This document shows, in pieces, positions 1 to 33,627 of a DNA stretch of 33,627 nucleotides. The notes beneath the pieces were generated by a model that searched no databases, was not told the origin of the DNA, and worked only from the letters and a program-made list of their open reading frames with translations. Source of the stretch: Planctomycetales bacterium. GTDB lineage: Bacteria; Planctomycetota; Planctomycetia; Planctomycetales; Planctomycetaceae. Position numbers and translations under genes: made by a program. Position 1 is the first letter of the stretch. Each line of letters starts with the position of its first letter. The DNA is taken from positions 1-33,627 of the forward strand of contig JAPLOA010000090.1 in NCBI GenBank assembly GCA_026400835.1, written 5' to 3'.

Positions 1-445
1 TTTCCACATCCAAATCCCTCAACAGTGTGTATACTCATCCGTGGCCTCGCTGTGTTTCCGTAAGTTGTTCGTTGACATCAACTTCTACGCAGCGATGGCC
101 CTTTCATTTGAACCAGTTATGAATAATCCGGGTTTAACGGCAAGCCGCAGGCGTTGCCGCTGGACTTCGACTACGCCTACGGCTCGCCGTTAAACGAAAA
201 CGATCAATACGCGATTAAATCAACACCCCGCTTGCGTACCCCGGCTGTATTCTGAGCCTCAGGGCGCGGTCGGTATTCTGGTCGGGATTCGTGAAACGGC
301 AGAATACACTTACCGAGCGAAGTTCCGGGTGTTATGCTCTGAAGCGAAACAGACCTCAATTCGCTCAGCCCAGAGATTCTGTCCGACCTGCGATCTGACG
401 CAGGCCTTCTCATTCAAGTCAACGCTTTCAGTTTGGGGACTTCGC
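1..445. other. Intergenic region upstream of the first DUF1501 gene
   Basis: I see no convincing gene here. Open frames are short, lack a ribosome binding site and read as arginine/serine-rich noise. The notable content is the large inverted repeat at 132-195. An open frame continues upstream of the DUF1501 start to about 329, but its N-terminal extension would precede a Tat signal and is not credible. No gene entering from the left edge is recognisable. Confidence 0.6.
132..195. repeat. REP-like imperfect inverted repeat, family A
   Basis: Two 28-nt arms (132-159 and 168-195) are inverted copies matching at 24 of 28 positions, around an 8-nt loop. The outer ends are GTTTAACGGC and GCCGTTAAAC. 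The arms are GC-rich and would form a long hairpin. There is no U-tract, so it does not look like a terminator. Size and intergenic position resemble the inverted repeats at 21121-21185 and 27511-27570, but the sequence differs. I infer a dispersed REP-type element; copy number cannot be judged from this window. Confidence 0.65.
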
Positions 446-1849
446 ATGAATGAATTCCAGTTAAATCGGCGCGAAGCATTGATCGCGAGTGGGCTGGGGA
501 CGATGAGTCTCGGGATGCCCGGCGTCGTGATGGGCACTGATAAAGTCGACGCCTCGGGGAAAGCGGTCGCGGCAGAGAAATCCTGTATCTTTGTTTTGCT
601 TTGCGGTGGCCCAAGCCATGTTGATACATGGGACATGAAGCCTGAAGCTCCGCTGGATTATCGAGGACCTTATCAGCCGATCGCGACCAAAGTGCCGGGC
701 ATGCAGATCAATGAGATGCACACTCAACTTGCGAAGCTGACGGATCATTTTACTCTGATCAATTCGATGTCTCATCCAGGTTCGATCAGTAACCACTTTG
801 ATGCGATGCACAATCTGCTCAGCGGACAATCAGAAAAACGAGTGCAGCAGGGGGTCTCTGACGAGAAGCCCTATCTTGGTTCATTTGTGGCGAAGCATAA
901 ACCAAGCACTCGCAACTTTGTTTCGAATGCGTGGCTGATTAAGTGTGTGGGGCCACCCGTTTTTTGTGCTCCGAATATCGGGCTGGGCGGCTATCTCGGT
1001 TCGGCCTACGCGCCGGTGTTTGTGGGCTCGGAAACGAACCATCCGGCAATGCCTGATTTCAAGCCACCGCAAATTTATGACACGTACGATGAAAAACGTT
1101 TTGGCGATCGCAAGTGGCTGTTGAGTCGTCTGGACTCCAGCCGGCTGGACAGAGACAAACAGGTCAGGGATTGGTCTGATCTCCGCGAAAAAACTTATGA
1201 TGCGATGACCAGATCAGAAGGACGCCTGGCCTTCGATTTGACTCGTGAACCGATAGACGTTCGTGAACGATACGGCATGCATCCGCTTGGTCAGAATCTA
1301 TTGCTGGCTCGCCGTATGGTCGAGGCCGGAGTTCGCTTTGTGACGGTTAATGGCTGGACTGGTCAGGCTGAACACGACAAAGCCGGCCCACCGAGCAGCA
1401 GTTGGGATATGCATGGCGGGAATATGGGCATGGGCAATGCCTTTGGAAATGGTTCGTATGGCATGGGATTCTGTCTGCCGCGACTGGATCAGGCCCTGTC
1501 GGCCCTGATTTCCGACCTCAAAGAACGTGGTCTGTTGGACAACACGTTGTTGGTGGTGACAGGCGAATTCGGACGCACGCCGTACGTATTAAAGCAGGAT
1601 CCACCGGGCCGACAGCACTGGCCTCAGTGCTTTTCGTCAATCATCGCCGGAGCAGGCATCGCTGGCGGACAGGTTTACGGCAAGTCGAACAAGTACGGTG
1701 AGCATCCAACAAGCAAGCCCGTTCGCCCTGAAGAACTGGCCGCGACGATTTATCACGCGCTGGATATTCCAATCAATGATCCATTGGACGCCAGTGGGAT
1801 TTCTCGTTCTCTGACGACGGGCAAACCGATCATGGAGCTGTTCGGCTGA
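446..1849 (+). CDS. DUF1501 family exported protein (sulfatase-like fold)
   Basis: This 467-aa protein belongs to the DUF1501 family, which is heavily expanded in planctomycetes, related to the alkaline phosphatase/sulfatase fold and of unknown substrate. The N terminus carries a twin-arginine signal (NRREALIASG followed by a hydrophobic stretch), so Tat export is likely. Family landmarks visible are LLCGGPSHVDTWDMKP at about residues 50-66 and GEFGRTP near the C-terminal third, followed by an HWPQ segment. The ATG at 446 is chosen because it opens the Tat signal and has GGGGA 6 nt upstream; the frame is open further upstream but that extension looks spurious. It usually pairs with a DUF1549/DUF1553 cytochrome gene; none is adjacent here. 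It converges on the MGMT-like gene with about 30 bp between stops and no hairpin. Confidence 0.9.
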   Translation: MNEFQLNRREALIASGLGTMSLGMPGVVMGTDKVDASGKAVAAEKSCIFVLLCGGPSHVDTWDMKPEAPLDYRGPYQPIATKVPGMQINEMHTQLAKLTDHFTLINSMSHPGSISNHFDAMHNLLSGQSEKRVQQGVSDEKPYLGSFVAKHKPSTRNFVSNAWLIKCVGPPVFCAPNIGLGGYLGSAYAPVFVGSETNHPAMPDFKPPQIYDTYDEKRFGDRKWLLSRLDSSRLDRDKQVRDWSDLREKTYDAMTRSEGRLAFDLTREPIDVRERYGMHPLGQNLLLARRMVEAGVRFVTVNGWTGQAEHDKAGPPSSSWDMHGGNMGMGNAFGNGSYGMGFCLPRLDQALSALISDLKERGLLDNTLLVVTGEFGRTPYVLKQDPPGRQHWPQCFSSIIAGAGIAGGQVYGKSNKYGEHPTSKPVRPEELAATIYHALDIPINDPLDASGISRSLTTGKPIMELFG

Positions 1850-1879
1850 TTGAAAAGATGGGTTGTGCGCCGGAGTATT

Positions 1880-2371
1880 TTACTTTGATATCGCTGGTCG
1901 GCCTTTGCTGGTGGGCAGCAGAGATTCCACAAAGAATCGTTTCCCGCGTTCAACGATTGTATGACCTTCAGCTTCCAGTCGTTGACGAAGGTTCTCTATA
2001 CCGCCGGGAAATTTTGCGTTGAGCTCCCCGCCGGGTTTCATAGTTCTCCAGTAGGGAGTGATTCGCTTCTTTCCGTCCCGTTCGGCTTCATCGGCCGCGT
2101 GAGCAGCAATACACGCGAAGAGACCGGTGGTTAGTGGGCACGTGATATCTGCCGAGTGTTCCCTGGCGAGCTGCTTTCGAATCTCATCCGTCGTCAGCAA
2201 CTTTCCCTTGCGCACTGTCTTCATGATCGTGTCGACTTCGAGCGGTGCCGGGATCAGCATCGTGTTCGCCCGGAGACGTTTGGAAGATTTCTCATCGAGC
2301 TTCTTTACGCTCGGCAAGCCATTACTATTCTGAAGTTTTTCGGCCCAGGTCTTCTTCGATTTGCTGCTCAT
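1880..2371 (-). CDS. MGMT-like (Ada/Ogt C-terminal fold) family protein
   Basis: This 163-aa protein resembles the short bacterial 'MGMT family' proteins. Visible landmarks are a Trp/Lys-rich N terminus, LIPAPLEVDTIM at about 39-50, a K-G-K-L-x-T-x-x-E-I-R segment at 55-65, and ITCPLTTGLF with Cys78 at about 76-85. PYWRTMKPGGELNAKFPGG at 106-124 corresponds to the 'WRV...G.L..K.PGG' region of alkyltransferase-like folds. The canonical PCHR active site is not present; Cys78 sits in a different motif, so alkyl-transfer activity cannot be assumed. A DNA-lesion-binding (ATL-like) role is possible but unproven. The ATG at 2371 gives the family's usual length. It lies downstream of the lipoprotein gene on the same strand but is separated from it by a terminator. 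Confidence 0.75.
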   Translation of the reverse strand: MSSKSKKTWAEKLQNSNGLPSVKKLDEKSSKRLRANTMLIPAPLEVDTIMKTVRKGKLLTTDEIRKQLAREHSADITCPLTTGLFACIAAHAADEAERDGKKRITPYWRTMKPGGELNAKFPGGIENLRQRLEAEGHTIVERGKRFFVESLLPTSKGRPAISK

Positions 2372-2390
2372 TGTTTGCCCCGACTTTTCT

Positions 2391-2436
2391 CAAAACGAAA
2401 AGGGGCACACTGCTTTCAAACAAAGCAGCGTGCCCC
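2391..2436 (-). terminator. Intrinsic terminator of the small lipoprotein gene
   Basis: A 15-bp stem with one mismatch (2402-2416 with 2422-2436) encloses a 5-nt loop. On the minus strand it is followed by TTTTCGTTTTGAG. It ends the transcript of the 2498-2734 gene before the MGMT-like gene begins at 2371. Confidence 0.8.
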
Positions 2437-2497
2437 ATTTCATGGTTCCTGACGGAATTTTTCATCCCAGTCACGAAGAGAGCGATCGAGACCAGGC

Positions 2498-2734
2498 TTA
2501 GAAGCCCTGTTCGATCTTTTTCTTTTCGGCAGCCTGCTTCTTGGCGGCTTCGATTTGATTTGTCAGCTTATTCTCTGGCCCGGCCGGGAAGTACTGCACA
2601 TCGTCCGTCAGATAGTCTGGGGACGGCAGCGTCTGCCCACCAATCGTGGTCTGGCAGCCGGTGAAGAGCGCACTTGAGGCTACAGCAGCAGCAAGTGACA
2701 GCAGAAGTCCGGGTCGTCCTGAGGATGTCTTCAC
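2498..2734 (-). CDS. Small planctomycete lipoprotein with GGQTLPS motif
   Basis: This 78-aa protein starts with a lipoprotein signal: MKTSSGRPG, a hydrophobic stretch, then the lipobox FTGC with Cys27 as the lipidation site. The mature part begins QTTIGGQTLPSPDYL, continues DDVQYFPAGPE, and ends in a Lys/Ala/Gln-rich helix. I recognise the IGGQTLPSPDYL...YFPAGPE pattern as recurring in planctomycete short lipoproteins of unknown function. The start is GTG at 2734, with AAGG about 8-12 nt upstream. A short ORF on the same strand ends 6 nt upstream, which could mean translational coupling. A strong terminator follows. Confidence 0.8.
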   Translation of the reverse strand: MKTSSGRPGLLLSLAAAVASSALFTGCQTTIGGQTLPSPDYLTDDVQYFPAGPENKLTNQIEAAKKQAAEKKKIEQGF

Positions 2735-3054
2735 GGTTGTCTACCTTAGTTCAGCAGTGACAGTTCGGCTGGCCAGATGGCTCCCGATGACGAAGGTGCC
2801 TGAATTCGGCGCGTCCCATTCGTCCTGTGTATCCATCGACGGATTTGGGTAGTAGATTGCACAGAATCGTTGTGATCGATACAGCTTTTGGTTCCAATCC
2901 GTGAATCCGCCACGCGGACCGGCAGGAATTGCTGCCTGCCGGGGCTGACTTCTGAAAAACCGCCGCTTGTAATCTCCCGCCTGCCCCCGCCCATCAACGG
3001 CGACTTCCCTCTTTCCGCATTTGTTGTCTGTCACTTTTTTACGAAGGGTCTGCG
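2735..3054. other. Divergent intergenic region with hairpin 2919-2942
   Basis: This gap separates the lipoprotein (-) and the cyclase-like gene (+). It contains the weak ORF described separately and a perfect 8-bp inverted repeat (CCGGCAGG at 2919-2926, CCTGCCGG at 2935-2942) around an 8-nt loop. The hairpin has no U-tract, so it is not an obvious terminator. Promoters for both flanking genes should lie here but none is clear by eye. Confidence 0.4.
2741..3034 (-). CDS. Possible small protein just upstream of the lipoprotein
   Basis: This candidate of about 97 aa starts at GTG 3034; a shorter version could start at ATG 2836. I do not recognise the family. The C-terminal half (YRSQRFCAIYYPNPSMDTQD, then EWDAPNSGTFVIGSHLASR) has a protein-like composition, unlike the arginine-rich noise of neighbouring frames. 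Its stop is 6 nt from the lipoprotein start, as expected for two coupled genes. Against it are no clear ribosome binding site and an N-terminal half that is basic and less convincing. It may be only the 3' part of a real gene, or noise. Confidence 0.3.
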   Translation of the reverse strand: MTDNKCGKREVAVDGRGQAGDYKRRFFRSQPRQAAIPAGPRGGFTDWNQKLYRSQRFCAIYYPNPSMDTQDEWDAPNSGTFVIGSHLASRTVTAELR

Positions 3055-4209
3055 ATGAATCCAAAGACTGCTTTCACGAAACTCGTGCGTTACGTCTCCC
3101 CTCTGTCAGCGCTGTGCCTCCTTCTGTCGTTGAATCGCGCTGCGGCTGACGACTACCAGTACAAGTTTGAACAGATCACAATCCCGAGGCCATCTGCTGA
3201 AGAACCCCGGCGTGACGCCGTTTCCGTGGACCTTGCCGGAACCTATCTGGAACAGGGTTCGCTCGCCTGGAGTGGCGAGAGAAAATGCGTGAGCTGCCAT
3301 ACCAATGGCACTTACATGGTCACTCGCCCCGCGCTCAGCGCCTCGCTGGGTCAGCCCCCGGAGGATACTCGACAGTTCTTTCTGACAACTCTGTCAAAGC
3401 TTCAGGAAGAAAAGCTGGACCGACTTAAGCAGTCAACCCGGCCTGCTCAGATTATTTACATTGCGGCCGGACTGTCAGAGTGGGATGCTCATGTGGCTAA
3501 GCAGTTATCTCCGGAAACTGAAAAGTCTCTTGAACTCATGTTCTCCATTCAGACGGAGAACGGGACATGGGGATCACTCGACTGCTGGCCTCCATTTGAA
3601 TCCGATGCGTACCACGAAGCTACTGTCGCCGCGATGGCTGCGGCGACGGCTCCCGGCTGGTTGCAGAAAGCAGAAGCCTCCGACAACGCGGCTCTCAAAG
3701 CGGGAATTGAAAAGCTGAAGAACTACCTGCGTACGGAAAAGCCGGCCCATGATTACAGTCGCACATTGCTGTTGTGGGCCAACAGTCGCATGACGGATCT
3801 GTTAAGTGCTGAACAAAAACAGGAGTTGATTGACGCGTTGGTCAGGCATCAGCGAGCGGATGGCGGTTGGTCGATTAGAACTTTCGCGGCTCCCGAAACA
3901 TGGGGCTCCGGAAACCGAGCCCCCAAGCTCAGGGCGGAACCGGAATTTGCGGATCCTCCCAGCGACGGTCATATGACAGGCTTGGCTGTGATCGTTCTTC
4001 GCGAAGCGGGGATTGGTGCGGATGATCCTCGCGTGCAGAAAGGCATCGCATGGCTCAAGGCCAATCAACGCGAATCCGGACGCTGGTGGACTCGATCACT
4101 GAACACCGACACCTGGCACTTCATCACTTACAGCGGCACGGCATATCCGCTTCTGGCGTTGCAGATGTGTGATGAGATTCCAAAGGCCACGGTCGCGCAG
4201 AATCCATAA
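3055..4209 (+). CDS. Exported squalene-cyclase-like alpha/alpha barrel protein with one CxxCH motif
   Basis: This 384-aa protein has an N-terminal signal peptide (about residues 1-31, ending RAAA/DD). It then carries a single heme-c-type motif, Cys78-Val-Ser-Cys81-His82 (RKCVSCHTNGTYM), and a helical region with squalene/oxidosqualene-cyclase-type repeats. Repeats are seen as IQTENGTWGSLDCWPPFES near 166-183, LVRHQRADGGWS near 262-273 and LKANQRESGRWW near 333-344. The DxDD catalytic motif of true hopene cyclases is absent, so terpene cyclisation should not be assumed. A periplasmic, heme-bearing or thiol-bearing barrel is the cautious reading. The ATG at 3055 has AAGGG 6 nt upstream. A terminator follows at 4229-4260, shared with the convergent tRNA gene. 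Confidence 0.8.
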   Translation: MNPKTAFTKLVRYVSPLSALCLLLSLNRAAADDYQYKFEQITIPRPSAEEPRRDAVSVDLAGTYLEQGSLAWSGERKCVSCHTNGTYMVTRPALSASLGQPPEDTRQFFLTTLSKLQEEKLDRLKQSTRPAQIIYIAAGLSEWDAHVAKQLSPETEKSLELMFSIQTENGTWGSLDCWPPFESDAYHEATVAAMAAATAPGWLQKAEASDNAALKAGIEKLKNYLRTEKPAHDYSRTLLLWANSRMTDLLSAEQKQELIDALVRHQRADGGWSIRTFAAPETWGSGNRAPKLRAEPEFADPPSDGHMTGLAVIVLREAGIGADDPRVQKGIAWLKANQRESGRWWTRSLNTDTWHFITYSGTAYPLLALQMCDEIPKATVAQNP

Positions 4210-4228
4210 TTCGACGTCGCCTGAAAAC

Positions 4229-4260
4229 AAAAAAGCCACCCGCAAAACGGGTGGCTTTTA
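4229..4260. terminator. Bidirectional intrinsic terminator
   Basis: An 11-bp stem (AAAAGCCACCC at 4231-4241 and its complement at 4249-4259) encloses a 7-nt loop. The + strand ends in TTTTA and the - strand in a longer T-rich run. It lies between the cyclase-like gene (+) and the tRNA-Lys gene (-) and can serve both. Confidence 0.85.
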
Positions 4261-4261
4261 G

Positions 4262-4614
4262 TGAACCGGGCGGGACTTGAACCCGCGACCTACGGATTAA
4301 CCTGCCGCACTGGCTTTCACCAGCCATTTCTTGTCTGTTGCGGTCTGGACTTTACCATCTCCCGAAACGGGAGCCACACGTCAAGTCTCTGAGGAGCCCC
4401 AGTCAATTGTTTTGTCTGCTGAACCCTTTACGAGTTCTCCAGAAGCAACATCTGACAAGGTTTCCTGCTGATTGCCCAATCCGTCAGATTGTCACGCTTT
4501 CGCGTACTGACGGCTCTCAGGGGGTTCCAGCATATGGTGCGGTTCTACCTCCAGCCTTCCGACCGGGGCACTCCTATTTAAAGTCCGTTGCTCTACCAAC
4601 TGAGCTACCGATTC
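4262..4614 (-). tRNA. tRNA-Lys(UUU) interrupted by a group I intron
   Basis: The 5' exon is 4581-4614 (34 nt) and the 3' exon 4262-4300 (39 nt). Spliced, they give a 73-nt class I tRNA: acceptor GAATCGG/CCGGTTC with one G-U pair and discriminator A; D stem GCTC/GAGC with loop AGTTGGTA; anticodon stem ACGGA/TCCGT; loop CTTTTAA; variable loop AGGTC; and T arm GCGGG-TTCAAGT-CCCGC. The anticodon is UUU, hence lysine. CCA is not encoded. The break falls after U34, the same anticodon position used by the intron in tRNA-Leu(UAA). Placing the junction one T further gives the same spliced loop. No other tRNA is nearby, so this is a solitary locus ending at the terminator 4229-4260. Confidence 0.9.
4301..4580 (-). 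ncRNA. Group I self-splicing intron in tRNA-Lys (280 nt, no ORF)
   Basis: The intron begins after exon U34 and ends in G (4301), as group I introns do. P1 forms between the 5' exon end GGACUU and the internal guide GAGUGCC, with a U-G pair at the splice site. A P/Q-type segment reads AATCAGCAGGAAACC. The R-type segment CTCAGAGACTTGACGTG and the S-type segment GGTAAAGTCC form P7 as GACUU (4383-4387) with AAGUC (4348-4352). A perfect P8 hairpin CTCCCG-TTT-CGGGAG (4359-4373) lies between them. No homing endonuclease is encoded. Boundaries are inferred from restoring the tRNA fold; the subgroup was not assigned. Confidence 0.88.
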
Positions 4615-4851
4615 ATCAGGACGCCGGACAAAATCCGGTTTCCCTTCTTTTCCCTCGACACACGAAGGAGTCGGCACGATACAAAGAAACGGCCGATTTT
4701 CCAGAGAAGACTCCCACCTTCGCGGAATTACCGGCGAATTATGAGTGGGATTCGCATTTCAGGTATTTTCCGGACTCTCAAATTCGCAGCAACCTCGTCT
4801 CTGAGCCCGTCCTGGAAGTCCCTGCGGTGCCTCAATGCACGTTTTAAGACC

Positions 4852-6300
4852 TTAGGAAAGCACTGGCCTCACAAGCTCTCCGTGAATGTCGGTCAGCCGA
4901 AAATCTCTGCCCTGATACTTGAATGTCAATTGCTTGTGGTCAACACCCAGCAGATGCAGAATCGTGGCGTTCAGGTCATGCACATGCACAGGATCGCGAA
5001 CAATGTTGTAACAGTATTCGTCCGTTTCACCGTGAGTTAATCCGGCGCGAATGCCGGCTCCTGCCATGAGCACAGTGAAGCATCGCGGATGATGGTCTCG
5101 TCCGTAGTCGGTTTCGCTCAATGAACCCTGAGAATAGATCGTGCGCCCAAATTCGCCGCCCCAGACGATCAATGTGTCTTTCAAAAGACCTCGTTGATCC
5201 AGATCGTTGATCAACGCTGTTGTCGCTTGATCCGTATCCTTGACCTGGCCACGCAGCGCGTTCGGTAAGCCGCCATGATGATCCCATCCCATGTGGAATA
5301 ACTGAACGAACCGTACATCGCGCTCTGCCAGTCTTCGAGCCAGTAAGCAGTTGGCCGCATAGCTTCCGGGGCGCATCACATCAGGGCCGTAACTTTCCAG
5401 TACGTGCTTCGGTTCGCCACTGACATCCAGCAGTTCGGGCACGCTGGTCTGCATGCGAAATGCCATTTCGTATTGCGCAATCCGAGTTTGGATTTCCGGA
5501 TCTCCGACCGTTTCAAAACGCTGTTGATTCAATGCACCCAGACGATCGAGTGTGCTGCGTCGAACCTGAGCAGATATCCCCGGCGGATTGCTGAGAAACA
5601 GAACCGCATCGCCCTGGTTTCGAAACTTCACGCCTTGATGTTTTGAGGGAAGAAAACCGGATCCCCAAAGACGATCATAAAGCGGCTGATCGTCAGGCCG
5701 GCCGCTCCCAAACGATGTGAGTACCACGTACGAAGGCAAATTGGCATTCTCGCTGCCCAATCCATAGCTCACCCACGAACCAATGCTGGGGCGTCCCGCT
5801 AACTGAGAACCCGTTTGACAGAATGTTATGGCCGGGTCATGGTTGATTGCTTCCGTATGCATGGAACGAATCATGCAGAACTTGTCGGCGATTGTTGGCA
5901 TATGAGTCAGCGCGTTGCTGAACCACATTCCCGATTTTCCATGCTGAGCGAAATCAAATACCGACGGTGCGACTGGAAATTTGGCCTGTCCGCTGGTCAT
6001 CGTTGTCAGTCGCTGGCCCTGACGAATGGACTCCGGCAAGTCTTCGCCATGATGGCTTTTCATCTGTGGCTTCGGATCGAACAGATCCATTTGCGATGGA
6101 GCACCCGACTGAAACAAATAGATGATTCGCTTCGCTTTCGCCTCATGAGTCGGAAACTTCTGCACGTTGGCATCTGCAGCCGAGAGTTGCTGCCCGGGCT
6201 GATTCATCAGTGCCGCCAACGCAGCTCCTCCGATGGCCGTGGAGCCATTCTTCAGGAAGATTCGACGATTCAAAATATCCCGAACTTGAAGTGGGTTCAT
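4852..6300 (-). CDS. DUF1501 family exported protein
   Basis: This second DUF1501 member has 482 aa from ATG 6300. The N terminus MNPLQVRDILNRRIFLKNGS carries a textbook twin-arginine motif (RRIFLK) followed by an Ala/Gly-rich hydrophobic stretch. Family landmarks are YLFQSGAPSQMDLFDPKP, then GGEFGRT, DYGRDHHPRCF and the C-terminal YQGRDFRLTDIHG. It belongs to the 'GRDFRLTDxHG' subgroup and is clearly different from the DUF1501 at 446-1849. The sulfatase-like fold suggests a hydrolase, but the substrate is unknown. An in-frame TTG at 6327 would place nine extra residues before the Tat motif; ATG is preferred. A Nudix gene lies 115 bp upstream on the same strand, so the two may be co-transcribed. 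No DUF1549/1553 partner is adjacent. Confidence 0.92.
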   Translation of the reverse strand: MNPLQVRDILNRRIFLKNGSTAIGGAALAALMNQPGQQLSAADANVQKFPTHEAKAKRIIYLFQSGAPSQMDLFDPKPQMKSHHGEDLPESIRQGQRLTTMTSGQAKFPVAPSVFDFAQHGKSGMWFSNALTHMPTIADKFCMIRSMHTEAINHDPAITFCQTGSQLAGRPSIGSWVSYGLGSENANLPSYVVLTSFGSGRPDDQPLYDRLWGSGFLPSKHQGVKFRNQGDAVLFLSNPPGISAQVRRSTLDRLGALNQQRFETVGDPEIQTRIAQYEMAFRMQTSVPELLDVSGEPKHVLESYGPDVMRPGSYAANCLLARRLAERDVRFVQLFHMGWDHHGGLPNALRGQVKDTDQATTALINDLDQRGLLKDTLIVWGGEFGRTIYSQGSLSETDYGRDHHPRCFTVLMAGAGIRAGLTHGETDEYCYNIVRDPVHVHDLNATILHLLGVDHKQLTFKYQGRDFRLTDIHGELVRPVLS

Positions 6301-6415
6301 AACAGATCCAGTCGCTGGAGTGCTCAATCAAGCGATTCGGAATGATATTGCTGGTGTTTCTGCTGCCCGATCGCTGCACACCATTGTATCTCAGCCGGAT
6401 TACCGCAACAACAAG

Positions 6416-6910
6416 TCAAAGACCACGAAACGCTCTGAACAACAAGAGGAATGCGGGAGAGAAATCTTCCGGGGTTCGCTGAGTCCATTCCTCAATCTCT
6501 GTGGGCATCATCCAGCGAATCTCGGTCATTTCCTGAGCATCCGGAAGAATCGGATCATCGGAGTTCGCGGTGTACAACACTGTGAACTCATGCGACGTTT
6601 TCGGGCACGCACTAAATTTTCGGACGTGAGTCACTGCTGCTTCTATGCCAAGCTCTTCGAACATCTCGCGAGGCGCGGTCTCGTCATAAGTTTCCCCAGC
6701 ACTCACGTGACCGGAGCAGGAAGACGTCCAGACAGAGGGGAATTCTTCCTTTGTGGGCGAGCGTTTGTGAATCAGCATTGCTCCGTCGGAGCGAAACACA
6801 AAAACATGAATGGCACGATGCAGCAGTTTGCGACGATGAACCTCTGATCGAGGTAACGTCTCAATCACTTCGTCCAGGGCATCGACGACATCAAACAGTT
6901 CCTCGGCCAC
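6416..6910 (-). CDS. Nudix hydrolase (YfcD/IPP-isomerase-like)
   Basis: This 164-aa protein has a complete Nudix box: Gly67-x5-Glu73-x7-Arg81-Glu82-x2-Glu85-Glu86-Leu-Gly-Ile. The acidic residues bind the divalent metals used to hydrolyse nucleoside-diphosphate-linked substrates. The flanking pattern HRAIHVFVFRSDGAMLIHKR and WTSSCSGHVSAGE is typical of the YfcD / isopentenyl-diphosphate-isomerase-like branch. The second half lacks features that would let me assign isomerase activity, so a phosphohydrolase with unknown substrate is the best call. The start is GTG at 6910; a weak GAAAG lies upstream. It precedes the DUF1501 gene on the same strand. Confidence 0.88.
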   Translation of the reverse strand: MAEELFDVVDALDEVIETLPRSEVHRRKLLHRAIHVFVFRSDGAMLIHKRSPTKEEFPSVWTSSCSGHVSAGETYDETAPREMFEELGIEAAVTHVRKFSACPKTSHEFTVLYTANSDDPILPDAQEMTEIRWMMPTEIEEWTQRTPEDFSPAFLLLFRAFRGL

Positions 6911-7036
6911 TCAATTGACTTTCAAAGCGATCAAGCTTTGCTGCAGGGGTGTGACAAGCGAGCCTCAGTGAACGGTCAAACCGGCCTGGTCTCCACTTGA
7001 TACCAACCGGATAATAGTTCGGGACCGTTCCAAAGC

Positions 7037-7068
7037 AAAAAAAATCCCCGGAGTTATCGTCCGGGGAT
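7037..7068 (-). terminator. Intrinsic terminator of the VWA-protein gene
   Basis: A perfect 9-bp stem (ATCCCCGGA at 7044-7052 and TCCGGGGAT at 7060-7068) is followed on the minus strand by eight T residues. It lies 16 bp beyond the stop of the VWA gene. Confidence 0.9.
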
Positions 7069-7084
7069 CTCGTACAACTTTTTG

Positions 7085-9016
7085 TTACAGGTTCGGCAAT
7101 CGTTTGGCGGCTTCAGCACGTCGGCCGGAAACGTCCCAGTGTCGATCGCCAACTCGGAAACCAAATCCCCAGTTAATCTCCGTTTCGGCACGTCGTGCCC
7201 ACGGTGTCCCCGGATGCTCAGTCAGAATAGCCTTTAGTCTTTCAATGGCGGCTGTTTCCTCGGTCTTCACCATTTCAAGATACTCTTCCCGAGTCATCTT
7301 CATACCGAAAGCCGCCTTAAGTCTCTCAAACTGCGCTTCGTCAGGAACCACGACGGAATCTTTGTCCCACCAGAAATTCCATTCGTTGGCTTTAGGATTC
7401 TGAGGGGCCGGCATGTTGTTGGCATGCTTGTCCATCGCCAGCAGATACTGAAAAAGGCGAATGCGGAAGATGTAAAGCTGAGCGAGTGCCAGGTCATAGC
7501 CTGCTCGCCATCGCTGTGTCGCCTCCTTAGCACGTTCTGGTTTCACCTTCTCCATCAATTCAATCGCCTCGTTGGTGAGATTCATGGCTTTGCTTGCACG
7601 AGCCACCTGACCCTGGGCAGCATTCGTAAATGCCGCTAACTCCAACGGGAAATGTTCGCTCTGGATATTCAGCTCAGGATCACTCTCCTGAAACAACAGC
7701 TTGTCACTGTTGGGGTTCAACCGTGCAACCACCTGCCAGACCGTTTCTCGGAATGCACTTGTCGCGCGATCTTTGATGTATTCCTGGCGAGAAACCAGAT
7801 TCGGCTGATACTCACGCATCGACAGGAAATCATACTTACGTTTGTCGTTGGCTCCCTGGCCAGCAAGGGTTGTTTCTTCGCCAGGTAATACGAAGAAGAT
7901 GCCGCCGGTTTCACGAGCCATACGCACCTGCTCATAGGGGCCGAATCCGGAGGACTGTGCATCCCAGCGTGAATGCAATCCATTCCACTGCAAACACTCA
8001 GGAAACGGAGTCTCTGGCCCACGGCGAATTCGAATCCAGAATTCTTCCTTGGTGGGCTCATCCACCCATCGCTGCTGAGCATAGGGAAATCCGAACATGC
8101 TTTCACGGCCAAGAAAATAGACAGGAGCCTTGGCGGCTCGTGCTTCCTGAACGGCTGCCTCCACATAGTCCCCGTCATCACCGGACTCATCCGAAACAAC
8201 GATGACAGCAAGCTTGCGTGACTTCGATGTTTTCTTGTACTTCGCAATAATCGAAGCCAACGACTGGCACATGTTCTCGGACCCGGTTTGGTCGATGGGG
8301 ACTTTATCGATCGCGGCTTTTACTAACTCCACATCGTCAGTCGGGCGAGATGTGTGTTCATGAATATCGCGACCATAACTGGCCACAACCGTCCACAACA
8401 AATCATTCCCGCCCTTCCGAAGATCCTTGTCCTGCTTTGAGGCGATTCCAAGTTCTTCATAGACGCGAATGTAGTTCTCGCGGATCTCTTTTCGATCGTC
8501 GACCATACTTCCGGATTCGTCAAACAGCCAGATGACGGTGACTTTCTCCTGACGCATCATGCGGACGATTTCCTGAGTGATGATGCCCATGGCCGCGCCA
8601 TAGCCTTCCACCATGGAACCGACTTCGCCGACAATTTCACCTTCGCCAAGTTCCTCACCAATCAGGGCGTCGGTCGGCAGAGCCAGTTCACTCATGACGG
8701 GTCGAATGTTGACCTCCTTCATGACGGCCGCTTTCTGCACATTCACGGGGGCTGCCGCAGCCTGGCTTGAGGCACCTACACTTGATGACGGCGTGCCGCC
8801 AGCAATCACGTTCAGAGTTTCAGCTGGTGCTGTTTCCAGATCAAGTTCGCGCGTGATCTCTTCCTGAGGAATCTCCTCAGTGAAGATCGACTCCAGCTGC
8901 AGTTCCTTCGCCAGCGAAGGCAGCGCTCGCTGAATGAAGAGCAGCGACAACAAGAATCCGAGATTAAACAGCAACGAAAATGCGATGGACGGAAGAGTCC
9001 GAGTCAAAGCTTTCAC
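7085..9016 (-). CDS. Membrane-anchored von Willebrand factor A domain protein
   Basis: This 643-aa protein has one N-terminal transmembrane segment (about residues 10-30), an acidic linker with an Ala/Ser-rich stretch (about 75-95), and a VWA domain from about 155. The MIDAS motif is intact: Asp166-Glu-Ser168-Gly-Ser170. A later strand reads IVVSDESGDDGDYVEA. The rest is a helical, Glu/Arg-rich region (about 400-640) of no recognised family. VWA domains bind partner proteins through a metal ion and often work with MoxR ATPases; a MoxR gene is present at 18979-20061 but not adjacent. The start is GTG at 9016, supported by AGGAGG about 6 nt upstream. The cytoplasmic N terminus is short, so most of the protein should face the periplasm. 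Confidence 0.85.
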   Translation of the reverse strand: MKALTRTLPSIAFSLLFNLGFLLSLLFIQRALPSLAKELQLESIFTEEIPQEEITRELDLETAPAETLNVIAGGTPSSSVGASSQAAAAPVNVQKAAVMKEVNIRPVMSELALPTDALIGEELGEGEIVGEVGSMVEGYGAAMGIITQEIVRMMRQEKVTVIWLFDESGSMVDDRKEIRENYIRVYEELGIASKQDKDLRKGGNDLLWTVVASYGRDIHEHTSRPTDDVELVKAAIDKVPIDQTGSENMCQSLASIIAKYKKTSKSRKLAVIVVSDESGDDGDYVEAAVQEARAAKAPVYFLGRESMFGFPYAQQRWVDEPTKEEFWIRIRRGPETPFPECLQWNGLHSRWDAQSSGFGPYEQVRMARETGGIFFVLPGEETTLAGQGANDKRKYDFLSMREYQPNLVSRQEYIKDRATSAFRETVWQVVARLNPNSDKLLFQESDPELNIQSEHFPLELAAFTNAAQGQVARASKAMNLTNEAIELMEKVKPERAKEATQRWRAGYDLALAQLYIFRIRLFQYLLAMDKHANNMPAPQNPKANEWNFWWDKDSVVVPDEAQFERLKAAFGMKMTREEYLEMVKTEETAAIERLKAILTEHPGTPWARRAETEINWGFGFRVGDRHWDVSGRRAEAAKRLPNL

Positions 9017-9331
9017 TGCATCCTCCTGAAGATGGGACGCCAGGAATGAAACGAATAACAGTTGCCAGTCTCATCTACCGTGTTGACCCGTTTTCAATGG
9101 TCCTCAGGGGTGTGAGCCGTCCACTTCTGTCGTGAACGCAGCAATCGTTATTCTCGGTCTTCGGAAGACTTCATTCAAGTGATTGTTTGCTTATTCTCCG
9201 CACCCTGTGAATTGAGTCCGAGGGTTCGCGGGAGATCTTTAGCGGATCGGCTCAATCGTAGCCTCGCACATAATGACCGCCCGGGTTGGGCGATTCTGAT
9301 TCGGGCTCGCAGTTTTTTGGCCCCCGGACCG
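9017..9331. other. Intergenic region between VWA and DUF1559 genes
   Basis: No gene is supported. A 13-bp palindrome (GTCTTCGGAAGAC, 9157-9169) lies about 140 bp upstream of the VWA start, and a short 5-bp stem lies at 9278-9292 without a U-tract. The VWA promoter should lie here but is not identifiable by eye. Confidence 0.4.
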
Positions 9332-10255
9332 TCAGTCAGCCCGCGTCGCCATGCTGCGGTAAATGGCCTGATCTACGCTGTCAGACACAGACTGAACATG
9401 CCCGTCGGCGAACAGAACCAGAATGCAGCCGGGGTGCCGACTATCCAGTTCACATTCATCGGAGGTGGCGATATTCGGGCCTAAATTGCAGAAGCCCAGC
9501 ACTCGTCCCGGAGCATCCTCCCCTAGAACATGAAACCCCAGCCATGTTGAAGGCAGCTTTCTGGCTGTCCGCTCCGAAACGACAGCGACCTGGCTTAATC
9601 CTCTGGTGAGATCCCGAAATGAGTAGCGGCGGCGATGCACAAAAACACCAGTGCCGTCATATTCGGACGGTTCATCCGGGTCCGAATAACCGGCAAGTCC
9701 AAGATAGTTGGCTTGCGGTAACTCCATCAGGACTTTTTCCGAGAGCGGATCCAGATCGCCGTCCGAGTGGCTGTCGTCTTCCAGATACAACTGAAATGTG
9801 TCTTCTGCAACGTCAGACGGGCAAAGGAGCACCGAGGGTGTAGCCAGGACCGCGATTTCAGCCTGCCCCAAGGCCGGCGAAAATGCAGATCGAGGTGCGA
9901 CTTCCACGAAAGCAGTGTTCAGCCACTTCGATTGAACCTGTGATCGCAGTTCCGCCTGCTCCAGAAATGGCAGAAGATCGGGAATCCATCCAGCGGCAAT
10001 TGGCTTGCCTGAAATCTCGGACCAGCCAGCCGGAAGATTCTGATACGTGTCATGATGCAGATGTAGCGCGATTCCAAGCTGCCTCAGGTTGTTCTGACAC
10101 TGCGCACGGCGCGCTGTTTCTCGCGCTGATTGCACTGCAGGCAGCAGAACTCCCAGGAGAACTCCGATCACGGACATCGTGACCAGAAGCTCAAGCACGG
10201 TCAGAGCTCTACGCTCCAATCCCCGCCGAGACAGCGGGCACCTACTGCCTTGCAT
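9332..10255 (-). CDS. DUF1559 family prepilin-like protein, divergent
   Basis: This 307-aa protein starts with a basic leader and a prepilin-type segment (RRALTVLELLVTMSVIGVLL), with Ala at -1 and Glu at +5 of the predicted cleavage site, followed by the QSARETARRAQCQNNLRQLG region typical of DUF1559. Near the C terminus the H-x9-DG signature is present (HPGCILVLFADGH). DUF1559 proteins are pseudopilin-like, secreted or surface-associated, of unknown function, and present in dozens of copies in planctomycetes. Compared with the second copy here, the leader departs from the usual GFTLIELLV form, so this is a divergent member. ATG 10255 is preferred over an upstream in-frame TTG at 10285. Confidence 0.88.
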   Translation of the reverse strand: MQGSRCPLSRRGLERRALTVLELLVTMSVIGVLLGVLLPAVQSARETARRAQCQNNLRQLGIALHLHHDTYQNLPAGWSEISGKPIAAGWIPDLLPFLEQAELRSQVQSKWLNTAFVEVAPRSAFSPALGQAEIAVLATPSVLLCPSDVAEDTFQLYLEDDSHSDGDLDPLSEKVLMELPQANYLGLAGYSDPDEPSEYDGTGVFVHRRRYSFRDLTRGLSQVAVVSERTARKLPSTWLGFHVLGEDAPGRVLGFCNLGPNIATSDECELDSRHPGCILVLFADGHVQSVSDSVDQAIYRSMATRAD

Positions 10256-10376
10256 TGGCCCAGTCTTCCCTGAAAACTCTGTCAAAACGTAAAGGCGTAG
10301 TGTCTCAATCAGAATTCCCTGCGGTCAAGCCCATTGTTCATGGATGCCCTGCATTCCGCGCGTGGAAAAGGCGACT

Positions 10377-10391
10377 TTTGCGAGTCGCAAA
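10377..10391. promoter_or_regulatory. 15-bp palindrome upstream of the DUF1559 gene
   Basis: TTTGCGAGTCGCAAA is a perfect palindrome with one central base. It lies about 120 bp upstream of the DUF1559 start at 10255 and about 100 bp past the stop of the 10494-11078 gene. It could be an operator; no regulator is identified and it may be chance. Confidence 0.25.
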
Positions 10392-10493
10392 TGCCGCCCG
10401 TCTAATTTCTGAAGCTACAGATTCTTAAAAGCCCCGGTGTTTCGAACTGCGATGGCATCAAGGACGGCATCAAATCAGCGAGGCCGCAAGACC

Positions 10494-11078
10494 CTATTTA
10501 GAACCAGCCTCTGCGGGCTTCTTCGTGGTGTTTTTCGCTGCGCTGGTTTTGGCGGCGCTGGTCTTCGGCAACTTTGCCTGCTGCTCAGGCGTCAGTACCT
10601 TCTTCAGTGCCTCCACCACCTTCGCTTTGAATTCCGTTTCAGACTTTCGCCATTCCTTGAGCTTTGTCTTTTGTTCGTCCGTCAGATTAAGAGCCGTCTC
10701 AATGGCCTTTTTTGCCTCTGCACCAGTTTTGCTGGCAGCCTTGTTCGCGGCGTTCGCTTCTTTCTCCGCTTTCTTCTGATCTGCTGTCAGGATGTCGGCC
10801 CGAGCCTTCTTGAGTGCGGCAAATGCCGCTGCAAACTCCATGTCGATCTCTGCAATCTTCTCTTTCTGGTCGGCCGTAATCTCGATCTTGTTCAAAGCTT
10901 GCTGCGTCGCCTTCGGACCTCGAGTGACTTTTGGTTTTGCTTTCTCTTTGGATTCAGCTTTCTCTTTGGGCTCAGCTTTCTCTTTGGACTCAGCTTTCTC
11001 TTTCGCGCCGTCCGCAGCGGATATTGAAGGACATGACAATGCCAATCCGAAACCAAACAAACACATCAACTTCAACAT
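10494..11078 (-). CDS. Exported Lys/Ala-rich helical protein with KEKAES repeats
   Basis: This 194-aa protein has a signal peptide (about residues 1-22, cleaving near SAA/DG). A repeat region follows (about 25-48) with units of the form KEKAES/KEKAEP. The remainder is an extended charged helical region with motifs such as LTDEQKTKLKEW and LTPEQQAKLPK. These 'L-T-x-x-Q' motifs recall the periplasmic Spy/CpxP type, but the match is weak and I call it a hypothetical exported protein. The C terminus is again low-complexity (Ala/Lys/Thr). The repeat is encoded by an 18-bp tandem array. The ATG at 11078 has AGGGG about 6 nt upstream. It is flanked by a candidate operator at 11165-11175. Confidence 0.75.
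   Translation of the reverse strand: MLKLMCLFGFGLALSCPSISAADGAKEKAESKEKAEPKEKAESKEKAKPKVTRGPKATQQALNKIEITADQKEKIAEIDMEFAAAFAALKKARADILTADQKKAEKEANAANKAASKTGAEAKKAIETALNLTDEQKTKLKEWRKSETEFKAKVVEALKKVLTPEQQAKLPKTSAAKTSAAKNTTKKPAEAGSK
10939..11010. repeat. 18-bp tandem repeat, four units
   Basis: Four 18-bp units beginning GCTTTCTCTTTG lie at 10939, 10957, 10975 and 10993, the last diverged. On the minus strand they encode the six-residue KEKAES-like repeat of the exported protein. The near-identical units suggest recent slippage. Confidence 0.85.
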
Positions 11079-11475
11079 TATTCGCCCCTTTTTGAAAACT
11101 TAAGACGTTAACGACATGACACACTACGTGTGGATAAGGTTAACGCATCAGGAATTGATAGTCAACTACCGTAGTAGGATGACAGCCACGTAATAGTTAT
11201 TTCAAAAAGTGTTCGATTTTTCGAATTCGGATTCATCTTGCCCAACGCACGTGCAACTCTCAAACTGAGGATCATGCGAATTCAAAGAGCTCAGCCACAC
11301 TCTGAGGTTGTTTTTTTGTTCCTCCCCACGGGCCTCATGGCCGCGAGACTTTTTTCCCCCTGCTTTCCAGATTGCATTGACCTGTGGATTACATGACGAC
11401 ATTTGGATCTCGGCGGAATGGAATTGCACTTGCAGTGCAGCCGTGCTTACAGATCCTGATTCGCGAGCGCTGCGC
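11079..11475. other. Intergenic region upstream of the AmmeMemoRadiSam fusion
   Basis: This divergent gap contains no convincing gene. It holds the small palindrome at 11165-11175. The frame of the fusion gene is open back to 11308, but that extension is Cys/Ser-rich noise without a family match, so the gene is started at 11476. No terminator or recognisable promoter was seen. Confidence 0.45.
11165..11175. promoter_or_regulatory. Candidate operator (ACTACCGTAGT palindrome)
   Basis: An 11-bp palindrome, ACTAC-C-GTAGT, sits about 87 bp upstream of the 10494-11078 gene. Its form resembles dyads bound by BlaI/MecI-type repressors, a family common in planctomycetes. No regulator gene is adjacent, so this is only a suggestion from sequence form. 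Confidence 0.25.
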
Positions 11476-14400
11476 ATGAATCCAACAGATTCTTTCAAAA
11501 CATCCTCGATCAACAGTCGCCAGCTTTCCAGCAATCGGCGCCACACTGATCCCGACGGGAAAGCAGCCGGAGAATGGTGGCACGAGGCAGCTGACGGACG
11601 AATTGCCTGCGACCTTTGCCCCAGAGATTGTCATCTGAAGCCCGGCGATCGAGGATTCTGCTTTGTCCGCCAAAATGTTGATGGCCAGATGAAGCTGACA
11701 ACTTACGGTCGCAGTACAGGGTTCTGCATCGACCCTATCGAAAAGAAGCCACTCAATCACTTTTTCCCCGGCTCCCCGGTCTTGTCGTTTGGAACCGCAG
11801 GCTGCAATCTGGGATGTAAGTTCTGTCAGAACTGGGACATCTCCAAGTCGAGAGAAGTTGAGCGACTGAGCGAACTGGCCATGCCGGAAAGCATCGCTGC
11901 AGCAGCACTCAAAACGGGTTGTCGCAGCGTTGCTTTTACGTACAACGATCCAGTCATCTGGGCTGAATACGCCATCGACACGGCTCGCGAATGCAGGCAA
12001 CTGGGAATTCATCCGGTTGCTGTGACGGCAGGATACATCACCCCGAGCGCAAGAGCGGAATTCTTTCACGCGATGGATGCGGCCAATGTCGATCTCAAAG
12101 CCTTCACAGAAGATTTCTACGAACGCATCACGTATTCGAAACTCCAGCCTGTCCTGGATACTCTGCATTGGCTGAAACATGAAAGCGATGTCTGGTTCGA
12201 AATCACAAACCTGATTATTCCCGACGCGAATGATAGCCCTGATGAGCTCCGCCGAATGTGCGACTGGATTCTTGAATCCGTCGGCGCGGAAGTCCCCGTT
12301 CATTTTTCTGCGTTCCATCCCGACTTTCGCATGACCGATCGCCCTCGGACGCCCCACGAAACGCTGGTCATGGCGCGAGACATTGCGGTTCGTCAGGGGC
12401 TGAAGTTTGTCTATATCGGCAATGTGAACGACGTCTTCAATCAGAGTACATGGTGCCCTGGCTGTGGTGAGTTATTGATCGAACGAAACTGGTACCAGCT
12501 CGGTCTATGGAATCTGGACGGCAATGTCTGTCGCAAATGCAGGACTTTGATTCCGGGACGATTTGACAAGTCTCCTGGCTCATGGGGCAATCGGCGCCAG
12601 CCGATTCGAATCAGCGAGTATGCTGCTGAGCCTCAGGTACCATCCATGTTGAATCGAAGTTTGCTGCCACAACTCGAGTCGAACAACGACGACTCGCCTG
12701 AAGATCTTCATGCTCCGCCAGCCCCAACCTTAATGAATAGTCGCGTCATGAACACGCTGAAGACTGCCCCCGAACTCAGCTTATCCCAACAGCAAGCTCT
12801 GCAATTGGCGGCTTGTGAAATCGTTGCCGCCGCGGTCAATGGCACGGCTCCCCACCTTTCTGACCCATCTCTTGGTGGCCTCGCAGATCTCGAGGTCATG
12901 GGTGTCTTCGTGACGCTCAAGAAGTCTGGACAACTTCGAGGCTGTGTCGGGATGCTGGGTGAGCCCATGAAGATTCGTCCGGCCCTGCTTCAGGCCGGCC
13001 ATCGAACAGCCGTTGCGGATCAACGTTTTCCGCCTGTCGCAGCCCATGAATTACCGCATCTTACGCTGGATGTTACAATCCTGTTCAACTTCGAAACGAT
13101 TCACGAGATCGGTGAGGCTCGTACGGCCGCGATCGAAGTTGGAAAGCACGGTCTCAGGATTATTCATCAGGGGCGATCTGGTCTGCTATTGCCGATCGTC
13201 GCCGTGGAACAGCAATGGGATGCGCGGACCTTTCTGGAGCAGGTCTGTCGCAAGGCTGGACTGTCCTCCAATGCGTGGCTGCAACCGGATTCTCAGCTCC
13301 TGCGTTTTGAAGGTCGACTGATCGAAGGCCCGTTTTCTACTTCCGTTGCGGAACGAGCGATCCAAAGTTCTGCGCCGCCGCGTTCAACACTGCCATCTCA
13401 GGATTATGTGCGATCATTGGCCACGTTCGTGACAGCCAATATCCGATCGCTGGCTCAGGGAGCTATTCCAGCCTGTTTTCCCAGTCATTTGTCGGACCGA
13501 GCAGTGGACGGGCTCGCAATACAGTTAGCCTTGTCCAACGGACAGCGGATAACGTTCTCGAAGCTGCAACCGAGCAGCGGTGTCCCGTTGCAGATGACTC
13601 TGCTGGAACTGGCCCAGTCGGCGGCCAGCTGGCTGCAGCAGTCAAAGACCGCACCTTCTCAGATTTCCGCTGACGTCCTGCTTCTCTTTAATGCGGAGCA
13701 ATTGAAGTCGTTAAACTCCGAGAGCCTTAGTCGTCTTAACCCCGAAGACACTTTGCTGCTGCTTACCGATGGCAGCAAGACCACCTGGCGATTCCAGCGA
13801 AAGGTATGTCTTGAGCAGACATTGCAGCAGCTTTTTCAGGATATTGCTCTTTCCGATTCCAGTCAGGCCGGATTGTTTCGCTTCACTGCCTGCTGTAGTT
13901 GCGATGAAGTCTCGGTCACCAGTCGTCCTCAACCCCAACAAGGTCCAGCACTGCGCAAGCCGGCAGTCGCGGGAAAGTTTTATCCTGCGAGCCCAAAAGC
14001 TTTGGCAGGACTCATCAACAGTTGCCTGGGCATAATTTCCGAGGAGAAGGAACACTGGCCGGCGGTGATGGTGCCACATGCCGGTTTACAGTATTCCGGA
14101 CGCATTGCCGGGGAGGTCTTTCGACGAGTCCATATCCCTGAATCCGTGATCATCATTGGCCCAAGGCATACTCGTAACGGAGTTGATCTGGCAGTGGCTC
14201 CCAACGTTGAGTGGGAATTGCCCGGGCAGATTGTTGCTTCCGACATTGCTTTAGCGAAAGCGATCGTTGCCGGAATCCCCGGACTTCAGTTCGATGCGGC
14301 TGCTCATGCCGCTGAACACAGCATCGAAGTCGAGCTGCCTTTTCTGGCTCGACTTGCCCCCCGGGCTCGAGTCGTCGGTATCACAATTGGTTCAGCGAGT

Positions 14401-14757
14401 CTGGAACAATGCCTTGCGATCGGTCGCCAGCTGGCCGATGTGATCCGTACGCTTCCCGTGCCGCCACTTCTTGTGATTTCAAGCGATATGAATCACTTTG
14501 CGACCGACACAGAGAACCGTCGCCTTGATGAGCCGGCGTTAAAGGCGATGGAGACGCTGTCCCCGGTAACCTTGTTTGAGACAGTTCGTTCTCAAAATAT
14601 CAGTATGTGCGGAGTACTTCCGGCTGTGATCGTCATGGCGGCCCTCGAATCACTTCGGCAACTCAAGCAGGCGGTGCGTACCGGCTACGCGACCAGTGCT
14701 GATGTTTCAGGAGATGCCGGTCGAGTCGTCGGTTATGCCGGAATGCTGCTGGGATAG
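11476..14757 (+). CDS. AmmeMemoRadiSam fusion: radical SAM - AMMECR1 - AMMECR1-like - Memo
   Basis: This 1093-aa protein joins the three partners of the AmmeMemoRadiSam system, normally separate genes. (1) Residues about 40-380 are the radical SAM enzyme: N-terminal Cys45/48/52/62, the 4Fe-4S motif Cys110-x3-Cys114-x2-Cys117, and two late CxxC pairs (327/330, 352/355) suggestive of a metal site. (2) Residues about 430-620 are AMMECR1, with the LRGCVG signature at 487-492. (3) Residues about 640-810 have AMMECR1-like spacing but lack that signature, so may be a degenerate second copy. (4) Residues about 828-1093 are Memo, with candidate metal ligands His868 (VPHAG), His898, Asp1004, His1007 and Cys1045 (MCG). 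A Pro/Asn-rich linker joins modules 1 and 2. The system's reaction is not known to me; the fusion argues for obligate 1:1:1 action. ATG 11476 is chosen as the first start before recognisable sequence. It ends 8 bp from the convergent sialidase gene. Confidence 0.9.
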   Translation: MNPTDSFKTSSINSRQLSSNRRHTDPDGKAAGEWWHEAADGRIACDLCPRDCHLKPGDRGFCFVRQNVDGQMKLTTYGRSTGFCIDPIEKKPLNHFFPGSPVLSFGTAGCNLGCKFCQNWDISKSREVERLSELAMPESIAAAALKTGCRSVAFTYNDPVIWAEYAIDTARECRQLGIHPVAVTAGYITPSARAEFFHAMDAANVDLKAFTEDFYERITYSKLQPVLDTLHWLKHESDVWFEITNLIIPDANDSPDELRRMCDWILESVGAEVPVHFSAFHPDFRMTDRPRTPHETLVMARDIAVRQGLKFVYIGNVNDVFNQSTWCPGCGELLIERNWYQLGLWNLDGNVCRKCRTLIPGRFDKSPGSWGNRRQPIRISEYAAEPQVPSMLNRSLLPQLESNNDDSPEDLHAPPAPTLMNSRVMNTLKTAPELSLSQQQALQLAACEIVAAAVNGTAPHLSDPSLGGLADLEVMGVFVTLKKSGQLRGCVGMLGEPMKIRPALLQAGHRTAVADQRFPPVAAHELPHLTLDVTILFNFETIHEIGEARTAAIEVGKHGLRIIHQGRSGLLLPIVAVEQQWDARTFLEQVCRKAGLSSNAWLQPDSQLLRFEGRLIEGPFSTSVAERAIQSSAPPRSTLPSQDYVRSLATFVTANIRSLAQGAIPACFPSHLSDRAVDGLAIQLALSNGQRITFSKLQPSSGVPLQMTLLELAQSAASWLQQSKTAPSQISADVLLLFNAEQLKSLNSESLSRLNPEDTLLLLTDGSKTTWRFQRKVCLEQTLQQLFQDIALSDSSQAGLFRFTACCSCDEVSVTSRPQPQQGPALRKPAVAGKFYPASPKALAGLINSCLGIISEEKEHWPAVMVPHAGLQYSGRIAGEVFRRVHIPESVIIIGPRHTRNGVDLAVAPNVEWELPGQIVASDIALAKAIVAGIPGLQFDAAAHAAEHSIEVELPFLARLAPRARVVGITIGSASLEQCLAIGRQLADVIRTLPVPPLLVISSDMNHFATDTENRRLDEPALKAMETLSPVTLFETVRSQNISMCGVLPAVIVMAALESLRQLKQAVRTGYATSADVSGDAGRVVGYAGMLLG

Positions 14758-14764
14758 TGGCCGT

Positions 14765-16375
14765 TTATTTCGATGACGAGCCAGATCTGGCTGCGGGATT
14801 CAATAACTCTCTCAGCGTAAATCGCTCAAACATAAGATGCGACTGACTGCCTTCGTAGACGATTCCCACATGCTCCGCATCGATCTGAGTCAGGCTCGGA
14901 TATCCGGCTCCGCGTCCTTCATCCAGCAGGAGATGATGAGAACTCGGCCACGTTTGCCCCTCATCAAAGCTCACCTGAATCGTATGATGAGTTCTCCCTT
15001 TCTGCGTGTGAGGATTCGCAAACAACAGCACGTGTTTTTTCTCTCCGGACTCTTCATAGTTCACACGCAGTAAACTGCCGTTGCAGTTGGGTTCGATGAG
15101 CGTATTGCGACTCGTGGCATGAGCCTCCCATGTTTGTCCGAGATCCTTCGAAACGACAACGGCTCGATATCGCTCATGATCGTTGCGAATATTCAGCATG
15201 ATTGAATTATCGCTCAGCATCACCGCCTGACATTCATTGCCGCCAGCGTAGCCCGGGTTGCCCACGGTCCAGGTCACTCCGTGATCTTTACTGATCATCA
15301 CGGTGGCAAATGTCGCCAGAGGTTCACGTCCAGTCCGCCCCTGAACCGGCATGACCAGCGTACCGTCCGGCAACTGAATTCCCTGTTGTGGCGCCGGGGC
15401 CAGCAACCACCATGATTCCTGCTTGAGCTTGCGTGTCATATTTACGGGCGTCGACCAGGTGAGTCCGTCATCCTTTGAGCTGACCATCATAAACTGAGCC
15501 GTCTTGCCGATTTCAAATCCCGGCTCGGAGCCGTCGTCAACCCACTGATGCTTTCCCGGCTTACCATTCATCCACAGGGCGAAACAGAAGATCTCGCCGG
15601 TTTGTCGATCGATGATCAGTCCCGGATCACTGCATCCATTTTCTTCCTGAGGCAACCCGCCAAACTCGCCCATATCCATGATGACTTTTACCGGCTCCCA
15701 CGACTGGCCACCGTCAGTGCTGCGGCTGAGTCCGATATCGATATCTTCCTGCAGATCACGTCCCATGCGCCGCCGCATATCGTAGACACTGAGCAGAGTT
15801 CCTTTTGCGGTCGTCCCCAGCGCGGGGATTCGGTAGGTGTGCACGCCGTCATCCTGATTTCGACGCAGAGCAACCCCGATGCGATGCCGCTTGCCCGGCG
15901 ACTCATTCACAACGCTGACGACGCCGCTGTTCGTGCTGATCTGAGTACAGACTGCAGCAACATGATGCGACAGGTCGGCCGTCTCCGTCAGCTTGCCCGA
16001 CAGCCAAAAGATGTTTCTCCCTGAACGAAGTGTCGTCTTGCCCTTAAATGATGTTTTCGGCATCGGCTTCTGAGTATCACCGAACTGAGTTTCCGTCGAA
16101 AAGCGGTCTTCTGAGCCCGTTGAATACAACGACAGAGATTGGAGATCAGAAACTTCGTCCGTGCCCTCGAGTGAGAACTCAAATGCCTCGACTTCGCCCT
16201 GCAATCCCTCGGGGAGGTCCACGATCACTTTAACGATCGGACCGTGTTCATTACGAATCAGGATCGGATGAACAGGACTGGCGCAAGTGACCTTCAATTC
16301 GGCGCTCAAGGCACATGGTCGCATCAGGAGCAACTGGCAGGATAATATGACGAGTGGAAAGATCGTCTTTGTCAT
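14765..16375 (-). CDS. Exported exo-sialidase (GH33-type BNR neuraminidase)
   Basis: This 536-aa protein has a signal peptide (about 1-25), an N-terminal beta domain (about 30-150) like the BNR-associated N-terminal domain, then a six-bladed sialidase propeller. Five Asp-boxes (S-x-D-x-G-x-T/S-W) are visible, e.g. SRSTDGGQSW, SSKDDGLTW, SKDHGVTW, SKDLGQTW and SFDEGQTW. Residues expected for GH33 catalysis are present: Arg182 in YRIP, Asp199 in SVYDMRR, Glu381 in NECQAV, Arg397, Arg461 in the GRT segment, and Tyr492 in GYPSL. It should release terminal sialic acids, or related nonulosonic acids, from external glycans. No sialic acid catabolism genes (nanA, nanE, nanK) are nearby, so the product may not be used through a local operon. 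ATG 16375 has AGAGG upstream. Confidence 0.9.
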   Translation of the reverse strand: MTKTIFPLVILSCQLLLMRPCALSAELKVTCASPVHPILIRNEHGPIVKVIVDLPEGLQGEVEAFEFSLEGTDEVSDLQSLSLYSTGSEDRFSTETQFGDTQKPMPKTSFKGKTTLRSGRNIFWLSGKLTETADLSHHVAAVCTQISTNSGVVSVVNESPGKRHRIGVALRRNQDDGVHTYRIPALGTTAKGTLLSVYDMRRRMGRDLQEDIDIGLSRSTDGGQSWEPVKVIMDMGEFGGLPQEENGCSDPGLIIDRQTGEIFCFALWMNGKPGKHQWVDDGSEPGFEIGKTAQFMMVSSKDDGLTWSTPVNMTRKLKQESWWLLAPAPQQGIQLPDGTLVMPVQGRTGREPLATFATVMISKDHGVTWTVGNPGYAGGNECQAVMLSDNSIMLNIRNDHERYRAVVVSKDLGQTWEAHATSRNTLIEPNCNGSLLRVNYEESGEKKHVLLFANPHTQKGRTHHTIQVSFDEGQTWPSSHHLLLDEGRGAGYPSLTQIDAEHVGIVYEGSQSHLMFERFTLRELLNPAARSGSSSK

Positions 16376-16508
16376 CGGTTACAACCTCTTGCTCTGACGC
16401 ATCATGGGATTCTTCAGATTGATATCAATTCGGGGGAGCCTTGGCGTGTATGGGACAGAGATACCTTCCAGCGATCAGGCTTTCCAGGTCATCTCCACAG
16501 CCGGCATT

Positions 16509-18725
16509 TCATTCCCCCGGATGGTAGGACCGCACAGCGTGCGCCAACACGTCTTCGGGATAGAACCAGGCGGGTTTGAGCCTGCCTTCTGAAAACAGAG
16601 TCGCCTGATCGAAGTAATGCTTTGATTGAGGATTCGAGCTGGCCCCGAACTGCACAGCGCTCGCAGCCCGGATGCGATCTCCGAATTCGACTACACCCAC
16701 GTAACAGGAACCAACCACGCCATACCGTTCGGGCCGGACGACAGGAATGCTCGGCGTGGAGTACACGGTATAAACAACACCCAACGGACCCGGAACCCCG
16801 GGGCACGGCTGGCTGCGCATTAAGCCATTCAGCAACACCGCCGCCTTGATCACTTCCGACTGATTGTGGACGCGCTGAATCCGGTGAACATCGCCCCACG
16901 GAATCGTCCATTTCCCGTGCAGTGACTGTAACTGCTCTGCGACGCTCGCCAGAGCTTCCAGTTGAGCTGCGCGGCTTTCCGCATACTCAGGCTTCAGTGT
17001 TTCGCCAGGATAGGTTCCCTGATGCAGTTCTTCATGCCAGGCAACACAAAGTGCTGTCCGAGTACATTCATTTGTGGCTCGACAGTCCCAGTCCAGCAGA
17101 TGCTGCAAATAGGGTCGAATCCTGTTGGCGGCCTCAGGATCCTGTTTCTCGTACTCATCAAGCTGCAGAGCGAATTCCGGAAGTTGCGTCTCTGGCCAAT
17201 ACAATCGCGTGTCGAACGCAAGTGCCTGAAATTGCTCGAAAGTGCAGCCGGAGAGTTCGCTCAGGATCTTTATGGATTGCTGAGCCCGCCGCTTTTGAAA
17301 ATCCGCGTCCTCAAACATGTACGCGGGGAAATCTTCGCGGGCTGGATTCTGAGCGTGAGTTGTCCCAAACGGACTTGTATTGCAGTTCTGTACATAGCCG
17401 CAAGCGGGATTCAGCAACTGTGGCAAGTCGCTGAAAGGATGTCGCCCCTTCCATTCAGTGGCTGATGTTGTGCCGTCGACGGGTAATGTCCAGTTGAACT
17501 GTGGATCGCGCACAGGGATCGAACCGTTGTAGCCGTACAGAATGTTTCCGTCACGGTCTGCGTAAGCGATGTTGAACATCGGAATACAGCACGGCTCAAC
17601 AGCGGCCTTCCACTCCGTCAGGTTCTTCGCTCTGACCATCCCAATGGCCTGGTCTATTCTCCGCAGATCGAAGATGCCATCGACGTTGGCTGCCAGGTAG
17701 GTTGTTGGAGTTTCCCGGCGGACAAGCGGCCCATGATGCGTCTTTCGAAATGTCACGTTCCGCTGTTCAACCTCCTGACCCTGCATCACTCCGATTGATT
17801 CAGTCCATTCGACAGCCATGCGGTGACCATCGTCATAGCGATACGCCAACGGCTGACCCGGCTGGTCGAACACCACACGCCACGCATCCGCGTTATCCGG
17901 TTCGTTGACCGTGTAGGTCCATCCCAGATATTCGTTGTGTCCTATCGTTGGGATGGGTGTTCCGAAAAAGCAGGCGCCGGAAAAGCGAATCGTCTGCTCA
18001 CTATGCATATGAGCTTCATAAAACTGCCCCCAGCCATGCCATGGTTGATGTGGGTTGATCAGCAGCATTGCCTTTCCATCGGCGGTCTTTGGTGGCCCGA
18101 TCGCCCATTCATTAGAGCCGATGGCATCTCTGGCCGCCTGTTCCAGGGGACTCAGAACTTCGTCCAACTGAGCGGTTTGATCCTGATCGAAAAGGATCTG
18201 AGGACGACCAGCATGTGTCTGGCCGTAGGCGAAGTCGAGCAGCAGATGTCGTTCGATCGCGATCACCATCCAGGGTTCGAAGGCACTAATAAGCCGCCTT
18301 GGCGTTTCCGGATGACGCTGCAGATACCAGTTCAGGCCTTTCGTAAATGCCGCGATCAGGGACTGCTGTTCCGCAGGAAGTCGCTCGAAATCAGCCTTTG
18401 AACGTGAGACGACTTCAAAGCTGCGGTTCAACAAATCAACCGATAGCCCGGCATCCCCCTGAACTTCAGCATAGCGTCCCAGAGCACGAATCGTGGTATC
18501 TTCCACCTGCCAGAAATAGTCTTCCGCCTGAGCGTACCCCATGCCGAAAATCACGCATTCGTCCGTTGGTCCCAGGATATGAGCCACACCCCATTCATCT
18601 CGATGAATGGTGACGGATTCAGCAAGTTCCTTCGAATGATCATCCGCTTCTGCAGCCGCCGTCCCAGCCTCTATAGAGAGCATCAACCATATTGCGAAGA
18701 TTGTTCTGAGGATACTCGTTGACAT
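16509..18725 (-). CDS. Penicillin acylase family Ntn hydrolase (AHL-acylase-like)
   Basis: This 738-aa protein is of the S45 Ntn-hydrolase family that cleaves amide bonds of penicillins, acyl-homoserine lactones or related compounds. It has a signal peptide (about 1-25), an alpha-chain region starting VTIHRDEWGVAHILG, and a spacer. The autocatalytic site is Gly203-Ser204-Asn205 (IGSNEWAIG); Ser204 would be the N-terminal nucleophile of the beta chain. Further family landmarks are INPHQPW, GHNEYLGWT (about 262-270) and later Asn residues in the beta chain. The protein is periplasmic. Substrate cannot be read from sequence; quorum quenching, peptidoglycan or antibiotic side-chain removal are all possible. 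ATG 18725 starts the signal peptide; an upstream in-frame TTG at 18752 is less likely. The sialidase lies 133 bp downstream on the same strand. Confidence 0.9.
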   Translation of the reverse strand: MSTSILRTIFAIWLMLSIEAGTAAAEADDHSKELAESVTIHRDEWGVAHILGPTDECVIFGMGYAQAEDYFWQVEDTTIRALGRYAEVQGDAGLSVDLLNRSFEVVSRSKADFERLPAEQQSLIAAFTKGLNWYLQRHPETPRRLISAFEPWMVIAIERHLLLDFAYGQTHAGRPQILFDQDQTAQLDEVLSPLEQAARDAIGSNEWAIGPPKTADGKAMLLINPHQPWHGWGQFYEAHMHSEQTIRFSGACFFGTPIPTIGHNEYLGWTYTVNEPDNADAWRVVFDQPGQPLAYRYDDGHRMAVEWTESIGVMQGQEVEQRNVTFRKTHHGPLVRRETPTTYLAANVDGIFDLRRIDQAIGMVRAKNLTEWKAAVEPCCIPMFNIAYADRDGNILYGYNGSIPVRDPQFNWTLPVDGTTSATEWKGRHPFSDLPQLLNPACGYVQNCNTSPFGTTHAQNPAREDFPAYMFEDADFQKRRAQQSIKILSELSGCTFEQFQALAFDTRLYWPETQLPEFALQLDEYEKQDPEAANRIRPYLQHLLDWDCRATNECTRTALCVAWHEELHQGTYPGETLKPEYAESRAAQLEALASVAEQLQSLHGKWTIPWGDVHRIQRVHNQSEVIKAAVLLNGLMRSQPCPGVPGPLGVVYTVYSTPSIPVVRPERYGVVGSCYVGVVEFGDRIRAASAVQFGASSNPQSKHYFDQATLFSEGRLKPAWFYPEDVLAHAVRSYHPGE

Positions 18726-18827
18726 TCGTCCGCTCACCCAGGCTACGGTCAATTCAGTGAAGCACGGACATTACCAGAGTTCCAGGGTAGGACAAGCGGA
18801 CACCGCCGGACTTCCGGTGCCCTGTTT

Positions 18828-18952
18828 GGAAAGCTGCAGCCCGCTGCAGCTTTTCCCTCCACAGCCTGCTGTAGACACCGGTCGGAACTTAAAGAACGTC
18901 AAACTCGCGGTTTGGCAGCAGGCTGCCTGAACCAAGGCGGCAGCAGGCTGCC
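18828..18952. repeat. Cluster of short palindromic repeats
   Basis: Between the acylase and MoxR genes lie AAAGCTGCAG-CCCG-CTGCAGCTTT (about 18829-18853) and two direct copies of the 14-bp palindrome GGCAGCAGGCTGCC (18914-18927 and 18939-18952). Each can fold into a short hairpin. There is no clean U-tract, so I regard them as REP-like repeats rather than terminators. Confidence 0.6.
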
Positions 18953-18978
18953 GCATTCCAAAGAGGCAAGGGCCAGCA

Positions 18979-20061
18979 CTACTTTACGTTTGCCTGCACA
19001 CGTTTTTTGGCCCGCTCATGCAGTTCGACGGGAACAAACTTCAACAATCGCTCGATCACAACATCGGGAGTCACACCCTGACTGGCGGCCGTAAATGTGG
19101 TCATGATGCGATGCCGCAGCACAGGCTTGGCTACAGCTTTCACGTCATCCGTTGTGACATGAAATCGTCCCTGCAGCAACGCATGCGCTCGCGCGCCGAG
19201 AATCAGATACTGCCCGGCTCGCGGACCTGCACCCCAGGAAATCAGTTCCTTGATGAACGGCGGAGATTCGGATTCTCCCGGACGAGTGGCCCGGACCAGA
19301 TCTCGAGCGTACACAAAGACATAATCCGCGCAGGGAACTCGACGAACCACATCCTGCAACGTCCGGATCTGTTCGGCATTCAGAATCGGGGTTAGTTGTG
19401 GCTTTGATATGCCGGTTGTCTGTTTCAGAATCTGCAGTTCTTCCGCAGCCGACGGATATCGCACCATCACATGGAACATAAACCGATCCAACTGCGCTTC
19501 GGGCAGAGGATAGGTGCCTTCCTGTTCGATGGGATTCTGCGTGGCCAGCGTGAAGAATGGATCCGGCAGATGATACGTCTGAGAACCCACGGTCACATGA
19601 CGTTCCTGCATTGCCTCCAGTAACGCTGCCTGAGTCTTCGGTGGAGTTCGATTGATTTCGTCGGCCAACAGAACGTTGGTAAACAGCGGTCCCTGAATAA
19701 ACTGAAACACTCGGCGACCCGTCTCGGGATCATCCTGCAGAATGTCTGAGCCAGTAATATCTGATGGCATCAGGTCAGGTGTAAACTGGATTCGTCGAAA
19801 CGAAAGTTGCAGAATCCCGGCGATGGTGCTGCACAGCAGTGTCTTCGCCAGTCCGGGAACTCCGACCAGCAAACAGTGACCGCGACAGAACATGGCGATC
19901 AGGAGCTGATTGACGACTTCATCCTGCCCGACGATCACCTTGCCGATTTCCTGCCGCATCTGCTCATAAGCTTTGGTCAGACCGGAGATCGCCTGTTCCT
20001 CGGCTGCGGTCGGTGCCACTTCGGGCGGATCATTGTTACTCTGTGTGTCGGCGTCAGACAT
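18979..20061 (-). CDS. MoxR family AAA+ ATPase
   Basis: This 360-aa protein is a MoxR ATPase. Walker A is GVPGLAKT (67-74), Walker B LLADEIN (131-137), with sensor-region motif [23 protein letters not shown] (split across about 180-205). MoxR proteins act as chaperones, often for VWA-domain partners, and usually sit directly before a DUF58 gene. Here no DUF58 gene is adjacent: the next minus-strand gene is the acylase, 253 bp away with palindromic repeats between. It may work with the VWA protein at 7085-9016 or with genes outside the window. ATG 20061 has no good ribosome binding site. It is divergent from the exonuclease gene, with 97 bp between starts. Confidence 0.93.
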
Positions 20062-20158
20062 AGCAAGCGTGGTGAACTCACCGGAATGTTAAAGGCAGCG
20101 GATTCAGAATCGGCATTGAAACGCCTGCACGATCCAATTGCGAGCGAAGAGAAGCAAA

Positions 20159-21019
20159 ATGAGCGACGTGAAGTATCTGATCTTTGATATCGAAACAGTC
20201 GGCGATGGGGATCTGATCCAGAAAGTTCGCTATCCATATGAAAATCTGACGCCCCGGGAAGCGGTCACCAAATATCGCCGCCAACTGATGGAGGAGACCG
20301 GAAAAGACGTACTCCCCGGCACCTTTGTGCTGCCGGTTTCTGTCGCGATTGCCAAAGTTGCCGCGGACTATCGGCTGACAGAAATTACCGTGCTGGATGC
20401 TCCTGCATTTCGACCGCAGGAAATTGTCCGCCGCTTTTGGCAGGGCTGGCAACATTATGACCGTCCGACTCTGGTGACGTTCAACGGTCGCGGATACGAC
20501 ATGCCGATTATGGAACTGGCCGCCTACCGGTTTGGGCTCAGCGTGCCAGCCTGGTTCAATGTGGATTCAAAGTCTTTTGAACAATCCCGAAACCGCTACA
20601 ACCATGAGGCTCATCTGGATCTGCAGGATCTGCTGTCCAACTTCGGCGCGTTTCGTATGAGTGGCGGACTGAATCTGCTGGCCAGCCTGATCAATAAACC
20701 CGGCAAGTCCGGGATTGATGGCTCACAGGTTCAGGATATGTACTGGAACGGCCAGGTTGAACAGATCAACGACTACTGCCGCTGCGATGTGCTCGACACC
20801 TACTTCGTGTTCCTGCGCAGCCGAGTTCTGATCGGACGACTGACTCTGCAGGAAGAAGCCACTCTGACGCAGATGACTCGCGAGATGCTGGAAGAGCAGG
20901 CCGAGAATCATGCCGCCTACAAACATTATCTCGCTACGTGGGATGCGCGGCTCAACTGTCGTATGGACAGCTCAAAAGCGATCAGCGGCGATCAGACGAT
21001 CAGTCCGGTGATTTTGTAA
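20159..21019 (+). CDS. DEDDy-type 3'-5' exonuclease (PolB exonuclease-like)
   Basis: This 286-aa protein resembles the stand-alone 3'-5' exonuclease family related to the proofreading domain of family B polymerases. The Exo motifs are visible: Exo I LIFDIET (Asp10, Glu12), Exo [13 protein letters not shown] (Asp114) and Exo [15 protein letters not shown] (Tyr206, Asp210), giving the DEDDy set. It would trim single-stranded or mismatched 3' ends using two metal ions; substrate is unknown, and DNA repair or RNA processing are both possible. ATG 20159 has GAGAAG upstream; an in-frame TTG at 20138 is rejected. It is divergent from MoxR and lies about 460 bp upstream of parB, too far for clear co-transcription. 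Confidence 0.88.
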
Positions 21020-21476
21020 GGCAAACGGGCGAAGCAGCTTAACGGCGAAGTGCGTCCGGTGAAGCTCCGAGAGCCTACAACGGCACTGGACAGGTTGTGG
21101 GTGCTTATTAGTACGTATCTTAGTGCCGACTTCAGTCGGCATTGTTGTTCAGATAAGCGATAAATGCCGGCTGAAGCCAGCACTACGAAATTCACTGCTG
21201 TTGGAGCAACGTCCTTCTTGCGACATGCCGCTTCCGAGACGTCTGTTCAGGCCCGGTTTTCTTACTCCCCGGCTTCTTTCCGGCAGATTCTGCCGCTTTG
21301 CAGAATTCGAAGATCCGGACTGCATTGACCTTAACGATTATGCCGATGACACAATAGACGGGAGATTTGACGCCGGTCATGCGCGATGCAATTGACTGCT
21401 GACGGTCACCTGGCGAGTCACAAAGTCCCGGTGTTTTGCACCCAGTACACAGCAGAGATAAGTTCGAGGCGAAAGC
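21020..21476. other. Intergenic region upstream of parB
   Basis: No convincing gene is seen. The region holds the REP-like inverted repeat 21121-21185 and a short open frame on the minus strand that I reject. The parB promoter should lie in its right end. Confidence 0.45.
21121..21185. repeat. REP-like imperfect inverted repeat, family B
   Basis: A 23-nt arm starting TAGTGCCGACTTCAGTCGGC (21121-21143) is matched, in inverted orientation with few mismatches, by 21163-21185 (ends CCAGCACTA). A 19-nt spacer separates them. Each arm also contains a smaller internal palindrome (GCCGACTTCAGTCGGC). The form resembles known bacterial REP elements moved by RAYT-type transposases, but no such transposase is in the window. 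Confidence 0.7.
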
Positions 21477-22448
21477 ATGGACGCTCAAACAATAGATCAG
21501 GCTAATGGCGGAATGAAGCGACGACTGGGTCGAGGACTCAGTGCTCTGCTTGGTGGCGGCATGGACGAGTCAGAGAACTCGCGGCCGGCTACAATCCCAA
21601 TGCATGCCTCATCCGCACCGCCAGCACCGGCGTCCGATGAGATCTCACTTGAACTCATCGATCGTAATCCATTCCAGCCACGTCGCGACTTCGACCAGGC
21701 CGCGATTGATGAACTGGCCGACAGTATTCGAAAACATGGTCTGCTGCAGCCACTGCTGGTTCGTGCTCGCCAGGACGGCGAAGCGGGCTATCAGTTGATT
21801 GCCGGCGAGCGCCGCTGGCGTGCGGCTCAGCAGGTCGGGATGGAAACAGTCCCTTGTCGAGTCATCGAATTCGGCGACCGTCAGGCCAGCGAAGCAGCTC
21901 TCGAAGAGAACCTTAAACGAGAAGATCTGAACGTGCTGGAAAAGGCACGAGCGTTCAAGGACTATCTGGACCGCTTTGGCGGTACGATTGAAGAGCTGGC
22001 TCGTCAGCTCAGCATGAGCCGTGCCAACGTCAGCAACATGATGCGCATGCTGGAACTGCCGGAGAGCGTTCAGAAGCTGCTGCGAGAGGACCGGATTACC
22101 GGCGGACATGCTAAAGCAATTCTGCCACTGTCAGAAGCTCAGCAGTTTGAATTGGCTACGCAGATCGAACTGGAACAGTTGTCAGTTCGCCGGACCGAAG
22201 AGATCGTGCGAGAAATGCTGAAGGCCGGCATGATGGCTCTGCCAACAGACGCTGAGGCCTCGGCACCAGCAGCCGAGAAGCCAGCGATGTCGAATCATGT
22301 TTTGTCACTGCAGCAGTCTCTGCGTGACATGCTGGGTGCAAAGATTGACATCAAGCAGAAGAAGAATGACTCCGGTCAGATTGTGATTCACTTCGGCAAC
22401 AACGATGACTTCGAACGCATCATGGGGCAGCTTCGTAAAGCCTCCTGA
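21477..22448 (+). CDS. parB: ParB/Spo0J chromosome partitioning protein
   Basis: This 323-aa protein is a ParB CTPase-type DNA-binding protein. The N terminus carries the ParA-interaction motif RRLGRGLSALLG (about 15-26). The ParB/Srx domain follows, with IDRNPFQPRRDF (61-72) and the nucleotide-binding GERRWRAA (110-117). A helix-turn-helix spans about 170-192 (ARQLSMSRANVSNMMRML), then ITGGHAKAIL, and a C-terminal dimer domain (about 275-323). It binds parS sites and slides as a CTP-loaded clamp to load SMC and segregate the origin region. The usual upstream parA is absent; an exonuclease gene lies there instead. A well-matched parS (TGTTTCACGTGAAACA) was not seen in the window. ATG 21477 has GAGG upstream. 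A strong terminator follows. Confidence 0.95.
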   Translation: MDAQTIDQANGGMKRRLGRGLSALLGGGMDESENSRPATIPMHASSAPPAPASDEISLELIDRNPFQPRRDFDQAAIDELADSIRKHGLLQPLLVRARQDGEAGYQLIAGERRWRAAQQVGMETVPCRVIEFGDRQASEAALEENLKREDLNVLEKARAFKDYLDRFGGTIEELARQLSMSRANVSNMMRMLELPESVQKLLREDRITGGHAKAILPLSEAQQFELATQIELEQLSVRRTEEIVREMLKAGMMALPTDAEASAPAAEKPAMSNHVLSLQQSLRDMLGAKIDIKQKKNDSGQIVIHFGNNDDFERIMGQLRKAS

Positions 22449-22472
22449 TCAGATTCGAAATCCGAAATGACC

Positions 22473-22509
22473 AAACGGGCACGCCATTGAGCGTGCCTGT
22501 TTTCGTTTT
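22473..22509 (+). terminator. Intrinsic terminator after parB
   Basis: A 12-bp stem with one G-U pair (22473-22484 with 22491-22502) encloses the loop CATTGA. It is followed by TTTCGTTTT on the + strand, 25 bp after the parB stop. Confidence 0.85.
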
Positions 22510-22559
22510 GGCCATTGCGCAGTCCAACGATTGGATGCGGTGGTGCAGCCTGAAGATGC

Positions 22560-22592
22560 AAAAAAGCCCGACCTTTTGGAGGTCGGGCTTTT
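22560..22592. terminator. Bidirectional intrinsic terminator
   Basis: A perfect 10-bp stem (AAGCCCGACC at 22564-22573 and GGTCGGGCTT at 22581-22590) is flanked by A and T runs. It lies between the convergent parB and hydrolase genes and fits best as the terminator of the minus-strand hydrolase gene. Confidence 0.85.
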
Positions 22593-22631
22593 GCGTTCGC
22601 GGACTCGTTGATAGACCTGTTTCAAGCAGGA

Positions 22632-23969
22632 CTACTTCCAGAAGACCAGCGTCGACAGTGAGTACTTAATTCCTTCGAACTCATACTCGGCTTCACCGAA
22701 GACAGCAACACGTTCATCGCCGGACTTCTTCGCGGATCCATTGAAGTTTCCTTCTGCTTCCTTCAGGTCTTCGGAAGTCCATTTGGAATCCCGGAAATCG
22801 TTGGATGCAGAGCGAGCAGACCAGAGTCGAACGACCCGAGGAGTTCCCGAGGGTTTCATCGAGACACCGACCTGATCGGCAGACACTTTCGGTTCCCAGG
22901 AAAACTCCGGCAGAGTTTCTCCGGCGGCTGCATGTCGGAAGAAGACGGCCACTGTGCGAAGAGCATGATCGCGACCGCCGTCGAGTCCATGGCCACCGTT
23001 GGGGGCTCGATGGATATGCTTCACGCCGACGAGATCATCCCAGTAGATGTTCATGGCATCGACGGACCAGTATCGATCATTGGCCCCAACCACGAGCAGT
23101 TTGGGAATCGTGATCTTTGCGCGGTAGGTGAAGGGGTCCATCATCTTCCAGAGTTCAGCTTCTCGACCGTCCTTCGGAATTCCGTCTTCACTCACCAGGC
23201 CTTTGCTGGTGTAGTCTTCAATCTGTTCGCTGTAGAAGCCCCAGGTCTTCTTCTGATGGGTCATCTGAGCAGGAAAGTTCAGGACGTCGATCACGATTGG
23301 GGCCGTTGCGATGATTCGCTTATCAACCGCTGACGTCAGCCAGCTGGTCCAGCCTCGCTTGGAAGCTCCGGTGATCACAAAGCCCTTGAGAGGCTGCTTG
23401 AACTGCTCTGCAGAGAATTGTTCCAGAGCATCCATCGCCTTCACCGCGCTTTTGGCCATCGGGAAGAGTAACGGCCAGGTCGCATCACCGGTGGCCAGAT
23501 ACTTCAGCCATGTTTCTGTGATCAGGTCGTCTTCGACGCGATTACCCATCAGTGGCTGATTGGGGACCTGATGCAAGGTTGCCACACGGGCCCCGGTGAG
23601 ATTGGCCAGAGCAACTCCCATCCCCATATCCGTGGGATTTGGGCTGCTGCCGATACCACCACCGGTAACGAAGAGCAGCATATGTTCTTTGTGAGTCAGA
23701 GCTTTTGGTTCGTAGACGATCAGAGCATGTTTCCAGATGATGTCCTGCCATTTTTGTGATGTCAGTTCCAGGCGGTGGACGGTGTTCTCACCGACCGTGA
23801 TTGATTCGATCTTCTTCCATCCGAAGTCGGGTTCTGCACGCTCCACGTAACGAAAAATTTCCACAGGAACAGAGTGTTCCGTAGAAACAACATCATTATC
23901 TGTTCCGTAAACCGGACGCAACGAGAGCAAGGCAATTGATGCCAAACACAGAGAGATAAGTGACCGCAT
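22632..23969 (-). CDS. Exported PhoPQ-activated pathogenicity-related (PqaA-like) hydrolase
   Basis: This 445-aa protein is of the PhoPQ-related family (PqaA type), an alpha/beta-hydrolase-like group of unknown substrate named after a PhoP/PhoQ-regulated Salmonella gene. It has a signal peptide (about 1-22), LLFVTGGG at about 98-105, the nucleophile elbow GASKRGW with Ser203, an acid residue Asp298 in VVGANDRYW, and His327 in NGGHG. All three triad positions are thus filled. The C-terminal part (about 350-445) forms a beta-rich extension that ends in VFWK. Regulation by PhoPQ should not be inferred here from the family name. ATG 23969 gives the signal peptide directly; the ribosome binding site is weak. 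Confidence 0.88.
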   Translation of the reverse strand: MRSLISLCLASIALLSLRPVYGTDNDVVSTEHSVPVEIFRYVERAEPDFGWKKIESITVGENTVHRLELTSQKWQDIIWKHALIVYEPKALTHKEHMLLFVTGGGIGSSPNPTDMGMGVALANLTGARVATLHQVPNQPLMGNRVEDDLITETWLKYLATGDATWPLLFPMAKSAVKAMDALEQFSAEQFKQPLKGFVITGASKRGWTSWLTSAVDKRIIATAPIVIDVLNFPAQMTHQKKTWGFYSEQIEDYTSKGLVSEDGIPKDGREAELWKMMDPFTYRAKITIPKLLVVGANDRYWSVDAMNIYWDDLVGVKHIHRAPNGGHGLDGGRDHALRTVAVFFRHAAAGETLPEFSWEPKVSADQVGVSMKPSGTPRVVRLWSARSASNDFRDSKWTSEDLKEAEGNFNGSAKKSGDERVAVFGEAEYEFEGIKYSLSTLVFWK

Positions 23970-24044
23970 AATTCAAATCAATCCGTCAAAAGTCGAAGAA
24001 TCGCGTGTCAGCGACTGTGAAGAGGAAAAGACAAATGACACTCC

Positions 24045-24479
24045 TTACTTTGTTGTCAGGGCGACAATACCCATATCAAGTGGTTCGCCCTCCTTGACCG
24101 TCAACTTGATTGACGATGTCTTCGGGTCACTATAACGATCCTTCAGCTTGTCTGGCCCGGAATAGCTGCGTGCCATAACGTTGTAATCCCTCCAGGAAAA
24201 CACCAGTACGTAGTCACCGGGGGGGATTCCGTCTCCGGCTTCATAGGTGGAGATCGTGAAATTGCCTTCAGCATCTACTGCTGCCTGGGAGGCGGTCGGA
24301 TGCTGCGTATCCATACCATTGACAGGATGGCATTCCATCTGGATCTCAGATCCCGGAGCAGCGCCGTCGACGGTCACTTTGCCTTTCACAAGGCTGGTTG
24401 GTTTACGGAAAGGTTCGTCACCACCACAGCCAACAAGGGCACAAAAACTAAACAGTAAAACAGCTTGCCGTGCGATCAT
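24045..24479 (-). CDS. Planctomycete lipoprotein, carboxypeptidase-regulatory-like
   Basis: The protein has 144 aa from ATG 24479 (148 if started at ATG 24491). It has a hydrophobic signal, lipobox LVGC and mature GGDEPFRKP. It then has a single beta-sandwich of the type often called carboxypeptidase-regulatory-like, with VKGKVTVDG, AEGNFTISTYEAGDGIPPGDYVLVFSW and a C-terminal IKLTVKEGE. This small lipoprotein type commonly sits immediately downstream of a DUF1559 gene, as here. I prefer the inner start because GGAG lies 6 nt before it, whereas the upstream ATG has no such site; the two differ by only four residues. A hairpin terminator separates it from the DUF1559 gene, so it may be expressed by read-through or from its own promoter. 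Confidence 0.82.
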   Translation of the reverse strand: MIARQAVLLFSFCALVGCGGDEPFRKPTSLVKGKVTVDGAAPGSEIQMECHPVNGMDTQHPTASQAAVDAEGNFTISTYEAGDGIPPGDYVLVFSWRDYNVMARSYSGPDKLKDRYSDPKTSSIKLTVKEGEPLDMGIVALTTK

Positions 24480-24520
24480 CATTGACTCCATGTAGTCATG
24501 ACCGAATAACTTAACATCGC

Positions 24521-24562
24521 AATAAAAACGCCCTCGCCATTGTCGACACAGGCGAGGGCGTT
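24521..24562 (-). terminator. Intrinsic terminator between DUF1559 and lipoprotein genes
   Basis: A perfect 12-bp stem (AACGCCCTCGCC at 24527-24538 and GGCGAGGGCGTT at 24551-24562) encloses a 12-nt loop and is followed on the minus strand by TTTTTATT. It lies 15 bp past the DUF1559 stop and could limit read-through into the lipoprotein gene. Confidence 0.88.
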
Positions 24563-24577
24563 AACAGAAATAACGGT

Positions 24578-25594
24578 TTACAATTCCCCGGGGACTTCGC
24601 CCTTCTGAATGGTAATTGCGCCCGCAAAAACTGCCTGAGAAACATTCTCACTCACAAACCTCACGGCCCCGTCACACATGACGAACTGACAGCCACCCGT
24701 GTGGAAGCTGTGGAAGCCATCGCCTCTGAGGTTTGTGCTCATTGCACCAGGTCCGCCGCCTACGCCTGGTGAACCATCATAGAGAGAACCCTGCAGCCAG
24801 TGTTCGAACAGGAGTGAATCTGACCAGCTGCCTCCGTTTGTTTGACCAACGATGGCAGGAACGGTGACCGGCTGACTCTTGCGATAAATCCTCACGCCAC
24901 CAGTTCGCTCGCCGAACAAAAAGCTGTTTGAAGTTCCGTCAGTGATGTCACGCATGTTTGTTCTGCTGCCGCTAAGCCCCGGAGCGCCGCCGCCAGCCGC
25001 TACGATAGCACCGTTGCGGCTGCCACCTGCGTTACCATTGTAAGCCAGGTTGGCGTAAACACCACGCACACCGGTGGTTCCGCTGTAATCACAACGAGCA
25101 CCCTTCCAGGTACAGTTGACTGGTGGAACGGTGGGGCCAAATCCATTCGCCGGATAGAGATAGTCATCAGTCATCGCTGCAGGGCTGGAAGCACACATGA
25201 ACGCAGGGATAATCGTCGCAGCCATGGCGACGTTGGTTGCCTGCGCAGTTGCACTGTAGCCTGTTGGACCATTCATCATGGGCACGCTTTGGTCAATCTG
25301 GGCATAGACCGTTGACTGCTCGATGTACGGCAACAACAGAGTGAATGCGTTCTTGTAGTTCGTGAACGGAGGGACCAGATAGTATCCAAACGGAAACGAA
25401 TTGAACGTGTCATGGTAGTTGTGAACCGCAAGTCCAAGCTGCTTCAGATTGTTCTTACACTGTGTGCGGCGTGCTGCTTCGCGAGCCTGCTGGACGGCAG
25501 GCAGCAACAGTGCGATCAAAATTGCGATGATGGCGATGACCACCAGCAATTCAATCAACGTAAAGCCACGTTTGGGAACTCGGGAATTTTTCAT
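24578..25594 (-). CDS. DUF1559 family prepilin-like protein
   Basis: This 338-aa protein is a typical DUF1559 member. The short basic leader [10 protein letters not shown] precedes the prepilin segment [20 protein letters not shown], then [20 protein letters not shown]. Cleavage after Gly10 by a prepilin peptidase is expected. The H-x9-DG signature appears near the C terminus ([12 protein letters not shown]). The middle is Gly/Asn-rich. Function is unknown; it is pseudopilin-like and exported. ATG 25594 is clearly favoured by GGAG 7 nt upstream; the frame is open upstream to about 25702 but that part has no leader sense. A 12-bp stem terminator follows, then the lipoprotein. A palindrome lies about 120 bp upstream. 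Confidence 0.95.
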
Positions 25595-25713
25595 AACAAG
25601 TCTCCAGTTAAGGGATGAAAAACAGCCAAAACTATCGGCAGTAGTGTACGCCGATCCATTGGAAAGCAGCAGTTCATTTATCTTTTTTTTTGCGGGATTC
25701 AATGGACTTTTTG

Positions 25714-25731
25714 TGTGACGGACGCGTCACA
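25714..25731. promoter_or_regulatory. Candidate operator upstream of DUF1559 gene
   Basis: TGTGACG and CGTCACA form a 7-bp inverted repeat around GACG. The form is CRP/FNR-like but with 8 rather than 6 central bases between TGTGA and TCACA. It lies about 120 bp upstream of the DUF1559 start. No regulator is adjacent; this is a weak candidate. Confidence 0.3.
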
Positions 25732-26259
25732 ATAACGCTCCATCACAGACGATTCTGTTTCTTTTCTCTGTCAAGTTTAGGTCATACTTTTTGCTGTCCA
25801 TACTGATGCTGACGGCCGCAGAAGGGCCGCCCCACCTTACTTTGCCTCCGGTGCATGCTTGGACGCCATAGTGTGTTGCGGAACGTCAACATCACCATGT
25901 TTTGTCAGCCGCTCGCGAAGCGTAGTCCCGACTGCTGAAGAATTGGTTAACGAATTTGTTTTCTCCTCATCCGGCTCGGGAAATCGATCAATGGGAATGC
26001 AAAGGCCGGCCAATGATTGTCTCCGTATCAACGGCCACGTGGATTTGCGTAAGGGTGTTGATTTTGAGACTGGCCACTCCTCTGGTTGCTGGAGAATCCC
26101 GGATAGCCTCCACCTGTCGGGTGCGTTCAAGGTCTCAATTTGGCAAGTCACGGCTTACTTGTTACCCTCCAGAAGCGATTGAGCTCGTTCGGTTCCAATG
26201 TCAGGTTATTCTCCTGAGATAGTGCTACCGATGCAGCCCGGTCTGCCAAGCGTTGTCTG

Positions 26260-26285
26260 TTCCCGATCACTATTCCCGATCACTA
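26260..26285. repeat. 13-bp tandem duplication
   Basis: TTCCCGATCACTA is repeated perfectly twice (26260-26272 and 26273-26285), about 65-90 bp upstream of the WD40 gene start. It may be a slippage event or a paired binding site. Confidence 0.7.
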
Positions 26286-26348
26286 ATAGACCCGCATAGA
26301 ACCGTTGAGTAGTTTGCCCACGATCCGTCATGTAGAGGAAGGCAAAGA

Positions 26349-27437
26349 ATGGTTGTCATAAACCAGGAAACAACTCCGCCGGAGACTCTATCCCCGGCAG
26401 CCCAGAACGCCCCTGCGTCGGCTGTGTCTTCGCTGCCCAACGTGATCAAAGTCCAGAAGAAGTTTTCTTTGCCTGGGATCGGTTTGTGTCTGGCGTCGCG
26501 AGCTGACAACTCGCTGATCTACTCTGGCTTGTCTGATTTTTCGATCGTGCGTGTCGACGTAGCTTCCGAGAAAATGGAACCGGCGGTGATCGGCAGCAAT
26601 GGTCACTCGAGCTATGTGATGGGACTTGTTCGATGTGGCAATATGCTGGTATCGGGCAGCTATGACTGCTCTTTGATTTGGTGGAACTCAGAGACCGGCG
26701 AAACAATTCGTCGAGTTGGCGATGCACATGCTCGCTGGATCAGAATGTTGGCAGTGAATCCCGATCAGACTCGTATCGTCAGTGTGGGCGACGATATGAA
26801 GACCAAACTTTGGGACACAGCAACGGGAGAATGTTTGGCCACCTGGGGAGATTATGAACTCAAAACGCCGCATGGTTTCCCATCCATGTTGTATGCCACG
26901 ACGTTCTCGCCGGACGGCAAGTGGCTGGCGACCGGCGATCGTACTGGACGAGTTCTTGTCCGTGACGTCAGCAATGGCCAAATCGCGGCGACGCTGGAAA
27001 CGCCCGTGATGTATACGTGGGATCCCACAGCGCGCCGCCATTCGATCGGTGGGATTCGCTCCCTGGCATTCTCAAACGACTCAACGCAATTGGCCGTCGG
27101 AGGCATGGGAAAGGTTGGCAATATCGATCATCTGGAAGGTGTTGCTCGCATCGAAGTCTTCAACTGGCAAACGAAAGAGCGGCGTCTGGAAATTGAAGAC
27201 AATAAGCACAAGGGCCTTGTGGAGTCTCTGCAGTTCGGTCCGGTTGATGCATGGCTGGCTTCGGCGGGTGGTGACAATAGTGGTTTCGTGAGTGTCTGGA
27301 ATATGGCTGACGGCAAGGTGCTGGCTCAGGATCGTGCTCCGATGCATGTTCACGATTTCGAACTCAGCACGGATGGCCAATCTTTGATTGCCGTCGGTCA
27401 TCAGCAAGGGGCGGTGATCGATCTTTTTCAGGCTTGA
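26349..27437 (+). CDS. WD40 repeat protein (cytoplasmic beta propeller)
   Basis: This 362-aa protein is a WD40-type beta propeller. The N-terminal 35 residues are Pro/Ala-rich and carry no signal peptide, so it should be cytoplasmic. About seven blades follow. Recognisable strands include GNMLVSGSYDCSLIWWN, IVSVGDDMKTKLWDTATGE, TTFSPDGKWLATGDRTGRVL, LAFSNDSTQLAVGG and ASAGGDNSGFVSVWNMADGK. WD40 proteins act as binding scaffolds; planctomycetes have many, often next to DUF1501/DUF1549 genes. Here it is alone. ATG 26349 is supported by GAGGAAGG about 6 nt upstream. It is followed by an inverted repeat at 27511-27570. Confidence 0.9.
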   Translation: MVVINQETTPPETLSPAAQNAPASAVSSLPNVIKVQKKFSLPGIGLCLASRADNSLIYSGLSDFSIVRVDVASEKMEPAVIGSNGHSSYVMGLVRCGNMLVSGSYDCSLIWWNSETGETIRRVGDAHARWIRMLAVNPDQTRIVSVGDDMKTKLWDTATGECLATWGDYELKTPHGFPSMLYATTFSPDGKWLATGDRTGRVLVRDVSNGQIAATLETPVMYTWDPTARRHSIGGIRSLAFSNDSTQLAVGGMGKVGNIDHLEGVARIEVFNWQTKERRLEIEDNKHKGLVESLQFGPVDAWLASAGGDNSGFVSVWNMADGKVLAQDRAPMHVHDFELSTDGQSLIAVGHQQGAVIDLFQA

Positions 27438-27873
27438 TCACACACCGGACCACCGAACGAATTGAGTGAATACGCTGAGTTTCCTGAACGTCAGTCAGGT
27501 AAAATCACAATCCGAAACGTGAGTGAGGGATCCCTCATAAGAACTTTGATTCCTCGCTGACGCTTCGGGTCATCATTAACGCAACGATTCGCCGGGTGTT
27601 TGATCCGAACTGCCCTGCTGGCGTTTATACGATAAAGATTATCAGGGAATTCCGTCGGAAATCAGAAGGGTTGATAGCTCATCTGGTGTACTGGCGCGTC
27701 TCACCTGCAACCTGCAAAAACTGCTGTTCCACAAAAAACGGTTTCTCACATAGACTCCCAGCGTCAGAGGACGGCGGGATCGCGGGCGATATGTGAATTC
27801 CGTCGGGGGCCAGGGAGTGTCTACCTGCTGACACACCGAATCGGAACAGGACCACGAGGGAAAGGAACCCGCC
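27438..27873. other. Intergenic region with REP-like repeat
   Basis: No supported gene. It holds the inverted repeat 27511-27570, including the perfect 14-bp palindrome TGAGGGATCCCTCA (27524-27537). The right end must contain the promoter for the 27874 gene. Short open frames on both strands look like noise. Confidence 0.45.
27511..27570. repeat. REP-like imperfect inverted repeat, family C
   Basis: The left arm (27512-27530, CCGAAACGTGAGTGAGGGA) is matched, inverted, by 27550-27569 (ends GCTTCGGG) at about 15 of 19 positions. The left arm overlaps the perfect palindrome at 27524-27537. Size and setting match the elements at 132-195 and 21121-21185 but the sequence is unrelated. Confidence 0.6.
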
Positions 27874-29478
27874 ATGCAAGCTCCGCGAACTCCGGAATTT
27901 TGCCGCGCGATAGTGACCGCGCTGCTCACTGTGACCATTGCTTCATCCGCGATGGCTCAAACAAGTCGCATCAGCCGCACGGAAGCCGATTTCAATGATC
28001 TGAATCGACGACTGCCATCCGGAGAGATTGGAAGTCTTCAGGATCTTCGATCGCGTCCCACAGTTCCGCCCGCCAGATCGGTTGACTATAACAAAGTCGA
28101 CAAGCGTGCTCTCGCAAACCTGCTGAAGGAAACCACTGACGAAGCCGGTCGCTTATACACTTCTCTCGATGCCGACTACCGAAGAAATCCAAGCCTGCGG
28201 CCGATGTTGTCTGATCTTCAGAAACTGCGAGGACTAGCGAATCTTGTCAGCCAGGATCTTGCGGCCGGTGTCGCTCTGGAAAACATTGTCGCAGACTTCC
28301 GTCAGATTGATGCCGACTGGCGACTGCTGTCACATCGACTGGCCCAGTCAGCGGGATTGAGTAACGCAACATTGCAAAGCATCGACCGAATTGATCGTCT
28401 TGATCAGCAGGTTGGAAAACTGTTTCAGGTTGACCCGTCTCTGGATCGTCGAGCCCTCCAGCAGCAGCTCGGCATTCTTGACAGTTCTCTGTACAACATG
28501 AGTGATGAACTCCGCCGTGACCTGAATGCGTCGACCAAGGTCTCTTTGATGGTCAGTGATACTCGCAAGCTTCAGCAGCAGGTTGCACGCATCGATGAAC
28601 TTGTGATCGATAATTATCCTTACGAACGAATCGTCAGCGAATACAACCGCTTCGAGCGTGCCTGGGCTGTAATGCTGGATCAGGTTGCGACGGTCAATAA
28701 TCCCTACATCGAGCGATCTGTTCGTCGCATAATTGATGCCGATAACCTGATTCATGAACTGCTGTGGATTGAAAATACCACCAGCCGCGCACAGTTGAAG
28801 CAAACGGCTGATGCTTTAATTCGCGACGTGGATGAATTCTACAACCGCACTCCCCTGAAGCTGCTGCTGACTTTCAAGAATGCCACTGGTACTTTGCAGA
28901 TCGCGGACAACTTTTATGGCACTGTCCAGAACTTCAAGGACAATGTTGACCGCAATGAAAGCGACCAGGAGCTGATCGAAAGCTATCGCTATGTGGAAGA
29001 GTACGGCACCGTCTTCGTGCGGACATTCAGTGCTTTAAAGAGCCAGGCGGCCGTCGTCGTGTTGCGTGAGATCGAGGACGGCATCGCCGCTCTGCGGGCC
29101 GAATTGAATTTGGGTGGCACGGTTTCACAGGTAGATACGCGAGAATTGATTCCAATAGCGGCTTCGCTGGAAAATCTGTCCGACCAGATGGAGTTTGATA
29201 TTCGAGCCTGGTTGGCTAAAGCTCGTCCCACTTATCGTGCAGAAGTGACAGCCGCCACAACTGCTTTTATGAAGCGGACCCAAAAACTCCACCGTATGCT
29301 GGATTCTGAACCGACCCTGCAGGAGCTGCAAAAAGAAACCGACAGCCTTTATCAGGAATGGAAAACGGTTTACGGGTACTTGTCCCGTTGTACGACGGAA
29401 GAACGTCTGAATTTGTCACAGATCGCTTCTGAGATTCGAAGAGATCTCACGGATTTGAACGGTTCACTTCGTCTCTGA
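27874..29478 (+). CDS. Exported all-helical protein of four approx. 115-residue repeats
   Basis: This 534-aa protein has a signal peptide (cleavage near AMA/QT at 28-30) and no recognised family. The rest is predicted all-helical. Four diverged units of about 115 residues can be seen, each opening with a short R-x-L helix: DKRALANLLKETTDEAGRLY (about 76), LDRRALQQQLGILDSSLYNM (about 190), SRAQLKQTADALIRDVDEFY (about 304) and DTRELIPIAASLENLSDQME (about 421). In units 1 and 2 a later segment repeats as VADFRQIDADWRLL and VSEYNRFERAWAVML. It should be periplasmic, perhaps a structural or binding scaffold; no function is assigned. ATG 27874 has AAAGGA 7 nt upstream. A terminator follows. Confidence 0.82.
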   Translation: MQAPRTPEFCRAIVTALLTVTIASSAMAQTSRISRTEADFNDLNRRLPSGEIGSLQDLRSRPTVPPARSVDYNKVDKRALANLLKETTDEAGRLYTSLDADYRRNPSLRPMLSDLQKLRGLANLVSQDLAAGVALENIVADFRQIDADWRLLSHRLAQSAGLSNATLQSIDRIDRLDQQVGKLFQVDPSLDRRALQQQLGILDSSLYNMSDELRRDLNASTKVSLMVSDTRKLQQQVARIDELVIDNYPYERIVSEYNRFERAWAVMLDQVATVNNPYIERSVRRIIDADNLIHELLWIENTTSRAQLKQTADALIRDVDEFYNRTPLKLLLTFKNATGTLQIADNFYGTVQNFKDNVDRNESDQELIESYRYVEEYGTVFVRTFSALKSQAAVVVLREIEDGIAALRAELNLGGTVSQVDTRELIPIAASLENLSDQMEFDIRAWLAKARPTYRAEVTAATTAFMKRTQKLHRMLDSEPTLQELQKETDSLYQEWKTVYGYLSRCTTEERLNLSQIASEIRRDLTDLNGSLRL

Positions 29479-29863
29479 TCATCGGCAAAACGTGAATCTT
29501 CTAAAGCCCGGCTCTCCTCGAGTCCGGGCTTTCTTTACTACGGCCCGCTGCAAAGCTAAGCCCGGAAATCCCGACGAGCGTACCGTCCGTGGCGCATTTC
29601 AAAAGTAAGCATTTTATTGCCCATAACGCTTTCGTTAGATGATGAATCTTAGCCCGGCAGCGGGGCGTTGTTTTTTATGGGGGCCGGCGAACACACAAAG
29701 CGGCACGGTGATCGCCTGACAGTACTCAATTTGCGAGGCAGGAATCGTCAAGGATGCCGCCGGGGTCTTCGCCACGCTGCGTTTTTTCATGTTATGAAAC
29801 GCGGGACTCGTTTCGCAAAGTGAGTGCCATGAGTCGCTTGGATCACCAGCATAGCTGGCGCGA
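29479..29863. other. Convergent intergenic region
   Basis: Between the helical-repeat gene (+) and the unrecognised gene (-) I support no gene. Apart from the terminator at 29503-29536 nothing distinctive is seen. A minus-strand open frame at 29635-29877 overlaps the start of the gap but lacks family features. Confidence 0.45.
29503..29536 (+). terminator. Intrinsic terminator after the helical-repeat gene
   Basis: A perfect 9-bp stem (AAAGCCCGG at 29503-29511 and CCGGGCTTT at 29524-29532) encloses a 12-nt loop and is followed by a short pyrimidine-rich run (CTTTAC). It lies 24 bp past the stop at 29478. Confidence 0.75.
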
Positions 29864-30682
29864 CTACAGTGCCTCAACTCTCCTTGCGCCGTAATAGACG
29901 GTCAGGAATGGCTCACCGTTTCGACCGATACCAGTGGCGATGTGCCCCAGAGCACTGGATGTGATCGGCAGGATCCAGGAAAAGAAATCTTCGTGGGGAA
30001 TCTGCAGCGTTGCAACTGCGGCCAGAAGTGTCGACTGAATATGTCCCAGACTCCATTGACCGTCGTAGACGTTGAGATCCCACGAGCGACGATCACTGCC
30101 TTCTTCCGAGATCTCCAGCAACGGATAGATCTCCGTGGCTTTCTGTGACGACGGTTGAAGTTGTTGCAGGAGTGAGTCGACGGCGACGCGCATTTTGTGA
30201 TCTGTCGCTGCGAGCAGCAGTGACTTAATCTCGGACCAGTCTTGAACGATTGAAGACTTGTAGCGCGAGACGACGGCGATCGACGAATTTTGAAGCGACC
30301 ATTTGAAACCAAGAAACTGCAGTCGTCCGGATTGGAAAGGTTGCGTTGCGTCTGGAGGAGGAAGTTCGAGGTAACATTTGCCGATACGGGTTTTTCCGGA
30401 GTACTCAAACCCAAAGTGAACGAAGGCTGCGGCGTTGATAAAACGTGCGATGCTCTGCAGGAACATTTCTGGAGCATTCATTACCCGGCAAATATGCAGA
30501 ACATCCCTGGGCGTTTCGTGGCCGGCCTCCGCGAGTGAAAAAGAAAGCAGGCATCGGCGAGTTTCCAGAATCCCCTGCGACAATCGAACGGACTGCTCGA
30601 GCCCGCACGACAGTTTTCTGGCCGCGGCCCATGTTTGCAGTTCGCTCAAGCCGAATTCGGCGAAGGTCTCGAGGAAGTTCAT
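29864..30682 (-). CDS. Hypothetical protein, repeated beta-hairpin/helix pattern
   Basis: I do not recognise this 272-aa protein. It has no signal peptide. The sequence alternates helices with beta-hairpin-like segments: FGFEYSGKTRIGKCYLELP (about 90-108), IYPLLEISEEG with SWDLNVYDG (about 185-208), and LGHIATGIGRNGEPFLTVYYG (split over about 245-265). The last hairpin, ending in a G-x-P-x-x-x-V-Y-Y-G form, together with the beta-beta-alpha-alpha order, is reminiscent of the ABBA-type aromatic prenyltransferase barrel, but length and motifs do not settle this. Treat it as a hypothesis. ATG 30682 lacks a good ribosome binding site. The divergent neighbour is the DUF4175-like gene, 359 bp away. 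Confidence 0.7.
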   Translation of the reverse strand: MNFLETFAEFGLSELQTWAAARKLSCGLEQSVRLSQGILETRRCLLSFSLAEAGHETPRDVLHICRVMNAPEMFLQSIARFINAAAFVHFGFEYSGKTRIGKCYLELPPPDATQPFQSGRLQFLGFKWSLQNSSIAVVSRYKSSIVQDWSEIKSLLLAATDHKMRVAVDSLLQQLQPSSQKATEIYPLLEISEEGSDRRSWDLNVYDGQWSLGHIQSTLLAAVATLQIPHEDFFSWILPITSSALGHIATGIGRNGEPFLTVYYGARRVEAL

Positions 30683-31041
30683 AGGACGCCGATCGGAGAA
30701 AACGGTCTGGCAACGTGACGTGAAACTGCGTGAAGAATTCAGTCCAGACTTTGTTAGATAAGATAGACTTTCGGGGGGATCTCACCCTGGAATGCAGGGT
30801 TTTGGTGGCACCTCGTCAGAAATCGCAAATCGAACGGCAGACTGCGACATGGGCAACGTGGCCTGTGGGCGAGAAGCAAAGTCCCTGCAATCGGTTCGTT
30901 CCGCTTATTTTGACTGCCCCTGAAGCATCGTGGCCGATAAACTTGAGCAAGACGGAACATCTGAAAACTGCTCGTGCGTCAGTTCGATCGTGTCGCTGGT
31001 CGAACTTGCGACGCCGGCAATCTCAGTTCAGGATTTTTCAC
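30683..31041. other. Divergent intergenic region
   Basis: This gap separates the unrecognised minus-strand gene from the DUF4175-like gene. I see no supported gene, RNA or hairpin. Both promoters should lie here. Confidence 0.45.
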
Positions 31042-33627
31042 GTGGCAACAGTTTCCGACAAGTCTCAGCAGGGTTATGCGGATCCGGATGAATTCATCCA
31101 GTATCAGCTTGAGCAGGCTCGCAGCCGCATCAAGGCGACCGACCTGCTCACCGCTTCGGTGCTCGCTGGACTGTTGCTGATTGGTTACGTGTTCGCCTTT
31201 ACGGTTCTTGATCATTGGGTCATCGACGGCGGCTTCGGTGCCTGGACTCGCGCGGGGATGTTGATTGTCGTTGTCCTGCTCTGTTCGGCCATCTTGATTC
31301 GATATGTCGCGATGCCGTGGTTTCGACGCATTCATCCGCTGTATGCCGCGCGAATGCTGGATCGATCATCTCAGGGGCTGGAAGGCAGTCTGCTGGCGTT
31401 GATCGATCTGCAGTCCGGTGGTCGTAAGAATGATACTCCGATTCAGAAGTCACTGGAGAAGCGAGCGGCCGTTAAGCTGGCTGAAGTTCATGTTGATGAA
31501 GCCATCGATCGACGAATGCTTATTCGGCTCGGCACTGCGCTGTTTGTGATCACGCTGTTGACTTGTCTGTACGCGGTCTTCAGTCCGAAAGCCATCAGCC
31601 TGCTTCGACCTCTGACCCTTGCCGCTGCGAATGTGTCGACTCGAACTGTCGTCGAAACCGTGCTGCCGGGAAACAAGAAAGTCCCGGCGGGAACTCGCAT
31701 TGAGTTCGTCGCGGACATCGCCGGAGTGATCCCTGAAGATGTGCGGGTGCTCTATACCACGGCCGACAAGCGATACGTGGATGAGCCATTGCAGATGCGA
31801 GCCACTGAAGATGAAAATCGCTTCCAGGTTTTAATGATCGGCGACGGTGACCGCGGAGTACGACAGGATATCAAGTATCGCATCGTCGCCGGAGATGCAT
31901 CGTCGGAAGAGTATTTGATTTCTGTCAATCAGCCACCGACAGCGCAGGTGAATGAAGTCAAATATGTTTATCCAACGTATATGCAATTATCGGATCGAGT
32001 CGATACGTCGGGAGCGATTGATGCGTGGGAGGGTAGTGTCGTCACGATCCATGCTCAAAGCAGCGTCCCGGTAAAGTCTGCGATACTGCAGTTATCGGAC
32101 GATGCCGGGTTTACTGCCCACGGTGAAGAAGTCGCGATGGTGATCAAAGACACCGCGCTGACCGGAGAACTGAAGCTGGACGTCCGTGCGGATCAGTCGG
32201 TGCCGAAGTTTTACAGAATCACAGTGACCGATGAAGACGGAAACTCCGATCCGGAGCCCGTTGTTTATCCGCTGGAGATTCGTCGCGACCAGCCTCCCAT
32301 CGTCAAGCTATTGGATCCAAATCGTGATCTTCAGGTTGCGGCCAACGCGATCGTCCCGCTATTGGTGGAGGCCGAAGATCCTGACTTCCTGCTGCGTTCA
32401 GTGACGCTGAATTATTCGATTAATGGTAAACCGGTTCAGCCATCGGAAGTGCTGCTGGACACATCCGGGATTCCTCTGCCGAAAAAGTGGAGTGACACAT
32501 GGGAGTTTCGGCTGTCAACTCTGAAACTGATTCCCGGCGATGTCGTCACGTATCATGTTCAGGCTCGCGATAACCGGCCGCCGTTGGGAAATCAAGGACG
32601 CTCGGGTGATCTGAATCTGCAGATCGGCGCCCCGATCGCTGACGAAGAAGTTCAGAAGCAATTGGCCCAGGATCGGGAGCTCCAGCAACAGTTGAAGGAT
32701 CGCCAAACGCCGGATGTTTCTCCGACCAATTCAGGAACTGATCCTGAAGAAATGCAGTTGGCTGATTCGCCGCCGACCGAAGGTGCGGCACCTGAAGAGG
32801 TACCGACAGAGCCTGAAGCCGATCCCGCTGCACCAAAGAATGATCAGCCAAATGCGAATCCACAGGGCTCCGGGAATCCGGCTGAGCAGAAAAGTGGCAC
32901 TGCGGAGAATACTGGTAAGAAAAACGCGACGAAGCAGAATTCGAACGGTGAGTCTCAGCCCGGGAAGACAACGTCGCCAACTCAACCGAATCGTCAACGA
33001 GCGGATGACGATGTGGCTTTACAGCGGTTGATCGAAAAGATGAATCGCCAGCGACAGGAGAATCCCGGTGAGCACGGTGAGGACTCCACAGAATCACGTC
33101 CTGACCAAACGATCGAACCGGGATCTGAAAAGGATCCCGAAAACAAGCCATCAGAGGATAAGGAACCGCAGTCCGAACCGTCTGATTCAGAAACGAAGCC
33201 AGATGCTGCCGGATCCGAGCCTAAAGCTGCGTCAGAGAAATCGCAGCCGAAATCTGCAGACACTTCTGAGTCGACAGAGCCCTCGGATTCCGAGATGAAA
33301 TCGAACGAAGGTGAAACTGAGCCAAATTCGAAGTCGAATAGCGACGAGCCTGGTGAGAATTCAACGACGCCTGAGAAGTCTGAACCGCCTCAGGCAGCCG
33401 ACGAAAATTCGTCGATGAATGAGCCGAATATGGAACCGGGTGAACCCAAGACTGGTGAAACCAAGTCCGGTGAACCCAAGTCCGGTGAACCCAAGACTGG
33501 TGAATCCAAGACTGGCGAACCCAAGTCTGGCGAACCCAAGTCTGGCGAACCCAAGTCTGGCGAACCCAAGTCTGGCGAACCCAAGTCTGGCGAACCCAAG
33601 TCTGGCGAACCCAAGTCTGGCGAACCC
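31042..33627 (+). CDS. DUF4175-like membrane protein, partial, with KSGEP repeats (runs off window)
   Basis: The frame is open from GTG 31042 to the window edge (862 codons, no stop). It starts MATVSDKSQQGYADPDEF with three predicted transmembrane segments: LLTASVLAGLLLIGYVFAF (about 45-63), MLIVVVLLCSAILIRY (about 73-88) and LGTALFVITLLTCLYAVF (about 158-175). A periplasmic beta-rich part follows (about 180-520), with NQPPTAQVNEVKYVYPTYMQ and YHVQARDNRPPLGNQG. Then a disordered, Pro/Glu/Lys/Ser-rich stretch (about 540-800) leads into pentapeptide repeats (KSGEP). Planctomycete proteins of this kind have been labelled DUF4175 or 'circumsporozoite protein' because of such repeats. They often sit with MoxR/VWA genes. 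The GTG has AGGA 8 nt upstream; an in-frame TTG at 31006 is possible. Confidence 0.8.
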   Translation, partial: MATVSDKSQQGYADPDEFIQYQLEQARSRIKATDLLTASVLAGLLLIGYVFAFTVLDHWVIDGGFGAWTRAGMLIVVVLLCSAILIRYVAMPWFRRIHPLYAARMLDRSSQGLEGSLLALIDLQSGGRKNDTPIQKSLEKRAAVKLAEVHVDEAIDRRMLIRLGTALFVITLLTCLYAVFSPKAISLLRPLTLAAANVSTRTVVETVLPGNKKVPAGTRIEFVADIAGVIPEDVRVLYTTADKRYVDEPLQMRATEDENRFQVLMIGDGDRGVRQDIKYRIVAGDASSEEYLISVNQPPTAQVNEVKYVYPTYMQLSDRVDTSGAIDAWEGSVVTIHAQSSVPVKSAILQLSDDAGFTAHGEEVAMVIKDTALTGELKLDVRADQSVPKFYRITVTDEDGNSDPEPVVYPLEIRRDQPPIVKLLDPNRDLQVAANAIVPLLVEAEDPDFLLRSVTLNYSINGKPVQPSEVLLDTSGIPLPKKWSDTWEFRLSTLKLIPGDVVTYHVQARDNRPPLGNQGRSGDLNLQIGAPIADEEVQKQLAQDRELQQQLKDRQTPDVSPTNSGTDPEEMQLADSPPTEGAAPEEVPTEPEADPAAPKNDQPNANPQGSGNPAEQKSGTAENTGKKNATKQNSNGESQPGKTTSPTQPNRQRADDDVALQRLIEKMNRQRQENPGEHGEDSTESRPDQTIEPGSEKDPENKPSEDKEPQSEPSDSETKPDAAGSEPKAASEKSQPKSADTSESTEPSDSEMKSNEGETEPNSKSNSDEPGENSTTPEKSEPPQAADENSSMNEPNMEPGEPKTGETKSGEPKSGEPKTGESKTGEPKSGEPKSGEPKSGEPKSGEPKSGEPKSGEPKSGEP
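33439..33627 (+). repeat. 15-bp tandem repeat encoding GEPKS (12.6 units to window end)
   Basis: Twelve full 15-bp units (GGY-GAA-CCC-AAG-TCY type) plus three codons lie in frame within the DUF4175-like gene. The first five units (33439-33513) vary, with ACT/TCC for the last codon and ACC or TCC for CCC. The last seven full units (33514-33618) are identical. The array continues beyond the window. Confidence 0.95.

Follow-up and report, generated by a model that had tools for sequence, protein, structure and literature searches.

A complete AmmeMemoRadiSam system in a single planctomycete polypeptide, with a predicted second AMMECR1-like domain

Domain architecture of the fused gene

The window, by which we mean the whole stretch of DNA analysed (33,627 nucleotides of contig JAPLOA010000090.1 from a Planctomycetales bacterium), carries on its forward strand a gene at 11476–14757 that begins with ATG at 11476, translates without an internal stop and encodes a protein of 1093 amino acids (aa). 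The original prediction was that this one frame unites the radical SAM, AMMECR1 and Memo proteins with their signature motifs intact, and domain searches bore it out: all three scored above their own Pfam (Radical_SAM, AMMECR1, Memo) and NCBIfam cutoffs, and every motif was located. The only Memo and the only AMMECR1 found in the source genome are those of this gene. Its modules stand in the order rS (radical SAM), A (AMMECR1), A' (the predicted AMMECR1-like domain described below) and B (Memo), and the polypeptide holds a complete AmmeMemoRadiSam system (TIGR04335/TIGR04336/TIGR04337; annotated amrB, amrS). An in-frame TTG lies upstream of the ATG, at 11308; conservation begins near residue 32.

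The rS module (residues ~32–384; 11569–12627, forward strand like all the modules) matched TIGR04337 over residues 33–379 with 598 bits (cutoff 220), and its CxxxCxxC motif (C110-x3-C114-x2-C117) consists of three cysteines that are invariant in 68 aligned rows. The nearest solved folds are those of the pyruvate formate-lyase (PFL) activating enzyme (3cb8, 8fo0, 3c8f; TMt 0.77), to which rS adds a set of invariant cysteines at each end (C45/C48/C52/C62 and C327/C330/C352/C355). With 56.8 bits against the PFLA equivalog cutoff of 231.75, rS lies outside that family; what it has in common with PflA, a glycyl-radical-enzyme activase, is the fold only.

The A module (residues ~432–614; 12769–13317) is a canonical AMMECR1 domain, matching TIGR04335 over residues 440–614 with 122.6 bits (cutoff 99). 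Its LRGCVG motif occupies residues 487–492, of which L487, R488, C490 and G492 are invariant in the 68 rows. The module resembles the PH0010/AMMECR1 structure (TMt 0.77) and shares its fold with the archaeal AMMECR1 structures 1vaj, 1zq7 and 1wsc, although these are stand-alone proteins.

The Memo module, B (residues ~827–1093; 13954–14754), matched TIGR04336 over residues 827–1091 with 242.8 bits (cutoff 26) and has VPHAG at H868, SSDMNH at 1002–1007 and MCG at C1045. Its fold is that of human MEMO1 (3bcz, 7kq8; TMt about 0.80), itself a stand-alone protein, and H868, H898 and C1045, invariant in the 68 rows, align with the MEMO1 iron ligands, given as H49, H81 and C244 in PMC11081632. The His-His-Glu site of LigB-type class III extradiol dioxygenases is not present in module B, where C1045 aligns with MEMO1 C244; the same paper describes C244 as replacing the Glu of LigB and reports that dioxygenase activity was not found for human MEMO1 (PMC11081632).

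Occurrence of the fusion in other genomes

Could a sequencing or assembly error have merged separate genes? The source genome is in 112 contigs, which might be held to favour such an error, but the fusion is not an assembly artefact, because orthologous fusions stand in other genomes, single-contig ones included (e.g. G048, G069, G181, G238), as well as in the complete genome CP036279 (locus L106). We regard this explanation as refuted and its probability as negligible. A survey of fusion architectures covered a sample of 248 genomes from the source organism's class and found rS and Memo in one frame in 42, by a hand count in which 33 fusions appeared as one match and nine as two, all nine being verified as single frames. 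The same fusion was present at 77 of 80 named loci, a share biased towards fusions in that these loci had been retained for matching the fused query best. In a tree of rS (109 rows) every fused row fell within one clade of 85 (support 100/97), which also contains four rS-only rows.

That the three proteins are usually the products of three genes is true of the relatives, but in at least ten unfused ones the rS, A and Memo genes lie far apart or on different contigs. The known AmmeMemoRadiSam system is encoded by separate genes where the window has one. The Memo-Ammecr1 systems of Burroughs et al. (2019, J Biol Chem 294:10211), as cited in PMC7159879, likewise combine Memo, AMMECR1 and a radical SAM protein. 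The nearest tree rows outside the fused clade belong to two loci (L138 in G207 and L151 in G019) where the rS gene adjoins a LigB-AMMECR1 fusion gene, so that here, too, AMMECR1 is joined to a domain of the Memo superfamily; these loci differ from the window in having PF02900 LigB instead of Memo and in encoding rS separately. On visual inspection, a Glu of this LigB lies close to where Memo has its Cys, although the profile alignment stops before that residue.

Among the matches listed for 194 genomes of Verrucomicrobiota, none spans the modules except in G494, the genome at the centre of the sample. A long frame in G607, from the same search, was considered as a fusion and rejected, being a Memo-AMMECR1 frame in reverse order. 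A plasmid search returned eight records, none reaching 80% query coverage. None of the titles and abstract openings listed in searches of an open-access collection deals with the fusion or with a second AMMECR1 copy. As for genomic context, the commonest group of flanking frames was found at 16 of 81 loci with no fixed position (many loci have short flanks), and DUF3467 stood directly upstream on the same strand at eight of the 81.

A second, AMMECR1-like domain

Of 77 fused proteins, 74 have 183–229 aa between A and B and three have 8 aa. In the window this interval (residues ~615–826; 13318–13953) was matched by no Pfam family up to E 10, and PF01871 was absent among the 25 family matches listed for 74 A' members (down to E 0.93). 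Aligned by sequence alone, A' and A of the window's protein yielded only short collinear pieces, the best at 18.1 bits (E 0.096). When the profiles of the two were compared by hhalign, they matched collinearly and over their full length (166 columns, probability 96.6, E 5.3e-10), with a score of 66.4 against 18.1 for the best of 30 column shuffles, and the control comparisons of A' with Memo (E 0.2) and rS (E 0.052) failed. Seven more distant proteins, aligned separately, matched A' (E 4.1e-8, probability 95) and also A, albeit at a probability of only 39 (E 3.2e-4); against Memo and rS they gave E 0.2 and 0.56, respectively. A fold search of the PDB with the AlphaFold2 model of A' returned five chains at E ≤ 0.001, all of them AMMECR1 (1zq7, 1vaj, 1wsc), the following match having E 4.4e-3 and TM 0.14.

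Taken with the model, these comparisons show residues ~615–826 as a second, AMMECR1-like domain, predicted to have the AMMECR1 fold and homologous to A along its full profile, but without a match to the PF01871 model. Is it conceivable that the interval is instead an unrelated new domain, whose likeness to AMMECR1 is an artefact of general shared folds? The missing PF01871 match and the moderate TM-scores of the A' model to AMMECR1 structures (0.43–0.54) could be cited for this, but the full-length profile match with its failed controls contradicts it, as does the fold search, in which all other structures, PNP-oxidase-like ones included, lay at E ≥ 0.0044 with TM 0.1–0.2, and we consider it very improbable. 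A' was previously unlabelled and is new relative to the known three-part system, from which the window's protein differs in this extra degenerate AMMECR1 between A and B. The original prediction that the fusion fixes the order of the modules is incomplete, this domain having been overlooked.

The residues conserved in A are rarely kept at the corresponding positions of A' in the 74 rows (R488 7%, C490 0%, G492 0%, D515 3%, K593 4%), and that of E525 falls in a gap of the alignment. Because LRxCxG and other residues of A are lost, we describe A' as a degenerate relative and not a working AMMECR1. It is nonetheless under purifying selection, with omega values of 0.148 and 0.127 (against loci L054 and L055), compared with 0.118 and 0.131 for A; against the more distant L057, where dS is saturated, the values are 0.221 for A' and 0.138 for A. 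A' is the least conserved of the folded modules (median identity to the window 0.19), and it is missing from the clade L127–L129 and from the separate A-Memo gene of G298; three of the 68 aligned rows lack it.

Linkage of the modules and proposed function

What does the joining of these modules achieve? The linker between rS and A (residues ~385–431; 12628–12768) is disordered in the model over residues 386–424 (pLDDT < 50), and varies from 7 to 76 aa among 79 proteins; certain genomes of the class extend it further, to as much as about 150 aa. It evolves nearly neutrally, with omega values of 0.70 and 0.75 against L054 and L055 and 0.773 against L057, dS again being saturated. Furthermore, rS is apparently separate from A-A'-Memo in G167, G250, G396 and L125. 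The original prediction also took the fusion to imply that substrate passes between the modules; our observations weaken this, since a disordered, length-variable and nearly neutral linker and an rS that seems to have come apart from the rest several times argue against a channel that necessarily starts at that module. The A-A'-Memo block is evenly spaced, its rS tether being the fast-changing part, and it remains one unit despite a separate rS in L136, L044, L125 and L189.

The reading that we favour, and hold to be rather probable, is that a PflA-like rS head on a flexible tether serves an iron core made up of A and Memo, with A' as a putative non-catalytic scaffold. In such a protein the rS head would make the 5'-deoxyadenosyl radical and act on a small or flexible substrate, A, with R488 and C490, would work on that same substrate as a unit with the iron-binding H868, H898 and C1045 of Memo, and A' would be a pseudo-subunit that keeps A against Memo, perhaps in place of a second A protomer. 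The fusion would then mainly secure equal amounts and proximity and not a sealed channel. Several observations count against this reading, namely the absence of A' from L127–L129 and G298, its low conservation, its moderate TM-scores, the pTM of only 0.61 for the full-length AlphaFold2 model and the negative result on dioxygenase activity of human MEMO1 (PMC11081632).

If, alternatively, the fusion secured co-expression only, the modules would act as separate proteins would and A' would be a folded spacer derived from a duplication of A. The near-neutral, variable linker, the separate rS proteins and the genes on different contigs in unfused relatives all agree with this, but a stretch of A' length in 74 of 77 proteins and the purifying selection on it go beyond the need of a spacer, and A, A' and Memo stay joined where rS is separate; we think this account rather unlikely. 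A' might also have diverged into a domain that binds a ligand of its own, at a substrate-carrier or regulatory site, which would make the protein a true four-function enzyme. Consistent with that are its purifying selection and majority motifs of its own (consensus GATPxYY, SLRxGxPLQxTLFxLC and DPAMHGTxxxPDL). However, just two residues, G662 and P665, are conserved to 90% or more in the 74 rows (the one invariant column, R827, is Memo's), DPAMHG is missing from the window's own protein, and the domain as a whole is absent from the lineages named above, so that we judge a ligand of its own to be fairly improbable.

A further tentative idea, which we are inclined to doubt, is that A and A' form an intramolecular pseudo-dimer, paired AMMECR1 domains of which one is catalytic and the other degenerate, clamped on Memo. 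If this were true, the fused protein would preserve in one chain a complex that AMMECR1 and MEMO1 form in other organisms too, and would give a direct handle on the AmmeMemoRadiSam reaction.

Implications

AMMECR1 is the anaerobe marker of highest feature importance in a recent survey (Table 1 of PMC13386939), occurring in 3.38% of 4,227 aerobes and 50.66% of 1,293 anaerobes. A haem-copper oxidase is encoded in all 14 genomes chosen from the group with the fusion (13 with the fusion and G167, in which it is split), and aerobic study hosts may therefore exist among these organisms. Human AMMECR1 is not known to have a settled biochemical activity. Human MEMO1 is described in the same terms in PMC11081632. 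A single polypeptide that contains A, Memo and rS at 1:1:1 would allow them to be tested jointly, via one expression construct and the deletion of a single gene. Natural variants are at hand in the hidden A', in the clade that lost it and in the cases where rS seems to have separated, and these may distinguish what is joined in the system (A-A'-Memo) from what is separable (rS).

The fused gene and its surroundings

The original prediction placed the radical SAM (rS), AMMECR1 (A) and Memo (B) modules of the AmmeMemoRadiSam system in one open frame, and domain searches with NCBIfam and Pfam, which agree on the three modules, confirm this. The stop-free frame at window positions 11476-14757 (+) translates to 1093 aa, in which the AmmeMemoRadiSam radical SAM enzyme (residues 33-379), protein A (residues 440-614) and protein B (residues 827-1091) were all found above the curated NCBIfam cutoffs. 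These modules are already known, and existing models annotate them piecewise. Their nearest solved folds are the pyruvate formate-lyase activating enzyme for rS (TMt 0.77), PH0010 of the AMMECR1 family for A (TMt 0.77) and MEMO1 for Memo (TMt about 0.80). For MEMO1, PMC11081632 gives H49, H81 and C244 as iron ligands, and in our alignment their counterparts are H868, H898 and C1045. Because the source genome (7.58 Mb, 99.99% complete) contains a single match each to Memo, AMMECR1 and the whole fused protein, the fused gene appears to be the entire AmmeMemoRadiSam system of its genome.

Downstream, a BNR-repeat sialidase-like protein (window 14765-16375, -) is convergent with the fused gene, their stops lying 7 bp apart. 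Further on are a penicillin-amidase family protein (PF01804; 16509-18752, -) adjoined by a MoxR-type AAA ATPase (18979-20061, -), and a PolB-type exonuclease-like protein (PF10108; 20138-21019, +) followed by a ParB homologue (21477-22448, +). Three long frames, of 534 aa (27874-29478, +), 272 aa (29864-30682, -) and 966+ aa (30730-33627, +), had no Pfam match at E 1e-4. At eight of 81 loci (L061, L064, L066, L067, L068, L083, L088 and L110) a DUF3467 frame lies upstream of the rS domain in the same orientation, its end 67-252 bp away; Pfam names the family for L061 only (6179-6922, +), the other seven being assigned by similarity.

Reality and spread of the fusion

If sequencing error had joined separate genes, as the original prediction allowed, the fusion would be an artefact. 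It is not, for rS and Memo share one frame in 42 of 248 genomes in our sample of the class (a hand count of rows), 33 as one match and nine as two matches that were verified as single frames, and the 42 include single-contig genomes (G048, G069, G181, G238 and G325). A match of any kind was found in 84 of the 248, counting weak hits on other radical SAM proteins. Among 80 named loci, kept as the best of 471, 77 carry all three modules in a single frame, a share that says nothing on how frequent the fusion is because fit to the fused query decided which loci were kept; a contig end truncates rS in six of the 77. Of the remaining three, two are cut after A, and L125 has rS and A-A'-B in two frames. 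Labels among these 80 include Planctomycetaceae, Gimesia, Fuerstiella, Pirellulaceae, Isosphaeraceae, Phycisphaeraceae and Verrucomicrobia, together with Candidatus Kuenenia on two loci that we take to be mislabelled.

A second, degenerate AMMECR1 domain

Neither Pfam nor NCBIfam gave a family match for the ~210 residues between A and Memo of the window protein (A', residues ~615-826), and the 25 listed families (E up to 10) for 74 such stretches did not include PF01871. Three tests agree that A' is a second AMMECR1 domain. A first profile comparison of A' with A (13 sequences) gave E 2.6e-5 and probability 75, and a larger one (74 sequences) gave E 5.3e-10 and probability 96.6 over 166 columns spanning the full length of the domain. 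With Memo and rS as controls, E was 0.2 and 0.052, and in 30 column-shuffled alignments the score never exceeded 18.1, versus 66.4 for the real A'-A pair. Seven proteins, belonging to Phycisphaerales, Verrucomicrobia and one other planctomycete, gave no hit to the A' model at E 1e-3. Aligned separately, they matched A' with E 4.1e-8 and A with E 3.2e-4, the latter with a probability of only 39, and did not match Memo or rS (E 0.2 and 0.56). When the PDB was searched with the AlphaFold2 model of A' (pLDDT 90.6, pTM 0.82), the hits at E <= 0.001 were limited to five chains, all from the three AMMECR1 structures, with moderate TM-scores of 0.43-0.54.

Judged by its sequence, A' is degenerate yet kept. 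At least 95% of 80 A rows agree at 26 positions, of which only the glycine G476 is retained in most of 74 A' rows (88%), with the leucine L587 in about half (57%); retention is 7% for R488, 3% for D515, 4% for K593, 23% for R517 and nil (0/74) for C490 and G492, while E525, P573 and V575 align to gaps. A' is also the least conserved folded part, with a median identity to the window protein of 0.19, where rS, A and Memo reach 0.69, 0.45 and 0.53, and only G662 and P665 reach 90% over the 74 rows. Against L054 and L055, dN/dS of A' (0.148 and 0.127) is similar to that of A (0.118 and 0.131), the rS-A linker giving 0.70 and 0.75. For the third pair, with L057, which is saturated, the values were 0.221, 0.138 and 0.773 for A', A and linker.

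Among the 77 one-frame loci, A' is recognised by its model in 67, an unrecognised stretch of A' length is present in seven, and three have neither. Pfam and NCBIfam hold no name for the rS-A-A'-Memo architecture with its degenerate AMMECR1 copy, and no paper on it was found among the matches listed in the open-access literature.

Evolution of the fused clade

In the rS tree (109 rows, rooted for drawing only, with one very long branch, L040), all fused rows fall within a single clade of 85 rows (support 100/97). Four rS-only rows lie inside it: L010 (G167), L037 (G250), L125 and L046, the last a long-branched second rS of G266. In the single-contig genome G167 (L136; 3618-5732 and 5850-7079, -), a 410-aa rS frame is followed by a 705-aa A-A'-Memo frame; the two are consecutive genes sharing a reading frame with stops between them, probably a secondary split near the linker. 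The different frames of L125 may be an assembly fault, and rS and A-A'-Memo are on separate contigs in G250 and in G396, which is absent from the tree. The three fused proteins without A' (L127-L129) group together (100/100) next to L105, where the intervening stretch is present, and so A' was probably lost once there. In G298 (L187), a 422-aa rS frame adjoins a 755-aa frame in which ~270 residues without assignment precede AMMECR1, followed directly by Memo without A'.

Among unfused genomes of the phylum, at least ten have the three genes scattered on different contigs (G193, G226, G047, G136, G151, G120, G204, G068, G086) or more than 450 kb apart (G107), and four have them clustered (G309, G329, G386, G473). 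Adjoining the fused clade (98/92) are the rS rows L012 and L031, each beside a gene fusing LigB (PF02900) to AMMECR1 (L138:6952-8337, -; L151:3243-5021, +). Unlike the fused protein, these loci have rS as its own gene and a ring-opening-dioxygenase-type domain instead of Memo, which such a domain can therefore replace. G167 also has a second system (C1:98396-99913; L051, L053), a 572-aa frame fusing Memo (56-332) and AMMECR1 (422-560) in the opposite order, an order also seen in G607 (L192).

Proposed mechanism and oxygen context

AMMECR1 is the anaerobe indicator of highest feature importance in Table 1 of PMC13386939, where its prevalence is 3.38% of 4,227 aerobes versus 50.66% of 1,293 anaerobes. 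COX1 was present in 14 of 14 genomes hand-picked from the present group (13 fused plus G167), not a random set; this is a hint from chosen genomes, rather than a measured association, that organisms with the fused form respire. Burroughs et al. are said to have proposed in 2019 that Memo associates with nucleotide-base or isoprenoid modification. PMC11081632 places Memo near the extradiol dioxygenases, with no activity found.

The rS-A linker is disordered over residues 386-424 in the full-length model (pLDDT 87.2, pTM 0.61) and its length varies from 7 to 76 aa in 79 proteins, with up to about 150 aa in five additional genomes. In 74 of 77 proteins A and Memo are 183-229 aa apart; in the other three, those of the A'-less clade, the distance is 8 aa. 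The protein thus combines a flexible head with a core of even spacing. Substrate passage between modules, implied by the original prediction, could occur inside A-A'-Memo, but a channel leading from rS is not favoured by the evidence. We suggest that A' would be a non-catalytic scaffold, that A and Memo may share a substrate on which the rS head would put a radical, and that a tethered radical SAM head would serve an A/Memo iron core.
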